Shown: positions 1 through 64,000 of the stretch, in pieces
How positions within the stretch are numbered: the first letter of the stretch is position 1
Layout of the letters: each line of letters starts with the position of its first letter
Assembly: GCF_029589435.1 (NCBI RefSeq)
Contig: NZ_JARRAG010000001.1
Span: 1,664,808-1,728,807 of the forward strand
Length of the DNA stretch: 64,000 bases
Source of the DNA: Paludisphaera mucosa
GTDB taxonomy: Bacteria > Planctomycetota > Planctomycetia > Isosphaerales > Isosphaeraceae
Direction: 5' to 3'
Notes under the pieces: generated by a model
Told to the model about the DNA's origin: nothing
Seen by the model: the letters and a program-made list of their open reading frames with translations, nothing else
Databases searched by the model: none
Translations under genes and position numbers: made by a program

Positions 1-121
1 GTTCCGGCTCCTGCCGATCATCCCGCCGCCGGTCCAGAGCGAGACTTCCCGCTACCTGGCCGCGATGGACGCGGAGCCGAATCGTCGCTCCCGGCCCCGG
101 ACGCAGGCCTCCGGCGAGTGA
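1..121 (+). CDS. C-terminal end of an unidentified protein (5' truncated)
   Basis: The second reading frame is open from the window edge to a TGA at 119-121 and encodes about 39 residues, beginning FRLLPIIPPP and ending in a basic, polar tail. The composition (a proline-containing stretch, then Asp/Glu/Arg) looks like a real C-terminus. Frame 1 is also open past this point, so the call is tentative. No family can be named. The coding end is followed by about 300 bp without a gene. Confidence 0.4.
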   Translation, partial: FRLLPIIPPPVQSETSRYLAAMDAEPNRRSRPRTQASGE

Positions 122-421
122 ATTGAGAATCCGCTTTTTTCCGCCCCCGCCCCGGCGGGGGTGTCCTTGCCCGCCTTACCTGAATCCACTACGCATGCTG
201 GATTTCGAGACCTGATCCAAGACCTCATCTCTTAGGGATGCAGGCTTCGTTTCGTTTTGCGCGCGGCGATGGTGCCGCGAAGATTGGCGTCGGCTTCGCA
301 GGTCGTTGTTGACCTTGCCCGTTAGGACGTTCTGGCTAGAATGCCGACGCTCACGGAATGACGAGCGGCGCAGCTCTGACTCGCGCCCGATCCCGATACG
401 TCCCCGCCGGAAGGAGCCTGC
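122..421. other. Intergenic region upstream of the phosphatase pair
   Basis: No convincing gene. It holds a short GC hairpin (stem CCCCCGCC 144-151 with GGCGGGGG 154-161) with no T-run on either side. A possible promoter lies at 315-342. A long minus-strand open frame crosses this region but is arginine/histidine-rich shadow coding. Confidence 0.5.
315..342 (+). promoter_or_regulatory. Possible sigma70 promoter for the phosphatase genes
   Basis: TTGCCC at 315-320 and TAGAAT at 337-342 are 16 bp apart. The -10 matches five of six consensus bases and the -35 four of six. It would give a leader of roughly 70 nt before the GTG at 422. Read by eye only. Confidence 0.35.
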
Positions 422-1207
422 GTGGTCCGTCGTCGCCCGGTCCTGTGGATACTCGGCGTCTCCGGCCTGCTGATCGTGGGTCTGGCGGCGAGCCTGGCGG
501 TCGCCCGAGATCGATGGATGGAGAAGCGCGTCCAGGTGGTCTACCCCGGTCGTCTCGTTCGTGGGGCCTGGCAGCAGCCGATGCCCCTGAGGCGGATCGT
601 CGCCCGCGAGGGGATCAAGACGATCGTCACCCTGACCGCCATCAATTCCACGGACCAGAAGTTCGTGAGCCAGAGCCAGGTCGTCCGCGATCAGGGCCTC
701 GACTGGGTGATCGTGCCGATGCGCGGCTCGCGAGCGACGGTCGAGCAGATGGCGATCGCGGCCGACTTGCTGGCCGACCCTACACGTCAGCCCGTCTTTT
801 TCCACTGCGTCGCCGGACATCATCGCACGAGCCTGGCCCATGCGGCTTACCTGATCCGGCACGAGGGGTATTCTGCGAGACAGGCATGGGAAACCATCTC
901 GGCCTACTCCTGGGCCCGGCCTGACGCGCTCGTCGATCGCAACGATCAATTCCTGATAGAAGAATTCGCGCGGGTCCAGGAGACGCTGGCCCCGGAACCC
1001 GGCAGCGGCTACTGGGAGGTCGGGAGTGGCAAGCACGCGCAGACGGCTCGTTCGCAAGACCCTGGCGATGCTCGCCTTGCTGCTCCTGGGCCCGACGGCC
1101 TGGATCGGCTGGAACCAGGCGCACGACAACTTCGGGATCGTGCAGCCGGCCCGGATCTTCCGATCGGCGCAGATGTCGCCGACGCATCTGGCCAAGGCCC
1201 TTCGTGA
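422..1207 (+). CDS. Membrane-anchored dual-specificity/tyrosine phosphatase-like protein
   Basis: GTG start with AAGGAG at 411-416, five bases upstream. Residues 7-28 form one hydrophobic segment after a basic N-terminus (MVRRRP), so the catalytic part probably lies outside the cytoplasm. The PTP loop is HCVAGHHR: Cys129 and Arg135 give the C-x5-R signature of cysteine-dependent phosphatases. The substrate is unknown; protein phosphotyrosine or a phospholipid/inositol phosphate head group is possible. Family homology ends near residue 200. The last 60 residues are read through the start of the next phosphatase gene in another frame and are low-complexity Gly/Ala/Arg/Asp, so they may be a stop-loss tail or mark a sequencing frameshift. 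Confidence 0.75.
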   Translation: MVRRRPVLWILGVSGLLIVGLAASLAVARDRWMEKRVQVVYPGRLVRGAWQQPMPLRRIVAREGIKTIVTLTAINSTDQKFVSQSQVVRDQGLDWVIVPMRGSRATVEQMAIAADLLADPTRQPVFFHCVAGHHRTSLAHAAYLIRHEGYSARQAWETISAYSWARPDALVDRNDQFLIEEFARVQETLAPEPGSGYWEVGSGKHAQTARSQDPGDARLAAPGPDGLDRLEPGARQLRDRAAGPDLPIGADVADASGQGPS

Positions 1208-1751
1208 CCACGGCGTCCGCACGGTCCTGAACCTCCGCGGGCCGAACCCGAATCAGTCGTGGTACCGTGACGAACGCGCCGCAAGCCTCGCCGCCGGGGC
1301 GACCCAGGTCGACGTCTCGCTCTCGTCTTGCGTCTGGATGTCCCGAATCCAGCTCCGCACACTGATCCGCGCCTTAGACGAGATGCGTTATCCGATCCTG
1401 ATCCACTGCGCATGGGGATCGGAGCGGACGGGCCTGGTCTCAGCCATCGCCGAGCTGCTGCGCGAGGGCTCAACGCTCGACGACGCTCGCGCCCAGCTCG
1501 CGTTACGTTATCTCTACCTCCCCGTCGGCGACGGCCGGATCATGTCGGAAGCCATCGATCAGTATGAGGCGTGGTTGAAATCAGAGGGCGACGAGCATCG
1601 GCCCGAGGTGTTCCGGCGCTGGGCCGAGTCCGGCTACCGGCCGGGAAAACCGAGCCGCGAGGATTGGCCTTATGACCCTTATCCCCTGATCTTGATCACG
1701 CCCCCGCCGACCCCCCAGACGGCGGGAGAAGTCGGACCCACGCGGCGTTGA
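1026..1751 (+). CDS. Second membrane-anchored tyrosine phosphatase-like protein
   Basis: Paralogue-like neighbour of the preceding gene with the same design: a basic N-terminus (STRRRLVRK), one membrane segment at about residues 13-29, then a phosphatase domain with the loop HCAWGSER (Cys128, Arg134; C-x5-R). The stretch starting GIVQPARIFRSAQ resembles the N-terminal strand region of DSP/Siw14-type phosphatases. The GTG start is supported by GGAGG at 1015-1019, six bases upstream, and the membrane segment needs this start. It therefore truly overlaps the upstream open frame by 182 bp. A Pro-rich C-terminal tail follows the domain. Two adjacent exported phosphatases suggest a shared envelope substrate, which is inference. 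Confidence 0.78.
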   Translation: MASTRRRLVRKTLAMLALLLLGPTAWIGWNQAHDNFGIVQPARIFRSAQMSPTHLAKALRDHGVRTVLNLRGPNPNQSWYRDERAASLAAGATQVDVSLSSCVWMSRIQLRTLIRALDEMRYPILIHCAWGSERTGLVSAIAELLREGSTLDDARAQLALRYLYLPVGDGRIMSEAIDQYEAWLKSEGDEHRPEVFRRWAESGYRPGKPSREDWPYDPYPLILITPPPTPQTAGEVGPTRR

Positions 1752-1798
1752 TCGGCCGCAATGGTCGCTGCGGCGCCCAAGCCATGAGGGATGAGGCG

Positions 1799-2185
1799 AT
1801 GAACGAGGTCGTGACCTGCGATACGCCGATCCGCGTCCGGTACGCCGAGACCGACCGCATGGGTCTCCTGCATCATGCCAACTACGCGGTCTATTTCGAG
1901 ATCGGCCGGACCGAGCTGCTGCGCGCTCGCGGCGAGACCTATCGGGACGTCGAGGACGCCGGCTTCTTCCTCGTGATCGTCGACCTCGAGTGCAAGTTCC
2001 GCCAGCCGGCCCGTTATGACGATCTGCTGACCCTGAGAACGTCGGTCGCGCGTGTCACGCACGTCAAGATCGTCCACGAATACAAGCTCCTGCGCGACGG
2101 ACTTCTGCTGGCGGAAGGTCGCACGACGCTCGCCTGCGTTGACCGCGCGGGCAAGCCGCAGGCGTTACCGGAGATGCTTCGCTGA
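1799..2185 (+). CDS. Acyl-CoA thioesterase, YbgC/FadM (4HBT hotdog) family
   Basis: A 128-residue hotdog-fold thioesterase. Residues 14-31 contain the family signature RYAETDRMGLLHHANY, with Asp19 as the predicted catalytic carboxylate and the HHANY helix cap. Length fits YbgC-type enzymes, which hydrolyse short-chain or hydroxybenzoyl acyl-CoA thioesters in the cytoplasm. The open frame extends upstream to a TTG at 1748 and an ATG at 1784, but homology begins just after the ATG at 1799, which has GAGGG at 1786-1790 eight bases upstream. It follows the phosphatase genes by 47 bp and may be co-transcribed. The substrate cannot be told from sequence. Confidence 0.85.
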   Translation: MNEVVTCDTPIRVRYAETDRMGLLHHANYAVYFEIGRTELLRARGETYRDVEDAGFFLVIVDLECKFRQPARYDDLLTLRTSVARVTHVKIVHEYKLLRDGLLLAEGRTTLACVDRAGKPQALPEMLR

Positions 2186-2203
2186 AAGACGACGGGACGG
2201 AAG

Positions 2204-2707
2204 TCAGTCCTCGATGACGACGTCGCCCCCGAAGAACCGCTCGGCGTCGACTACGACCGAGCGGACGACGGCCGCCGCCTGTTCCTCGCTCATTCCGATC
2301 AGCTTGCGGACCTCCTCGACCCGGACTTGGTCCTCTTCACTCAGCCTGCGATCCGCGATGAGAGCCCTGATCATCATGATGAACTCGCCCTTCGTCCCGG
2401 ACGCGACCATGGCGTCGTCGAGCTTCAGGGCTCTCGCTTCACGCATCAGAAGAGGCCATTCGCCGCTCGATGCCGGGTACTTCTCGAAGATGTGGTGCAG
2501 CTTGCGCCGCCACTGGGTCTTGTCGAACTCGGATGCGGCGGCAGCGTCGGGCCCAGGCGTCGACTCCCCCGGAGTTTCGGAGGCCTCCTCCGGATCGGCA
2601 TCGAGTCCCCAGGCGTCGCGGAAACGCTCAAGGGACTCCTCCGAGGCGTCGAGGCGGGACTTGTCGCCGAGGAACCCTCGGAGGGCGCTGAGGAAACCCA
2701 TGATCAT
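2204..2707 (-). CDS. Hypothetical protein, possibly TerB-like helical C-terminus
   Basis: A 167-residue cytoplasmic protein. The longer frame starts at 2935, but its first 76 residues are Arg/Pro/Ser-rich and overlap the next gene. The ATG at 2707 has GAGG six bases upstream (a second ATG lies two codons on). Residues 1-15 are amphipathic (MIMGFLSALRGFLGD), followed by an acidic low-complexity linker. The C-terminal 90 residues are all helical in character; the piece ADRRLSEEDQVRVEEV recalls the acidic helix of TerB-like domains. That similarity is weak, so no function is claimed. The gene ends 18 bp from the convergent thioesterase. Confidence 0.6.
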   Translation of the reverse strand: MIMGFLSALRGFLGDKSRLDASEESLERFRDAWGLDADPEEASETPGESTPGPDAAAASEFDKTQWRRKLHHIFEKYPASSGEWPLLMREARALKLDDAMVASGTKGEFIMMIRALIADRRLSEEDQVRVEEVRKLIGMSEEQAAAVVRSVVVDAERFFGGDVVIED

Positions 2708-2777
2708 GCCTTTCCTCGTGAAGAGGTCGGCCGGCCCCTTCCGACCTGCCGACCGATGATGGAGCGGAACCCGACCC

Positions 2778-3809
2778 TCACCTGGACGCCGGCGACGCGG
2801 CCTCGGCGGGCTTGACCGAGGCCGGCTCGGGCTTCGGGGGCTGGGCCTTGGCCGTGAAGTAGTCGTAGACCTCGCGTGCCACCTTGGCGCAGAGGAGGTT
2901 GCCGGCGTTGTCGTCGGTCCAGCTCTGGTCCTCATTGTCGGTGGTCATCACGCAGAGCGCGACGGCCCCCCCCTTGGTCTCGATGACCCCCGCGCAGGTG
3001 CGGCTCTCGTCGACGCTGCCGGTCTTGAATGCGACCTTCGTGCCCGGCGGCAGGAAGCGGGGGAACTTCGCCTTGTCGTCGCAGCTCAGCAGGTGCTTCC
3101 ACATGGCCTCGCTCGCCTTCTCGTCGACGAGCTTGCGGGCGTTCAGCTCCTCGAAGAGCCTGACCATCTCGGCGGCCGTCGTGCTGCCGAGTCCGTAAAG
3201 CTTGCTTCGTTCGGGGAACACCGAGGTGTCGCGACGGAAGACCTTGGAGTGGATCTTGGTGTTGGGGCAGCCCAGCTTCTCCATCGTGGCGGCGGTGGAG
3301 CCGATCCCGATCGCGTCGAGGACGATGTTCGTCGCCGTGTTGTCGGAGAAGGCGATCATGGCGTGAACGGCGTCGACTAACGGAAAGATCGCGCCGTCGG
3401 AAAAATGGTCGGTCAGGATGCCCGATCCGGGGACCTTGTCCTGCTTCCGCAGCGTCACGGGCGCGTTCAGGTCGATCTTGCCCTCGGCGGCCTGACGGTA
3501 AGCCTCGATCATCACCGGGAACTTGATCAGGCTGGCGGTCGGCATCGGCTCGTCGGCGGCCAGGCTGTACGACTCGCCCGTCTTGAGGTTCTTCAGGGCG
3601 ACCGAAGCCTTCCCTTTGTGCGCCTTCGTTAGCTTCTCGATCCGCTCCGCGAGCGACGGCGGAGCGGCGGCGGTCGGCGGCGTCGGCTCCTGCGCGGCGT
3701 CGGCGCTCGCGCCGAGCGCCAGGGTCGCGGCCGCGACGAGCATGAGGACGGCCCGGCGGCCGGAACAGCGAGGCCGCGTGACGATCTGCTCACGTATCGA
3801 ATCGGGCAT
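2778..3809 (-). CDS. Exported serine beta-lactamase-like / DD-peptidase-like protein
   Basis: A 343-residue member of the class A beta-lactamase / penicillin-binding fold. Numbered from the ATG at 3809, it has the serine box TASLIK (Ser93, Lys96), SDN (155-157) and KTG (262-264), spaced as in class A enzymes. Residues about 19-39 form a signal peptide (RRAVLMLVAAATLALGASADA), so it acts outside the cytoplasmic membrane. I do not see a clear E-x-x-L-N omega-loop glutamate motif, so true beta-lactamase activity is uncertain; a DD-peptidase or other serine hydrolase role is equally possible. A TTG 48 bp upstream is an alternative start. It is divergent from the peptidoglycan amidase, consistent with a cell-wall role. 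Confidence 0.8.
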   Translation of the reverse strand: MPDSIREQIVTRPRCSGRRAVLMLVAAATLALGASADAAQEPTPPTAAAPPSLAERIEKLTKAHKGKASVALKNLKTGESYSLAADEPMPTASLIKFPVMIEAYRQAAEGKIDLNAPVTLRKQDKVPGSGILTDHFSDGAIFPLVDAVHAMIAFSDNTATNIVLDAIGIGSTAATMEKLGCPNTKIHSKVFRRDTSVFPERSKLYGLGSTTAAEMVRLFEELNARKLVDEKASEAMWKHLLSCDDKAKFPRFLPPGTKVAFKTGSVDESRTCAGVIETKGGAVALCVMTTDNEDQSWTDDNAGNLLCAKVAREVYDYFTAKAQPPKPEPASVKPAEAASPASR

Positions 3810-3940
3810 GATGGAGGATTCCGCTTGTGTCGTCGTTGCGGCGGGCCCAAAATTCAATTGTGATTCGCCCTGCGCCGCGAGTCCAGTCCTAGCCCTCTCC
3901 TCGTCCGTTCCCGCCTGGATGCTGATGTAAGGAGATCGAT

Positions 3941-4951
3941 TTGCATTCGCCTTCGCTCCGCGCCTCGATGCGCGGCCTCACCGCTTTCGGAATTCTCGGC
4001 CTAGCCTCCACCTGTCTCGTCGCCACGGCGGCCGACGCGCCCAAGCCGGGCGCGCGACTTGATCGCCAGGGTGATGAGATCGTCGTCTGCGGCCAGCTCT
4101 ACCATACGACGACCCCCGTCGTGCTCTGGACCGATCCGGGCGGTTACGACGCCTATCGCGTCGCGCCGCACTTCAGCGCCCCGGACAAGGCCAAGTCCAC
4201 GTTGCCGCCGACTCGCTTCGGCGTCCGCAAGAACGGCCTTTCGGAAGCTGAGCTGGCCCGCGTCCAGGCCGGCGGCTGGGACCTGCCGCTGCTGCAGCGC
4301 GTGGTCGACCAGTTCGTGATCCACTACGACGTCTGCGGCACCAGCCAGCGCTGCTTTCGCGTCCTCCACGACGAGCGCGGCCTGAGCGTCCATTTCATGC
4401 TCGACGTCGACGGCACGATCTACCAGACGCTCGACCTGAAAGAAGCCGCCTGGCACGCCACCATCGCCAACGGCCGCTCGATCGGGATCGAGATCGCCAA
4501 CATGGGCGCCTACTCGCCCGGACGGACCGCGTCGCTCGACAAGTGGTACGAGAAGGACGCCGACGGCCGGGTGAAGATCAAGCTCCCGGGCAGCCCGGAG
4601 GAAAACGGTCTGCACAACCCGGGCGCCTTGCTCGCCCCGGCCCGCGACGAACTGATCAAGGGCAAGATCCGAGGCGAGGAGCTGGCCCAGTACGACCTGA
4701 CCAAGGCCCAGTACGAATCCCTCATGAGGCTCACCGCCACCCTCTGCTCGGTCTTCCCCAAGATCAAGTGCGACTACCCCCGCGACGCCTCGGGGTCCTT
4801 GCGTCTCGATACGCTCGCGCGACCGGAATTCGACGCCTATCAGGGCCTGCTCGGCCACTACCACGTTCAGACCAACAAGACGGACCCCGGCCCTGCCTTC
4901 CAGTGGGACCTGCTCATCGACGGGGCTCGGTCGAAGATGGCCGGGAAGTGA
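3941..4951 (+). CDS. Exported N-acetylmuramoyl-L-alanine amidase (Amidase_2/PGRP fold)
   Basis: A zinc amidase that cleaves the bond between MurNAc and the stem peptide in peptidoglycan. The TTG start is fixed by AAGGAG at 3929-3934, six bases upstream. A signal peptide covers residues 8-31. Zn-ligand candidates are His128 (FVIHYD), His172 (WHATIANGRSIGIEIAN) and the late histidine in the segment GHYHVQTNKTDPGPAFQW, which matches the H-x-x-x-x-x-K-x-DPGP ending of Amidase_2 enzymes. At 336 residues it is longer than minimal family members, with extra sequence before the domain and in the middle. Its last 38 bp overlap the antisense 3' end of the SGNH gene. Confidence 0.87.
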   Translation: MHSPSLRASMRGLTAFGILGLASTCLVATAADAPKPGARLDRQGDEIVVCGQLYHTTTPVVLWTDPGGYDAYRVAPHFSAPDKAKSTLPPTRFGVRKNGLSEAELARVQAGGWDLPLLQRVVDQFVIHYDVCGTSQRCFRVLHDERGLSVHFMLDVDGTIYQTLDLKEAAWHATIANGRSIGIEIANMGAYSPGRTASLDKWYEKDADGRVKIKLPGSPEENGLHNPGALLAPARDELIKGKIRGEELAQYDLTKAQYESLMRLTATLCSVFPKIKCDYPRDASGSLRLDTLARPEFDAYQGLLGHYHVQTNKTDPGPAFQWDLLIDGARSKMAGK

Positions 4952-6242
4952 CCTTCGGGCCCGGCGGGGAGGGGCTGGCCGACCTCCCCGACGTGGCCAT
5001 CAGAAGCGACACCCGGCGGGCGACGTACTCGGCCCAGACGTCGGCCCCCTTGGGCGAGAAGTGGTCGTCGTCGATGTGGCGGTTGTAGAGCGGGCTGCGC
5101 GCCATGCTCGCGCCGGTCTCCTTGGCCTGCTTCCGGAATTGCAGGTTCTCGTCGAGGAACCTCTCCAGCGGGTCGCAATAGTTCGCGGGCGGCCCTGGGA
5201 AGATGTTGTTGACGAGGCCCGGGTAGAAGCCGTCCTTGCGGCTGCTTTCGACCTGAGGATAGGTCGGCACCGGGACCAGGACGCAGATCGCGTCATGGGA
5301 TCGGCACCAGCCGAAGATGAGGTCGATCCAGTAGGCCGCCTCGTCGAGCCAGTCGGCGCGTCCCTTGAGGATGTCGAAGCCCTCGCCGAAGTCGTTGGGG
5401 CAGACGCTGACCACGACGAAATGGGGCTTCATCCGCTCGCCGTACTCGCGTAACGCGTAGTAATACTGCTCGGGCGAGTAGCCGATGTGTCCGGTGTTGG
5501 CGACCGAAACCCGCACGCCTTCCAGCTTCCAGAGCTGCGCGGTCAAATAGACCGGCGGGGTCTGGTCGTCGCCGTTGAACATGCCCTGCATGAATGAGTC
5601 GCCGAGGACCACGCCACGCAACGGGGCCGTGGGATCGGGCTCGGGACCGCGTAATCCCCACGAGTTGGTCGTCGTGATCGACGGCTCGTCGACGATCGCG
5701 CCGGCCTCGCCCGCGGCCTGGCGCTGGGCGGGCGCGTCGATCACCTGGAAGAGGCCGAAGGGTCCGTTGTGGAGCGTGACCTGTCGCAGCCAGACGGAAC
5801 GGGTGTTGGGCCGAAGCCGGTAGGAACGGCCCTGGTCGTCGGGCTCGAAGACCTGCGACGACAGCAGGAATGTTTGGTCGGCCCGGCCGTAGCGGACGAG
5901 CCCATGCTCGGGATCCATTCCGGCGGTCCGGAATAGCGCCCGCATCTTCTCGTCCGTGCCGTCGTAGAATTTCGTCAACACCTCGGTCGTGCCCTCGACG
6001 GCCCGCCGTCTCTTCCGCGCCCAGTCGGCCTCGATCTCGCTTCGATCCGGCCCCAGACCCGTCACCCAGCGGACGACGGCCGTCCGGGCGGCGTTCGCGC
6101 CCTGAACGGCGTAGAACCGCCCTACGCGGAACGAGGCGATCGTGCCGGCGACGAGCGCGAGCGTCAGGAGTATGATGAACCGCTTGAATCGACGCACGCG
6201 GCGCGAGGGGCTGGCGGAGGCGGGGGGAGGCGCGTGATCCAT
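4914..6242 (-). CDS. Membrane-anchored SGNH/GDSL-type hydrolase
   Basis: A 442-residue protein with a basic N-terminus and one membrane segment at about residues 21-36, so the body is probably periplasmic. SGNH blocks are visible: block I LGDSFMQG with Ser216, a block III-like CPNDFGEG with Asn283, and block V DDDHFSPKGA with Asp391 and His394. The fold covers esterases, lipases and polysaccharide O-acetyl-esterases or -transferases. Membrane anchoring and lone position fit an envelope or polysaccharide acyl-modification role, but the substrate is unknown. The C-terminal tail is Ser/Pro-rich and its codons overlap the 3' end of the convergent amidase gene. Confidence 0.82.
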   Translation of the reverse strand: MDHAPPPASASPSRRVRRFKRFIILLTLALVAGTIASFRVGRFYAVQGANAARTAVVRWVTGLGPDRSEIEADWARKRRRAVEGTTEVLTKFYDGTDEKMRALFRTAGMDPEHGLVRYGRADQTFLLSSQVFEPDDQGRSYRLRPNTRSVWLRQVTLHNGPFGLFQVIDAPAQRQAAGEAGAIVDEPSITTTNSWGLRGPEPDPTAPLRGVVLGDSFMQGMFNGDDQTPPVYLTAQLWKLEGVRVSVANTGHIGYSPEQYYYALREYGERMKPHFVVVSVCPNDFGEGFDILKGRADWLDEAAYWIDLIFGWCRSHDAICVLVPVPTYPQVESSRKDGFYPGLVNNIFPGPPANYCDPLERFLDENLQFRKQAKETGASMARSPLYNRHIDDDHFSPKGADVWAEYVARRVSLLMATSGRSASPSPPGPKVTSRPSSTEPRR

Positions 6243-6332
6243 ATCATCGTCTCCGACGTCGTGCCCCGGCTCGGCCGCCGCGCGGACGCGCGGCGTTCGG
6301 GGCGCGAGTCACTGCTGGGGGAGGCTTGATCC

Positions 6333-7250
6333 ATGAGAATCGCCGTGACCGGTGCGACGGGATTCGTCGGCCGTTCCATCGTCTCACAACTGATCGGAGC
6401 GGGACACCGACTCGTCTGCTGGCGACGCCCCGCGAGCGACGTCGGCGGCTTCCCCAAGTCGCCGCCGGCCGGATCCTTGACATGGATCCAGGGAGGCCTT
6501 GGCGACGACCTTGCGGCCCGAGACCTGGTGGACGGGGTCGACGCCGTCGTCCACGCGGCCCTCGACCGACCCGGCACCGGCTTCCGCGGCGCGGAAGGGG
6601 ACGTCCTGGAGTTCGTGGAGCGAAACGTCATGGGGACGCTCCGGCTCATCGAGAGGGCGCGGGAGGCGCGCGTGTCCCGGTTCGTGTTCATCTCGTCATG
6701 CGCCGTCCACGACCTCATCCTGCCCGATCGGCCGCTCGACGAGACGCATCCGACGTGGAGCAGTAACCAGTACGGGGCCCACAAGGCGGCGATCGAGGCG
6801 TTCGTCGCGAGTTACGGGCTGGGCGGCAAACTGCCCATTTGCGCCCTCAGGCCTTGCGGAGTCTACGGTCTGGCCCGTCGTCCGCAGGAGAGTAGGTGGT
6901 TCGAGCTGATCCGGGAGGTCGCCGCCGGTCGTCCGGTCGAGTGCCGACGCGGCGGCAAGGAGGTCCACGCGGACGACGTCGCCCGAGGCGTCGAGATCCT
7001 GCTGACTGCCGATGGCGAGGCCGTGTCGGGTAAGATGTTCAACTGCTGCGACCGCTACATATCCGAGTACGAGGTCGCTCAGATCGCCCGGCGAATCTCG
7101 GGCACCGACGGACTCATCGCCGGAGAGGAGACCCGTCCCAAGAATCAGATTGCGACCGACCGCATCCAGGGGCTTGGGATGACTTTCGGCGGCACCGAGC
7201 TGTTAGAGCGGACGATCAGCCAACTCGTCGCCGCGGCGCAGTCTATCTGA
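6333..7250 (+). CDS. NAD-dependent epimerase/dehydratase (extended SDR)
   Basis: A 305-residue Rossmann protein. The dinucleotide-binding motif TGATGFVG is at residues 6-13, the catalytic Ser region is FISSCA (about 119-124), and the YxxxK pair is Y147/K151 in QYGAHK. Substrates are probably nucleotide sugars or related hydroxy compounds. GGGGAGG lies about 8-14 bases before the ATG. It stands alone between a minus-strand SGNH gene and a minus-strand adaptor gene, so context does not identify a pathway. Confidence 0.85.
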   Translation: MRIAVTGATGFVGRSIVSQLIGAGHRLVCWRRPASDVGGFPKSPPAGSLTWIQGGLGDDLAARDLVDGVDAVVHAALDRPGTGFRGAEGDVLEFVERNVMGTLRLIERAREARVSRFVFISSCAVHDLILPDRPLDETHPTWSSNQYGAHKAAIEAFVASYGLGGKLPICALRPCGVYGLARRPQESRWFELIREVAAGRPVECRRGGKEVHADDVARGVEILLTADGEAVSGKMFNCCDRYISEYEVAQIARRISGTDGLIAGEETRPKNQIATDRIQGLGMTFGGTELLERTISQLVAAAQSI

Positions 7251-7260
7251 AAGGTCGATC

Positions 7261-9210
7261 TCAGGGCGCGGCGGAGGCGATCCGCGAGGTCGGGGTAGGC
7301 GTCGACGCAGGTGCAGGCGGATCCAGGTGCAGGGGATTGGCGACCAGCCGGTCGCCCTCGCGGACGCCCGAGACGACTTCGACGTAGTCGGAATCGCTCA
7401 GACCCAGGTCGACTTTCTGCCAGTGGAAGGCGGCTTTATCCTTGGCGGCCGGCGTGCGGTCGAAGACGGCCACAAAAGACTCGCCGCCGACTTGGCGGAC
7501 CGCGGCGATCGGCACGCGGTCCACCTGCGTGCGGCGATCGTGCAGGAAGGTCACCTCGGCGCTGAGGCCGGGACGCAGCCCCTCGAAGGCATCCTCGACG
7601 GAGATCAGGGCGAAGTAGACGCGCACGTCGGAGAAGGGCCCGTTCACGGGGGTGGAGATGGCGGTGATGTCGGTCACCCGACCGCGGAGGGGCTTGTCCG
7701 GGTAGGCGTCCATCTTCACCGAGCACTCCTGGCCGTTGCGGAGCAGGGCGACCTTCGTCTCATTGATTCGCGCCTTGATACGCATCCGCTTGGGGTCGGG
7801 GAGCTGGAAGATGGGCTGGTCCTGGCGGACCGTCACGCCTTCCTGGATCGACATCTCGACGCGTCCCCAACCGTTCGACTGACTGACGTACACCACGACG
7901 CCGTCGCTCGGGGCCTTGAGCGTGCAGGCCGCGATATTCTTCTCCAAACGTTGCAGCCGCTCCACCTCAAGGGCGAAGCTGGCGTCCTGGGCGAGCTTGT
8001 CGGCCCGGATCGAGGCAAGCTTCGCCTCAAGCGACTTGAGGATCTTCGGTCCCGTGTATTTCTCCAGGCGTACGAGCATCCCCTTCGCCTCGCTCAAGAC
8101 GAACTCGGCCTGCTGGAGGTTGAGTTCGTCGGCGCGGAGCTGGGAGCTGGTGCGCAGACCCTTCTCCTTCACGCCGCGCGACCATTCGACGTTGCGTCGA
8201 GCCCGATCCTGGTCGATCTCGCAGGTCTGTACGTACTGGCGGACGAGCTGGACGTCCTGGGGGAAGATGCCTTCGCGATACTCGCGGAGGGTGATCTCAT
8301 TGACCGCGAGCATCGAGGCGGCCTGCTCGACGTAGGACTTGGCCTGGAGCCAGCGAATCTGCTGAGCCTTTAACTCGTCGCGGAACGACGCCGAGTCGAG
8401 CTCGCAGACCAGGTCACCCTTCTTGACCGGCGTCCCCTCCGGGAGGATCGAGATGATCCGGGTCGATCCCGGCTTCTCCTCCATCCCTCCACCACCCCCG
8501 CCACCTCCACGTCCACCGCGACCCCCACCACCACCCTGGCCGCCCGCAACTCCCGTCTTGGAGGCCGCCGACGAGTTGGCGGTCGTCCGTTTCAAGGGGG
8601 TGTACTTGGTGACCATATAGGAGAAGCTGCGGATCGTCGGCTTGCCGCTGACGGTGGCCGCGCCGGAGGCGGAACCACTGCTGGCGGACGCACTGGTCGA
8701 AGACGAGCTGGAGCTGGAGGAACCGGAGCTCCCCGAAGCCGAGCCGCTCGATCCGGAGGTGGTGGTCTTCGCCGTCGCCGAGCTCGAGGTCTTCTTCGTG
8801 GCGGCAGCGACGGGTGCCGATGCCGTCTGGGCCGCGGCCGAGGAGGTCTGTCCGCCGCCGGGCGTCGACGTCCCCGTTCGGGCGCCGCCCGTGCCGGTCG
8901 CGTTCGCCCCGCCGACCAGGCCGGTGATCGCCTCGACCTGGCAGCGCACCACGGCGTCGGAGGCGCTCTCGATGGTCCCGAATTCCACCACGTACTGGGA
9001 GATGTCACCCCGATCGACTGCGATCAGCTCATAGACGGGAGCTTCCTGCGAATCCAGCCACGACGGCCTGTACCCCCGGCCCCAAGCCCAGGCACCGGCC
9101 CCGAACGTCCCAAGGACAGCCAGGAGGATGCCGAGTCGCAAGCCGAGCGACGAACGAGAGCTGGGGCGTTCCAGTTGGATCTGCGGGGCGGGAATCGGTT
9201 GGTCTTGCAT
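7261..9210 (-). CDS. HlyD/MacA-type periplasmic adaptor with a large Ser/Gly-rich insert
   Basis: A membrane-fusion protein of about 649 residues from the ATG at 9210. An N-terminal membrane segment (about residues 23-42) is followed by the first barrel-sandwich half ending CQVEA. About 150 residues rich in Ser, Ala, Thr and Gly come next. Then the second half (IISILPEGTPVKKGDLVCELDS), a coiled-coil hairpin, a lipoyl return strand (CTLKAPSDGVVVY) and beta-barrel domains follow. It is a paralogue of the adaptor at 19139-21049. No permease, ATPase or TolC partner is adjacent. The open frame extends to 9333, but a promoter at 9346-9373 would start transcription only a few bases before that, favouring 9210. 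Confidence 0.82.
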   Translation of the reverse strand: MQDQPIPAPQIQLERPSSRSSLGLRLGILLAVLGTFGAGAWAWGRGYRPSWLDSQEAPVYELIAVDRGDISQYVVEFGTIESASDAVVRCQVEAITGLVGGANATGTGGARTGTSTPGGGQTSSAAAQTASAPVAAATKKTSSSATAKTTTSGSSGSASGSSGSSSSSSSSTSASASSGSASGAATVSGKPTIRSFSYMVTKYTPLKRTTANSSAASKTGVAGGQGGGGGRGGRGGGGGGGGMEEKPGSTRIISILPEGTPVKKGDLVCELDSASFRDELKAQQIRWLQAKSYVEQAASMLAVNEITLREYREGIFPQDVQLVRQYVQTCEIDQDRARRNVEWSRGVKEKGLRTSSQLRADELNLQQAEFVLSEAKGMLVRLEKYTGPKILKSLEAKLASIRADKLAQDASFALEVERLQRLEKNIAACTLKAPSDGVVVYVSQSNGWGRVEMSIQEGVTVRQDQPIFQLPDPKRMRIKARINETKVALLRNGQECSVKMDAYPDKPLRGRVTDITAISTPVNGPFSDVRVYFALISVEDAFEGLRPGLSAEVTFLHDRRTQVDRVPIAAVRQVGGESFVAVFDRTPAAKDKAAFHWQKVDLGLSDSDYVEVVSGVREGDRLVANPLHLDPPAPASTPTPTSRIASAAP

Positions 9211-9345
9211 GGGACGTCCGAGGGGGATGTCGCGGCCGAGCAGGGTGCGAACGCGTCCCGGCGTGGGCCCGAGATCCAGGCGTGACCGAGCCACCGGCTG
9301 TCGACAAGGGGCCGATGGCGTAAGTCGTCGCATCCCGACATCTTG

Positions 9346-9373
9346 ATTATCGGAAGTCCACGACCCGGGTCAA
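9346..9373 (-). promoter_or_regulatory. Sigma70-like promoter of the solo adaptor gene
   Basis: On the minus strand, TTGACC (9373-9368) and GATAAT (9351-9346) are 16 bp apart; each matches five of six consensus bases. The expected transcription start is near 9339, giving a leader of about 130 nt to the ATG at 9210. Confidence 0.55.
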
Positions 9374-9465
9374 CGCACGTCGAGACGCAATCCTGCTCTA
9401 AATCGGCGTCAAAACCCACGCCTCCGGACCGTCACGCCGTCGGAAAGTCTTGTTGCCCCCGTCGG

Positions 9466-11526
9466 CTAGCGTTCCGGTGGGAGCCCCGCCTCCTCGAGCG
9501 AGGTTTTCAGGACCAGGGCGGCGTCGGCGGAATAATTTCCATAGACGGTCCTGGCATGGACGAAGGCGGCTTCCAACTGGTCTTTAGGGAGCACCTCGCC
9601 GTCCGTCCCCACACCCCCGACGACGACTAGCCGGCGCGGGGCCGTCAGGCTGGCGAGTCGTCCGACGTCCCCCAACTTGAGGATCCCTGGCGCGATCAGC
9701 CCCATGCGTATGCTGCTCCATGGAAGAGGCACCGGCCCGACGAATCGCACGAGGCTTCCTTCGGCCACGGTCGTCGTGACCTTCGGCGCAAACGCCGATG
9801 CGAGGATCGCCGCCGTACCCGTCGCTCCGCGTCCATGCAGGCTGAGCGGCAAGTGCGCGAGGATCGCGTTCGCGCCGATGGAAACGCGGGCCTGGACTTC
9901 GCCAATGACTTCGATCCATTGGAGCAGATCGAAGACCCACTGGCCAATCAGAGGCCGACCTATCCAGATCCCCCATTCCGCCTCATTGTGATCGACGGCA
10001 CCGGCGACCTCCGACGTGTCGGGCTTCAACCGGCCCAATGCGCGAAGTTCAACCACGAAGGTCGCATAACCGGCGCGAACCCACGCCTGGCCCATGGCAA
10101 GGGCCGACTCCGGGGTCACGTCCTCCTCGCCGGAGAGAATCACGAGACCCTGGGGCGCGACCTCCCCTTCTCTTAAGGAGGCCTCTCGCAGGAAACCTCG
10201 GAGAGAGAGCCCGGGCTCGGGGCTCATTTCGATCGTCCAGAGTCGTCGATTCGCATCGAAGGCGACTTTCGCACGCGGCGGGGCCGCCTGGGGTAGCCCG
10301 CCGAGGACCTCGTCAGCTAGCGCGGCCCTGATCGCGACGGCCTCGGCCTCCCAGGCCTGGACGTGATCGGGGGCCCGGGGGACGGCGGCGATCCGCGCGG
10401 CGGCTTCTCGATGGGCGAAAGTCGGGATCGTGACGATCGTGGCGGGGCGGGACGGCGCGTCGGGATAGCAGCGGAGCAGGGCGGGGTCCTCGTGACGGAC
10501 CTCTGGCTCCGGCACCGGTGAACCGTCGCCCCTTCCCCGCAGCCACCGATCCAGCCAACCGTACATCGCCTCGCGCATCGGCCGATTGTAGTCGTGGCCG
10601 GAGTCGATCGTGACGTGACGCACTCGCTCGCCGGATCCGAGCGCCTCGAATCTCGGCCTCGCCTGGGCCAGGCTCTTGGTCGCCTCACCGACGCTGAACT
10701 GCGGGGCGTCGCGACTGGCGCTCACGACGAGCAGGGCTCGGGGCGCGATCATCGCCAGAAGGTCGCCTGTTCGAGCGTATCGCAGGCCGCCGGGAATAAC
10801 TTCGCAGATGCAGCAGGCCGTCTCCAGGTAGGCCTCATAAGTTCCGACCCCGCAGACGGGGACGACGGCTTTGAGTCTGTCATCGAGCGCGCCGGCGTAA
10901 AGCGCCTGGTTCCCCCCGCCCGAAGCTCCGGTGATCGCCAGCTTCGTCGGATCGACTTCGGACCGGGAGGCGAGATAGTCCACGGCACGACGGTTGTCGT
11001 GCACCTGGAGTCCGATCAACGGCACTCCCGACGCCCATAAGGCCGCCCCCATGAGGCCGCCGTGGTACGTCCCGGGACCGGGCACGACGGCCCGCTCGCC
11101 CGAGCCGAAGGCGTCCACGCTGAGGCACACGTAGCCAAGGCGGGCCAGGCCGATGCACCGGGCCTGGACCACCGGGTCGATGCGGGCCCAGGGCCAATGG
11201 CCGTGCACGCCGAGCACGCCGGGCGCCCGACCTTCCAGTTTTCGCGGGCGGAAGAGGTTGGCCGTCACGCGGACGCCAGGCCGGCTCTGGAAGGTCAATC
11301 GCTCGATCAGGTAATCCTCGCGCTCGACGACCCCGAGGACCTCGGGATCCAGATCGCAAGGCGGAACGGAGTCGAGCCCGAAGGAAGCTCGAAGTCCCCG
11401 CTCGACGGACCGCAGTCGCGCTTCCCAGGCGTCCGGGCTCGTCGGGGCTGCCGAGCCGACGGCGACGCCCCGTCGAATGAAAGCTCCAAAGGCGGCCCGC
11501 GGATCGTCCTCGTATGTCGCCCGCAT
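9466..11526 (-). CDS. Two-domain alpha/beta hydrolase (acetyl xylan esterase-like)
   Basis: A 686-residue protein with two hydrolase-like halves. The N-terminal half has the nucleophile elbow TGASGGGNQ, an acid region VVSASRDAPQ and a histidine in DSGHDYNR, so it probably hydrolyses esters, and resembles planctomycete acetyl xylan esterase/peptidase-like proteins. The C-terminal half repeats strand-helix features (LVILSGEEDV, ALAMGQAWVRAGYATFVVELR), but the equivalent elbow reads LHGRGATGT without a serine, so it may be non-catalytic. No signal peptide is evident. GGGAGGAG lies about seven bases before the ATG. It stands alone; the substrate is unknown. Confidence 0.75.
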   Translation of the reverse strand: MRATYEDDPRAAFGAFIRRGVAVGSAAPTSPDAWEARLRSVERGLRASFGLDSVPPCDLDPEVLGVVEREDYLIERLTFQSRPGVRVTANLFRPRKLEGRAPGVLGVHGHWPWARIDPVVQARCIGLARLGYVCLSVDAFGSGERAVVPGPGTYHGGLMGAALWASGVPLIGLQVHDNRRAVDYLASRSEVDPTKLAITGASGGGNQALYAGALDDRLKAVVPVCGVGTYEAYLETACCICEVIPGGLRYARTGDLLAMIAPRALLVVSASRDAPQFSVGEATKSLAQARPRFEALGSGERVRHVTIDSGHDYNRPMREAMYGWLDRWLRGRGDGSPVPEPEVRHEDPALLRCYPDAPSRPATIVTIPTFAHREAAARIAAVPRAPDHVQAWEAEAVAIRAALADEVLGGLPQAAPPRAKVAFDANRRLWTIEMSPEPGLSLRGFLREASLREGEVAPQGLVILSGEEDVTPESALAMGQAWVRAGYATFVVELRALGRLKPDTSEVAGAVDHNEAEWGIWIGRPLIGQWVFDLLQWIEVIGEVQARVSIGANAILAHLPLSLHGRGATGTAAILASAFAPKVTTTVAEGSLVRFVGPVPLPWSSIRMGLIAPGILKLGDVGRLASLTAPRRLVVVGGVGTDGEVLPKDQLEAAFVHARTVYGNYSADAALVLKTSLEEAGLPPER

Positions 11527-11724
11527 CCGATCTCCTCCCGGCTCAGGGCTCGCCCCGGCTTCGCGACCCGTGGTCCCAGGCTAGCGGTCGCCAGGGGGCC
11601 CCGCAAGCCGCCGACGGGCCCTGATTTTGATGGATGGCGTGATTCCGTGAAAGGATGAGGCCTTGTGTACGTTCCCGCTTGCGCGACCCGCGAAATCCCC
11701 CCAACCCTCGCTGACGGAATCGGT

Positions 11725-11747
11725 CGTCCGACTTGTGCGGTCGGACG
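11725..11747. repeat. Perfect inverted repeat (hairpin)
   Basis: CGTCCGAC at 11725-11732 and GTCGGACG at 11740-11747 form an 8-bp perfect stem with a 7-base loop. No T-run follows, and it lies between divergent genes, so it is more likely an operator or RNA leader element than a terminator. Confidence 0.5.
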
Positions 11748-11772
11748 GCTCCGAATCTTGAGGAAATCTCTG

Positions 11773-11791
11773 GAAACGTGGCCTACGTTTC
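11773..11791. repeat. Second perfect inverted repeat (hairpin)
   Basis: GAAACGT at 11773-11779 and ACGTTTC at 11785-11791 form a 7-bp perfect stem with a 5-base loop, 25 bp after the previous hairpin. Both are upstream of the metalloprotease gene. Confidence 0.45.
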
Positions 11792-12185
11792 AGGTATCGG
11801 GGGAATCTCCAAGACTTTCGGCGCGTTCGCCACAAGCATCATCCCGGTGCATGTCGCCACGATCGGAAGGCTTGGCGCTCGTCGACTCTCCTCGACGATC
11901 ACTGGAATCCCCCGGGGGAAGTGTCGCGCCGGTCTGAAGGGCCGACGTCGGCGACGACTGCGGACTTCGCCACGGAAGCGGGGTTTTGGATCAGGGAGGG
12001 ATGGACGAAGTCGGAAGAGGCGAGAGCCAGCGAACGGCGAATCAGGCGGAGACGACTGACTGTCGGATCGAATGGTCGAGCATGCCGGACGCCTGCGTCC
12101 GCGGCTCGCCCCACCGGTCGCGCGGTCCGGAGGATTCCCCGCGCCGATGGACTCTCGCCGAGCCCCACGACGAGCGGAGCGCATC

Positions 12186-13892
12186 ATGTTTGGCCTTCCC
12201 AAGGGCGTGCTCGGAGAGCGGTCCTGGACGGGGTGCAGGGAAGTCGGACGGCGTCTCGGGCTGCGAAATCGTTGGGGGGCGGGTCGGGGATCGCGACGGC
12301 GGCGGCCGGCGCTGATGGAGGCGCTGGAAGATCGCACCCTCATGGCGACTGCGGGTTACGACTATCTCGTGAAGGCGGGGTATCGCTGGGCCGATCCCGC
12401 GCGAATCACTTACAGCATCGCGCCCGACGGCGTCCAGTGGATCAGCGGCATAAACGGGATCAACGCCGCCTTCGATTCCAAGCTCGGGGCTGGCGTATGG
12501 GAGCGCGAGATCGCCCGCGCCCTGGCCACGTGGGAATCGGTGGCGAACATCAACCTCGTCCCCGTCGCCGACGGCAACTACCGGGAAAACTCGCTGGGAT
12601 CCTCGCAGGGCGATCCGCGTTTCGGAGACATCCGGATCGGCGGCTCGACGTACGTGGGCAACCTGAGCACCCTCGCCCAGACGTATTTCCCGCCCCCGCA
12701 AGGCACCTCGGCGGGCGGCGACGTCGATGTCAACCTGGGCATGGCCTATGCGATCGGGGCCAATTACGACCTCTACAGCGTCATCCTCCACGAGACCGGC
12801 CATTCCTTGGGCCTGGACCACCCGTCGAGTAGTCAGGTCGTGATGCGGGCCGTCTACGGGGGGGTCGTCAACGGCCTGACTGACGGCGACATCGCCGGCA
12901 TCCAGTCGATCTACGGGGCCCGCCAGGCGGACATGTACGAAAGCCAGGGGTACGGCCTGAGTTCGAGCAAGCCGATCGACCTCACGAGCGTCCTGACGAG
13001 CGCCCGGACCTCGACGGCTTCCTCGGCGTCGCTCACCAAGATAGGCGACGTGGAGTGGTTCAGCTTCGTCGCGCCGAGCTACGCAAGCGGCTCGTGGCAG
13101 GTGACGGCTTCGGCCTCGAACACCAGCATGCTCAGCCCCAAGGTGATGGTCTACGACGCCGGCGGCAACCTCATGGGCCAGGCCGCCGATGCGACCAAGT
13201 GGAGCACGGACGCCACGGCCTCGATGTCCTCGATCGTCCCCGGCCAACGTTATTACGCGGCGGTGACCGGCGCCACGAGCGACGTTTTTGCGGTCGGGTC
13301 CTACAGCTTCACGGTCTCGATGTCGCAGAGCCCCTCGATCCCGACGCCTCCGGTCGCCACGCCCACGCCCACGCCTACACCAACCCCGGTCCCGACCCCG
13401 CCCAGTACGCCGGCCTCTCCGGTGCACTCCACATCGGTCACGATCGCCGCGGATCGCTTCGAGCTGAACAATTCGTCGGCCTCCGCGACCAAGCTGGGAC
13501 GTCTGGCCCAGGGCCTCTTGACGGGCCTCACGCTGCCGACGGCCGACGTGGATTTCTTCTCATTCCAGGCCGGCGCCGCCGGAGTCTACCAGGTCTCCGC
13601 CGGCCGCTCGTATATCCAGGTCCTCAATTCACGAGGACGGGTTCTCGCCCAGGGTACCGGTGCCGTCAACGTCTCGGCGACCCGGAACGCCTCATTCGTC
13701 ATCCGAACCCAGGCCCCGGGATCGACGGGCATCGCCGACTACACTTTGGCCATCAACCCGGTGGCGTCCGGGAAGCGCCGGCTCGTGCTGGGAAAGAGCC
13801 TCGCTCATCAGGAAACCATCGCAAAGCCGGAGGCCTTCCAGGTCCGTGCGGCCCCCGCGTGGGCCGCGGCGATGCGTGCGGCGATCGTCTGA
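12186..13892 (+). CDS. Exported matrixin-type (M10) zinc metalloprotease with PPC-like domains
   Basis: 568 residues from the ATG at 12186 (GGAG six bases upstream; a longer frame starts at 12072). The N-terminus is basic and carries LMEALEDRTLMA at residues 43-54, like the LEPR-XLL signature of secreted planctomycete proteins; there is no classic signal peptide. The protease core has HETGHSLGLDH (His202, Glu203, His206, His212), the matrixin/metzincin zinc site. A beta-sandwich resembling bacterial pre-peptidase C-terminal domains follows, then a Pro/Thr linker (about 25 residues of PT repeats) and a second PPC-like domain with the opening ADRFELNNS. It probably works at or outside the cell surface. 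Confidence 0.87.
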   Translation: MFGLPKGVLGERSWTGCREVGRRLGLRNRWGAGRGSRRRRPALMEALEDRTLMATAGYDYLVKAGYRWADPARITYSIAPDGVQWISGINGINAAFDSKLGAGVWEREIARALATWESVANINLVPVADGNYRENSLGSSQGDPRFGDIRIGGSTYVGNLSTLAQTYFPPPQGTSAGGDVDVNLGMAYAIGANYDLYSVILHETGHSLGLDHPSSSQVVMRAVYGGVVNGLTDGDIAGIQSIYGARQADMYESQGYGLSSSKPIDLTSVLTSARTSTASSASLTKIGDVEWFSFVAPSYASGSWQVTASASNTSMLSPKVMVYDAGGNLMGQAADATKWSTDATASMSSIVPGQRYYAAVTGATSDVFAVGSYSFTVSMSQSPSIPTPPVATPTPTPTPTPVPTPPSTPASPVHSTSVTIAADRFELNNSSASATKLGRLAQGLLTGLTLPTADVDFFSFQAGAAGVYQVSAGRSYIQVLNSRGRVLAQGTGAVNVSATRNASFVIRTQAPGSTGIADYTLAINPVASGKRRLVLGKSLAHQETIAKPEAFQVRAAPAWAAAMRAAIV

Positions 13893-13941
13893 GGCTCGAA
13901 CTTCCCCGGACGGTCGCGGCGCGGGAGTTGCCTGCCCTCCT

Positions 13942-13970
13942 TTGAGTGAATGTCCGGCCTGTGGTAGCCT
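13942..13970 (+). promoter_or_regulatory. Possible promoter of superoxide dismutase
   Basis: TTGAGT (13942-13947) and TAGCCT (13965-13970) are separated by 17 bp, with a TG-G extension directly before the -10. Each box matches the consensus only partly. The leader would be about 115 nt. Confidence 0.35.
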
Positions 13971-14090
13971 GTCCGGGACGTGGAACCGCCGCGCACCCGG
14001 GTCGGCGCGACATCGCCCCTGGCCGATTTTGGCCCGGGGCGTTCGTTTCGGCCGCGCCCCCACAGAATCAGGGAACAAGGAGCGACAGGA

Positions 14091-14714
14091 ATGGCTGAAT
14101 ACACCGTACCCCCGTTGCCGTACGATTTCGGGGCCCTGGAACCGAACATCGACGCCAAGACGATGGAGATCCATCACGACAAGCACCACGCCGCCTACGT
14201 CAACAACCTCAACACGGCGCTCAAGGACCATCCCGAGTTGCAGGGCAAGCCGATCGAGGAGCTGATCGCCGACCTCAATGCGATCCCCGAAGCGATCCGA
14301 ACGGCCGTGCGAAACAACGGCGGCGGGCACGCGAATCACTCGTTCTTCTGGCAGATCATCGGCCCCGGGGGCGGCGGCGAGCCCAAGGGCGCGCTGGCCG
14401 AGGCCGTCGCATCCGAGCTGGGCGGTTTCGCGGCGTTCAAGGAGGCTTTCAACAAGGCCGCGACCACGCGATTCGGGTCGGGCTGGGCGTGGCTGACGGT
14501 CGGCAAGGACGGCAAGCTCGCCGTGACGTCGACGGCCAACCAGGACAGCCCGCTCTCCGAGGGTGCGACGCCGATCCTTGGCCTCGACGTCTGGGAGCAT
14601 GCCTACTACCTCAAGTATCAGAATCGCCGCCCCGAATACATCGCGGCCTTCTGGAACGTGATCAACTGGGACGAGGTCGGCCGTCGCTTCGACGCCGCGA
14701 AGAGCGGGAAATGA
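14091..14714 (+). CDS. sodA: Superoxide dismutase, Fe/Mn family (Mn-type residues)
   Basis: A 207-residue cytoplasmic enzyme that converts superoxide to oxygen and hydrogen peroxide. Metal ligands are visible: the first His of EIHHDKHH (His28), His in [10 protein letters not shown], and Asp plus His in [15 protein letters not shown] together with the glutamine in TANQDSPL follows the Mn-type rather than the Fe-type pattern; cambialistic use cannot be excluded. The ATG at 14091 has AAGGAG at 14077-14082, eight bases upstream; the longer upstream frame has no homology. Length is normal for the family. Confidence 0.95.
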
Positions 14715-14739
14715 CCGGTCGGGGCCATGTCGAGTCTCC

Positions 14740-14767
14740 TTGACCGGCCTCTCGCGAACGCTATGAT
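14740..14767 (+). promoter_or_regulatory. Sigma70-like promoter of the lipoprotein/pseudouridine synthase pair
   Basis: TTGACC (14740-14745) and TATGAT (14762-14767) are 16 bp apart, each five of six to consensus. It begins 25 bp after the sod stop codon, so the following genes have their own transcription start near 14774. Confidence 0.6.
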
Positions 14768-14775
14768 CGGGACGC

Positions 14776-14793
14776 GCGGGCGCTTGCGCCCGC
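14776..14793 (+). repeat. Hairpin at the 5' end of the lipoprotein transcript
   Basis: GCGGGCG (14776-14782) and CGCCCGC (14787-14793) form a 7-bp all-GC stem with a CTTG loop. It sits within the first bases of the predicted transcript, where it could stabilise the 5' end. Confidence 0.5.
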
Positions 14794-14835
14794 TGCGTCC
14801 GGTCGCGATTTCCCGGAGGGATGGAGGTTTCGTCG

Positions 14836-15300
14836 ATGGATCGACCCAAAGTTTCCTGTTCGCGTGCGGTGTTCGGCGGGATCTTGGTCGCGGCCCTGCT
14901 CGCCTCGATCGGCTGCCGGAGCACGAAGAGCGAGGTCCCGGCCGGCAAGCCGTACGCACGCACGGGCGATCAGCCGTCGTCAGTCGGGTTCAGCTCGGCG
15001 CCACACCCAGCTCCCGCCAACACGCCCTCGACCGCCTACAACCTGGGACCCGGAGCGTCGGCCGACGATCAGCTCGCGCGGGCCCGGAACAAAGCACCGG
15101 TTTACGGGACCCCCACGGCGGGCGAGAACGTCGCGCGACCGACCGCAAACATCTACGGGCCGCCAGGAACCTCGGGCCTCGATCCGACCGCCGGCCCCAG
15201 TCCTGGTGCAATCGCCGACGATCTGCTGGACACTGGCAATTCCGCGGCCAAGTCGCTCACGCAAGACCTGAAGGCGCGTCCCCCGACGGTCGAACAATGA
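14836..15300 (+). CDS. Small putative lipoprotein
   Basis: 154 residues from the ATG at 14836 (GGAGG at 14823-14827, eight bases upstream); an ATG at 14821 touches its own SD and is less likely. An N-terminal hydrophobic stretch (VFGGILVAALLASIGC) ends in Cys27, a relaxed lipobox (SIGC). The rest is Pro/Ala/Ser/Gly-rich and probably disordered, with no recognisable domain. Its stop overlaps the start of the next gene (ATGA), so the two are translationally coupled although their functions seem unrelated. Confidence 0.65.
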   Translation: MDRPKVSCSRAVFGGILVAALLASIGCRSTKSEVPAGKPYARTGDQPSSVGFSSAPHPAPANTPSTAYNLGPGASADDQLARARNKAPVYGTPTAGENVARPTANIYGPPGTSGLDPTAGPSPGAIADDLLDTGNSAAKSLTQDLKARPPTVEQ

Positions 15301-16031
15301 ACTCAAGATTGCGCGTCCTGTTCGAAGACGAGCATTGCCTGGGCGTCTTCAAACCCGCCGGACAGATGACGCAGGGGACCTGGGCCCCTCCCGGCGACAC
15401 GACGCTCGAACAGGACGTGCGACGCCATCTCGACCCGGCCGCGCCGGAAGCGGCTTACCTCGGAATCGTCCACCGCCTCGATCGCCCTGTCTCGGGAGTC
15501 TTGCTCTGGGCCAAGACCCCCAAAGCGGCCCGTCGCCTGGCCGGCCAGTTCGAGGCCCGGCAGGCCGTGAAGGAGTATTGGGCGATCGTCGAGACGCCCG
15601 ATTCTCCGGCATGCGATGCTCGAGCGTCGCCGCTTCTTCCGGTCGGCGAGACGTGGGTCGACTGGCTGACCACCGCCGACGAGTCGGGCGTGGTGCACGT
15701 CGTTTCGGAAGGGACGCCCGGAGCTCGAATGGCGAAGACGCGGGTCTCGGTCGATGTGGCGACCCGGCTACCAACGGATCGCTGTTGGCTGCGACTCTGG
15801 CCCGAGACAGGGCGGACACATCAGTTGCGCGTCCAGGCTGCCAGCCGAGGCACCCCGATCATCGGCGACGCAATTTACGGCTCTCGCGAGGCGTTCAGCC
15901 CCGGCATCGCCCTGCACGCCCGATCGTTGCAGGTGCGGCATCCGACGACGTCGGCACCCTTGATCCTGGTCGCGCCGCTCCCGACTTCATGGTCGGTTCA
16001 AGGAATCGACGCGGGGACGGCCTCGGCCTGA
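15297..16031 (+). CDS. RluA-family pseudouridine synthase
   Basis: A 244-residue enzyme that isomerises uridine to pseudouridine in rRNA or tRNA. The active-site motif HRLDRPVSG carries the catalytic Asp, and the C-terminal segment GRTHQLRVQAASRGTPIIGD is typical of the RluA group. There is no S4 domain. The frame is open from 14727, but family similarity begins at NSRLRVLFEDEHCLGVFKPAG, right after the ATG at 15297, which overlaps the lipoprotein stop in an ATGA arrangement. Which position it modifies cannot be told. Confidence 0.88.
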   Translation: MNSRLRVLFEDEHCLGVFKPAGQMTQGTWAPPGDTTLEQDVRRHLDPAAPEAAYLGIVHRLDRPVSGVLLWAKTPKAARRLAGQFEARQAVKEYWAIVETPDSPACDARASPLLPVGETWVDWLTTADESGVVHVVSEGTPGARMAKTRVSVDVATRLPTDRCWLRLWPETGRTHQLRVQAASRGTPIIGDAIYGSREAFSPGIALHARSLQVRHPTTSAPLILVAPLPTSWSVQGIDAGTASA

Positions 16032-16090
16032 AGCGCCGGCTGTCGCGGACCGAGCGCTGTTGCCGCGGACCGCCATCCCCTGGGCTCAGG

Positions 16091-16570
16091 TCACTCGCAG
16101 CCGATCTCGACGATTTTCAGCTTGAGCGTGCCCATGGGGATGGGGACCTCGACCTGGTCGCCGACCTTCTTGCCGACGAGGCCCTGGCCGATGGGGCTGG
16201 TGAGGAGGATCCGGTTCTGGTCGTAATCCTCTTCGCCGGGGCCGACGAGGATGAAGTCTTCCTCTTCTTCCATGTCGAGGTCGAGGACCCGGACCTTGGA
16301 GCCGAAGACCACGCGGTCTTTGGGCATGTTCGTCTTGTCGACGAGATAGGCGCGGCTGAGCTTGTCTTGCAGGTCGTTGATCCGGGCCTGAAGCATCCCC
16401 TGAGCTTCGACGGCGGCATCGAATTCGGCGTTCTCGGAGAGGTCTCCGAAGCCCCGGGCCAGGGCGATCTGCTCGGCGATCCGGGACATGTCCTCATTTT
16501 TCATCTTGTCGAGCTGGGCCTTGAGCTTCTCGTAGCCTTCCTTCGACATCGGAATACGGTCGGTGGACAT
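16091..16570 (-). CDS. greA: Transcription elongation factor GreA
   Basis: 159 residues, normal GreA length. The N-terminal coiled coil (residues 8-75) carries the acidic tip GDLSENAEFDAA that reaches the RNA polymerase active site to promote transcript cleavage. The C-terminal FKBP-like domain contains SPIGQGLVGKKVGDQVEVPI. The ATG at 16570 has GGAG about nine bases upstream. It helps stalled or backtracked polymerase resume. Confidence 0.95.
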   Translation of the reverse strand: MSTDRIPMSKEGYEKLKAQLDKMKNEDMSRIAEQIALARGFGDLSENAEFDAAVEAQGMLQARINDLQDKLSRAYLVDKTNMPKDRVVFGSKVRVLDLDMEEEEDFILVGPGEEDYDQNRILLTSPIGQGLVGKKVGDQVEVPIPMGTLKLKIVEIGCE

Positions 16571-16950
16571 GCCGAACTGCTCCCATCTTCATCACTGTTG
16601 CAGAATGCGCGATTCGCGCCGCCGGATCGCGGCGACGCGAGCGGGTCGGGGCGCTTCGCCGAGGCGGCTCTCGCCGTCGGCCGTTCGAGCTGAGCGTCGT
16701 CGTCGTCAGGGCGACGTGGTCGGGAACGACGAGATCGGGTCCCATGTCTCCGAGTTACGCCCGGGTATGCGCCCGGGGCAAAAAAAATGAGACGGCCGAG
16801 ACGCGTAGATCGCATCCGGGTACGTCCATCAGCAATCAAGCCTAGTAATCCCTGTACAGCGATGCAAGCCCAACCCCTGCGATCTGGGGCGTCGCATTTC
16901 CGCGGAACCGGCCGCTGCTTTCGCGTGCGAGGCGGCCGGATGGATGGGCA
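16571..16950. other. Intergenic region between the ABC permease end and greA
   Basis: 380 bp with no supported gene. A run of eight A on the plus strand near 16780 reads as a U8 tract on the minus strand after the permease gene, but no good stem precedes it. A weak minus-strand promoter for greA (TTGCAT, 17 bp, TAGGCT) can be imagined near 16835-16865 but is not convincing. Confidence 0.45.
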
Positions 16951-18228
16951 TTACTCGTGGCGAAGGGCTTCGATGGGATCCATCATGGCGGCTCGACGCG
17001 CGGGGTAGAGGCCGAAGAGGATGCCGACGGCCACCGAGATGCCGAACGCCAGCAGCACCGACATGCCGGTGACGAACGCCTTCTGGTCGGGGATGAAGTA
17101 GACGATGATCCGCGGGATCGCGATCCCCACGGAGACCCCCAGCAGGCCTCCGACGCCGGATAGCACGACGGTCTCGATGAGGAACTGCTGGGTGATGTCC
17201 TTCCGCTTCGCCCCAAGGGCGCGGCGAATGCCGATCTCGCGGGTCCGTTCGGTGACGGTGGCCAGCATGATGTTCATGATGCCGATGCCGCCGACCAGCA
17301 GCGAGATCGCCGCGATCGTCCCCAGGATGATGCTGAACTGGCGAGCGGCCCGTTGGGCTTCCAGCAGCAGGTCGTAGGGGACCGTCATCTCGACGTCCTT
17401 CTTGCCGTGGTAACGCTCATAGGCGGCCTTGATGACCGGTACCGTGGGCTGGACCTGATCGATGCTGGACACCTGCAGGGTGATCTGCGAGAGCTGCGTC
17501 TCCTCGGCCTCCATCGAGCCCGACCGGTTGTTGACGATCTTCTCGCCGAACCGGACGCGACAGGTGTTCAGCGGGATGTAGACGTCTTTGTTGAAGTCCT
17601 GGGCCGCGAGGCTGCCGCCGACGCCCGCCGAGCTTTCACGCTCGCGGGTCACGCCGACCACGGTGTAGTAGTCGGAGCCCAGCTTCACCGACTGACCGAT
17701 CGGATCCTCATAGGGGAAGAGGGTCTTCGCCGTGGTGGACGCTAGGACGGCATAGTTCTGGTATTTTTCATTATCGGCGGCGGTGAGGAAACGACCACGC
17801 TCCATGAGAAGCATGTTGAATTCGGCGTAGTCCTGGGTCGTCCCCACCACGCGGCCGTCGAGGTAATACTGGAGGCGGCGGATCTGCTTGCGGATCTCGC
17901 GAATGGGCAAGGCTTTGCGAATCGTGGGGACGGTCGCCATGATGCGGTCGTAGTCGTCGTACTTGATGCCGTAGTTCAGGATGCGCGAGGGCCGGCCGCC
18001 GGTGGCCTGGGCCTCGTCGCTGGGTTTCACCGATCGGACGATGATGTTCGTCGCCCCCAGGGCCCGGATGCGTTCCTGGGCGTCGCGACTCGACCCTTCT
18101 GCGATGGCCAGCATCGAGATGACCGCGGCGACGCCGAAGACGATGCCGAGCACGGTCAGGCCCGACCGCAGCTTATGCAGCAGCAGGCTCTTCATGCCGA
18201 GTTTCAAGCCGCGCCAGATGCGTCGCAT
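16951..18228 (-). CDS. ABC transporter permease, MacB/FtsX type
   Basis: A 425-residue inner-membrane subunit. One membrane helix near the N-terminus (LTVLGIVFGVAAVISMLAIA) is followed by a large periplasmic domain and three C-terminal helices (from about residue 300), the MacB-like 4-TM layout. Typical signatures are RTREIGIRRALGAKRKDI and the final LYPARRAAMMDPIEALRHE. It works with the ATPase, adaptor and TolC-like genes directly upstream to move substrates from the periplasm across the outer membrane. The gap to the ATPase gene is 74 bp. Confidence 0.92.
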   Translation of the reverse strand: MRRIWRGLKLGMKSLLLHKLRSGLTVLGIVFGVAAVISMLAIAEGSSRDAQERIRALGATNIIVRSVKPSDEAQATGGRPSRILNYGIKYDDYDRIMATVPTIRKALPIREIRKQIRRLQYYLDGRVVGTTQDYAEFNMLLMERGRFLTAADNEKYQNYAVLASTTAKTLFPYEDPIGQSVKLGSDYYTVVGVTRERESSAGVGGSLAAQDFNKDVYIPLNTCRVRFGEKIVNNRSGSMEAEETQLSQITLQVSSIDQVQPTVPVIKAAYERYHGKKDVEMTVPYDLLLEAQRAARQFSIILGTIAAISLLVGGIGIMNIMLATVTERTREIGIRRALGAKRKDITQQFLIETVVLSGVGGLLGVSVGIAIPRIIVYFIPDQKAFVTGMSVLLAFGISVAVGILFGLYPARRAAMMDPIEALRHE

Positions 18229-18302
18229 GGGCTCGATTCCTTGACCGACGGGGTTCGGGCGGAGGAGTAGGGGGGCGAGAGGCGAGTCGAGAGCGGCGGC
18301 GG

Positions 18303-19136
18303 TCAGGCCTCGACGCCGGCGGCGAGCGAGGCCCGTTCGGCGGCCTGCTGGGCGGCGATCATCCGCGGGCTGGGGCCGTCCTCGATGATGACGCCGTCCC
18401 GCATGCGGATGATCCGCTTCGCGTGCTCGGCGATGTCGTCTTCGTGGGTCACCATGATGATGGTCTTGCCCGCCTCGTTGAGGCGCTGGAGCATTTCCAT
18501 GATCTCATGGCTGGTCTTGGTGTCGAGGTTGCCGGTCGCTTCGTCGGCGAGGATGATGTAAGGGTCGTTGATCAGCGAGCGGGCGATGGCCACGCGCTGC
18601 TGCTGACCGCCGGAGAGTTGGGTCGGGCGGTGGTCGAGGCGGTCGGCCAGGCCCACCATGCGGGCCAGTTCGATCGAACGTTCGACGGCCTCGGGGCTGA
18701 GCTCGCCGCCCCCCTGGTATGTCAGCGGAAGCTGGATGTTCTCCAGAACCGTGTATTGCTGGATGAGGTTGTACGACTGGAAGATGAAGCCGAGGTAGCG
18801 GCTGCGGACCTCGGACAGCTCGTCGTCGTCCAGCCGCGAGACGTCGCGGTCGCCCAGGAAGTACTGGCCGCTGGAGGGCCGGTCGAGGCAGCCGAGCAGG
18901 TTGAGCATGGTGCTCTTGCCCGATCCCGAAGCGCCCATGATCGCGACGTATTCGCCGGGATAGAAATCGACCGTGACGCCCCGAAGGGCGTGCACAGTCA
19001 CCGTCTGACTGGGCCCTCCGCGGCGGAAGATCCCGCCGCCGGAGGGGGCGTGCCCCATCACGTACGTCTTTCGCACGTCCACGATCGACACGAGGGGCTT
19101 GTCGGCCGCCGGGGGTGCGTCGGGTCGGAAATCCAC
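18303..19136 (-). CDS. ABC transporter ATP-binding protein, MacB/LolD type
   Basis: About 277 residues. Walker A GASGSGKST, signature LSGGQQQRVAIARSL, Walker B IILADEATGNLDTKTS and the H-loop IIMVTHEDD are all intact. An insert of about 20 residues (GHAPSGGGIFRRGG region) sits in the first beta-sheet area. The TTG at 19142 overlaps the stop of the adaptor gene but would be only three bases from GGAGG. The GTG at 19136 gives a nine-base spacing and is preferred. It powers the MacB-like permease encoded next. Confidence 0.92.
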   Translation of the reverse strand: MDFRPDAPPAADKPLVSIVDVRKTYVMGHAPSGGGIFRRGGPSQTVTVHALRGVTVDFYPGEYVAIMGASGSGKSTMLNLLGCLDRPSSGQYFLGDRDVSRLDDDELSEVRSRYLGFIFQSYNLIQQYTVLENIQLPLTYQGGGELSPEAVERSIELARMVGLADRLDHRPTQLSGGQQQRVAIARSLINDPYIILADEATGNLDTKTSHEIMEMLQRLNEAGKTIIMVTHEDDIAEHAKRIIRMRDGVIIEDGPSPRMIAAQQAAERASLAAGVEA

Positions 19137-19138
19137 GG

Positions 19139-21049
19139 TCAATTACCTCCCCCGGGTCCGCCGGGTCCGCCGCCTGGCCCGCGAGGACCACCGCCGCCGA
19201 AACCGCCGCCCGTCCCGCCGGGACCGCCGCCTCCGGGCCCGCCGCCGCCCGCCCGCATCTGCTTCATCTGCTCGAGCTCGGCGTCGCTGAAGCCGGCCTT
19301 CTTCAGGATCTCGGCCCTTTCTTCATCCGAGGCCCCTTTCAGCTTGGCCCGATCCTCGGCGGGGATGTTCTTCATCTTTTCCATGAAGGCCCCCCCCATG
19401 GCGCCGCCTCCGCCGCGGCGTCCGGCCTTACCCTTGGCCTTCGCGGCGTCGGGCGGGCCGCCTGCTCCAGCAGGACCGCCGGGACCGGCCGGCGCGCCGG
19501 GGACGGCCTCGCCTTTGCCATCGGCCTTGGCCCAGTCCTTCTTGGCGGCCCCGCCGCGTCCGACCGCGAACAGCTCGCGCTTCTCATCGTCGCTGAGCAA
19601 GGTGATCGGGTTGAGCGCGACGACCTGGCCCTGGCTGACGCCTTGGGTGATCTCGACGTACTTGTCGTTGGTCGCCCCGAGCGCGACTTCCTTGCGCTCG
19701 TAGCCCTCTGCGCCGCGGACGGCGACGTGGTCCTTGCCCTTGAACTCGAGTATCGCCTGGACGGGGACCGTGAGGACGTCTTCCTTGCGATCGACGAGGA
19801 TGACGACCTCGGCGTTCATGCCTGGGCGGAGGCCGGGAAGGGGATTCTCGATGCGGATGTGCGACGTATAGACCTTGATGTCCGAGCTGAAGAAGCTCGA
19901 CGGGTCGGGCAGGGGGGCGACGTCGACGACGCTCCCCTCCAGCTCCATGTCGGCGAAGGCGTCGACCCGAATCCTCGCCTTCATCTTGCCCAGGATCTTG
20001 TCGATCTGCGACTCATGGATCTTGGCGTTGACCTGCATGTTGCCGATGTCTGGCAGGCTGAAGATCTTCTGACGCTCGCGGACCGTCGCCCCTTCTTCAA
20101 TCTGGGGGGTGTTGCTACCGAAGTTGCGACCCGGGTCGTTGGCATAGACCACGAGTCCGTCGCCGGGGGCGAAGAGCTTGCAGTTGGCGATCTGCTTCTC
20201 GTACTTCGCTTCCTTCTCCTGCTCCAGCCGATAGGTCTGCTCCTTGGCCTTCTCGTCGGAGAACGCCTTTTCGACGTCGCTCCGCAACTCCTTGATCGTC
20301 TTGGCCTTGGTGAATCGTTCCAGGACGGCGAGCTTGCTCTGGGCCTGTTCCAGGGCGAACCGGGCCTTCTGGTTGTTCAGCTCCTCGGACACCTTCTGGG
20401 CTCGCGACACGTAGCCCTTGTCGAACATCCGGTTGGCCCAGTCGACGCGGTCGGCGGCGCGGGCGAGGTCGGACTCGGCCAGCTTGATCTCGCCGTTGAT
20501 CGTCGCCTTATCCTGCGCGTAGATCCCTTCCTCGTATTCCTTAACGGCGATCTCGGCGACCTCGCGGGTGAGCTTGGCCTGCTGGTAAGAGGCCTCAGCC
20601 CCCTGGGTGGAGATCTTCTGGTTGATCAGGGACTCGCGGAGGGTCGCCGAGTCGAGCTCGCAGACGAGCTGGCCTTTCTTCACCGCGGTCCCCTCGGGGA
20701 GGATCGAGATGATGGTCGTCTGGCCTTCAACCTGGCAGTAGACGTCTTCGTTCTTGGCGCTTTCGAGCGAGCCCTTTTCGGTGACGGTGATCGGCAGCGG
20801 GCCGCGCTTGATTTCGAAAGGGATGATGTCGAGGGTGGTCGGGGCGAAGAATCCGCGGATGGGCTTGCTCATGCCCGGGACGCTGACCAGGGCCACGCCC
20901 CCCACCGCGAGGAGGGAGACGAGACCCAGGGCCAACACCTTGCCGATCGAGGCCTTACGGCGTCTCGGCCGCTGCAGCGGCGGCAGGTCGCGTGTCGCTT
21001 GTGCCGGGGCCGAGGCTGGGGCCTCGGTATTCTGCAGGGAAAAGTTCAC
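19139..21049 (-). CDS. MacA/HlyD-type periplasmic adaptor with Gly-rich helical C-terminal extension
   Basis: 636 residues. The GTG start at 21049 is firmly set by GGGAGG six bases upstream. Residues 35-57 are the membrane anchor. Barrel-sandwich, coiled-coil hairpin (about 150-290) and beta-barrel domains follow (CQVEGQTTIISILPEGT, FAPGDGLVVYAND). After the usual adaptor end (about residue 480) there are about 150 extra residues: Ala/Gly/Pro linkers, a helical acidic-basic piece (DRAKLKGASDEERAEILKKA) and a terminal Gly/Pro-rich tail. It bridges the permease and the TolC-like protein. Its first 95 bp lie inside the 3' end of the TolC gene in another frame. Confidence 0.9.
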   Translation of the reverse strand: MNFSLQNTEAPASAPAQATRDLPPLQRPRRRKASIGKVLALGLVSLLAVGGVALVSVPGMSKPIRGFFAPTTLDIIPFEIKRGPLPITVTEKGSLESAKNEDVYCQVEGQTTIISILPEGTAVKKGQLVCELDSATLRESLINQKISTQGAEASYQQAKLTREVAEIAVKEYEEGIYAQDKATINGEIKLAESDLARAADRVDWANRMFDKGYVSRAQKVSEELNNQKARFALEQAQSKLAVLERFTKAKTIKELRSDVEKAFSDEKAKEQTYRLEQEKEAKYEKQIANCKLFAPGDGLVVYANDPGRNFGSNTPQIEEGATVRERQKIFSLPDIGNMQVNAKIHESQIDKILGKMKARIRVDAFADMELEGSVVDVAPLPDPSSFFSSDIKVYTSHIRIENPLPGLRPGMNAEVVILVDRKEDVLTVPVQAILEFKGKDHVAVRGAEGYERKEVALGATNDKYVEITQGVSQGQVVALNPITLLSDDEKRELFAVGRGGAAKKDWAKADGKGEAVPGAPAGPGGPAGAGGPPDAAKAKGKAGRRGGGGAMGGAFMEKMKNIPAEDRAKLKGASDEERAEILKKAGFSDAELEQMKQMRAGGGGPGGGGPGGTGGGFGGGGPRGPGGGPGGPGGGN

Positions 21050-23702
21050 TGAACGCCTCCCATTCGTCGTAAGGCAAGGTGCCGATGTCGCGGTACAGGG
21101 TCAACCGGGCGAGCTGGAAGTTCTGCCAGGTGGTCAGCAGCGCGGTCTCGCTGTTGATCAGGCCGTTCTGGAAGCCGATGAGGTTCGAGGTCTGGGTCGC
21201 CGCGTTGGCCGACTGGGCGAGGCTGTTGCCCGTCGTCGCCTGGGGCGGCGCCACGATCTGCTCGAACGCCTGGTCTTTCAGCCGTATGTTCAGCTCCAGC
21301 TGCTGCTTGGCGATCGCATAGTTGATATAGGCGACTTGCATCCCGCGGATGTCTTGTCGAAGAAACAATTTCAAAGAGTCTTCGGCGTTCTGGAGGGCCC
21401 GCCGCTGTCTCTGGTAGTTGATGATGGCCTGGCGGAAGTTGTTACGCTCGGAGAGCCGAATCAGGGGCAGCTCCGCATTCAGCACCAGACTGAGTTGGCT
21501 GGACTGAGAGTCGAAGCCGAACGGGTTGGTCGTCGTAGGCGGGGTGAGCAACTGATTCGTGACGCCGACATTGAGTATACCCTTGAGGGAATTCGCCTGG
21601 AATCGAATTTGTCGCCAGGCGTCGTAAAGCTGGGCCCGATTGTTCATCAGGTCGAGCCGGTATTCCATCGCAGTCCGGACCCCGGCCTGGAGGATGTCCT
21701 CCAGCCCTTCCTCCTCGGAGTAGGTCTGGCTTCCCTTGTAGATGTTCAGCACGGACCGACCGTCGATGACCACGTCTTCCAGCTCGGGGACCTTGCCGAC
21801 GATCGAGGGCAGGTCCTTCAGGTCCCGCTTGGGGTTGCGCTGCCAGTCGTCGATCCGGTTGAAGACGTCGCGGAAGGGCTGGTAGAGGCCGAGGTCGACC
21901 GTCATCGGCGTGTCGGTCGGCATGCCGAGCTGGGTCTTGAAGTTGTCGAGGCCGTTTCGATAGTTCAACAGGTCCGAGACCAGCCGGGACCGGGCGCCGA
22001 CCAGCTGCGACCGAGCCTGGTCGACCTGCAGCTGGGTGAGCCCCGACGCCTCGCCGTCGATCAGCTGCGTGTACAGGTTGACCAGCTGCTCGAAGTAGGC
22101 GACGTTCCGCTTGTCGATCTCGAGCTGGGCCGCGTCGAGCACGACGGGGATGAAGCCGATGGTCGAGTCGGAGTTGCCCGCCGTCGAGAAGCCGGCCAGG
22201 TTGAAACCGGCTCCGAGCTGCTGCACCGTGCCGCCGATCAGGAGCGAGACGATGAATTCCTGGCGGAACTTGGCGAACGCGCGGACCTGGTAAAGCAGCG
22301 AACGCTCCGCCAGGGTGAGGTTCTCGAGGGTTACGGCCCGGCCACCGCCCCGCAGCAGCGGCTGGAAGAAGGTGAGCGGCAGCGACGACGATACGTTCGG
22401 CTGGAAAGGCTTGCTGCCCACGAAGTTGAAGACGATCTGGTTGGCAAAGCCCATCAAGACGCGTCCGCCCGAACTAAGGAGCTTTCCAACGCCAGCGACC
22501 TCGCTGATCTGCCAGGTCGAGACCTGGCCGCCCGGCGAGTAGCGGGTCTGATAGTTGAAAACGTTCGCCGGATTAAGGGCCGGGAAGCCCGCCCCTAGCG
22601 GCGAGGTCGTCGGCGAGAGGCCCGCGTAGAATTGCGGCTGGAACGAGAACCGCTGGAGCGTCACCGAGAGGGCCGAGGTGTACAGGGTTTCCAGTTGGGT
22701 CTGGTAGAACCGGCTGTTGATGAGGGCCAGGGTGAACGCCTGCTGCATGTTCACCTTGTAGTGCTTGTACCCGCTCGGCAGCCCGGCCGCGATCGCCTCG
22801 TCGAGTTCGGGGATCGACGGGACGAGGATCCCCGACAACTCGGCGGCTTGGGCCTCGGTGAAAGCCCCATCGCCCCGACCCGGGACCATTTGGTTCGGCC
22901 TGGGCAGGTTCGGGTCGGCCATGTCCTTTTCCTGGGGATTGGGATCCAGGGGGATGGCCGGGGCCGGCGAAAGGGGTCGGTCCTGCGTCGAATCCTGGTA
23001 TGACGAGCGGCGAACGCCGGGATCGGACGCCGCCGCGGCCGAGGCGAGTTTCGCCCTCCGGAAGCTCTCGGCGGTCCGGGGCGGCGGGATCTCCTTGTTG
23101 GACGGGGCCTTCCGTGCGTCGGCCAGCAGGACCGGAGCCGCTTCGCCCTCGCGCCGGGGCCGGTCGAGCCTGAGGGTCGTCGGGCCGTCCGGGGGCGTCG
23201 CTGGAGCCGGGGCCGAGAAGGGCGAGGGGGCGTCGGTAGGCCCGGGGGGCGTCGTCGGCGTCCCGGGTCCCTGGTCGCCGCGTGCCGCCGGGGTCGCAGG
23301 CTTGGGCCGTTTCGGCAAGGCCTCGCGCTCCTGGCTCCATTTCTCCAGCAACTCGAGGTAGCCGGTGCCCTCGGCCGGGATCAGGAGTCGATTGTCCGGA
23401 GCCTGAGGGACGGGCGACAGGGCCTCGGCGGCCGGATCATCGGGCGGCGCCGGTGGGAAGTCCTGGTCGTAGGGGTCTGCGAACCGCGACAAGGAGGGCG
23501 GCTCGATCGAGAACGTGTCCAGCCGCCATCGTGGATCGCGGCTCTTCTCGAAAACCGCCTCCGAGACGTCCTGATTGGCCCATTCCCGGAAGAACTCGCG
23601 GGTGCAGCCCGGTTGGGTGCCCAGGGCCGCCGCGAGCACGGCCGGCAGGGCGCCGTACCGCATCAGGGGCGTTCTGGGTGTCCTGAACGTTTTATCGGCC
23701 AT
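20955..23702 (-). CDS. TolC-like outer-membrane efflux protein with long Pro-rich N-terminus
   Basis: 915 residues from the ATG at 23702 (a longer frame begins at 23747). Residues 10-32 are a hydrophobic export signal ending AALGTQPGC, an atypical lipobox. Roughly 300 residues of Pro/Ala/charged low-complexity sequence follow. The C-terminal 600 residues show the long helices and repeated Gln/Leu/Ala-rich heptads of TolC-type channels (for example YFEQLVNLYTQLIDGEASGL and a late ALQNAEDSLKLFLRQDI). The usual family length is 450-500, so the N-terminal extension is unusual. It is first in the efflux operon, followed by adaptor, ATPase and permease. Confidence 0.85.
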   Translation of the reverse strand: MADKTFRTPRTPLMRYGALPAVLAAALGTQPGCTREFFREWANQDVSEAVFEKSRDPRWRLDTFSIEPPSLSRFADPYDQDFPPAPPDDPAAEALSPVPQAPDNRLLIPAEGTGYLELLEKWSQEREALPKRPKPATPAARGDQGPGTPTTPPGPTDAPSPFSAPAPATPPDGPTTLRLDRPRREGEAAPVLLADARKAPSNKEIPPPRTAESFRRAKLASAAAASDPGVRRSSYQDSTQDRPLSPAPAIPLDPNPQEKDMADPNLPRPNQMVPGRGDGAFTEAQAAELSGILVPSIPELDEAIAAGLPSGYKHYKVNMQQAFTLALINSRFYQTQLETLYTSALSVTLQRFSFQPQFYAGLSPTTSPLGAGFPALNPANVFNYQTRYSPGGQVSTWQISEVAGVGKLLSSGGRVLMGFANQIVFNFVGSKPFQPNVSSSLPLTFFQPLLRGGGRAVTLENLTLAERSLLYQVRAFAKFRQEFIVSLLIGGTVQQLGAGFNLAGFSTAGNSDSTIGFIPVVLDAAQLEIDKRNVAYFEQLVNLYTQLIDGEASGLTQLQVDQARSQLVGARSRLVSDLLNYRNGLDNFKTQLGMPTDTPMTVDLGLYQPFRDVFNRIDDWQRNPKRDLKDLPSIVGKVPELEDVVIDGRSVLNIYKGSQTYSEEEGLEDILQAGVRTAMEYRLDLMNNRAQLYDAWRQIRFQANSLKGILNVGVTNQLLTPPTTTNPFGFDSQSSQLSLVLNAELPLIRLSERNNFRQAIINYQRQRRALQNAEDSLKLFLRQDIRGMQVAYINYAIAKQQLELNIRLKDQAFEQIVAPPQATTGNSLAQSANAATQTSNLIGFQNGLINSETALLTTWQNFQLARLTLYRDIGTLPYDEWEAFSELFPAEYRGPSLGPGTSDTRPAAAAAAETP

Positions 23703-24153
23703 GCTTCTTGCCTCGACGACTGGCAACTCTGTCGGACTGCCGCCCACCGGGGGCGCACCGCGCCGCGTCGTTCGCGGCTCGACGTCGGGGACGACGGCAC
23801 GAGGCCCGCGAACGGGTCAAGGGCGGTCGGCGCAACGATCGAGGCGGCCTTGGCAGCTATGTCACGGGTTGTATCGGGTCTGCGGATTGTCCGAGTTGAA
23901 TCGAAAGGGGATGGCGTCATCCCTCAGCCGGTCGCGACCTGGAGGAATAGGATGCAGACGAGGTCGCTTCCGGGCCGAAATTCCAGGGGTGTACAGGGGC
24001 CCTTGACGGCGGAACAGCGCCGAAGCCGCTCGAGTCGACGACTGGAGTCGTTCGATCCGGGCGAGTCTCACGAGGGACGCCCGCCGCGAGGTGCCGTGGC
24101 GAGATGACTCGTGGCGGAACGCGGATTGAAGCCTGGGAGAAGGGAGTCTCCAA
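23703..24153. other. Divergent intergenic region between the efflux operon and the FG-GAP gene
   Basis: About 450 bp separating two divergent genes. No reliable gene and no strong promoter on either strand was found. The open frames are short and Arg/Ser-rich. Confidence 0.5.
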
Positions 24154-26796
24154 ATGTTGATTGGCAAGCGCGGTCCTCGGCCCGGCGCGTCGGTGCATAA
24201 ACCGACGAAGTGCCTCCCGCGAGGGGAAGTCCTGGAAGCGAAGGTGCTGCTGTCGATCGACCTGGGAGGGTCGGCTCCGCCGGCGCTTCCCAACATCGCC
24301 AGCGCCAACGTAGGCATCGCGATGGTGGGGACCAGCACGCCCCTCCAAGGTGCCGGCTACAGCGTCGCCAACCTGGGCAGCGTCAACGGCTCCGGCTTCG
24401 ACAGCTATCTCATCGGCGCCCCGGCGATCGACACCACCGGTTCGAATACCGCATCGGCCGCCTACCTGGTGTTCGGCTCGCAAGTGGCCTCGACCACCGG
24501 TCCCGTCACCTCGGACTGGCTCCTCAACGCGCCGAACGGCCGAGTCGGCGACGTCGCGGCGCTCGGGAGCAACGTCCAGCCCAATCCCATCACCGGGACC
24601 ACGACGAACGCCTACGCCTTCAACGGCGTGACGTTCATCGCCAGCCAACAGCCCAATTCCCAGCTCGGGGCCTCGGTGGCCAACGCGGGGATCATCCGGG
24701 GGACCCAGGCGTTCCTCATCGGCGCCCCCAACGGCACCCAGGCCGGCTCGACGACCAGCGGCACCGGCACCGGGCGCGCCTACCTGGTGTACGGGTCGAG
24801 CAACCTGAGCACCCTGGCGAACAAGACGATCGACCTGGACGACCCGGCCTCGGCGGCGGCCGCGGGCATCAACGTGGTGACGTTCGTCAGCTCGGCCCTC
24901 GGGGCCCAGCTGGGGTCCTCGGTGGCCGGGATCGGCAACTTCCTCAACGACGGTTCGAACTCGATCGCGCTCGGCGCCCCCTCCGCCTCGATCGGCGGCA
25001 CGGCGACGTCGGGCGCCGTCTACGTCATGAGCAGCAACAACCTGCCCGCGTCGGCCGCGACCATCGACGTCACCCAGATCGGCCAGGGCGGCGTCACCGG
25101 CCTGGTGATCTCGGGCCCCTCCGGCGGCAGCCAGGCGGGCTTCTCGGTGGGCGGCTCGGGCGGCGACGTCAACGGCGACGGGGTGGCGGACCTGCTCGTC
25201 GGTGCCCCCGGGACCGGCGGCACGTCCGGCTCGGCTTACCTCGTCTACGGCGGCAACCTGATCAGCCAGACGACCGTCACCAATAGCGTCCGGTTCCTCT
25301 CCCTGGCCCGGGTCGGGACGGCGAGCGGCTCGACGCCGGCTTCGGTGGCCGGCGCCGTGGTCGCCGGATCCACCGGCGAGCAGCTCGGGTTCGCGGTCGC
25401 CGGCGCCGGCGACTTCAACAACGACGGCTTCGGCGACATCCTCCTGGGCGGGCCGGGATTCGCGAGCCTCACGGGCCGGGCGACGCTGATCTACGGCGGT
25501 GCCAACAACGTCGTCAGCGGGAGCTTCACCGCCGACACGATCCCCAGCGGCGTCAGCTCGCTGTCCCTGATCGGCACCGCGACCGGCGACCAGGCGGGGT
25601 ACTCGCTGTCGCTGGCGGCCGCCGTGAACAGCGGCCAGCCCAACGGCATCCTGATCGGCTCGCCGGGCTACCTCTCGAGCCGCGGCGCCGCGTATTACCT
25701 GCCGGGCCATGGCGGCCTCTATACGGGGACGTTCTCGCTGTCCGAAGCCGAGAACACCTCGACCCTGGCCGGCCTACTGCTGACCGCCACGACGCCGGGC
25801 TTCGCGGTGTCGACCAACGCGCCTCGATTCGGCACCTCCGTGTCGGGCCGCCTGATCGCCTCGGGCCAGAGCCGCACCGGCGACAACGACCTGCTGGGCG
25901 ACTTCGTCATCGGGGCACCTGGCTTCACTGTCATCAACTCCGGCAACCTGGCCGGGGCCGGCTTCATCGTCGAGGGGGCCCGGATCGTCGTCGGCATCCC
26001 GCCGGCGTCGAACGTCATCACGACCACGATCGTCCAGATCGACAACTCGACGACGGTGCCGTTCTCGATCAGCGCGACGACGCCCAACGCGATGCAGATC
26101 GTCGTCACGAGCTCCACCACGCCCACGGGTGGGACCTTCAACCCGGCGACGGACATCGACCCGACGACCGTGACGGTCAACGGCGTCCTGTTCGCCAACG
26201 CGACCGTGGCCGCCGACCCGACGAACGCGACCCAGGCGATCATCACGATCTCGCCGCGGTCGTCGCTTAACCTGCCTTCGGGCACGTCGACCCTCGTGGT
26301 CTCGGGCCTGACCAACGCGACGGCGTCGGACCCGAACCAGCCGTGGATCGGCACGACGACCGTCAACACCGGAGGCGGCAACAACGGTGGCGGGACCGGG
26401 ACGGGCGGCGTCGCCGCGCCGGTCCCCCCTGGCCTCTTCGTCCCGTCGACGTTCGTCTCGCCGTTCGGCAGTTCGTTCGTGCCGACGATCTCCGCGCTTT
26501 CCCAGTTCAACTACGCGCCGATCCCGGTCAGCGTGGCCCTCAGCCAGTACCTGCCCCCCGCGGGTTTCCGGCAGCGAATCCAGGCTTATCACGGGATGAC
26601 CGTTCAGGGTCGGAAGCGGACCGCCGGCTCCGACTCGACCTCGGGTCTGGGGCCGTGGACGCTCGGCAGCAGCGTCTTCAGCCGCGGCCGCTTCCACAAC
26701 GGCCAGACCTACAAATGGACGCACTCCGGGAACGTCGTGCCGGTCCAGAACAAGGTCCAGAAGTTCACGCGACGCAACAACCACCTCCCCGGCTGA
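24154..26796 (+). CDS. Exported FG-GAP repeat (integrin-like beta-propeller) protein
   Basis: 880 residues. GGGAG lies upstream of the ATG. The N-terminus is basic and carries EVLEAKVLLS (residues 25-34), a LEPR-XLL-like surface signature, in place of a normal signal peptide. Residues about 50-600 contain repeats of FG-GAP type with calcium-loop-like pieces: GDVNGDGVADLLVGAPG, AGDFNNDGFGDILLGGPG and GNFLNDGSNSIALGAPS. A beta-rich Thr/Asn domain follows (about 610-760), then a Gly linker and a basic C-terminal tail. Such propellers usually bind proteins or glycans outside the cell. Ser, Thr, Gly and Asn are enriched. The gene ends at a strong hairpin. Confidence 0.85.
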   Translation: MLIGKRGPRPGASVHKPTKCLPRGEVLEAKVLLSIDLGGSAPPALPNIASANVGIAMVGTSTPLQGAGYSVANLGSVNGSGFDSYLIGAPAIDTTGSNTASAAYLVFGSQVASTTGPVTSDWLLNAPNGRVGDVAALGSNVQPNPITGTTTNAYAFNGVTFIASQQPNSQLGASVANAGIIRGTQAFLIGAPNGTQAGSTTSGTGTGRAYLVYGSSNLSTLANKTIDLDDPASAAAAGINVVTFVSSALGAQLGSSVAGIGNFLNDGSNSIALGAPSASIGGTATSGAVYVMSSNNLPASAATIDVTQIGQGGVTGLVISGPSGGSQAGFSVGGSGGDVNGDGVADLLVGAPGTGGTSGSAYLVYGGNLISQTTVTNSVRFLSLARVGTASGSTPASVAGAVVAGSTGEQLGFAVAGAGDFNNDGFGDILLGGPGFASLTGRATLIYGGANNVVSGSFTADTIPSGVSSLSLIGTATGDQAGYSLSLAAAVNSGQPNGILIGSPGYLSSRGAAYYLPGHGGLYTGTFSLSEAENTSTLAGLLLTATTPGFAVSTNAPRFGTSVSGRLIASGQSRTGDNDLLGDFVIGAPGFTVINSGNLAGAGFIVEGARIVVGIPPASNVITTTIVQIDNSTTVPFSISATTPNAMQIVVTSSTTPTGGTFNPATDIDPTTVTVNGVLFANATVAADPTNATQAIITISPRSSLNLPSGTSTLVVSGLTNATASDPNQPWIGTTTVNTGGGNNGGGTGTGGVAAPVPPGLFVPSTFVSPFGSSFVPTISALSQFNYAPIPVSVALSQYLPPAGFRQRIQAYHGMTVQGRKRTAGSDSTSGLGPWTLGSSVFSRGRFHNGQTYKWTHSGNVVPVQNKVQKFTRRNNHLPG

Positions 26797-26833
26797 GCGC
26801 CACCCTCGGGTGCCGCCAGACGGTGATGAAACG

Positions 26834-26866
26834 GGCCGGCCTCCCTCTTCGCGAGGGGGGCCGGCC
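26834..26866. terminator. Bidirectional hairpin terminator
   Basis: A 14-bp stem (GGCCGGCCTCCCTC 26834-26847 with GAGGGGGGCCGGCC 26853-26866, one G-T pair) with loop TTCGC. It lies between the convergent FG-GAP and decarboxylase genes. There is no U-tract on either strand. Confidence 0.7.
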
Positions 26867-26907
26867 GTTCGTCATTCGAACGGTCGCGACGACGGCCTCG
26901 AAAGGCC

Positions 26908-28575
26908 TCAGCCTCTCTTACGCACCAGCTCGCCCATGCGGGCGGCGAGCCGTTCTAGGGCGGGGCTGTGGTCGTAGGGATCCAGGTGGATGTTCAGCAG
27001 GCTGAAGCTGTCGGTATTGGCCCACGCTCGAGCCAGCCCCTCGTCGAGTTCGGCCACGGTGCGAACCTCGACGCCGAGCCCGGTCCCCAACATGTCCGTG
27101 ATGCGATGATACTCCCAGTTGAAGACGTCGTTGAACGACCCTTCGAGCATGAACCGCTCGGTCGTGTAGCCGTGGTTGTTGAGGATGACGATGATCGGGT
27201 TGAAGCCGTGCCGCGCGATCGTCGACAGTTCCATGCCGGTCATCTGGAAGGCCCCGTCGCCGACGATCACCAGGACCCGCGAGGCGGGGTTGGCCATGTT
27301 GGCCCCGAGGGCTGCGGGCACGCCGAAGCCCATCGACGTGTAATACGCCGGGCTGAGGAACTCCGTGCGTCGCTCCATCTCGAGATCGGTGGCGCCGAAG
27401 AGCGAGTCGCCGACGTCGGCGATGACCGTGGCGCCCTTGGCCTCGTTGAGCAGCCGGTTGAGCCGCGCGAACACCTTCGATGAAGTCGCCGGCGAGTCTC
27501 CGGGGCCGATCTCGACCTCGGCGAACGGGCTCGTCCGCTTCGGGATCGGCGTCCGATTGACCGTCAGCCGGCGATCGATGAGTCCCCGGATGAAGTCGTC
27601 GAGCCGGACGTCGCGATAGTGGTGGCGGCGGATTCGCAGGTCCTCGCTCGTCGCGTCGATGCATCGCGACGGGTCGAGCTTGGCGGTGAAGACGCCAAGA
27701 TTGATGTCGGTGAGGAAGCAACCCAGCATCAAGAGGCAGTCCGAGGACTCCACCAGAGTCGTGACCTCGGGCCGGCCCATGCCCCCCTCGTAGACGCCGG
27801 CGAAGAGCGGGTGGGCCTCGGCGACGACGCTCTTCCCCAGGATGGTCGTCGCGATCGGCATTCCCGCCGACTCGGCCAGCTCGATAAGCTCGTCCTGCAG
27901 GTGGAACCGATGGATCTCGACGTCGGCCAGGATCACTGGCCGCTTGGCCGAGGTCAGCAGCGCCTCGGCCTCGTCGAGGGCCTCGCGAAGCGCGTCCTGA
28001 TCGCTCGCCTGCACACTCGTGCGGCGATGGTGGGGAGCGTCGGGCGCAGAGTGCAGCTGGTCGCGGGGAAGTTCCAGGTAGACCGGCCGCTTGTAGCGGA
28101 GCGCGGCGTCGAGCACACGGTCGATCTCGGCGAAGGCCGTGTCGGGGCGGTCGAGCACGGCGGAGGCGACCGTGAGGTGCTGGAAGACGTCGAATTGGGT
28201 CTCGAAGGTCTTGACCTTGTGATGCAAAAGAGGGTTGTGGGCCCGCTCGCCGACCCCCGGAGATCCGCTCAGCACGATGACCGGCGACTTCTCGGCGAAG
28301 GCCCCGGCGATGCTGTTGGCGGCCGACAACCCGCCGACGCAATAGGTCAGGCAAACGCAGCCCAGCCCGTTGATCCGAGCATAGGCGTCGGCCGCGAACC
28401 CGGCATTGTCCTCGCGGGTCGTCCCGACGAGTGTCATCGGGCTCTCTTCCAGCATCTTGTAGAGACCGAGGACGTAGTCTCCGGGGATGCCGAAGACGTG
28501 CTTCACGCCCAGCTCCGCGATCCGGTCGATGAGGTATCGCCCGACGGTGAGCGTCGGGAGGATGGTCTCTGCCAT
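26908..28575 (-). CDS. Thiamine-diphosphate decarboxylase (pyruvate/indolepyruvate decarboxylase family)
   Basis: 555 residues from the ATG at 28575 (AAGGAG seven bases upstream; the frame is open 156 bp further). The N-terminal PYR domain opens GVKHVFGIPGDYVLGLY, with the cofactor-activating Glu in TREDNAGFAADAYA. The adjacent His pair typical of 2-keto acid decarboxylases is in LLHHKVKTF. The PP domain has GDGAFQMTGMELSTIARHG then NN (ThDP/Mg site), followed by GYTTERFML. It decarboxylates a 2-oxo acid such as pyruvate or indolepyruvate to the aldehyde. No alcohol dehydrogenase is nearby, so the physiological substrate is open. Confidence 0.9.
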   Translation of the reverse strand: MAETILPTLTVGRYLIDRIAELGVKHVFGIPGDYVLGLYKMLEESPMTLVGTTREDNAGFAADAYARINGLGCVCLTYCVGGLSAANSIAGAFAEKSPVIVLSGSPGVGERAHNPLLHHKVKTFETQFDVFQHLTVASAVLDRPDTAFAEIDRVLDAALRYKRPVYLELPRDQLHSAPDAPHHRRTSVQASDQDALREALDEAEALLTSAKRPVILADVEIHRFHLQDELIELAESAGMPIATTILGKSVVAEAHPLFAGVYEGGMGRPEVTTLVESSDCLLMLGCFLTDINLGVFTAKLDPSRCIDATSEDLRIRRHHYRDVRLDDFIRGLIDRRLTVNRTPIPKRTSPFAEVEIGPGDSPATSSKVFARLNRLLNEAKGATVIADVGDSLFGATDLEMERRTEFLSPAYYTSMGFGVPAALGANMANPASRVLVIVGDGAFQMTGMELSTIARHGFNPIIVILNNHGYTTERFMLEGSFNDVFNWEYHRITDMLGTGLGVEVRTVAELDEGLARAWANTDSFSLLNIHLDPYDHSPALERLAARMGELVRKRG

Positions 28576-28696
28576 GGCAGGTCTCCTTGCCGAAGGCGTG
28601 TATGTCGGGAAGATGGACTCGCGGCCGACCAGGGACTTTCGATCTTGGTACGCAGGCATCGTGGCGGGTGATCGGCGCGGCTCGAAGATCCGGGAG

Positions 28697-29734
28697 TCAG
28701 GACCGGGCCTTGGGGTTGATGACCTTTGCAAGGTCGTGGAACAGCGATTCGAGCACGAGAGACATGTACAGATTGCGCTGGAGGTGGAAGTCGGCCTCCA
28801 TGGCGCGGTCGGCCAGGACGAAGACGTCTTCCGGTTCCAGCCGCTCGGCGAGTCGGGCGATGGCGCGGCGGTCCTCAGGGTCGGGCGACGGCGGTTCGAG
28901 CCCGGCGGTCTGCCAGAGGACGCCGCGGAAGAGGCGAGCCATCTCCCAGACCATCAGGCGCACCCGCCGCCGCTGCGCGCCGGACTCCTTGCCGGCCTGC
29001 TTGGCGAAGGCATCGAGGAGCCGGACGTGCTCGGCCGGGTCGAAGCCGCGCTCGCCGGCCAGACCGTCGATGAGGTCGCGGCGGTAGCGCCCCAGGTCCG
29101 GATCGGCCAGCCCGACCGCGCGGCCGACGCTTCCGTCGGCCAGCATCGCCAGCTTGAGCGCCTCTGCGGGTTCCGAGGCCACGCCCTTCTCCAGCAGGAG
29201 CGACGCCAGCTCCTCGGCGGCGAGAGGTTCGAAGCGGACGACCTGGCAACGCGAGACGACCGTCTCCAACTGTTGCTCCGGGGACGTGCCGATCAGGATC
29301 AAGACGGCACCCGGCGGGGGCTCCTCAAGGGTCTTCAGGAAGGCGTTGGCCGCCTCGTCGTTCATCGAATCGACGTCGTCGACGACGGCGACTTTCCGCG
29401 GACCCCGGGCCGGCTTGAGCCCGAATTCGTCGCACAGGTCGCGGATGATCTTGATCGGCAATTCCTGCTTGTCCTCCGGGCGGCCCGCGACGATCAGATC
29501 CGGGTGCGTGCCCCCCTCGACCTGAATGCAACCGGGACAGACGCCGCAGGGTTCGAGGTCGGCTTCGGGTCGTGTCTCGCAGAGCAAGGCCTGGGCGAGC
29601 GTCAACGCAAAGGTCCGCTTGCCGACCCCCTCGGGCCCCACGAACAGGAAGGCGTGCGGAAAGCGTCCCGACCGGACCCCCGACCGCAACGTATCGACGA
29701 CGCGGTCATGGCCTCGGACCGAGCGCCAGGGCAT
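28697..29734 (-). CDS. holB: DNA polymerase III subunit delta'
   Basis: 345 residues, AAA+ clamp-loader subunit. Walker A-like GPEGVGKRT, the zinc-binding CGVCPGC cluster, KVAVVDDVDSMNDEAANAFLKTLEEPP (split Walker B and sensor region) and the SRC motif (VVSRCQVVRF) are all present, as expected for delta'. It is part of the complex that loads the beta sliding clamp. Its start lies inside the end of tmk (29-bp overlap), a common bacterial pairing. Confidence 0.93.
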   Translation of the reverse strand: MPWRSVRGHDRVVDTLRSGVRSGRFPHAFLFVGPEGVGKRTFALTLAQALLCETRPEADLEPCGVCPGCIQVEGGTHPDLIVAGRPEDKQELPIKIIRDLCDEFGLKPARGPRKVAVVDDVDSMNDEAANAFLKTLEEPPPGAVLILIGTSPEQQLETVVSRCQVVRFEPLAAEELASLLLEKGVASEPAEALKLAMLADGSVGRAVGLADPDLGRYRRDLIDGLAGERGFDPAEHVRLLDAFAKQAGKESGAQRRRVRLMVWEMARLFRGVLWQTAGLEPPSPDPEDRRAIARLAERLEPEDVFVLADRAMEADFHLQRNLYMSLVLESLFHDLAKVINPKARS

Positions 29735-30401
29735 CCTCCACCTCCTTCCGGATCCGGTCGAACACCGCCTCTGCCCCCTCCCGCCCGTCGATCAACACGA
29801 TCCGTCCGACGTAGGCCCTGAGGCTCTCCGGTCTCGCGCGGGCGGCGGCGAGGAAGCCCTCGCGGACGCGCGCTTGATATTCCGGCGGACGCTTCTCGAT
29901 CCGATCGCGACCCGGGCCTGTACGCTCCCGTGCTACATCTGAGGGGACATCGAGGACGAGGGTCAAGTCGGGCAGCAGGCCCCCGGTCGCGACGATTCCC
30001 ACCTTCGCAACCTCATCGACGGACAAGCCTCCCGCGACTCCCTGATAAACGATGTTCGACAGCAGAAATCGGTCGCATATGACGATGCGACCCGCCTTGA
30101 GCGAAGGTTGGACGACTTCGTCGACCAGCTGCGCGCGGCTGGCCATGTAGAGGAGCATTTCGGCGCGCATGGTGGGGTGAACGCTCTCGTCGGCGAGGAC
30201 GACCGACCTCAGGCGTTCTCCGAGCGAGGTGCCGCCCGGGTCGCGACAGGCCACGACGTCGAACCCTTGTTCTCGGAGCCAGGCCGTCACATGGGCCGCC
30301 TGAGTCGACTTGCCGCCGCCGTCGGGCCCTTCGAAGACGAGGAAAAAGCCGGGATGAGGTCGAGGCGGGGACGTCGCGTTCGAGAATTCTTGGGGCGTCA
30401 C
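29706..30401 (-). CDS. tmk: Thymidylate kinase
   Basis: 231 residues; phosphorylates dTMP to dTDP. The P-loop FEGPDGGGKST is near residues 23-33, the DR motif is in ICDRFLLSN with the substrate region RDPGGTSLGE, and a lid region with Arg follows (RERTGPGRDRIEKRP). The GTG start at 30401 has AGGAGG eight bases upstream. It directly precedes and overlaps holB. Confidence 0.95.
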   Translation of the reverse strand: MTPQEFSNATSPPRPHPGFFLVFEGPDGGGKSTQAAHVTAWLREQGFDVVACRDPGGTSLGERLRSVVLADESVHPTMRAEMLLYMASRAQLVDEVVQPSLKAGRIVICDRFLLSNIVYQGVAGGLSVDEVAKVGIVATGGLLPDLTLVLDVPSDVARERTGPGRDRIEKRPPEYQARVREGFLAAARARPESLRAYVGRIVLIDGREGAEAVFDRIRKEVEDALALGPRP

Positions 30402-30493
30402 GTCGGTGTCCTCCTGACCGAATCGTAACGGGCCGGCGGGCCGGTGGCGAGACTCCGCCGATCGGCGGCGAGGCGAGGTGGGGAGAACCCGCC

Positions 30494-30994
30494 TCAGACG
30501 GGCGGAAGGGGAGGTTCGGACGTCCCGGACTCATCGGCGGCCTGAATCCAGGCGACCGCCTCGGCGAACACCTGGCGAATCTTCGTGTGATACAAGAGCC
30601 GGTTGATCTCTTCGAATGTGCCCCAGTGGAACCAGTGGCCGTGAGGATCTTCCATGTGCTCATCGGATCGGACAGGGAGGATCGGCTGCTGGACCGCGAC
30701 GAGGTAATACGTCACCGTCTTGACGACCTTACGCCCCCGGCGGATGTAGGTGTACGAGAGGCTGCGTTCGAATCCGTCGCGAAAGCCCCAATCGGGCAGC
30801 CCGGTCTCCTCCTGAAACTCGCGACCGGCGGCCTGGCGCGGCGTCTCGCCGGCCTCGACCCCCCCCTTTGGAAATTCCCACTTGGCGCGCGGGTTCCGCA
30901 CCGTCGCGGAGTGGAGGACCAGGTACGTATACGCCCGGCCTTCGCCGCGATGGAAGGGGATGACGCCAGCGGATCGTTCGTGAAACGTGGTCAT
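30494..30994 (-). CDS. Nudix hydrolase, bis(5'-nucleosyl)-tetraphosphatase-like
   Basis: 166 residues. The Nudix box lies at residues 44-66 (GGVEAGETPRQAAGREFQEE then TGL), with the G-x5-E-x7-RE-x2-EE-x-G spacing intact, so it should bind a divalent metal and cleave a nucleoside diphosphate-linked substrate. The surrounding sequence (AGVIPFHRGEG..YLVLHS, KWEFPKG, HWFHWGTFEE) resembles Ap4A hydrolases. It lies 92 bp before tmk on the same strand. Confidence 0.87.
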   Translation of the reverse strand: MTTFHERSAGVIPFHRGEGRAYTYLVLHSATVRNPRAKWEFPKGGVEAGETPRQAAGREFQEETGLPDWGFRDGFERSLSYTYIRRGRKVVKTVTYYLVAVQQPILPVRSDEHMEDPHGHWFHWGTFEEINRLLYHTKIRQVFAEAVAWIQAADESGTSEPPLPPV

Positions 30995-31011
30995 GACCGG
31001 CGGCGACCTGA

Positions 31012-31329
31012 CTAGCGCGTGACATCGCCGTGACCGCCGGTCCCCCCGTTACGGCCCGATTCTTCGTCGCCACCGTCCTGCCCCTCACACGGAGCGACGT
31101 AGCCGAGAATCGTACCCGGCTGCACCAGGTCGTCCTCTCGGCCGCGAATCTCCACGAGGCGCCCGGTCGCGGGCGCGGAGACGTCGAAGGTCAGCGGGCC
31201 GGCCGAAATCTCGACCAGCCGATCGCCCTCCCAGACGTCGTCTCCTCGCCCGGCGTACCAGTGGCTGACGATGATCGGCATGTCGGGATTGGTTCCCAGG
31301 TCGGGCAGGATTACTGCCGCCAAACGCAT
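31012..31329 (-). CDS. Small lipoyl/biotinyl-domain-like protein lacking the modifiable lysine
   Basis: 105 residues from the ATG at 31329 (a GTG five codons upstream is possible). Residues about 3-80 follow the lipoyl-domain pattern of 2-oxo acid dehydrogenase E2 proteins: a strand ending VSHWYAGRGDDVWEGDRLVEI, then a hairpin and SAPATGRLVEI. In the exposed hairpin, where E2 proteins have D-K-A, this protein reads SAGPLTFDV with no lysine. A Gly/Asp-rich polar tail follows. It is alone, with no E1/E2/E3 gene nearby. It precedes the Nudix gene by 17 bp and is probably co-transcribed. Confidence 0.65.
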   Translation of the reverse strand: MRLAAVILPDLGTNPDMPIIVSHWYAGRGDDVWEGDRLVEISAGPLTFDVSAPATGRLVEIRGREDDLVQPGTILGYVAPCEGQDGGDEESGRNGGTGGHGDVTR

Positions 31330-31465
31330 GGTGAACCCCGTCACGTCGAATTGTTTTATCGTCGGCCTCGAGTCGCAAAATCGCCCTTCTGAGGCGGCTT
31401 CACGCTCACTTCACCACCTAGCTTATCTTTGCGGATGATCCTTCGCCAGAGCGATCCGGCCGCAA

Positions 31466-33154
31466 TCAGAATCGTCGAGGGCTGGCCGGCGAATCGGCCC
31501 CTCGCGCCGTCGTCGAACCCTCGCGGGACACGAAGTCGAAGACCCCGTAGGCGTCCCGGAGCCACGATTCCCGTGACGAGGCCGGATCGACCACGAAAGA
31601 CTTCGTCGAGATCAGGGTGTAATCGCGACCCATCTCCGCCAGCCAGGCCTGGACGGCCGGATGGTCCGCCTCGTAGTCGCGGAAGAGGACGAGCCGCAAG
31701 GGCCGTTTCTCGAAGATGTGCAAGGGGTTCGGCGCGAATGGGGCTTTCGCGCGATGACGCGGTGAATAGAGTCGCTGATGGAAAAGGTAGACGGCCGACA
31801 TTCCCGCCTCCCAAGTGTGGGGATCGATCTCCAGCCCGAAGTCAGCCTTCGCGCAGGCGAGATCGGCGTCGCGCGCCTGCTCCGTCCAGAAACGGCGCGC
31901 GAAATCCCGGCTGCGGACGTCTTTGGCGACCCGGTACGGCCTGACCACATCCTTGACGATCAGGCCGAGTCCGAGAAGGACGAGCGCCGAGAGCAGGATC
32001 CTCGGAATTCGGATCGCCAGCCGCGGACGCCGGATCCTTGACGCCAGCACGGCCATTCCCAGCCCGGCCGCCAGGCAGGCCGTCGGGGCGAGATACTGGA
32101 CGATTCGCGCCTCGCCGCCGTAGGGATAGCGACCCAGAAAAGCGGCCGTCAGTCCCAGGGCGAACGGGGCCGTGAGGGTCGCCGCCAGCGTTCGGCGCCC
32201 TGCTCGCCAGAGGGCCGTGATTCCCGCGATCGCGCAGATGAGGGTGGCCGTGCTGCCGCCGCGGCGCTCTCCCACCGGATACCCCATCAAGTTGCCGGCG
32301 TGCTGATCGAGCAGCCAGACGGGAATCCAGGCGGGGCTGTCGAGCGGCGGGAAGGAGTCCTTCCAGTAGCCGAAGCGGTAGTGCGAGCCCATCTCGCGCT
32401 GCTGGACGACGGTCGCCGCCAGATAGATAGAGAGAAACGACGCGACCATCACCAAACCATACGCGACGAACGCCGCACGGACGCGAGTACTTCCCCGTAG
32501 CAAGATTCCGGGGGCCGTCGCGGCGCATACGCCGCCGGAGACGAATACGGCCGGGTATGAGACGCCCAGGAGTACCGGCAGCGCCGCGGCGCCGATCCAC
32601 CACCATCGAGGGGAATCCGGCCGCCGGAGATATTCCACGGCGAAGGTCAGGATCAGGATCGCCGCGAGCAAGTCGGATGCATACGGCTTGATCTCGTTCC
32701 CATGGCGGATCGGGTAGAAGGCGCAGGCCAGGACGCCCGTCGCCAGCACGAGTCCCCAGCCACGGACCACCCGCGAGATCAGGTGGCGAAAAACGACGAC
32801 GCTGGCCACGCTGCAGATCGTCGGGAAGAGCCGCAGGGTTAGCTCGGAGTAACCCAGGGCCTGGACGAAGAGCCGTTCGATCGCCATGAAGAGCCAGGGG
32901 GCGACCTGGCCGTACTCGAGCGGCCTGGCGGCCAGATCACCGAAGCCCCGGTCCCAGAGACTGGCCGCGAGGAAGGCCTCGTCGTGCCAAATGGGGTAGT
33001 CGACCAGATAACGGACGAGTCTGACGACGATCCCGAGCGCGACCAACATCCAGCTCACGCGTTCGAACCAGAGGTCATCCGCGGCCCCGCCCTCGCCAAT
33101 CCTTAAGGGCAAGAGAGGCGCGGCGATCGACGGACTTCGAGCGTCCATGCTCAT
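31466..33154 (-). CDS. GT-C/GT39-like polytopic glycosyltransferase (paralogue 2)
   Basis: 562 residues from the ATG at 33154, which overlaps the stop of the upstream paralogue (ATGA); AAGGAG is about ten bases before. About ten membrane helices are visible. The first extramembrane loop has YPIWHDEAFLAAS, with the Asp-Glu pair expected of GT-C enzymes that use lipid-linked sugars. PIRHGNEIKPYASDLL is shared with the next gene. The C-terminal 130 residues form a soluble domain. The sugar acceptor is unknown; envelope polysaccharide or protein glycosylation is likely. Confidence 0.75.
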   Translation of the reverse strand: MSMDARSPSIAAPLLPLRIGEGGAADDLWFERVSWMLVALGIVVRLVRYLVDYPIWHDEAFLAASLWDRGFGDLAARPLEYGQVAPWLFMAIERLFVQALGYSELTLRLFPTICSVASVVVFRHLISRVVRGWGLVLATGVLACAFYPIRHGNEIKPYASDLLAAILILTFAVEYLRRPDSPRWWWIGAAALPVLLGVSYPAVFVSGGVCAATAPGILLRGSTRVRAAFVAYGLVMVASFLSIYLAATVVQQREMGSHYRFGYWKDSFPPLDSPAWIPVWLLDQHAGNLMGYPVGERRGGSTATLICAIAGITALWRAGRRTLAATLTAPFALGLTAAFLGRYPYGGEARIVQYLAPTACLAAGLGMAVLASRIRRPRLAIRIPRILLSALVLLGLGLIVKDVVRPYRVAKDVRSRDFARRFWTEQARDADLACAKADFGLEIDPHTWEAGMSAVYLFHQRLYSPRHRAKAPFAPNPLHIFEKRPLRLVLFRDYEADHPAVQAWLAEMGRDYTLISTKSFVVDPASSRESWLRDAYGVFDFVSREGSTTARGADSPASPRRF

Positions 33155-34878
33155 CGTTCGAGATCTCCTTGAATCGCGACCGGGTCGGCGACCCGGAGGG
33201 AAGCGGGCGTGAATTCGTAGATCCGCCAGGTCTCGACGATGGATCTCAAATCGTCGCCGTAGGTCGATCGCACCGGCACCGACCGGGTCGAGCGCAGTTG
33301 AAAATCCCGTCGCATCCGGGCGAGCCAGGCGATCACTTCTGGATCCGAGGGTTCCTCGTCGAACACCACGCAACGGAGCGGCCGATCGCTGGAGACCTCA
33401 TCGAGCCGAGGCCCTCCTGAGGCCCTACGTCGCGGCGAGGCTACGGCTTGATTGCAGAGATACCAGGCCCGCCGGCCCTCCCAGGCGCCCGGGCGACCCA
33501 GGCCGAAGTCCAGATGGGCGCAGGCGACCACGGAGCCTCGGCTCACCTCGGGCCAGAAACTCCGGGCGAAATCGCGAGCCTCCCGGTCGTGGAGCATTCG
33601 GTATGGCCTTCGCCAACTCATGATCTGGGGAGCCAGGGCGCAGGCGACGAGGCCGACCACCCCGGCATAGATCAAGGCCTCGCGAAGTCTCGATCGGCGG
33701 ACGGTCTCCAACAAAGAACCGACCCCGGCTCCAGCCAGCAAGACGATCCCGGGGGCTGCGTATTGCGCCAATCGCGCCTCGGGTCCGAAGGGATAACGCT
33801 GCACCGCCGCCGCGATCAGGTTCAGTCCGAGAGGGGCCGTCAGAGCCACGACCATCGCCCCCCGCCCTCGCCGGATCAGGGTGACCGAGCCCGCGATACA
33901 GGCGATGAAGGTCGCCGCACTGGCCCCGCGGGCCCCACCTCCGGGATAAGCGAATACGCTGCCCGTCAGGGCCGAGAGCATCCAGTCCGGGAGGTTCAAC
34001 GGGTCCTCGAGGGGTGGAAAGCCCGGCCCCCAATACCGTCGAAGGCCGTCTAGAGCCGCAGCGCTCTGGACTCCACCGAATCCAACGTGGAAGATCGCGA
34101 AGAGGCCCAGCAACAACAATCCGCAGCAAGTCAATGCACCTCGATCCTTCCAGCGTCCCGACCGCCAGACCGGCCAGAACAGGGCGACCAAGATTCCGCC
34201 GGCGACGAAAACCGCCGGGTTCGAAACCGCCACGGCGGGCGGGAGCAGACAGAACAAAATCCAGAGCCGTCGCGGGCCCTCTCGGTGGTCCAGCCAGGCC
34301 GCCGCCGGGGCCAGCAGCACGAGCCCGACGAGCAAATCGGAGGCGTAAGGCTTGGCCTCGGCTGCATGTCGAATCGGATGGACACTGACCGCCAAGATCG
34401 CCACGGCGGCCTGAAGGGATAAGCCGCTCAGGCAGCGACGGGCGACGCGCTCGAAAAGGACCACCGACGTCATTCCGCACAGGAGCGGGAACAACCGCAG
34501 CGACCACTCCGAAAAACCCATCGCCAGCACGGCTGCTCGCTCGATCCAGAGGAACGCCAAGGGACAGACCTGGCCATTGTCCAGCGGCCCCGCGAGTTCC
34601 AGGAAGCCGCGTCTGATGAAATTCACAGCCAGGAAACATTCGTCGGACCAGAAGGGTAGATTTTGGGCGTAGCGCAGCATCCGGACGACGACGCCCAGGG
34701 CGATGAAGGCCCACACGCCCCGGTTCAGAAGCCGAGGGTCGGCGGGGCCGAACGTCACCTGAGTCGACGTCGACTCGCCTCGGCTCGCGATGATGCGCCG
34801 GCGCGGGCGCGACCGGGACGGGGCGACGGACGCCGGCTCCCCTGATCGGCGCGTTTGAGAAGTGGTTTCCGGTTCCAT
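33151..34878 (-). CDS. GT-C/GT39-like polytopic glycosyltransferase (paralogue 1)
   Basis: 575 residues from the ATG at 34878; the frame is open to 35061 but that part would overlap the divergent gene's leader. An Arg/Ser-rich cytoplasmic N-terminus is followed by about ten membrane helices. LPFWSDECFLAVNF carries the D-E pair. PIRHAAEAKPYASDLL, PPLEDPLNLPDWML and RYPFGPEARLAQYAAP align with IKPYASDLL, FPPLDSPAWIPVWLL and RYPYGGEARIVQYLAP in the downstream paralogue. It is translationally coupled to that gene, so the two were probably formed by tandem duplication and work together or on related substrates. Confidence 0.75.
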   Translation of the reverse strand: MEPETTSQTRRSGEPASVAPSRSRPRRRIIASRGESTSTQVTFGPADPRLLNRGVWAFIALGVVVRMLRYAQNLPFWSDECFLAVNFIRRGFLELAGPLDNGQVCPLAFLWIERAAVLAMGFSEWSLRLFPLLCGMTSVVLFERVARRCLSGLSLQAAVAILAVSVHPIRHAAEAKPYASDLLVGLVLLAPAAAWLDHREGPRRLWILFCLLPPAVAVSNPAVFVAGGILVALFWPVWRSGRWKDRGALTCCGLLLLGLFAIFHVGFGGVQSAAALDGLRRYWGPGFPPLEDPLNLPDWMLSALTGSVFAYPGGGARGASAATFIACIAGSVTLIRRGRGAMVVALTAPLGLNLIAAAVQRYPFGPEARLAQYAAPGIVLLAGAGVGSLLETVRRSRLREALIYAGVVGLVACALAPQIMSWRRPYRMLHDREARDFARSFWPEVSRGSVVACAHLDFGLGRPGAWEGRRAWYLCNQAVASPRRRASGGPRLDEVSSDRPLRCVVFDEEPSDPEVIAWLARMRRDFQLRSTRSVPVRSTYGDDLRSIVETWRIYEFTPASLRVADPVAIQGDLER

Positions 34879-35045
34879 CCGGTTCGGCTCGTTTCGTCCG
34901 AGGCCTGTGTTCCCGGGCTCCTTCCGGAAACGGTGGATCGCGATGCAGGTATAGGGGATTTCCGATTTCGCACAAGGGCGTTTCCGGCTATCCTGGAACG
35001 TATCCCCTGCCGGGGCCCCGTGTTGACGTCTCTTGGGGGACTTTG

Positions 35046-37019
35046 ATGCTTCGATCTGCATGGATTCAAGCGGGGGCCTTCCTCGCGTTCACGACCGCCC
35101 TCTCGACGGCCCCGGCATGCGTATTCGACGCCCCGGGAGCCTCCAAGACCCCGGCCGTCGATCGCCTCGTGGGTCGGAGGATGGCCGATTTCACCCTCAA
35201 GGATGTCCTGTCGAACCGCGATTTCCGACTTTACGGCCTCGCAGGCAAGCCGGGTGCGGTGATCGTCTTTCTGGGCACCGAATGCCCGGTCGGCGACCTA
35301 TACCTGCCCCGCCTTGTGGAGCTGAACCGCGACTATGGTCCCAAGGGGATCGCGTTCGTCGGAATCAACGCCAACGTGGGAGACAGCGAAGAGGAGATTG
35401 CCGCACACGCGAAGAGTTTTCAGGTGGATTTCCCGATCCTCAAGGATCGCGGGAACGTCGTCGCCGACGGCGTCCTGGCCGAGCGTACGCCCGAAGTCCT
35501 GGTGCTCGACGGCGCCGCGAGGATTCGTTACCGAGGCGCGATCGACGACCAGTACGCCGTCGGCTCACGGAAACCGGCGCCCGATCGCAACCACCTCCGC
35601 GAAGCCCTCGACGCCGTCCTGGCCCGGCGTCCCGTCGAGGTCGACGCCACGGCCGTCGCCGGCTGCCTGATCGAGAAGGCCGAGCCCGTCGCCGCGCCGA
35701 AAACCGACGTCGTCCGCGTCCGGGCACCCTCGGCAGACATTCGGGCGGCATTTGATGCGCTCGCGCCGAAACCCGCGGACGTCGGCGCGGTCACTTACGC
35801 CTCGGCGGCCGCGGCGATTCTCCAGGAGAAGTGTCAGACGTGCCACCGCCCGGGCCAGGTCGCCCCGTTCCCGCTCCTGACCTATGACGAAGCCCGCAAG
35901 CACTCGGCGATGATCCGCGAGGTCGTCGACGACCGCCGCATGCCCCCCTGGCACGCCGATCCGCGCCACGGTTCGTTCGCCAACGATCGCAGCCTGACTG
36001 GCGAGGATCGCGCCAAGCTCCTGGCGTGGATCGATCAGGGAACTCCGCTCGGCGACCCCAAGCACGTCCCGGCTCCGCGGACTTTCTCCGAAGGCTGGTC
36101 CATCGGTCGCCCGGACGTGATCTTCGAAATCCCCGAAGCCAACGTCGTCCCGGCCCAGGGCGTGCTCGAATACGTCCGGGTGCGCGTCCCGACGAAATTT
36201 ACCGAGGACAAGTGGATCCAGGCCGCCGAGGCCACGCCCGGCGACCGTTCCGTCGTCCACCACATCATCATCTACGTCGACGACCATACGAAGGGGCGTC
36301 GGCTCGGTCTGGGCGGCTCGCACTTTTGCGGCTACGCGCCGGGGGACATGCCTTCAAGATTCGCCGACGGCACGGCCAAGAAGATCCCCGCCGGATCCGA
36401 CCTGATGTTCGAGATCCACTACACCCCGAACGGCCGCGTTCTCGAGGATCGTTCCAAGCTCGGCCTGGTGTTCGCCACGAAGCCGGTGACGCGCGAGGCG
36501 TTCACGCTGCCGATCGCCGAGGGCGGCTTCATCATCCCTCCCAACGAGCCCAAGGTGCCGGTCGCCGCCTCGATGACCTTGCCCCAGGAGGTGAGGCTGC
36601 TCAGCTTCATGCCCCACATGCACGTGCGGGGCAAAGATTTCCAGTACACGATCACCAGGCCGGGCGGGCCTCCGGAAGTGATCCTATCGGTCCCGGCCTA
36701 CGATTTCGGCTGGCAAAGCTACTACACCCTCAGGGAGCCGCTCACGCTTCCCAAGGGAACCAGGATCGACTGCCTGGCCCACTACGATAATTCGGCCGCC
36801 AACCCCGCGAACCCCGACCCGACCAAAACCGTACGCTGGGGCGACCAGACGTTTGAAGAGATGATGATCGGATACATCGACGTCGACGTCCCGGTCGGCG
36901 AGCCCATCGACCGTCAGGCCCTGCGAAACCGGAATCGGACCGGCCTGCGGGCGGTCCAGTCGCTCCTGGGCTTCGGCGGGACCCAGAAGAAGGCGGCGGA
37001 GAAACCTCCCTTGCCCTGA
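35046..37019 (+). CDS. Exported redoxin / cytochrome c / copper monooxygenase-like fusion
   Basis: 657 residues, ATG at 35046 after GGGGGA. A signal peptide covers residues 5-24. Residues about 40-190 are a thioredoxin/AhpC-like domain whose active site reads FLGTECPVGDLYLP: one Cys, no CxxC. Residues about 255-330 hold a heme c motif CQTCH (Cys263, Cys266, His267) with a downstream MPPWHAD as possible axial-ligand region. The C-terminal 300 residues resemble copper type II ascorbate-dependent monooxygenases, with His405-His406 (SVVHHIIIYV), His458 (EIHYTPNG) and His524-Met525-His526 (FMPHMHVRG). It is presumably a periplasmic oxidoreductase; the substrate is unknown. Confidence 0.8.
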   Translation: MLRSAWIQAGAFLAFTTALSTAPACVFDAPGASKTPAVDRLVGRRMADFTLKDVLSNRDFRLYGLAGKPGAVIVFLGTECPVGDLYLPRLVELNRDYGPKGIAFVGINANVGDSEEEIAAHAKSFQVDFPILKDRGNVVADGVLAERTPEVLVLDGAARIRYRGAIDDQYAVGSRKPAPDRNHLREALDAVLARRPVEVDATAVAGCLIEKAEPVAAPKTDVVRVRAPSADIRAAFDALAPKPADVGAVTYASAAAAILQEKCQTCHRPGQVAPFPLLTYDEARKHSAMIREVVDDRRMPPWHADPRHGSFANDRSLTGEDRAKLLAWIDQGTPLGDPKHVPAPRTFSEGWSIGRPDVIFEIPEANVVPAQGVLEYVRVRVPTKFTEDKWIQAAEATPGDRSVVHHIIIYVDDHTKGRRLGLGGSHFCGYAPGDMPSRFADGTAKKIPAGSDLMFEIHYTPNGRVLEDRSKLGLVFATKPVTREAFTLPIAEGGFIIPPNEPKVPVAASMTLPQEVRLLSFMPHMHVRGKDFQYTITRPGGPPEVILSVPAYDFGWQSYYTLREPLTLPKGTRIDCLAHYDNSAANPANPDPTKTVRWGDQTFEEMMIGYIDVDVPVGEPIDRQALRNRNRTGLRAVQSLLGFGGTQKKAAEKPPLP

Positions 37020-37033
37020 GGAGCCGTGCGACG

Positions 37034-37894
37034 ATGCGACCACCTCTCCGCCTTTTCGCGATCACGTGCCTGTCTGCAACGCTCGTCGGACCAGGGGCGT
37101 CAGCGACCCTGGCCGATGATCGCGAAATACCGCCGCCTTTCGCCCCCCTCGAATATCTAGTGGGATCCTGGAAGGGGCAGGCGATGCCCCTGGGGGACCC
37201 GGCGCAACGGATCCGGGGGTGGACTGAGACCCACTCCTGGGCATGGACCTTCCTGGAAGGCAAGCCGACTGGCATGTCCTTCAAGATGGACGGCTCGAAA
37301 CTCTTGAAGTCAGGTTCACTGACCTACGAGGCCGGTCGCAAGAAGTATGTGCTCAGGACCGAACCCGTCGCGTCCGAGTCATCGGGCGCCACGTCGAAGC
37401 GGTCAAAGCCGGTCATCTATGAAGGGACCATCGACGGCAAGGGCAAGCTCTTGACGCTGGATCGGACCGACGTTTCGGCCGACCGACCCGCCGAACGGCT
37501 CACGCTCCGGCCCAACGGCAATCTTGTTCGTTACACGATGTTCGTCGAGCGCCGGGCTTCCAAGACGGGGGCGTACGTCCGCTCGACCGAGATCGGCCTG
37601 ACGAAGGAGGGCGAGACGTTCGCGGCGGGCTCGACCGCGATCGAACGTCCCAAGTGCGTGGTGACGGGCGGTGCGGCCACACAGACCGTCTCGTTTCAGG
37701 GACGCGACTTCCCCATCTGCTGCTCGGGATGCCGCGACGAGTTCCTGGAGTCGCCCGACAAGTACGTCAAGAAGGCTGCTTCGGCCGGCTCTTCAACGGC
37801 CGCCGAGAGGAAGCCGTCTCCTCCCGCCCGCAAAGGTCGCAGCGACGACGACGCCTTCTCGAACGACGTCGGTGAGCCGAAGACGATGCCCTGA
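37034..37894 (+). CDS. Exported hypothetical protein with C-terminal YHS/TRASH-like metal site
   Basis: 286 residues with a signal peptide at 5-27. Residues 35-200 are a beta-rich domain of unknown type (EYLVGSWKGQA, SFKMDGSKLLKSGSLTY) that may bind a ligand. Residues about 210-250 contain PKCVVTGGAATQTVSFQGRD followed by FPICCSGCRDEFLESPDKY, resembling the Cys-rich YHS/TRASH fold that binds transition metals. The tail is basic and Ser/Pro-rich. It follows the redoxin/cytochrome/Cu protein by 14 bp, so it is likely in one operon and might deliver or sense copper. That role is inference. Confidence 0.68.
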   Translation: MRPPLRLFAITCLSATLVGPGASATLADDREIPPPFAPLEYLVGSWKGQAMPLGDPAQRIRGWTETHSWAWTFLEGKPTGMSFKMDGSKLLKSGSLTYEAGRKKYVLRTEPVASESSGATSKRSKPVIYEGTIDGKGKLLTLDRTDVSADRPAERLTLRPNGNLVRYTMFVERRASKTGAYVRSTEIGLTKEGETFAAGSTAIERPKCVVTGGAATQTVSFQGRDFPICCSGCRDEFLESPDKYVKKAASAGSSTAAERKPSPPARKGRSDDDAFSNDVGEPKTMP

Positions 37895-37900
37895 CGGACG

Positions 37901-37925
37901 GCGGCCCTGACTCCGTCAGGGCCGC
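37901..37925. terminator. Bidirectional hairpin terminator
   Basis: A perfect 11-bp stem: GCGGCCCTGAC (37901-37911) and GTCAGGGCCGC (37915-37925), loop TCC. It lies 6 bp after the stop of the plus-strand gene and 12 bp before the end of the convergent minus-strand gene. There is no U-tract. Confidence 0.7.
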
Positions 37926-37936
37926 GACGCGTTCGC

Positions 37937-38446
37937 TCAATAAAAGCCGCCGAAGCCGCCCACGCCGAACCCGCCACCCCAGGCCGGTCGCGCGTAGTTG
38001 TCGATGCTCTGCTGGATCGAGTTGTAACGTTGAGTCCCGGCATTGTAGGCGGCGATCTGCTCGTTTCGATCGGGCGCGCCACCCCCCTGCGCGAACTTCG
38101 CGGCGCGGACGGGATCCTGCGCGTTCTGGAAGTGCTCGCCGGGCGGATAGTATTCGGCGTACCTTCCCCTGCCCCCGGGGTTCCGGAAGCCGGCCGTTTC
38201 CTCTCCGTGGTAGTATTCCGGATACGGGTACTGGTAGTGCTGCACGATGCTCCGACGCTGCTGGGGGTAGTGCGCCTGAGGCCGGATGTGAGAGGGATAC
38301 CCCCGATCAGTCGGGCTCCCCGCATCGGCGGTGGCCGCCTGCGTCGGCGGCGCCCCGTCCCGGGATTGGACCACTTCCGAGAACGCCGCGCAGGTCGTGA
38401 AGACTGCGAACGACAGCCCGGCGAGGCGCAGGCGTGATAACCTCAT
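37937..38446 (-). CDS. Small exported Tyr/Gly-rich hypothetical protein
   Basis: 169 residues. A signal peptide covers residues 6-26 (LRLAGLSFAVFTTCAAFSEV). The mature part is rich in Tyr, Gln, Pro and Gly (HYQYPYPEYYHGEE), with a short helix (DPVRAAKFAQGGG) and a glycine-rich end GGGFGVGGFGGFY. AAGGA lies upstream of the ATG. No family is recognised; composition suggests a disordered surface or envelope protein. Confidence 0.65.
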   Translation of the reverse strand: MRLSRLRLAGLSFAVFTTCAAFSEVVQSRDGAPPTQAATADAGSPTDRGYPSHIRPQAHYPQQRRSIVQHYQYPYPEYYHGEETAGFRNPGGRGRYAEYYPPGEHFQNAQDPVRAAKFAQGGGAPDRNEQIAAYNAGTQRYNSIQQSIDNYARPAWGGGFGVGGFGGFY

Positions 38447-38605
38447 GGAAGGCGTTTTCCTTGTGTGAATGCAGCTCGGGGCTTACGCCAGCGACGCGCG
38501 ACTCTCCTGAATTCTAGGAGACGGCCGCACCGTCCGGTTCGGAATTTTGCAGATTCTCAATCCACCGAGAAGATTGGTCGCCTCGGTTCTGGCGGCGTCC
38601 CGGGA

Positions 38606-41600
38606 TCAATCGGGGTCGTAGGACAGATTCGGGGCCAACCAACGCTCCACGACCGAGAGTGGTAATTTCTTGCGGGCCGCGTAGTCGACGGCCTGGTCGC
38701 GCTGAATGAAGTCGATGGCGAAGTAGCGGGCCTGGGGATGGGCGAAGTAGAGCCCGCTGACGGACGCCCCGGGGTGCATGGCGTACGACTCGGTGAGGCG
38801 GATGCCGGTCGCGGCTTCCACGTCGAGGAGGTCCCAGAGGCCCGCCTTCTCGGTGTGGTCGGGGCAGGCGGGATAGCCGGCCGCCGGCCGGATGCCCCGG
38901 TATTTCTCGGCGATCAGGTCGGCGGGGGAGAGTTGTTCGTCGCCGCCGTAGCCCCAATCACGCCGGGCCTGCTGGTGTAGGGACTCGGCGAACGCCTCGG
39001 CGAGGCGGTCGGCCAGGGCTTCGGCCATGATGGCGTTGTAGTCGTCAAGATCGTCCTTGAACTTCTTGACCAGCACGTCCGAGCCGGTTCCGGCCGTGAC
39101 CGCGAAGGCGCCCAGGTAGTCGGCCCGGCCGGAATCGAGGGGGGCCACAAAATCGGAGAGGGACCGGAATTCCGTCTGGCCCTGGCGTTCCCACTGCTGA
39201 CGGAGGAAGTGGAACCGCATTCGTTCCTCGGTCCGCGTCTCGTCCGTGAAGACGACCACGTCGTCGCCGACCGAGTTTGCGGGGAAGAAGCCGTAGACGC
39301 CCTGCGCCGAGAGCAGGCCGTCGCGGACGACCTGGCCCAGCAGCGCGGTCGCCTTCTCGAACAGCTCGCGGGCGACCTCGCCGACCTCGGGGTCATTGAG
39401 GATCGCCGGGTACTTCCCCTTCAGCTCCCATGTGGAGAAGAACGGAGACCAGTCGATGAAAGGGACCAGCCTCTCCAGAGGATAGTGGGCGAGCCGGCGA
39501 GGGCCGATGAAGGTCGGCTTGGCGATGGGCGAGGCTTCCCAATCGATCCGCGAACCTCGGTTGCGGGCGACGTCCAGCGGGACGAGGCTTCGCTCGCGGC
39601 GCCCGGCGAAGGAGAGTCGCTCGCGCTCCTGCAACGCACGGTTCTGCTCGTCCATCTCCCCGCGCGACTCGGCGCGATTGAGGCGGTCGACCACGCCGAC
39701 GCTCCGGGAAGCGTCCTTTACGTGGAGTACGGGCCCGCTGTACTGGGGGGCGATCTTGACGGCCGTGTGCTTGACGCTGGTGGTGGCGCCGCCGATCAGC
39801 AGCGGCGTGTCGAAGCCCTCGCGCTGCATCTCGCGGGCGACGTGGACCATTTCGTCGAGCGACGGCGTGATGAGCCCCGAGAGGCCGATGACGTCGACCT
39901 CGTGCTCCTTAGCTTTCCTGAGGATGTCCTCGCAGGGGATCATGACGCCCAGGTCGATGACCTCGTAGTCGTTGCAGGCCAGGACCACCCCGACGATGTT
40001 CTTGCCGATATCGTGGACGTCGCCCTTCACGGTCGCCATCAGGATCTTGCCCCGAGCCTTGTGCTCGGAGGCGGCCTCGCCCGCGGCGGCGGCCCGCGCC
40101 TTCTCGGCCTCCATCATGGGGGTCAGGTGGGCGACCGCCTTCTTCATCACGCGAGCGCTCTTAACCACCTGCGGGAGGAACATCTTGCCGGCGCCGAAGA
40201 GGTCGCCGACGACGTTCATCCCGTCCATGAGCGGCCCCTCGATGATCGAGAGCGGCTTGGGATACTCCCGCAGGGCGTCGTCGACGTCCTGCTCGACGTA
40301 ATCCACGGTCCCGGTTACAAGGGCATGTTTGAGCCGCTCGGCCACCGACTGATCGCGCCAGGCGAGGTCCTTGCCTTTGTCCTTCTTGCCGCCGGCCTTC
40401 ACCGTCTCGGCGAACTCGATGAGCCGGTCGGCCGCGTCGGGCCGGCGATTCAGGAGGACGTCCTCGACTTTCTCCAGCAGATCCTTGGGAATCTCCTCGT
40501 AAACCTCGAGCTGACCGGCGTTGACGATGCCCATGTCGAGGCCGGCTTTGATCGCATGGTACAGGAACGCGGCGTTCATCGCCTCGCGCACCACGTCGTT
40601 ACCGCGGTAGGAGAAAGAAACGTTGCTCACGCCGCCGGAGGTCTTGGACTTGGGGAACAGCCGCTTCAGCTCGCGGACGGCCTCGATGAATTCGATGGCG
40701 TAGTTGTTGTGCTCCTCCAGGCCCGTCCCGACCGTCAGGATGTTGACGTCGAAGATGATGTCCTCGGGCGGGAAGCCGGCCTCCTCGGTCAGGAGTTTGT
40801 AGGCCCGCTTGCAGATCGCGACCTTGTTATCGGCCTCGACGGCCTGGCCCACCTCGTCGAACGCCATCACGACCGTGGCCGCACCATAGCGACGGACGAG
40901 CCGGGCCTGCTCCAGGAACTTCTCTTCGCCTTCCTTGAGGCTGATCGAGTTCACCACCGACTTACCCTGGACGCACTTGAGGCCCGCCTCGATGACGCTC
41001 CACTTGGAGCTGTCGATCATGATCGGGACCTTGGCGATCGCGGGGTCGGCCGAGATCAGGTTGAGGAACCGGGTCATGGCCTTCTCGCCGTCGATCAGGC
41101 CCTCGTCCATGTTCACGTCGACGATGTTCGCGCCCGATTCCACCTGGTCGCGCGCCACGGCCAGCGCAGCCTCGTAGTCGCCGGACTTGATGAGCCGGGC
41201 GAACTTCTTGGAACCGGTGATATTCGTCCGCTCGCCGACCATGATGAAGTTGGTCTCGGGGCGGACCACCAACGGATCCATTCCGCTGTAGCACGAATAG
41301 CCCGGAAGCTCGGGGGTTTTGCGCGGGGCGACGTCCTCGACCTGCTTGGCGATGGCCGCGATCCACTCGGGAGTCGTGCCGCAGCACCCCCCCACGAGGT
41401 TGAGCCAGCCGTTGCGCGCGAACTCGCCGAGAACCTTCGCGGTGTGCTCCTTGTCCCCCTGGAACCCGCCGAAGCCGTCTGGCATTCCGGCGTTGGGGTA
41501 GCAGCTGACGCGCGTCTTGCAGATGGACGAGAGCGTCTCGATCGAGTCGCGCATCTGGTCGACGCCAACCGCGCAGTTCAGCCCTACGCTCAGCGCAGGA

Positions 41601-42322
41601 TAGTGCGAGACGGAGTAGTAAAAGGAATCGACCGGTTGGGCCGAGAGAGTCCGATGGTTGTCGAAAATCGTCCCCGAGATCATGACCGGCAGCCGTCGGC
41701 CCGTTTCTTCGAAGTACGAGTCGATGGCGAAGAGGCACGACTTCATGACGAGGGTGTCGAACGACGTCTCGGGCAGGAGCAGGTCGACGCCGGCCTCGAC
41801 CAGGGCGGCGATCTGGACCTTGTAGTTCGCGACCATCTCGTCGAAGGTCACGTCGCGACGGCCGGGGTCCTCGACGTGGATGCCCATCGAGAGCTGCTTC
41901 TTCGTCGGTCCGATGCTCCCGGCGACGAACCTGGGCCGACTCGGGTCACGACGGGTGTAGTCGTCGGCCGCCTTGCGGGCGATCTCCACGGCGCGGACGT
42001 TCAGCTCGCGGACGTGCTCCTGGAGCCCGAATTCCTCCAGTGAGAGGGGGTTGTTGTTGAACGTGTCGGTCTCGATAATATCAGCGCCGGCCTCGAGGTA
42101 CGCGCGGTGGATCTCCTCGATCATCTTCGGCTGCGAGAGGACCAGGATCTCGGTGCAGTTCTTCAGCTGGATGTGGTGGTTGGCGAACCGCTTGCCGCGA
42201 TAATCCTCCTCCGTGGGCTGGTAGGAGTAGATGACCGAGCCCATGGCCCCGTCCAGGACCAGGATCCGTTCCGCAAGCAATTCCTCGAGGCGTGACGACG
42301 CGGCGGGGATGTCCTTGTTCAC
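38606..42322 (-). CDS. metH: Cobalamin-dependent methionine synthase
   Basis: 1238 residues, full length compared with about 1227 in E. coli. Domain order is intact. The homocysteine-binding barrel has zinc-cysteine segments NCAVG and GGCCGTTP. The methyltetrahydrofolate domain has [20 protein letters not shown]. The B12 cap and Rossmann domains have GDVHDIGKN, whose His is the lower cobalt ligand. The C-terminal reactivation domain contains [18 protein letters not shown]. It methylates homocysteine to methionine. The start is GTG at 42322 with only a weak GGA SD, after a leader of about 115 nt. Confidence 0.96.
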
Positions 42323-42444
42323 GATGATGGATCCAGTCGAAGAAGGGCGGCGGAGCTTCGGAACCCGCGGGCGACGTCGGTGGGATTCCAGAAGGGCGAG
42401 CCCTGGGGCGGGGACGGACGAGGAGCCAAGTGCATTGGGATCGA

Positions 42445-42474
42445 ATTATCCTTGGGGGTTCGCACGAGTGTCAA
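42445..42474 (-). promoter_or_regulatory. Near-consensus sigma70 promoter of metH
   Basis: On the minus strand, TTGACA (42474-42469) is a perfect -35 box and GATAAT (42450-42445) a five-of-six -10 box, 18 bp apart. Transcription should begin near 42438, leaving about 115 nt of leader before metH. I could not recognise a cobalamin, SAM or SAH riboswitch core in that leader. Confidence 0.7.
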
Positions 42475-42518
42475 GCGGTCTTGAACCAGCCAGGTCGATG
42501 GACGGAAGCTGAAGGTGT

Positions 42519-42938
42519 ATGATGGCGGTGTTTGATCCCGACCTGGATACGGCGACGTACCCGACCACGAACCCGATCCTCGACGTCGCGGACCATCAGC
42601 GGTTGATCGTCAACCCGTTGCTCACGACCGTCGCCCTGCTGGGCGTGTGGGCCTTGTTCCGCTTTGCGCTGGAGGTTCGAAACCTCGGCCTCTTCCTGGC
42701 GACCCTTTTCGCCGCTCTCGTCTGCCCGTTGCTCATCCAGTATCACTGCCTGGATTGCGGCCACACCGACTTTGCGCTCAGGTCCAGGCGGCACGCCTGC
42801 GCCGCGGTCGTCCATCGAATTCGCACCGACGCGGGGGTTTCCGCCCTGCCGCCCGCGGTGAAAACCCAGATCAAGTCGTGGGTTCTCTCCACGGTCGTCG
42901 CGGGCCTACTCTACGCAATCTTTCGCCACCAGGGCTGA
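42519..42938 (+). CDS. Small membrane protein with Cys/His cluster
   Basis: 139 residues (ATG at 42519, or the ATG at 42522 that is better spaced from GAAGG at 42511-42515). Three hydrophobic segments lie at about residues 34-52, 56-74 and 119-135. Between the second and third is HCLDCGHTDFALRSRRHAC, a C-x2-C ... H-x-C arrangement that could bind zinc on the cytoplasmic side. No family is recognised. Its upstream region overlaps the metH promoter region, so the two divergent genes may share control. Confidence 0.6.
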   Translation: MMAVFDPDLDTATYPTTNPILDVADHQRLIVNPLLTTVALLGVWALFRFALEVRNLGLFLATLFAALVCPLLIQYHCLDCGHTDFALRSRRHACAAVVHRIRTDAGVSALPPAVKTQIKSWVLSTVVAGLLYAIFRHQG

Positions 42939-42958
42939 ACGATCGGACCTGGATGGCC

Positions 42959-44122
42959 TCAGGGGTGCTCGACCAACGATTCGGGTTGAGGCTTCGAGTA
43001 TCCGCGGCCCTTCCATAGGCTAGGCTTCCCCAGCGCGTTGCGGGCGAAGGCGTACCACTGGACCGCGACCAGGAGGGCGACGCCCACGGGATGGAAAGTC
43101 GCGCCCAGCCACGACTGTCGGAATCGCGAGGCCGCGACGAATCGGGGCGTCCAGGCGGCGGCCACCGCGACCGCGACGAGCCCGATTTCGACGCGAGACC
43201 AGGGCCGGGGCCAAGCCGCGATGGCACCCGCGGACAGGAAAAATGGCGCGACCTGTCCGCCGAGGAGGATAACCGTCATGGGGCCGATCAGCGACGGGGC
43301 CGCCAGCGCCTCGCCGGCGTTCTTGGCCAGGCCCGACCAGACCCCGCCTGCCGTGCGGTACATCCGACATTCGGCCGCGTCGGTCGCGTCGAACAGGTCG
43401 TTACGCAGGCCGGCCGCGCGGAAGCTGCGGGGGAGCTTGATGCCGTCGTGAAGCGTCGAGCGGATCGCCGAATGGCCGCCCGCCTGGAAGTAGCCCTCGC
43501 GACGTGCGACGAACAACTGGCCGCAGCCCGCGGATAGCGACGGGATCTGCGTCCGACGCATGCTGGCGATCGGCATGAAGCCGAGCAGGACGAAGTGGAT
43601 CAACGGGATCAGAAGCCGCTCCATCAGACCCACCGTCTCCTGATGCGGGATGCCGCTGGCCAGGTCGACACCAGTCTCGTCCATGAAACGGGCGATGCGA
43701 CCGACCGCGTCAGGTGCCAGGCGGACGTCGGCGTCCAGGAAGACGAAGAGGTCGTAGCTCGCCTCCTTCGCCATCAGCCAGCAGGCTCGTTGCTTACCGC
43801 ACCAGCCGGCAGGCAGTTCGCCGGCGGTGACCAGCCGCACTCGGTCGTCCCGAGCCGCGATCGCCTTAACGACGTCGGCCGTCGCGTCTTCGGAATTGTC
43901 GTCGAGCACGATCACCTCGAGAGGACCGCGATTCGCCAGCGCCGCCTCGACCGCCGCGCCGATGGCGCGCTCCTCGTTACGTGCGGGGATCAGTACCGAG
44001 ACGGCCGGCGAGGCGGTCTCGTCGCCTACCCTCGGTAGAGGGCAATAAATACGCAGATTGAGCGCGACGAGGATCGCCGGCGGGAGTGCAAAGGCCAGGC
44101 AGGCGATGAGCAGCGACGTCAT
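42959..44122 (-). CDS. Family 2 glycosyltransferase of the carotenoid operon (CrtQ-like)
   Basis: 387 residues. An N-terminal membrane segment is followed by a GT-A domain with VSVLIPARNEERAIGAAVEA, DDNSEDAT and the metal-binding FLDADVRL (D-x-D type). Three or four C-terminal membrane helices anchor it. Layout and position match enzymes that glycosylate C30 carotenoid acids, such as staphylococcal CrtQ. It is last in a four-gene operon and overlaps the acyltransferase gene by 4 bp. The exact carotenoid cannot be told from sequence. Confidence 0.82.
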   Translation of the reverse strand: MTSLLIACLAFALPPAILVALNLRIYCPLPRVGDETASPAVSVLIPARNEERAIGAAVEAALANRGPLEVIVLDDNSEDATADVVKAIAARDDRVRLVTAGELPAGWCGKQRACWLMAKEASYDLFVFLDADVRLAPDAVGRIARFMDETGVDLASGIPHQETVGLMERLLIPLIHFVLLGFMPIASMRRTQIPSLSAGCGQLFVARREGYFQAGGHSAIRSTLHDGIKLPRSFRAAGLRNDLFDATDAAECRMYRTAGGVWSGLAKNAGEALAAPSLIGPMTVILLGGQVAPFFLSAGAIAAWPRPWSRVEIGLVAVAVAAAWTPRFVAASRFRQSWLGATFHPVGVALLVAVQWYAFARNALGKPSLWKGRGYSKPQPESLVEHP

Positions 44123-44973
44123 GTTCGAGGACCGTGGGAGGGTTGTTCGACGAGATGTTCGGACGTGAACGATTCGCCCCGGAAGGCCGACCGCAGCCGC
44201 CGACCCAGGTCGTAGACACCGCCGACTCCCGACGAGCCTCTCACCACTGTCTGGAAGCGTCCAGGATCGCGCCCCAGGCTCGACTCCGCCAGACGATCCT
44301 GGGTCTCGCCCAGCGAGGTCTCAAGCCGCTTCGTCCAGGCTTTCGCCGAGAGGGAGACTCTCTCCTCGATTGAGATCCAGGCGCCGAAACGCGCGAGCAC
44401 TTCGGGCCGGCGATCGTTCCAGAACGGATATTCGACGGCGAGCGGGACGACGGAGGCGTGCGAAGTTCGGTGAAGGAGCCTGCCGATCCCTTGCTTGAAT
44501 CGGATCGGGCGCTCGCGGACGTCGACGAAGCGGCCCTGGGGCGTGACCCAGAGCATGGACTCGGGACGGGTCAGGACCGCCGAAGAGCGGCGCAGGAAGG
44601 CGATCCCGCCGCGAGCGGTCTCCAACTCGACGCCGAAGATGCCGACCCGCTCAAGGATCGGATACTGCTTCAAGCCCTCCTCGTCCATCGGGGCGTAGTG
44701 GGCTCGCGAGGGGCCGAACGACTCGGACAGGATCAATCCGATCATCGGATCCCACCACGAGGCATGACTCATTACGACGATCGCGGGACCGGGCGGAGGG
44801 TCGGTCGGCAAGCCGTCGCGATCGACGCGGAGCGCGTGGAAGTTTTTGGCCACATACCGGCGGGCGTATTTCCGAAAGCCCCGGAAGAACCAGGCCGAGC
44901 GGCGGGGCAGGGAGCCGGGGGGGCGTGCCTCCTGGGCGTTCGCCTTCAGTTCGACTCGCGCGGGGCGGGCCAT
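44119..44973 (-). CDS. PlsC-like acyltransferase of the carotenoid operon
   Basis: 284 residues. Motif I is SHASWWDP (H-x4-D catalytic pair) and a motif III-like site reads VTPQGRFVD where most PlsC enzymes have EGTR. No clear membrane span; a basic N-terminus probably associates with the membrane. It is sandwiched between a desaturase and the glycosyltransferase with 1-bp and 4-bp overlaps, so it likely acylates the sugar of a glycosylated carotenoid. This is inference from context; it is not related by eye to staphylococcal CrtO, which is a different membrane protein. Confidence 0.75.
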   Translation of the reverse strand: MARPARVELKANAQEARPPGSLPRRSAWFFRGFRKYARRYVAKNFHALRVDRDGLPTDPPPGPAIVVMSHASWWDPMIGLILSESFGPSRAHYAPMDEEGLKQYPILERVGIFGVELETARGGIAFLRRSSAVLTRPESMLWVTPQGRFVDVRERPIRFKQGIGRLLHRTSHASVVPLAVEYPFWNDRRPEVLARFGAWISIEERVSLSAKAWTKRLETSLGETQDRLAESSLGRDPGRFQTVVRGSSGVGGVYDLGRRLRSAFRGESFTSEHLVEQPSHGPRT

Positions 44974-46553
44974 CAGGAGACGCCTACCGGAGGAGCGGAG
45001 GGGGCCGACCTAGACTGGGCTTCGCGGACCGGCGCGACGAGCCCGTCGGAATCAAGGGCGTCGGCGGCGATCCAGCCGGACATCAAGACCATCGGCATTC
45101 CTGGACCGGGGTGCGCCGCGCCGCCGGCGAGATAGAGCCCCGGGACGTCCGGGCTCCGATTCGACGGCTTGAAGGCCCCGTTGAGCCGGCCATGGCTTGC
45201 CAGTCCGTAAATCGCCCCGTCCAGCACGCGGTACCGGTCGTGGATATCCTGCGGCGTCAACCAGCGTTCGAGCTTTATATGGCGTTCCAGGTCGGTCAAT
45301 CCGGCCGTCCGCACGAGCTTTTCGAGGATCGTCCGACGGTACTTCGGGTAGAGCGTCTTCCAGTCGTGGTGCGGCCGCAGGTAGGGCGTATGGACGAGGA
45401 CGTACAGCGCCTCGCCTCCCGGTGGAGCGGTCTCGGGTTCGGTGCCGGCCGTCGCGCACAAGTAACACGTCGGGTCCGGCGCGGGCTCGCCCTTGTTATA
45501 AATGTAGTCGAACTCCTCGTGCGGGTCGCGAGAGAAGACGAAGTCATGGTGCCTGAGCTGATCGTAGCGGCGATCCAGGCCCAGGTACATGACCACGCCG
45601 GAGCAGGCGGGTTCATACTTCCGCCGAGCTTCGAATCGCTTGGCGGCGGGACGACCCGCCAGCAACTCGCGATGGGTGCGGACGGCGTCGGAGTTTGAGA
45701 CGACCGCCGAGAGTGGGACCGTCCGCCCGTCGCCCAGAATCACGCCCGAGACCTTGCCCTGATCGTCGGTGTGGATCGCTTCCACCGATGCGTCTGCGAC
45801 CAACTCGACTCCCAATTCGCCGGCGAGTTTGACGAGGGCCTCGGCGACTGCGCGAGTTCCGCCGCGGGGATACCAGACGCCTTCACCGGTCTGCATGTGG
45901 GCGATCCCGCATAGGATCGCCGGCGACATGTCGGGCGAAGAGCCGACGTACTGGGTGAAGTGGTCGAGCATCTGCGCGACCCGTGCATCCTTCACGAAAC
46001 TCCGGACCGTCTTCCCTACCGTGCTCCAGGGTCGCATGCTCATGAGGTCGCCGAGAAGGGCCACGCTGAAGCTCGACGACGGATCGAACATGTCCCGGAC
46101 CGAGCCGATCGACTTCCAGAAGTAGAAACGTCGCGAGATGTCGTCGAGCCGCTTCGAATAGTCGAGGAATCGACCATATTCCCCGGAAGCCGCCCCGCCG
46201 GTTGAGAAAGCATCGAGCGCCTCGGCCATTCGCGGGCGGTCGGCGTGGAGGTCGAGGACGGAGCCGTCGTCGAAAAAAGACCGCCATTGGGGGTCGAGCG
46301 GGATGAGGTCGAGTCCGTCCTTCACGTCGCGGCCCGCCTCGGCGAAGATCCTCGCGAGGACGGACGGCATCAGGAGGATCGTCGGTCCCATGTCGAACCG
46401 ATATCCGGCCTCAGACAGGACGGCGGCCTTGCCACCGAGCCAGGGATTCTTGTCGAAGAGCACGACGTCATAGCCCCGCGCGCCCAGGACGCACGCCGAG
46501 GCGAGCCCGGCCAGCCCACCTCCGACGATGCCGACACGTTCCGTTTTACTCAT
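44973..46553 (-). CDS. CrtI/CrtN-family carotenoid desaturase or oxidase
   Basis: 526 residues. The N-terminal FAD motif VGIVGGGLAGLASACVLGARG is followed by FDKNPWLGGKAA and FDMGPTILLMPSV, classic phytoene-desaturase features. The C-terminal FAD-contact region is LYLAGGAAHPGPGMPMVLMS. It uses FAD to desaturate or oxidise a carotenoid precursor. It is one of two divergent family members in this operon, and together they resemble a CrtN/CrtP-type division of labour. Overlaps both neighbours (4 bp and 1 bp). Confidence 0.88.
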   Translation of the reverse strand: MSKTERVGIVGGGLAGLASACVLGARGYDVVLFDKNPWLGGKAAVLSEAGYRFDMGPTILLMPSVLARIFAEAGRDVKDGLDLIPLDPQWRSFFDDGSVLDLHADRPRMAEALDAFSTGGAASGEYGRFLDYSKRLDDISRRFYFWKSIGSVRDMFDPSSSFSVALLGDLMSMRPWSTVGKTVRSFVKDARVAQMLDHFTQYVGSSPDMSPAILCGIAHMQTGEGVWYPRGGTRAVAEALVKLAGELGVELVADASVEAIHTDDQGKVSGVILGDGRTVPLSAVVSNSDAVRTHRELLAGRPAAKRFEARRKYEPACSGVVMYLGLDRRYDQLRHHDFVFSRDPHEEFDYIYNKGEPAPDPTCYLCATAGTEPETAPPGGEALYVLVHTPYLRPHHDWKTLYPKYRRTILEKLVRTAGLTDLERHIKLERWLTPQDIHDRYRVLDGAIYGLASHGRLNGAFKPSNRSPDVPGLYLAGGAAHPGPGMPMVLMSGWIAADALDSDGLVAPVREAQSRSAPSAPPVGVS

Positions 46554-48136
46554 CGATCCACTTCCTCCGGAATTCCGACGCCGGCGTGAGGGGCGGGAAA
46601 CAGGTTCACCGAAGAGGAGAGCAGCCCGTCGTCGCTCCCGAGAGAGACCGGGACGCCCAAGTCCTGGCCGACGAGCTTAGCCGTGATCTTCGCCGACTCG
46701 AAGATCACCGGCAGTCCGCTCCCCGGGTGCGTGCCGCCGCCAACCAGATAGACTGATTTCAGGTTTTCGAAGCGATTCCGGGGCCGCAGATAAAGCATCT
46801 GCGACAGGCTGTGGGCCAGGTTGAACGTAGCGCCGAGGTGGATCTCGTAATCCTGGTCCCAGTTCGCAGGCGTGACCTGGCGCTCGAAAACGATCCGCGA
46901 CTCGACGTCTTCGAGCCCGATCTTCCTGAGCTGGTGGATCGCCAGCTCGCGAAATCGGGGGGACTCGCTCTCCCAGTCCACATTGGCGTGCTGGTGTGTG
47001 ACAGGCAGCAGCACGTACAGTGTGCTCTTGCCCTCGGGCGCCAGCGACGGGTCGGTGATGCAGGCGTTCTGGACGTAGAACGAGGGGTCGCGCGAGAGGA
47101 CGTGGCGGGATTCTATGTCGGAGAGGTTCTCCAGATAGTCCTTCGCCAGGTAGATCGTATGGTGGGACAGGTCGTCGTAACGGCCCTCGATCCCCAGGTA
47201 GAGCATGTAGGTCGAGCAGGAGAACTTCTTGCGGGCGATCTTGCGGTCGGACCAGCGTGGCCGCAGGGCGTCGGGCACCAGCCTGGTCATGGCTCGGGCG
47301 AAGTCGGCGTTGATGACCAGCGCGTCGCAGGCATGGACGCCAGACCGCGAACGCACGGCTACCGCCTTCTTGCCCTCGAAGAGGATCTCCTCGACCTCGT
47401 CGTCCAGAGAGATCGACGTCCCCTGATCCTCTGCGACCCTCGCCATGGCTTCGGAAACCGCCCCGCAGCCGCCGATGGGGTGGAAGACGCCGTATTCGTA
47501 TTCGAGGAACGAGAGGATCGAGAAGAGGCTCGGGCAATTGAAAGGGGACATCCCCAAGTACTTCGACTGGAATGTCATCGCAAGCCGGATGCGGGGGTCG
47601 CGGAAGTAGCGTTTCAGCTCCCCGTCCAGCGAGAGCCAGGGCCGCAGCAGGGGGAGCATCCTGGCGAGTTTCGGCGACATCATGTCGCGGAAGCGGAGGA
47701 AGGGCGACTCCAGCACCGCTCGGAACTGGTCCATCTTCACGCGGTTGTCCGCAAGGAAGCGACGCAGCTGGCTGGCGTCATGCGGCGATAGGCGGCCGAT
47801 CTCGCGCTCCATCCGCTCGAGATCGGGCGTCGCACGGACTTCCCCGCCCGCGCCGAATACCAGGTGATATTGCGGATCGAGCCGGACCATCTTCGTCTCG
47901 CGGTGAAGATCGCGGCCGACCGCGGCGAAAATCGACTCCAACACTCGGGGATAGAGAAAGAACGTCGGGCCGAGGTCGAAGCGGAAGCCGTCGGCCTCGA
48001 ATGAGGACGTCCGGCCGCCGACATGCGGCAGACGCTCGAGGACCTTGACGGAGCAGCCGGCCGCCGAGAGCAGCATGGCGGCGGCCAACCCTCCCGGCCC
48101 CGCCCCGACGACGACGACTCGTTTGTTCCCAGGCAT
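46550..48136 (-). CDS. CrtI/CrtN-family carotenoid desaturase or oxidase (first gene of operon)
   Basis: 528 residues from the ATG at 48136; the frame is open another 540 bp, but that part is Arg/Asp-rich shadow and overlaps the upstream gene. The FAD site is RVVVVGAGPGGLAAAMLLSAAG, then LERLPHVGGRTSSFEADG and FDLGPTFFLYPRV. The C-terminal site is VYLVGGGTHPGSGLPVI. The H-P-G-S-G-L-P motif is typical of CrtN/CrtP/CrtI. Comparison with the next gene shows the same fold but limited identity, so they probably act at different steps. No CrtM/squalene synthase gene is in the window. Confidence 0.87.
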   Translation of the reverse strand: MPGNKRVVVVGAGPGGLAAAMLLSAAGCSVKVLERLPHVGGRTSSFEADGFRFDLGPTFFLYPRVLESIFAAVGRDLHRETKMVRLDPQYHLVFGAGGEVRATPDLERMEREIGRLSPHDASQLRRFLADNRVKMDQFRAVLESPFLRFRDMMSPKLARMLPLLRPWLSLDGELKRYFRDPRIRLAMTFQSKYLGMSPFNCPSLFSILSFLEYEYGVFHPIGGCGAVSEAMARVAEDQGTSISLDDEVEEILFEGKKAVAVRSRSGVHACDALVINADFARAMTRLVPDALRPRWSDRKIARKKFSCSTYMLYLGIEGRYDDLSHHTIYLAKDYLENLSDIESRHVLSRDPSFYVQNACITDPSLAPEGKSTLYVLLPVTHQHANVDWESESPRFRELAIHQLRKIGLEDVESRIVFERQVTPANWDQDYEIHLGATFNLAHSLSQMLYLRPRNRFENLKSVYLVGGGTHPGSGLPVIFESAKITAKLVGQDLGVPVSLGSDDGLLSSSVNLFPAPHAGVGIPEEVDR

Positions 48137-48270
48137 CGGCCGTTCGCTTCCCGGATTGAGAGCGTCCCGACCACGCCAACCCACCCCGCCGACGATCGGC
48201 GCGGCTGCGAGGAATGCGGATTCGGCGGAAATCCGGACGGTAACTCCGGCTTCTGCGGGACGATCTGAAA

Positions 48271-49449
48271 TTACTGCAAATCCTGGTCCGAGATCAAGCG
48301 AGCGATGGGACGTGCTGCCGGAGTATGCTCCAGGATGATCTTGAAGATGACCGTCAAGGGGACCGCGAGAACCATCCCGACGAACCCCCAGAGTAGGCTC
48401 CAGAAGGCCAGACCGATGAGCACGACCAGGGGATTCACTCCTAACGCCCTGCCCGTCATCGCGGGCTCGATCAGGTTCGACGTCACCCCGTTGATCGTCA
48501 GCAAGATCACTGCGAAGGCGAGCGGCGGCCATAAGGTCGGGAATTCGAGCAGAGCGATGGCCAGCGGCGGGACGATCGCGATCAGGGGTCCGATGTAAGG
48601 TAGGAAGTTGCCGAAGAACGCGAGCACGGCCCAAGTCGCCGCGCCGGTGACGCCGAACGCCATGCACAGCGCCCACACCGGCACGGCCACCAGCAGGCTC
48701 GCCTTGACCTTCACCAGCAGATATTCCGATATCGCCCGGTTGATCGATTCCACGATCGCCATGATCCGCCCGGCGCGTTGCGAGGAGAAGCTGGAGCGAA
48801 TCCGCCCAGGTAGCCCGGACGCCGACTGCAGCAGGAAGATCATGTAAAAGGCGATCACCACTGACTCCAGGCTAATCGATACGAAAGCCGAGGCCGTCCC
48901 CCGCACAAGCCTCTGGGATAGTTCGTCGGTCAGCGAGTCGCCGACCGTGGCGTCCTCGCCGGCACCGCGATGGCGTGCGAACGCCGGAGTCAACGATTCG
49001 ACTGCCTTGCGGAACTTCCGCTCGAGTTGGGCTTCACGCTCCTGATAATAGGGGCGTTTCTGATCGATGCTGACGACGTCGTGATAGACCATTCGGCCCA
49101 GGGCGAGGATCCCCGTAGTAAACCCGAGGCTGATGATCAGGAAGGCGACCACCGGGCGGACCCGGCGACGCAGCCGGTTGTAGAACGGCAGGAATAGGTA
49201 GCATAGGAGCACCGCGATCAGCAACGGCCGGAGGACCGGCTCCAGTCGTTCGAGGAGGTACAGACTCGTGGCCACGATGATCAGGATGAAGGCGAGCGAA
49301 CGGACTCCGCTCATCTCGGAAGCCCGCTCCAGCAGCCCCGCGGCGGTGGTAGCGTCTTCCGGTAGTCCCGCCGCATCGGCCGGCGCGTCTGCGGCAACGT
49401 CGACCCGTTCAGCGAGAGGGTCGGTCGGTCCGGCAGGGGTCGCGTTCAA
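48271..49449 (-). CDS. AI-2E (PerM) family membrane transporter
   Basis: 392 residues with about eight membrane helices. Typical family pieces are LAFFGNFLPYIGPLIAIVPP and, near the end, LVVLIGLAFWSLLWGFVGMVLAVP. A charged loop at about 125-165 lies between the early and late helices. The family exports or exchanges small molecules; some members are autoinducer-2 or Na+/H+ related, so the substrate is open. It lies 134 bp upstream of the carotenoid operon and 44 bp downstream of the RmlD-like gene, same strand. Confidence 0.85.
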   Translation of the reverse strand: MNATPAGPTDPLAERVDVAADAPADAAGLPEDATTAAGLLERASEMSGVRSLAFILIIVATSLYLLERLEPVLRPLLIAVLLCYLFLPFYNRLRRRVRPVVAFLIISLGFTTGILALGRMVYHDVVSIDQKRPYYQEREAQLERKFRKAVESLTPAFARHRGAGEDATVGDSLTDELSQRLVRGTASAFVSISLESVVIAFYMIFLLQSASGLPGRIRSSFSSQRAGRIMAIVESINRAISEYLLVKVKASLLVAVPVWALCMAFGVTGAATWAVLAFFGNFLPYIGPLIAIVPPLAIALLEFPTLWPPLAFAVILLTINGVTSNLIEPAMTGRALGVNPLVVLIGLAFWSLLWGFVGMVLAVPLTVIFKIILEHTPAARPIARLISDQDLQ

Positions 49450-49493
49450 GTATTTCGCTCCTCGTCGTCGAAAAGCGCTTCAACCGGGCCGGC

Positions 49494-50480
49494 TCAGGGC
49501 CAGACAATGGCGGGCTCGACCCAGGTCTGCAGCGCCGGATCGTCGAGCTTCGCCCGGAAGTCGGCCAGCGTCTCGTCGAGCGGACGCATGATCCCCGGGA
49601 GTTTCGACTCCAGACGGTCGATCAAGAGCCCCGAATTCAACGGCCGAGGCGCGCCCTGGCCGATCTCGGCGGTCGGCTTGCCGAGGATCAAGTCTTCGTC
49701 GAGGCCGAAAGCCGAGGCGATCGAACGCGAGAAGGCCACCCGGTTCATAACCTCGGGGCCGACCACGTTGACCAGGCCCGAGGCGCCTGCCTCCACCAAC
49801 GCCAGGACGGCTTTCGCCACGTCCGGGCCGTAGCTGGGACTGGAGATCTGGTCGCTCGGACAGGTCATCGTCTTGCCGTGACTGAGATTGCGGATGAGTT
49901 GATAAGCGTAGTTCTTGCCCTGCCGTTCGGGCCCGAAGACCCAACACGTCCGGACCGTCAGCAGTCGTCCGCCGAGGGCCTCCGCGAGCGCGCCTTCGGC
50001 GTCGAATTTGGCCTGGGCGTAGACGGACAGCGGATTGGTCGCGGCATCTTCGCCATATGGACCGCTCACGCCGTCGAAGACGTAGTCGGTTGAGAAGTAC
50101 ACGAATCGGGCGCCGCCGGCGGCGGCCGATCGCGCGACCGCCATGGGTTGCTCAAGGTTCGCCCTGTACGCCTTGGCTCGGTCGCGCTCGCAGCCGTCGA
50201 CCCAGGTGAATCCGGCCGGATAGAAGACGACGTCCGGCTTCTTCTCGCGGATGAGACGATCCGCGGCATCGCCGTCGGCCGCGTCGAGCGGGATCAGGCC
50301 GGGATAGGCGCGGGTTGAATACGTCCCGACGGACTCATGCCCTCGAGCTGCCAGGTGGCGGAGCAGCCAGCCCCCGATCTGCCCCGAGCCTCCCACGACG
50401 ACCGCCTTCAGCCGCTCGGCCGCGGTCCCCTCGCGCGTCGCCAGCAACTCCGGGCGCGCAACATGTAATTGTGAAGACAT
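49494..50480 (-). CDS. RmlD-like dTDP-4-dehydrorhamnose reductase / extended SDR
   Basis: 328 residues from the ATG at 50480; the frame is open to 50591 but family similarity starts at KAVVVGGSGQIGGWLLRHLA (NAD(P)-binding GGSGQIGG). FVYFSTDYVFDG and SVYAQAK (YxxxK) are hallmark RmlD segments; VVFYPAGFTWVDGCERD matches the substrate loop. It may make a deoxysugar, but no rmlA, B or C neighbours are present, so it could be a sugar-nucleotide reductase of another pathway or a MAT2B-type homologue. Confidence 0.82.
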   Translation of the reverse strand: MSSQLHVARPELLATREGTAAERLKAVVVGGSGQIGGWLLRHLAARGHESVGTYSTRAYPGLIPLDAADGDAADRLIREKKPDVVFYPAGFTWVDGCERDRAKAYRANLEQPMAVARSAAAGGARFVYFSTDYVFDGVSGPYGEDAATNPLSVYAQAKFDAEGALAEALGGRLLTVRTCWVFGPERQGKNYAYQLIRNLSHGKTMTCPSDQISSPSYGPDVAKAVLALVEAGASGLVNVVGPEVMNRVAFSRSIASAFGLDEDLILGKPTAEIGQGAPRPLNSGLLIDRLESKLPGIMRPLDETLADFRAKLDDPALQTWVEPAIVWP

Positions 50481-50635
50481 CCCTTGGCCCAACTCCGTTA
50501 CCGCGACGTCGTCGACTCGACCAGGGCCTCGGCCGGCCCTGATCGACGACATCTTACGACGCCGATCCCCCGGAGGACAGATGCGTCCCAAGGGATTCTG
50601 AACCGAGATCCAGTTCGACCCCGACCGCCCCCGTC

Positions 50636-50654
50636 CGGGGCCTTTTCGGCCCCG
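50636..50654. terminator. Hairpin downstream of the small LE-x-R-LLS gene
   Basis: CGGGGCC (50636-50642) and GGCCCCG (50648-50654), loop TTTTC. It lies 29 bp after the stop of the minus-strand gene at 50683. No U-tract follows. Confidence 0.5.
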
Positions 50655-50682
50655 ACGACGGGAACGCGCCGGAGGGTCGGCA

Positions 50683-51333
50683 TCAGCTGTTGCGCGTGCC
50701 GAAGACCCCGCCGTTGGGTCCGAACGCGGCGATGTAGGAGGGCAGGACTCCGAGTTCGCCGTTCTGGCCCCATCCCAGGACCTGGGTGCGGACGACGGCT
50801 AGATTGCTCTGCAGCTCCTGTCGCGTCGAAGAAACGCCGACCGCATTTTCGAGCAACTCGGCGACCGACAGGTTGCCGACGGACCCGCTCAGCCCCGGAT
50901 TGAGGCTGGTCAGCGCGGTGCGGTTGGATAGGCCTACGCCGCCCGTAGGATTATTCGCACCCATGCCGCGGCCGTACGGAAGCTTGCCCTCCACGGCGCT
51001 CATCCGAGCGTCGACGTTCGCGAGCGCCGTCCCCCGGGCGTACAGATACGACTGGCCGCCATCGCCATAGGTCCCCACGCCGACCTTGGCGTAGAAGGCG
51101 TCGGTGAATCCGCCCTGGCGGTCGAAGAAGGTCAGCGTATTCCGCGTGAAATTCACGATCGCCGTATTTACATCCCGCTGGACGCCTTCGTAGGTGCGGC
51201 TGGTGAGGACGAACGCCCCCTTGAGACCGAGGGTGTTGGAGCCGCCCACGAACGCAGGGAACTTGAACCCGCTCAGAAGGGTCCTCTCCTCCATGACCAA
51301 GACGCCTTCGGGGGTGAACTGATGCTTCTTCAC
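50683..51333 (-). CDS. Small exported/surface protein with LE-x-R-LLS-type N-terminus
   Basis: 216 residues. The GTG start at 51333 is set by TTGGAG eight bases upstream; the open frame runs further up without support. The N-terminus reads VKKHQFTPEGVLVMEERTLL then SGFK: the EERTLLS piece (residues 15-21) resembles the LEPR-XLL signature of secreted planctomycete proteins. The remainder is Gly/Asn/Thr-rich with repeated GVG and NP-type turns, likely beta-structured. No known domain is recognised. The gene lies downstream of an AT-rich leader and before a hairpin. Confidence 0.68.
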   Translation of the reverse strand: MKKHQFTPEGVLVMEERTLLSGFKFPAFVGGSNTLGLKGAFVLTSRTYEGVQRDVNTAIVNFTRNTLTFFDRQGGFTDAFYAKVGVGTYGDGGQSYLYARGTALANVDARMSAVEGKLPYGRGMGANNPTGGVGLSNRTALTSLNPGLSGSVGNLSVAELLENAVGVSSTRQELQSNLAVVRTQVLGWGQNGELGVLPSYIAAFGPNGGVFGTRNS

Positions 51334-51795
51334 GGTTTGCGCTCCAATATGGTCGTTGTGAACAGGTGAATGACGCGGACTCACTCCGCCGGGGCCTCCG
51401 GAGGTGAAGATCCGCAGACGAGCGTGGTCGAAGATTCGCCATCGGGCTGCCGAAAAAGCGGCAGTGAACGCTTACAGCCTGGGCGATATCATGCGACTCT
51501 CTAACGATACTAGGCAAAGCATCGTTTTAGTTCAATTTAAATCCGATTTTTTTCAACGATGTTAATTCTAATCCATAAAATAGCATTTTTAAATCGAATA
51601 TCGCTTTTATTGGAACACGATAGGTCCGAGACGAGTCCCAGGAACGCTCTGGACTCAATCCGGGCCGCCGAGATGCATCGGTACGACTGGAGACGATTCG
51701 TCCGATCGGAATGAGGCGGGGGTCGACGGCAGGGGCGCGACGCTGCGGAACCGTGAAGGGCGATCCGTCAGGTCTAACACGAGTGAGGGTACGTC
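51334..51795. other. AT-rich intergenic region upstream of the LE-x-R-LLS gene
   Basis: About 460 bp without a gene. Positions about 51500-51620 are strikingly AT-rich within a GC-rich window. AACGAT occurs at 51503-51508 and 51555-51560, and its complement ATCGTT at 51521-51526, so short inverted arms can form. The rest contains nothing recognisable. Confidence 0.6.
51507..51535 (-). promoter_or_regulatory. Possible promoter in the AT-rich island
   Basis: On the minus strand, TTGAAC (51535-51530) and TAGTAT (51512-51507) are 17 bp apart; each is four of six to consensus. It would produce a leader of about 165 nt before the GTG at 51333. Confidence 0.35.
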
Positions 51796-53073
51796 TCAGG
51801 GAAGTTCGGGATGAAGGGCGCGAGCCGCCTTGAGGAGCTCGGACAGCGCCTGACGCATATTTCGTCCCCTGACGGCGTCGCCCGCCGCGCCGGCCGGTTC
51901 CCCCTGCGCCTTCCAGATGTCGAAGGCCCGGGCCTTGAGTTCTTCGCGGATCTGTCGCTCCGCGTTGACCCAGTTTGCGAGACTGACGGCCTGGCCGGCC
52001 TCGCCTCGCGGAGACCCCTGGGACACCCAAATCTCGCGCGCGCGGATCGTGGTCAGTTCGCGGAATTCAACGGACGATTCGAAGTCCGGGTCCGGCTCGG
52101 CCCCAGGCATGAAAGGATCGACCGGTGGCGGGTTGGGCTGGAGGCGAAGGATCTGCGGCGGCGGATCCGGTCTCTGAAACCAGGCCCCACGATAAGCGGC
52201 CGTGGCCGCCGCCGCGATGGCGAGGAGGGCTCCGGCGAACAATGCTCGACCCAGAGTCGAGGCCCGGGGGGCGAGCGCACCGTCGAGCTCTGCAAGGAAT
52301 GTGTCGAGATCGGCGTAGCGGTCCTGGGGTTCTCGCGAGAGCGCCTTCATGACGACGCCGTCCACGCGTCGATCGAGGGTCGAGTCGATCTCGGAGGGGC
52401 TCTTGAACGAGCCCACGGGCCGCTTTCCCGTCAGCAGTTCATAGGACACCGCGGCCAGTGAATACTGGTCGGACCGCGCGTCGACCTGCCCCCCGTTTTG
52501 CTGTTCGGGAGACGCATAGACTAGGGTTCCAATCCCCTGATGGGTCTCGGTAAGGCGGCCGCGATCCTCCTGCAGGACAGCCAGTCCGAAGTCGGCGACC
52601 TTAACCAGGGAGTCGGTGGGGGTCAGGATGTTCTCGGGCTTTAGGTCGCGATGCAGGATCTTCTTCTCGTGGAGGTACGACAAAGCCTGGCCGATCTGCG
52701 AGAGGATCGACCGCCTCCTGGCAGGAGTGATCGATCGATCCTTCTGCAGCAGCTTCCGGAGGTCGCCGTTTTCGATGTATTCGGTGACGAGATAGGGGGG
52801 GCCGTCGTCGGGCAGCGTCCCGAAGTCGAGTATCGTCAAGACGTGGGGGTGGGCGACCATCGCCAGGATCTTGGCCTCGCGCTCGAAGCGTTCGCGACGC
52901 CCTGAGCAGCCTTCGCCTTGCGGCATGGCGAGGAGTTTGACGCAAACCGTGCGACCCAGAGTGCGTTGGCGGGCGAGGTACACGCGACCCATGCCCCCCT
53001 CGCCGATAAGGCGTAGGAGGTCGTAGCCCGGGACGGCCGGCAGGGCCGCCGGATTGACCTCGATCGGATGCAC
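51796..53073 (-). CDS. Membrane Ser/Thr protein kinase with two C-terminal DUF2934-like repeats
   Basis: 425 residues from the GTG at 53073, which has GGAGG seven bases upstream; the longer frame to 53163 has no SD. A complete Hanks-type kinase domain covers residues about 17-265: GEGGMGRVY (24-32), the VAIK-type lysine in CVKLL (Lys46), HRDLKPEN (141-148), DFG (161-163) and APE-like SPE (about 188-190). One membrane helix lies at about 276-293. Beyond it are two short repeats, RAREIWVSQGSPRGEAGQ...NWVNAERQ and ARAFDIWKAQGEPAGAAGDA, both like the DUF2934 pattern. It probably senses an external signal and phosphorylates Ser/Thr in the cytoplasm. Confidence 0.85.
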   Translation of the reverse strand: MHPIEVNPAALPAVPGYDLLRLIGEGGMGRVYLARQRTLGRTVCVKLLAMPQGEGCSGRRERFEREAKILAMVAHPHVLTILDFGTLPDDGPPYLVTEYIENGDLRKLLQKDRSITPARRRSILSQIGQALSYLHEKKILHRDLKPENILTPTDSLVKVADFGLAVLQEDRGRLTETHQGIGTLVYASPEQQNGGQVDARSDQYSLAAVSYELLTGKRPVGSFKSPSEIDSTLDRRVDGVVMKALSREPQDRYADLDTFLAELDGALAPRASTLGRALFAGALLAIAAAATAAYRGAWFQRPDPPPQILRLQPNPPPVDPFMPGAEPDPDFESSVEFRELTTIRAREIWVSQGSPRGEAGQAVSLANWVNAERQIREELKARAFDIWKAQGEPAGAAGDAVRGRNMRQALSELLKAARALHPELP

Positions 53074-53381
53074 GGTCGTTCCTCCCGAGACGCAGAACCC
53101 GCAGCCGTCGGACGGACGCCTAGATCGGTCGCGACCAAAAGGACTCAATATCTTTTTGAGCACATATCCCCATGGGTTTCAAGCCCAGCGATTTCGATGC
53201 CGAGTCGATCCTTGCACGGTCGCAGTCGGCCGAATTAAGAGCCTGACTGGATGGCGTCTGGCGTCCGCACGTCACCTCCGATTACACTTGTCCCCGGCTG
53301 GACGGCGACGGCCGCGAACTTGGTCGGGTCGGGCGTCTCCAGCCCCTTTTCGGCCGCGATGCGAAGCTATGCGGAGGTGCG
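53074..53381. other. Divergent intergenic region between the kinase and a membrane-protein gene
   Basis: About 308 bp separating the minus-strand kinase from the plus-strand membrane protein. No gene or strong promoter recognised. A modestly AT-rich patch lies near 53140-53170. Confidence 0.45.
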
Positions 53382-54812
53382 ATGGGCTGGACGGATTCCA
53401 CATGGATCTGGGCGCAGGCGGCAGGGGTCGGCAGTCCGGCCGCGGCCGCTTATGCGGCGCTGCGACGCTGGTGCGGAGGTCTGACGCTGGCCCCGTCGAG
53501 GCCCGTACCCGATTGGGGCGTCCTGGGCGTCCTGGCCGCCGCACCGGCCTTGCTGGTGTTCCTCGCGATGATCGGTCAGGGACCAGCCTCGACGCTGAAG
53601 CAGATCCTCGACGTCTCAGGTCATCTTCGGCTTCTTCGCGAGGCGACGGCGCGGGTCTGGCGCGCAGGGAGGCTGGTAACGGCCTTGCTGGGGTTTACGG
53701 TCCTGTCGTGGACCGGCAGCCAGTGCCTCGCGTTCTTCTTCGAGGATGCCGAACGAGGGCGTACCGACCTGCTCGTCCTCAAGCGGGGCCGGGGTCCCAT
53801 CGAACTCCTCCTCGAGCACGCCGCGACGTCCACGGCGACCCCGCTCCGCGACCTCGCGGGCCTGGCCGACAACCTCCCGCTTCTGGCGGCGGCGGTCGCA
53901 GTCGTGCTGTCCGTGGGATCGTTGCGACCGGCCGGCACCGGGCTGGTCAGGACTCACAATCTCCGGCCCGCCTCCGGTTCGTTCGATAGGGAATCGTCTT
54001 GGCGCAGCGTCGTCGGGATTTGCCTGGTCCTGTACCTCCTCTATCGCCTCTTCTCCCGCGTCGCGGGCGGAGGGGCCCTGCCGGTGGGAAACTGCCTGGT
54101 CCTGGAAGTGGCGATCGTCCCCGGCTTGATGCTCGTCTGCGATGGATTCCTGATGGCCTGGATCCTCGCCGAGCTACGCGACGGCGAACCCGGCGATGAT
54201 CAGGTCGGCCGGATCGACCCGTCTCGCGCGCTCCGACTACTGCCTGCGGCGGCCCTCGGCTGTCTCGCCGCGTTGCCGGCGCGCTACGCGGCCACAGCGG
54301 TCCTGCTCGCGTCTCAGCACGTCCCCGCCGCCGTCATGGCGACGTGGTTCGGCGGGCTCGTCCGTTGGAGCCTGGGGCCCGGCCTGCTAGTGCTCCAGGC
54401 CCTATCCCTTGCGACCATGGGAATCGCCGGAGCGATCGCCTGGAGCCGCGGCTCGATCGACGAAGCATGGCTCGGCTATCGTCGGCTCGTCGAGCGAGAA
54501 GGGGGGCGGATCGCCGTCGTGTCGGTCCTGGCCGGGGTCGGGTGCGGCGTCCTATCGGCGGGAGCGTACAGCTTGCTCCTATTGCTCCCGCCGGCGGGCT
54601 GGGTGCTGCCCGCCGCCGACGCCTACGCGCATTACGCGACGTTTCCCGTAGGCCTCTGGACGCTCTCGGCATTCATCCACCTGGCCGAAAGGACCTTGCC
54701 GACGGCGAGACGTCGGGACGTCTCCCCCGACCGGATGGACGTCGAGCCATCCGCCGTCGATGGTGACTTCGCGAGCGTAGTCGAGGGCTCGTCGAGCCCG
54801 AAGCTGGACTGA
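53382..54812 (+). CDS. Polytopic membrane protein of unknown function
   Basis: 476 residues, ATG at 53382 with GGAGG four bases upstream. At least eight hydrophobic stretches are visible, including VLGVLAAAPALLVFLAM, LLAAAVAVVLSVG, VVGICLVLYLLYRLF and VLAGVGCGVLSAGAYSLLLL. The loops carry conserved-looking Asp/Arg residues but no motif I recognise. The C-terminal about 45 residues are charged and probably cytoplasmic. It is divergent from the DUF2934-type kinase and ends at a strong hairpin. No transporter or enzyme family can be assigned. Confidence 0.6.
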   Translation: MGWTDSTWIWAQAAGVGSPAAAAYAALRRWCGGLTLAPSRPVPDWGVLGVLAAAPALLVFLAMIGQGPASTLKQILDVSGHLRLLREATARVWRAGRLVTALLGFTVLSWTGSQCLAFFFEDAERGRTDLLVLKRGRGPIELLLEHAATSTATPLRDLAGLADNLPLLAAAVAVVLSVGSLRPAGTGLVRTHNLRPASGSFDRESSWRSVVGICLVLYLLYRLFSRVAGGGALPVGNCLVLEVAIVPGLMLVCDGFLMAWILAELRDGEPGDDQVGRIDPSRALRLLPAAALGCLAALPARYAATAVLLASQHVPAAVMATWFGGLVRWSLGPGLLVLQALSLATMGIAGAIAWSRGSIDEAWLGYRRLVEREGGRIAVVSVLAGVGCGVLSAGAYSLLLLLPPAGWVLPAADAYAHYATFPVGLWTLSAFIHLAERTLPTARRRDVSPDRMDVEPSAVDGDFASVVEGSSSPKLD

Positions 54813-54833
54813 TCGCGGTGAACCACCGCGATC
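54811..54833 (+). terminator. Hairpin terminator overlapping the stop codon
   Basis: A perfect 10-bp stem: GATCGCGGTG (54811-54820) and CACCGCGATC (54824-54833), loop AAC. It begins within the stop codon (54810-54812) of the membrane-protein gene. No U-tract follows. Confidence 0.65.
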
Positions 54834-55359
54834 GCAAACCGCTCTATCGGTGGCGGCCGGCCCGTTTACTCGAATCGATTTAGTCGTCGAGAACCCAGAA
54901 ATTCCCCGTCCTCGACAGGCCCACCGGACGTACTTCCGAGTGGCGCGACGAAGCTGATCACGGTCGGCCTTCCCGAAGCGATGACCGGGACCGGGCCGGC
55001 GGCTGGTTCGCTTGACAGATTCGCGAGGCCGGCGTTGTAATGACGATCGACGACTCTCGACCGCCGAAGGCGCGCAGGAACTCGTCCCGAGCGGCTTTCC
55101 CTGGGAGACCCTTTCGTCCGCCTTCCGGACCTCTCGCTCGCACGTCGACCTCCGAGGGAGTTCCCGACAGGTCGAGCCCGCCCCCGTCGTCTCGCCCGCG
55201 TTGGCAATACGGTCGCGCCTTGAGCCGGAGCGGGTCGTCGCGCCTCTCTGCGCCCCCGAGCCCGGGCGACCGGCCGCTCGCGGGCGGCCGATTCGCAGAA
55301 CTGACTCCCTCTCGGTTGCCATACAGCCTGAATCATCGACCTTCAGGAGGAACCCAGTC
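54834..55359. other. Intergenic region and leader upstream of prkA
   Basis: About 525 bp with no supported gene; open frames on both strands are Arg/Ser-rich shadow sequence. It contains a good promoter at 55012-55041 and about 310 nt of predicted untranslated leader before prkA. Confidence 0.55.
55012..55041 (+). promoter_or_regulatory. Sigma70-like promoter of prkA
   Basis: TTGACA (55012-55017, perfect -35) and TGTAAT (55036-55041, five of six) are 18 bp apart. The expected transcript starts near 55048, about 310 nt before the prkA ATG at 55360. Confidence 0.6.
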
Positions 55360-57417
55360 ATGTCCGCAGGATCGGAACTCATCTCGCTGATCGCCCGGCG
55401 CCAGAACCCCGACGAATACAAGCAGAAGCACTGGACCGGCAGCTTCGCGGAATATCTCGACCTCGTCCGCCAGGATCCCAACGTCACCCGAACCGCCTAC
55501 CAGCGGCTTTATGACATGATCATCAGCAAGGGGACCGAGGAGATCGCCGTCAACAAGGAGAAGCTGGTCCGCTACAAATTCTTCGACGACCCCGACGACG
55601 GCGGCCAGGACGCCATATTCGGCCTCGAACGGACGATGATCAGCCTCGTGAACGTCCTCAAGAGCGCCGCGCACGGCTACGGCACCGAACGTCGCGTGCT
55701 CTTGCTCCACGGTCCCGTCGGAAGTTCCAAGAGCACGTTGGCGCGTTTGCTGAAGAAGGGCCTCGAACGCTACTCCCACACCGAGGACGGCCGACTCTTC
55801 AGCTTCGGTTGGAAGGACGTCGGCCCCGAAGGCGAGGAGACGCTCCACGAGTGCCCGATGCACGAGGAGCCGCTCCACCTCATCCCCCAGAACGACCGCG
55901 CCGAGTTGCTCTCTCAGCTCGCCGACGGACGCAGCCACGTATACGACCTCAACGTCGTCGGCGACCTGTGCCCGTTCTGCCGCCAGATGTTCAACGACCG
56001 CATGGAGCGTTACGCCGGCGACTGGGCCAAGGTCGTCCAGGACGTCCGGGTGCGCCGCCTGATCCTCTCCGAGCAGGATCGGGTGGGCATTGGCACATTC
56101 CAGCCCAAGGACGAGAAGAATCAGGACGCCACCGAGCTGACCGGCGACATCAACTATCGCAAGATCGCCGAGTACGGCACCGAGAGCGACCCCCGGGCGT
56201 TCAATTTCGACGGCGAGTTCAACATATCCAACCGCGGCATCATCGAATTCATCGAGGTCCTCAAGCTCGACGTCGCCTTCCTGTACGACCTCCTGGGCGC
56301 GAGCCAGGAGCACAAGATCAAGCCCAAGAAATTCGCCCAGACCGACATCGACGAGGTGATCATCGGGCATACCAATGAGCCCGAATACAAGAAGCTGCAG
56401 TCCAACGAGTTTATGGAGGCGCTTCGGGACCGTACGGTCAAGATCGACGTCCCTTACGTCACGCGGCTCACCGACGAGATCCACATTTACGAGAAGGACT
56501 ACAACGAGCGCAAGGTGCGCGGCAAAAGGCTGGCGCCGCACACGCTCGAAGTCGCCGCGATGTGGGCCGTCCTGACGAGGCTCGAGGAGCCCAAAAACGC
56601 AGGCCTGACCCTCATGCAGAAGATGAAGCTCTACAACGGCAAGACCCTGCCCGGCTTCACCGAGGATAACATCAAGGAGCTTCGGGAAGAGTCCGAGCGC
56701 GAGGGCATGCTGGGCATCAGCCCGCGCTACGTCCAGGACAAGATCTCGAACGCCCTGGTCGCCCACCCCACCGAGCGGTCCATCAACCCGTTCATGGTTC
56801 TGAACGAGCTGGAGTCCGGCCTCAAACACCATTCGTTGATCAACAGCGACGAGACGCGAAAGCACTATCGTCACCTACTCTCGTTGGTCAAAGAAGAGTA
56901 TGAGGACATCGTCAAGAACGAGGTCCAGCGAGCCATCGCCGCCGACGAGGACGCCCTGACCCGGCTGTGCGGCAACTACATCGACAACGTCAAGGCGTAC
57001 ACCCAGCGCGAGAAGGTCAAGAACAAGTACACCGGCCAGACCGAGGAGCCCGACGAGCGACTGATGCGGTCGATCGAGGAGAAGATTGACATTCCGGAGA
57101 GCCGCAAGGACGACTTCCGGCGCGAGATCATGAACTACATCGGGGCCCTCGCCCTCGACGGCCGGAAGTTCGACTACCGGACGAACGAGCGGCTCCAGAA
57201 GGCCCTGGAATTGAAGCTGTTCCAGGATCAGAAGGACACGATCAAGCTGACGACGATGATCTCCAGCGTCGTCGACAAGGACACGCAGGAGAAGATCGAC
57301 ATCGTCAAGGCGCGACTCATCCGGAGCTACGGCTACGACGACGATTCGGCGACCGACGTCCTCAACTACGTCGCCAGCATCTTCGCGAGGGGCGACGTCA
57401 AACGCGGCGGCCACTGA
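55360..57417 (+). CDS. prkA: PrkA family serine protein kinase
   Basis: 685 residues; ATG at 55360 with AGGAGG (55345-55350) nine bases upstream. E. coli YeaG/PrkA is about 640 residues. The N-terminal AAA-like module has Walker [14 protein letters not shown] (118 onward) and a Cys-containing segment ([19 protein letters not shown]) that could bind zinc. The C-terminal half carries the PrkA-specific region. The protein is a Ser kinase, or AAA+ protease-like regulator, linked to starvation and stress responses. It is the first of the conserved PrkA-YeaH-SpoVR group. Its transcript appears to end at a strong hairpin before yeaH. Confidence 0.95.
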
Positions 57418-57432
57418 GCGTCCAGCACCCGC

Positions 57433-57463
57433 CCGCTCCGACCCATCGAACGGGTCGGAGCGG
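57433..57463 (+). terminator. Strong hairpin terminator after prkA
   Basis: A perfect 12-bp stem: CCGCTCCGACCC (57433-57444) and GGGTCGGAGCGG (57452-57463), loop ATCGAAC. It begins 16 bp after the prkA stop. No U-tract follows. Confidence 0.65.
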
Positions 57464-57580
57464 TCTCGGCGAAGTGGCCACATCGCTCGCGGAGTACGCA
57501 GCGGGAGCCCTAAATCTAGGCAGCGTGATGTCTTGAAGCCACACGCGTGGGGGGTCGAATCGCGCAACCGGCGGCACGTC

Positions 57581-57610
57581 TTGAACGGGATGGGGGCCGC
57601 GGTCTACAAT
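57581..57610 (+). promoter_or_regulatory. Sigma70-like promoter of the yeaH-spoVR genes
   Basis: TTGAAC (57581-57586, four of six) and TACAAT (57605-57610, five of six) are 18 bp apart. The predicted start is near 57617, about 260 nt before the yeaH start. Confidence 0.5.
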
Positions 57611-57879
57611 TTGCTGTTGAGAAGCTCTTCCCAGGGATCGGCGCCCCGAAGCCTCGACGGTTGCGAGCCGCTTTCTCAACCCACCTCATCGTCCGGCCGT
57701 GACGTTTCGACTCGTCCAGTCTTCACCCGCGAACGTTGAATCTGCTCTTTGCCAAATGGAATCCGGCGGATCTCTCGATCTCTCCGGAGCGTTCGTCGTT
57801 TCGCCTGCGCCCGATCGGCGGGGCGGGGCGCCCAGGACGGGAACCAATACAACCAGCGAGCGGCGGGGGCTTTACAGCC

Positions 57880-58983
57880 GTGGTGCGAAAAATCGATCGC
57901 GACGCCAGTCGTTTCAAGCAGATCGTCCGGGGCAAGATCAAGTCCGACCTGCGCAAGTACATCACGCACGGCGAGCTGATCGGCAAGTCGGGCGGCGAAT
58001 TCGTGTCGATCCCGCTCCCCCAGATCGAGATCCCCGAGTTCCGCTACGGCGAGAAGAACCGCGGCGGGGTGGGGCAGGGGCCCGGTGACGTCGGCACGCC
58101 GATCGGCCGCTCCGACGACGGCGACTCGGGCTCGGGCGCCGGAGAGGCCCCCGGTCATCACATCCTCGAAGTGGAGCTGACGCTCGACGACCTGGCCCAG
58201 ATCCTGGGCGAGGAGCTCGCCCTGCCGCGGATCCAGCCCAAGGGACGGGCCAACATCATCGAGGAGAAAGACAAGTACACCGGCATCCGCCAGACCGGCC
58301 CGGAGAGCCTCCGCCACTTCAAGCGGACCTACAAGAAGGCCCTCAAACGCCAGATCGCTTCGAGCCAGTACGACCCCCGCGACCCGTTGGTGATCCCGAT
58401 CCGCGAGGACAAACTCTATCGCTCGTGGAACCCGATCACGTCGCCCCAGTTCAACGCCGTCGTGCTCTACCTGATGGACGTCTCCGGCTCGATGACCGAC
58501 GATCAGAAGGAGATCGTCCGGACCGAGGCCTTCTGGATCGACACCTGGCTCAAGAGCCAGTATGACGGCGTGACGACCCGTTACATCATCCACGACGCGG
58601 TCGCCCGCGAGGTCGACGAGCACACCTTCTATCACACCCGAGAGAGCGGCGGGACGCGGATCAGCTCGGCGTACAACCTGGCGAACAAGCTCATCGAGGA
58701 GTTCCATTCGCCGATGGACTGGAACATCTACGTCCTGCACTTCTCCGACGGCGACAACTGGGGCGAGGACAACCGCCAGTGCATCGGGCTGCTCCGCGAT
58801 CAGCTCCTGCCGAAGTGCAACCTCTTCTGCTACGGCCAGGTCGAGAGCCCCTACGGGTCCGGCGAGTTCTATCGCGAGCTGGAAGAGGCGTTCGACGAGG
58901 TCCCCAACATGGCGCTCTCGGAGATCCGCAACAAGGAAGGCATCTACGAATCGATCAAGGAATTCCTGGGGCGGGGACGCTAG
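57880..58983 (+). CDS. YeaH/DUF444 family protein (VWA-like)
   Basis: 367 residues from the GTG at 57880 (another GTG at 57883); E. coli YeaH is about 427. The upstream frame opens at 57736, but DUF444-like sequence begins at RKIDRDASRFKQIVRGKIKS. Residues about 170-360 form a von Willebrand A-like domain with the metal-binding DVSGSM (D-x-S-x-S) and later GTRISSAYN. It is a partner of PrkA and SpoVR in many bacteria. A Gly/Asp-rich linker precedes the VWA domain. It lies 54 bp before spoVR. Confidence 0.9.
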   Translation: MVRKIDRDASRFKQIVRGKIKSDLRKYITHGELIGKSGGEFVSIPLPQIEIPEFRYGEKNRGGVGQGPGDVGTPIGRSDDGDSGSGAGEAPGHHILEVELTLDDLAQILGEELALPRIQPKGRANIIEEKDKYTGIRQTGPESLRHFKRTYKKALKRQIASSQYDPRDPLVIPIREDKLYRSWNPITSPQFNAVVLYLMDVSGSMTDDQKEIVRTEAFWIDTWLKSQYDGVTTRYIIHDAVAREVDEHTFYHTRESGGTRISSAYNLANKLIEEFHSPMDWNIYVLHFSDGDNWGEDNRQCIGLLRDQLLPKCNLFCYGQVESPYGSGEFYRELEEAFDEVPNMALSEIRNKEGIYESIKEFLGRGR

Positions 58984-59037
58984 CCGACGTCGGCGCGACG
59001 CGGGACGGCATAACGAAGTGAGGGAGGGGCCCGGATC

Positions 59038-60591
59038 ATGTCGACCGTCAACACCCATGACCTGCCCGCCGACCTGCGGGCCATCCAGATCGAGACCGAG
59101 GGGCACGCCCGCGACTACGGGCTCGATTTCTACGAGACCATCTTCGAGGTCCTCGACTACGACGAAATCTCGATGATCGCCGCGTTCGGCGGCTTCCCGA
59201 CCCGCTACCCGCACTGGCGGTTCGGAATGGAGTACCAGCAGCTCTCGAAGGGCTATCGCTACGGGCTCCAGAAGATCTACGAGATGGTCATCAACAACGA
59301 CCCTTGTTACGCCTATCTCCTGCGCTGCAATCAGCTCGTCGACCAGAAACTCGTCATGGCCCACGTCTACGGCCATAACGACTTCTTCAAGAACAACATC
59401 TGGTTCAGTCAGACCAACCGCAAGATGATGGACGAGACGGCGAACCACGGCAGCCGAATTCGCTCTCACATGGAGCGGAACGGCGAAGACGCGGTCGAGA
59501 GCTTTATCGATTCCTGCCTGTCGCTCGAGAACTTGATCGACGTCTACTCGCCCCACATCAAGCGCCGGGAGTCGGTGAACCGCTACGACTTCGACGAGGG
59601 CGGCGAGGAGAACCGCCAGCCGTCGAAGTTCCAGAGCAAGTCCTACATGGACGATTTCATCAACCCGCCCGCCGTCCTGAAGGAGGAGCAGCGCCAGCGG
59701 GATTCGGACCGCGAGAAGGCCAAGCCGTCGTCATTCCCGGAGCATCCCGAACGCGACGTTCTCCTGTTCCTGATCGAGCACGCTCCGCTCAAACCCTGGC
59801 AACGCGATGTGCTGACCATCGTCCGCGAGGAGGCTTACTACTTCGCTCCACAGGGTCAGACCAAGATCATGAACGAGGGCTGGGCCTCTTTCTGGCACTC
59901 GACCATCATGACCCAGAAGATCCTCCACCCATCGGAGCTCCTCGACTACGCCGACCACCACTCGGGCACCATGGCGACCCAACCGGGCCGGCTCAATCCT
60001 TATAAGCTGGGCATCGAGCTCCTCCGGGACATCGAGGAGCGCTGGAACAAGGGCCAATTCGGCCCCGAATGGGAGGAGTGCGACGACTACCAGGTCAAGC
60101 GTCACTGGGACAAGCAGCTCGGCCTCGGCCGCAAGAAGATCTTCGAGGTGAGGCGCATCCACAACGACGTGACGTTCATCGACACGTTCCTGACGCAGGA
60201 CTTCTGCAAGCGTCACCAGCTTTTCAGCTTCAAGCACAACGACCAGAACGACCTCTACGAGATCGAGAGCCGGGAGTTCAAGAAGATCAAGGAGCGGCTC
60301 CTGTTCAACTTGACCAACTTCGGCCAACCCATCATCCGGGTCAAGGACGGCAACTTCCGCAACCGCGGCGAGCTGTACCTGGGCCAGGAGCATTTCGGCG
60401 TCGACTTACGCCTGGACTACGCCCAGGACACCATTCGCCATCTTCACCGCCTCTGGACGCGTCCGGTCCACCTGGAAACGACCGTCGACGGGCGGCCCAC
60501 CTTACTTTCGTTTGACGGAACCGACCACTCGATCCGCCCTTTGGGAGGTGCGTCCCATGACGTTGAGCCGAAAGATCGCCGCCGCGCTTGA
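59038..60591 (+). CDS. SpoVR/YcgB family protein
   Basis: 517 residues, close to E. coli YcgB (about 510). GGAGG precedes the ATG at 59038. Family landmarks are the opening [73 protein letters not shown] and the late [18 protein letters not shown]. It is cytoplasmic and found with PrkA and YeaH across bacteria; linked to sporulation cortex in Bacillus and to stress elsewhere, mechanism unclear. Its last 35 bp overlap the start of the next gene. Confidence 0.95.
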
Positions 60592-61039
60592 TGAGAACAC
60601 CAAGGCCTATATCCTGCCGTGCTCGATCACGGTCGACGACGGCCCTGATCGCGTGACCCTGAACATGACGGCCCTCGACTCCGTCGGCGTCGCGCTCGAC
60701 GCCCTCGAATATCTCGCGACCGATCGGAAGGGATGGACGCCCGAAGCGCTCAACGCATGGGGCGACCGCTTGTCGAAGCGCGTATCCTACCTCTTGGAAC
60801 CCTTGAAGGTCCTCGAGAGCGACGGCGGGCTCGGCGAGGTGATGCTTCGCAGCCAGGCCCCGACGTCGCGGGACGAATCCCTGGGTTACTACGAGATTCG
60901 ACTGAACCGAAGCGGCTCTTGCAAGGTGGAGCGTTGTTTCTTCGATACGAGGGGGCGGACACGGCGACGGACGAGCTGCCACCTGACCCGGGAGGTCGTC
61001 GAGCGGCTGGCCGACGACATCGCCGCAGCCTCGCGCTGA
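60557..61039 (+). CDS. Hypothetical protein, fourth gene of the PrkA-YeaH-SpoVR cluster
   Basis: 160 residues from the ATG at 60557 (GGGAGG eight bases upstream); it overlaps spoVR by 35 bp in another frame, so the two are coupled. No signal peptide or membrane helix. Residues 15-80 look alpha/beta ([34 protein letters not shown]), followed by a long helix ([17 protein letters not shown]) and a strand-rich segment with Cys and Arg residues. No family recognised. Placement suggests it modulates or is a substrate of the PrkA system. Confidence 0.65.
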
Positions 61040-61057
61040 GGCGGTCGCCTCGTTAAG

Positions 61058-61375
61058 TCAGAAGGTCGACTCGGAGCCGGCGGCCGACCCATCGGCCGCC
61101 GGCTCCTCGCTTTGACCCTCGAACGCCGCGCCGACGCGGCTTCCCGTCTCGTGCCCCGGCGAGTTTCGATTGCGTCCGACGACCCTGGCGGCGACGTGGT
61201 ACCCGCAGCAGCGAGGGCAACGGTAGATGACGAGCCGGCGCCCATTCAATTTGCGCCCGGTGGCCCGATTCCAGACTTCCATCGCGACCAGGTGCGCCTG
61301 GGCGCCCTGTCGATCGGGATAAAAGACGCGACGACATTCAGGGTCGAATTCGGGCAGAATCATCAGAGGCGACAT
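61058..61375 (-). CDS. Small CPxC zinc-site protein
   Basis: 105 residues from the ATG at 61375 (AGGAGG nine bases upstream); the longer frame to 61576 is unsupported. The central part reads RLVIYRCPRCCGYHVAARVV, with C-x2-C and a following His that could bind zinc, on a beta-hairpin as in zinc-ribbon folds. The N-terminal third has an extended FDPECRRVFYPDRQGA segment; the C-terminal third is acidic and Gly/Ser-rich. No family is named. It ends 18 bp from the convergent hypothetical gene. Confidence 0.6.
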   Translation of the reverse strand: MSPLMILPEFDPECRRVFYPDRQGAQAHLVAMEVWNRATGRKLNGRRLVIYRCPRCCGYHVAARVVGRNRNSPGHETGSRVGAAFEGQSEEPAADGSAAGSESTF

Positions 61376-61766
61376 GCCCTGGAGCCTCCTCGAACGTGGC
61401 GGGTCTTCTCGGCGTCCCTTGCCGATGGCGACTCGCGAGGATCCTGCCTCTCGACGAGGGTGCGGAACAGTGTCTCGTCGCCAGCATCCAACAATGTGGC
61501 CTTGAGTGCGATCAAATAACGGTCCCTGCTGGCGTCTAGTGACCTTGGAACTTGGAAGTTTGCTGTGGTTCTTCATCTCCCGGAGCCGTTGCTACGGCCC
61601 CTAATCTTGTCCCGTAACCCGAAACCTTGCTGGCGGCGGGGGTTGCTTGAGGGATGGGTCTTCGCGGGTTAGATTAGGTGTGGCCGCCAGGCGACGTCAG
61701 CGTGGCTCCGAGAGTGCGTCCAACAGGCAATTCACGAGGCGTCCGCGGGGCGGTTCAGGATCCGGC
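61376..61766. other. Divergent intergenic region upstream of the beta-helix kinase
   Basis: About 390 bp with no supported gene. A possible promoter for the downstream kinase lies at 61647-61675. A frame on the minus strand is open, but the SD-backed start of the small zinc-site protein is at 61375. Confidence 0.45.
61647..61675 (+). promoter_or_regulatory. Possible promoter of the beta-helix kinase
   Basis: TTGAGG (61647-61652) and TAGATT (61670-61675), 17 bp apart, each four of six to consensus. The leader would be about 85 nt. Confidence 0.35.
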
Positions 61767-64000
61767 ATGCTCGATCCCAAGACATCGCGATTCTGGAAGG
61801 CCGCGCTTCAAAGCGGTCTCCTCGACGCCGAGGCGCTCGCCGCCTGCTGGGACGCCATCTCCCCCGAAAAACGCGACGACGCGGAGCATCTCGACCGTCG
61901 TCTCGGGCGTCAGGCCGTGTATCTCCAGCGTCTGACGCTTTGGCAGGCGCAACAGCTGCTCGCCGGCCGAATCACCGGTTTTCAAGTCGATCGCTACATC
62001 CTTCAGGAACTGATCGGTCAGGGCGGTATGGGTCGCGTCTACCGCGCGAAGGACACTCGTCTCGATCGCCACGTGGCGTTGAAGATCCTCTCGCCCGAGC
62101 GAATGAACAACCCCCGAGCAATCGCGCGATTCCAGCGTGAGGCGAAGGTCGGGGCACAGCTTCAGCACGAAAACCTCGTTCGACTGTACGACTTCGGCGA
62201 ATCTCAAGGTCGTCATTTCCTGGTCATGGAGTTCATCGAGGGCAAAACCCTCGGCTTCTACATAGCGACTCAGGGACGGATCCCGCCAGCGGTCGCGGCG
62301 CGGTTCTGTCGACAGGTGGCGCTCGGGCTCGATCACGCCCACGGCAAAGGGCTGATCCACCGGGACGTGAACCCGTATAACGTCATCGTGACCAAGGAAG
62401 GGATCGCCAAGCTCGCCGACATGGGCCTGGCCATCGACCTGGCCGACGAGGGGAAGGTCACACGCGATGGCGCGACGGTCGGTACGTTCGACTACGTCGC
62501 ACCGGAGCAGGCCCGACACTCCCACTCGGCCGACATCCGAAGCGACATCTATTCATTGGGTTGCACCTTCTATCACATGGTCGCGGGTCAGGTCCCGTTT
62601 CCGCATCCAGGGCTCGCCGAGAAGCTTTTCGCACACCAGTCCCAGGAAGCAGCCCCACTTGCCGGCCTGACACCTGACGTCCCTCCCGGATTGGCCGAAG
62701 TCGTCGGGAAGATGATGCGGAAGAAACCTGAGGAGCGTTTCCAGAATCCGCAGGAGGTCGCAGCAGCCTTACGCCCCTACACGGAGAGAAGTCCCGTCGA
62801 ACGCGAGGCCGTCATCGCGGTCGGAGCGACGGGCGGGGACGTGCGAGCCCCTGAACGCGGCGATCTCGGGTCGGGAGACGCGCCGACGAGCACGACGGGC
62901 GGGAGCGACGTCGGGAACGAGGCGTCACAGGAATTCTCGATCCAGGTCGACCTCGGACCGGCTCCCTCATTGACCGGATCAGTGCGCAATCCCCGGCCCT
63001 GGTTCGGAACAGCCGGACCCAGGCCTCCCTCCGGGTGCGACTCGACTTCCTCGGGCTCGGACTCGGGTTCCGCCGTATCCGCGTCACGTCTCGACTTACC
63101 GGCCGGCCCCGGCCGCCCCCGCTGGCAGAAGGCCGCCATGCTTCTCGGCCTCCTCGCGAGCGGCCTCGCCGTCGAGGAGGGCGTGCGACGATCGCTTGGA
63201 CGGGGCGACGCCCAAGTCAGACGCCCGACTCTCTCCGCGAATGTGGCAAAAGGAGCTTCGCCGGGTCGAGTCATGCCGCCGATCGACTGGGACAAGTCGC
63301 CGGTGGCGGTCTTGCAGCCTGACGGCTCCATGGCGTCCGCCCCCGACCTACTTCGTGCGATGGAGACGGCCCTCGGCGGCAAGGGTATCGTGGTCCTGCG
63401 GGGTGGGACGCCCATCGAACTCCAGGCCGGCGAAGGCCATTCGATCTCGGGCCGCGGCACTCTTCAGATCCAGGGCGTCGAAGGCGAGACGACGGTGTTG
63501 AAAATCGCCCTCGACGCCGCGAAGCCATTCCTGGCGACCGGGTCCGGCGTGAATCTCGTGCTGAAGAATCTGACCATCGAGGTCAGTCGTCCTGCGGTTC
63601 CGAGCGTAGCGGCCTCTCCCGCTCCCGCGCCACCTGCTTTGATCATGGCCGCCGGCAAGGCCCTCCTGGAGCACTGCGCCATTCGGACCGCGCCGACTCA
63701 TGGGTATCCGGGCTCGTGTGCGATCGTCTCGAACGGTGGAGGCTTGAGCGTCACCCACTGCTGGTTCGAAGGATTCGAGACGGCCGTCGAGATCAGGGCG
63801 TTGGCGGGCAACGATCACATCCTGAGACAGTCCATGTTTGTCCCCGGCGGCACTCCCTCGGAAGCGGTGAAGTCGGGAAAGCCCGTGCGGCGGGGCTGGG
63901 CGGCCCGGATCGTCTTCGAGGGGGGGGGAGTCCCGAGAGGGGGGCGATCGGTGCGTTTCGATCACTGCACCTTCGTCGGCGAGGGCCTCTCGCAGATTGT
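61767..64000 (+). CDS. Ser/Thr protein kinase with probable beta-helix C-terminal domain (3' end outside window)
   Basis: At least 744 codons are open from the ATG at 61767 to the window edge. Residues about 75-335 are a Hanks-type kinase domain: GQGGMGRVY, VALKIL with the ATP lysine, HRDVNPYN (from His198) and DMG in place of DFG. The position of the usual catalytic-loop lysine (HRDLKPEN) is Asn. A disordered Asp/Ser/Gly-rich linker follows, then a short hydrophobic stretch (AAMLLGLLASGLAV) that may span the membrane. From about residue 510 on there are repeated short strands and turns (IVVLRGGTPIELQ, TLQIQGVEG, LVLKNLTIEV, LLEHCAIR, LSVTHCWFEGFE) typical of right-handed parallel beta-helices. 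Possibly a sensor kinase for an external glycan or protein. Confidence 0.82.
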   Translation, partial: MLDPKTSRFWKAALQSGLLDAEALAACWDAISPEKRDDAEHLDRRLGRQAVYLQRLTLWQAQQLLAGRITGFQVDRYILQELIGQGGMGRVYRAKDTRLDRHVALKILSPERMNNPRAIARFQREAKVGAQLQHENLVRLYDFGESQGRHFLVMEFIEGKTLGFYIATQGRIPPAVAARFCRQVALGLDHAHGKGLIHRDVNPYNVIVTKEGIAKLADMGLAIDLADEGKVTRDGATVGTFDYVAPEQARHSHSADIRSDIYSLGCTFYHMVAGQVPFPHPGLAEKLFAHQSQEAAPLAGLTPDVPPGLAEVVGKMMRKKPEERFQNPQEVAAALRPYTERSPVEREAVIAVGATGGDVRAPERGDLGSGDAPTSTTGGSDVGNEASQEFSIQVDLGPAPSLTGSVRNPRPWFGTAGPRPPSGCDSTSSGSDSGSAVSASRLDLPAGPGRPRWQKAAMLLGLLASGLAVEEGVRRSLGRGDAQVRRPTLSANVAKGASPGRVMPPIDWDKSPVAVLQPDGSMASAPDLLRAMETALGGKGIVVLRGGTPIELQAGEGHSISGRGTLQIQGVEGETTVLKIALDAAKPFLATGSGVNLVLKNLTIEVSRPAVPSVAASPAPAPPALIMAAGKALLEHCAIRTAPTHGYPGSCAIVSNGGGLSVTHCWFEGFETAVEIRALAGNDHILRQSMFVPGGTPSEAVKSGKPVRRGWAARIVFEGGGVPRGGRSVRFDHCTFVGEGLSQI

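Follow-up and report, generated by a model that had tools for sequence, protein, structure and literature searches.

The question raised by this locus is whether a protein kinase that lacks the usual lysine of its catalytic loop can still work and, if so, what it responds to. The gene lies at the end of the window (the whole stretch of DNA analysed, 64,000 nucleotides, bases 1664808–1728807 of contig 1 of the 8.21-Mb genome of Paludisphaera mucosa). Our reading, to which we give a probability of about 0.55, is that its product is a PknB-type Ser/Thr kinase with a single membrane pass, which senses an envelope signal through a beta-helix and is active without the catalytic-loop Lys.

Layout of the gene and protein

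The gene starts at the ATG at 61767, a position supported by the majority consensus of the relatives there (M.DP..SRFW). Its frame leaves the window; retrieval of the rest of the gene, as advised in the first-pass annotation, placed the stop at L009:8384 (window-equivalent 64376) and gave a protein of 869 residues. The features are as follows.

61767..64000, plus strand: whole gene, window part, residues 1–744 of 869; the gene ends at window-equivalent 64376, beyond the window
61767..61994, plus strand: N-terminal helical domain, residues 1–76, family-conserved (majority consensus M.DP..SRFW ... DRRLARQAV....LTLWQAQQLLAGR; AlphaFold2 model)
61998..62747, plus strand: protein kinase domain, residues 78–327 (PF00069, 163.8 bits)
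62358..62381, plus strand: catalytic loop HRDVNPYN, residues 198–205, in which Asn202 replaces the usual Lys (sequence, family alignment)
62418..62510, plus strand: activation segment, DMG to APE motif, residues 218–248 (T232, T237 and T240 invariant in the 32-sequence alignment A2)
62418..62426, plus strand: DMG motif, residues 218–220 (sequence)
62790..63116, plus strand: linker, residues 342–450, predicted disordered (pLDDT < 50)
63120..63194, plus strand: single predicted membrane helix, residues 452–476 (AlphaFold2 helix and hydropathy)
63297..64000 and onward past the window, plus strand: predicted right-handed parallel beta-helix domain, residues 511 to ~830 (AlphaFold2 model, Foldseek, VIA-align)

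The first-pass annotation had allowed that the C-terminal part might prove to be a separate gene in other strains. This is ruled out at the 36 family loci fetched, at all of which the C-terminal domain shares one open frame with the kinase. Within the set, the kinase of L065 is cut by a contig end, L051 and L053 are cut within the C-terminal domain and the start of L046 looks frameshifted; G025 has one TGA, located at the end of the C-terminal domain. A 37th match, a 164-residue contig-edge piece in G034, lies outside the set. The model of the full-length protein has a pTM of 0.49, and residues 229–238 of the activation segment are modelled with pLDDT < 50.

The helix predicted by AlphaFold2 at residues 452–476 is matched in 34 of the 36 sequences by a 19-residue stretch with a mean hydropathy of at least 1.6, the window protein's own segment reaching only 1.24; flanking charges favour an N-in orientation in just 22 of the 36. 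We would place the kinase domain in the cytoplasm and the beta-helix outside the inner membrane, with the flexible linker and the one helix between them. PASTA kinases are likewise built of a kinase domain, a membrane helix and an outer C-terminal domain. The window kinase resembles PknB and these kinases in this layout, in its PF00069 domain and in an alignable activation segment, but has a predicted beta-helix in place of the PASTA repeats and Asn in place of the catalytic-loop Lys. The PASTA kinase profile NF033483 scores it at 296 bits against a cut-off of 450, with the best stretch at residues 75–349.

Single-span planctomycete kinases carrying periplasmic accessory domains are common according to PMC11032199, which describes Ser/Thr kinases of this kind with WD40, TPR, DUF1080 and sulfatase-modifying domains. 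Their layout and phylum are those of the window kinase, which, unlike them, carries no Pfam-recognisable accessory domain. The main text of that paper contains no words beginning beta-helix, helix, pectin or lyase, and we found no description of a beta-helix in planctomycete or bacterial kinases in the open-licence PMC literature.

The kinase active site

The kinase domain matches PF00069 over residues 78–327 with 163.8 bits (curated cut-off 31.7) and E 6.6e-48. The replacement of the catalytic-loop Lys by Asn (HRDVNPYN), reported in the first-pass annotation, is confirmed at residues 198–205, as is its statement that the ATP lysine and the Asp residues remain: K106 (VALK, the ATP lysine), D200 (HRD) and D218 (DMG) are present and invariant, and Glu125 and Asn205 are also in place. 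K106, D200 and D218 constitute the KDD set (beta3 Lys, HRD Asp, DFG Asp) by which Hanks-type kinases are recognised in PMC11032199. The invariant residues in alignment A2, which holds 32 sequences after exclusion of four incomplete or odd rows from the 36, are G86, G87, K106, E125, H190, H198, D200, N205, D218, T232, T237, T240 and D260.

HRDVNP itself is invariant in all 35 readable family sequences, the window protein included (of the 36 rows, one is truncated by a contig end). A 2007 survey of the kinase superfamily (PMC1821047) takes the four positions that separate HRD from Asn to be a signature of kinase families, reading (L/I)KPx in Ser/Thr kinases and (L/I)AAR in Tyr kinases; here they read VNPx in 35 of 35 readable family sequences. 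The same survey gives ten key residues (G52, K72, E91, P104, H158, H164, D166, N171, D184 and D220 in PKA numbering), from which the catalytic-loop Lys is absent.

The DMG motif, which the first-pass annotation had presented as a second notable replacement (of DFG), now appears less so. It is found in five of the six sequences of the host genus, all other sequences in the family alignment having DLG, and in PMC3513839 a Leu-to-Phe change in the DLG of Nek7 gave comparable activity. Because the family members outside the genus are all DLG and the Nek7 variant remained comparable, we see no meaningful defect in DMG. A literature search gave no confirmation of the further statement that other bacterial kinases carry HRDVSP.

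The closest solved structure by sequence is PknB (E 3.8e-51), whose activation segment VTQTAAVIGT can be aligned with VTRDGATVGT of the window kinase; T232 falls opposite an activation-loop Thr of PknB. Since the residues usually called essential are retained, activity without the catalytic-loop Lys is likely, judged from the sequence, in agreement with the earlier suggestion that the kinase may still be active.

Against this stands the possibility of a pseudokinase, in which Asn202 weakens the positioning of the gamma-phosphate, so that ATP is bound without phosphorylation and the protein serves as a ligand-controlled scaffold or as the allosteric partner of another kinase. A pseudokinase review (PMC4718504) gives some ground for it, as the catalytic-loop Lys (Lys168 of PKA) is there said to hold and position the gamma-phosphate; the same review describes Tyr kinases that lack this Lys yet are active, with an Arg two residues further on instead. 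In the present family the residue two past Asn202 is Y, S, A, Q, W, M or C, or R in three sequences, and is thus not kept basic. No strictly conserved substitute for the lost Lys was found in the comparison of basic residues across the family rows, which also speaks for a pseudokinase. In the glycine loop, position 90 carries a basic residue in 33 of the 37 family rows and in 9% of 101 HRDxKP kinases. We take this as no more than a lead, because the other four members have Leu there and because the comparison set is skewed, having been picked mostly by similarity and sequence pattern and holding 15 close copies of the neighbouring Ser/Thr kinase (STPK). All 37 family rows have a basic residue at the positions of R98, R139 and K286, as against 9–14% of the HRDxKP kinases of this same set.

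Rarity and origin of the asparagine

The host genome has 76 exact HRD(x)KP-coding sites, 75 of them inside PF00069 matches, and three HRD(x)NP sites, two of which are in kinases: the window gene (HRDVNPYN) and L077 (HRDLNPTN). This rarity, two kinases against 76 sites, is a further point for a pseudokinase. The third HRDxNP site (C1:929456) falls outside every PF00069 match and was put down to chance. L077 has DFG and, by eye, WD40-like repeats. Its Asn probably arose separately, since in the tree described below it groups (support 93) with two HRDLKPAN kinases.

Within the class, the DNA pattern HRDVNPxN matches 41 of 198 genomes, that is, 40 of the 45 within the family (probably Isosphaeraceae) and one of the 153 outside it. 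The outside site is in G522, and a reversed control pattern also gave one match in the same search. The copy is single in 38 of the 40 family genomes and double in two, and the five family genomes without a match are 74–92% complete. Decay of the Lys codon and sequencing error are both ruled out by the Asn in 35 of 35 readable sequences and the pattern in 40 of 45 family genomes. The same two counts, with the mostly single copy number, argue for a maintained function. The catalytic residues other than the Lys and the Thr residues of the activation segment are invariant, whereas in a pseudokinase of such age the loss of some would be expected. We therefore consider a pseudokinase quite unlikely and retain the reading of an active enzyme.

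The tree of 82 kinase domains places all 31 HRDVN rows on one side of a branch with an SH-aLRT support of 99. It was made by a quick method without bootstrap, with the loop residue masked only in the HRDVN and related-domain rows; six of the 37 HRDVN rows (near copies, or the edge locus L086) and every second background row were left out, and 14 long branches were flagged. The HRDVN clade sits in a 41-row group (support 89, not strong) together with six kinases bearing a related C-terminal domain, two kinases of the host genome and two others. The HRDVNP kinase of L092 is placed with those of the family genomes G010 and G027; its record bears the title Candidatus Kuenenia stuttgartiensis, perhaps wrongly.

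Among the kinase-profile (A3) matches listed, 80 readable loops from 79 loci comprise 7 with Asn and 73 with Lys. Six of the seven Asn kinases match the C-terminal profile, the seventh (L086) being cut by a contig end, as against one of the 73 Lys kinases (L095). As a single query, the C-terminal domain was found in 35 of 148 genomes, all within the family. Its profile also matches two other kinases of the host genome (E 2.6e-8 and 1.4e-3) and reaches 19 of 392 phylum genomes at E 1e-5, a count that includes the host and one other family member. A scan for a kinase together with a C-terminal match, run on both strands and without HMMER filters, yielded ten kinase genes outside the HRDVN clade with an in-frame C-terminal match and a readable loop (L167 and L168/L003, both of the host genome, and L095, L184, L185, L188, L191, L192, L195 and L196). 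These have the same order of parts and a C-terminal domain matched by the HRDVN-family profile, but differ in that all ten have HRD(I/V)KP, with loops HRDIKPSN, HRDIKPGN or HRDVKPSN. Several match only part of this profile, and the match of L168/L003 is weak. The six of the ten that were entered in the tree (L167, L003, L184, L191, L192 and L095) fall in the 41-row group with the HRDVN clade, yet do not form one clade.

As kinases outside the clade that have a related C-terminal domain keep the Lys, the layout is wider than the Asn change. From the tree, Asn202 probably replaced Lys once, in a lineage that already had the layout of kinase and C-terminal domain.

Further C-terminal matches lie beside a partial kinase in L189, L190, L194, L197 and L199, where the loop is beyond the locus. 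In another family of the class (L178–L183) the related domain occurs in proteins without a kinase. The N-terminal halves of L178 and L180 weakly resemble squalene cyclases, the former under the Pfam cut-off and the latter just over it, and some of these proteins start with a hydrophobic stretch that by eye is signal-peptide-like.

The C-terminal domain as a predicted beta-helix

The downstream parallel beta-helix proposed in the first-pass annotation is supported by prediction. The AlphaFold2 model of residues 503–869, built from 36 family sequences, is a beta-helix with a pLDDT of 89.9 and a pTM of 0.91. The best PDB matches found by Foldseek are PL6 alginate lyases (E 5e-4), with three matches at E 0.001 or better; TM-scores on the query are low, at 0.15–0.38 among the 50 matches listed. 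VIA-align, used as a second look at Foldseek's own matches (absence from its list was not counted as evidence), aligned 331 of the 413 chains with a Z of at least 8. Its top match, to the PL6 lyase 7dmk_A, has a Z of 22.8 over 281 residues with an rmsd of 3.7, and 49 other entries reach Z 17.7–20.1, their titles being mostly polysaccharide lyases and hydrolases, epimerases, phage tailspikes and adhesins. The alignment to right-handed parallel beta-helices thus extends over most of the predicted domain.

The fold was not recovered from sequence searches. Pfam has no family in residues 540–869 at E 1, none of the 21 matches of PF13229 (Beta_helix) in the genome at E 0.01 is in the window kinase gene, and a profile search of PDB sequences gave no match to the C-terminal domain at E 1. 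In the 36 sequences the columns conserved at ≥ 90% hold Ala, Pro, Gly, Phe, Trp or Asn, to which Val, Leu and Cys are added at ≥ 80%. No Asp, Glu, Lys, Arg or His column reaches 80% identity in the same sequences, the most conserved charged column being D861 (26 of 36). The conserved residues look structural, and the pattern fits a scaffold with a variable binding face, or one with no common ligand; it does not favour an enzyme.

A polysaccharide lyase or hydrolase fused to the kinase and active as such would fit the presence of PL6 lyases, pectate lyases and galacturonidases among the close folds. PL6 polysaccharide lyases, however, have conserved catalytic basic residues. The window domain shares their fold, and that of other right-handed beta-helix proteins, by prediction, but none of its columns reaches 80% for Lys or Arg, strongly conserved charged residues are lacking altogether, and PDB sequences give no match at E 1. 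The top VIA-align match, moreover, covers residues 424–747 of the 732-residue lyase chain, a part which we take to be non-catalytic. An enzyme is disfavoured by the lack of strongly conserved charged columns, and we regard it as highly improbable.

The first-pass annotation also described the beta-helix as a fold that binds polysaccharides, from which came the idea of a kinase that reads glycans. This holds in so far as many of the structural neighbours are carbohydrate-active; it does not hold as a rule, as adhesins and tailspikes have the same fold. The idea draws on the resemblance of folds, and a glycan ligand may be suggested on that basis. The beta-helix might instead act as an anchor or adhesin and hold at the envelope a kinase that is regulated by other means; the structural look of the conserved positions and the alignment of the beta-helix adhesin PfbA (Z 18.8) are both consistent with this. 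The order of kinase, membrane helix and outer domain is, however, the usual sensing layout of bacterial Ser/Thr kinases, and we find a mere anchor rather unlikely. We favour a sensor, most likely of a cell-envelope component, for which a wall or surface polymer would be the first guess.

Neighbouring genes

Downstream of the kinase gene and on the opposite strand, at L009:8859–14958 (window-equivalent 64851–70950, beyond the window), lie genes for an ECF sigma factor, a 235-residue protein that by eye looks membrane-bound, a canonical STPK (HRDLKPAN), an FHA protein and a coiled-coil-like protein. Relatives of the ECF, STPK or FHA genes (blastp, E 1e-8, 30% identity, 40% coverage) occur at 18 of the 36 loci; where at least 6 kb of downstream flank is available they are present at 17 of 27 loci and missing at 10. 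The ECF sigma gene, found at 15 loci, is on the opposite strand to the kinase in all 15 and within 600 bases of it at 11, and the sigma2.2 motif of its product is ASED in 14 of the 15 and AAED in one.

According to PMC8999054, there are ECF groups, several of them from planctomycetes, for which regulation by phosphorylation is predicted; some of these groups have a Ser or Thr within the DAED motif or close to it. The ECF43-type factors activated by STPKs (EcfP–PknT and EcfK–PknS; PMC8999054) are similar in that an ECF sigma gene stands beside STPK genes and Ser is present in sigma2.2. They differ from the present case, where E and D are preserved in the motif and the sigma gene shares its strand with a different, canonical kinase. 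The cluster is a candidate target, and as such a lead; its own STPK is the nearer partner.

On the other side of the gene, PrkA, DUF444 and SpoVR genes stand in a row upstream (55012–60591), and all three adjoin the kinase gene in four of the five further genomes compared within the genus. The window has a second kinase at 52369–53025 on the minus strand, with a PF00069 match and an HRDLKP loop.

Discussion

The mechanism that we propose is as follows. Engagement of a ligand by the beta-helix would bring kinase domains together, and these would autophosphorylate on the activation segment. The active kinase would then act on cytoplasmic targets, for which the products of the adjacent cluster of ECF sigma, second kinase and FHA genes are candidates. 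Asn202 would now be fixed after its single replacement of Lys, in an enzyme that works without the Lys. A fuller version can be stated, in which a family-wide, usually single-copy active kinase has given up the Lys for good (perhaps using the glycine-loop arginine instead), reads an envelope polysaccharide through the beta-helix and feeds the ECF sigma/FHA cluster; as a whole, we consider this distinctly doubtful.

If this fuller version is true, these bacteria would sense their wall through a kinase that combines an altered active site with a sensor fold of an uncharacterised kind. The family offers a case, fixed by nature, in which to ask whether Ser/Thr kinases can dispense with the catalytic-loop Lys, and the Lys-bearing relatives of similar layout can serve as controls. 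A predicted beta-helix, a fold usual in carbohydrate enzymes and adhesins, here stands where a bacterial kinase has its sensor, in a stretch missed by Pfam. If its ligand is an envelope polymer, the kinase may provide a lead to how the envelope is monitored in these bacteria.
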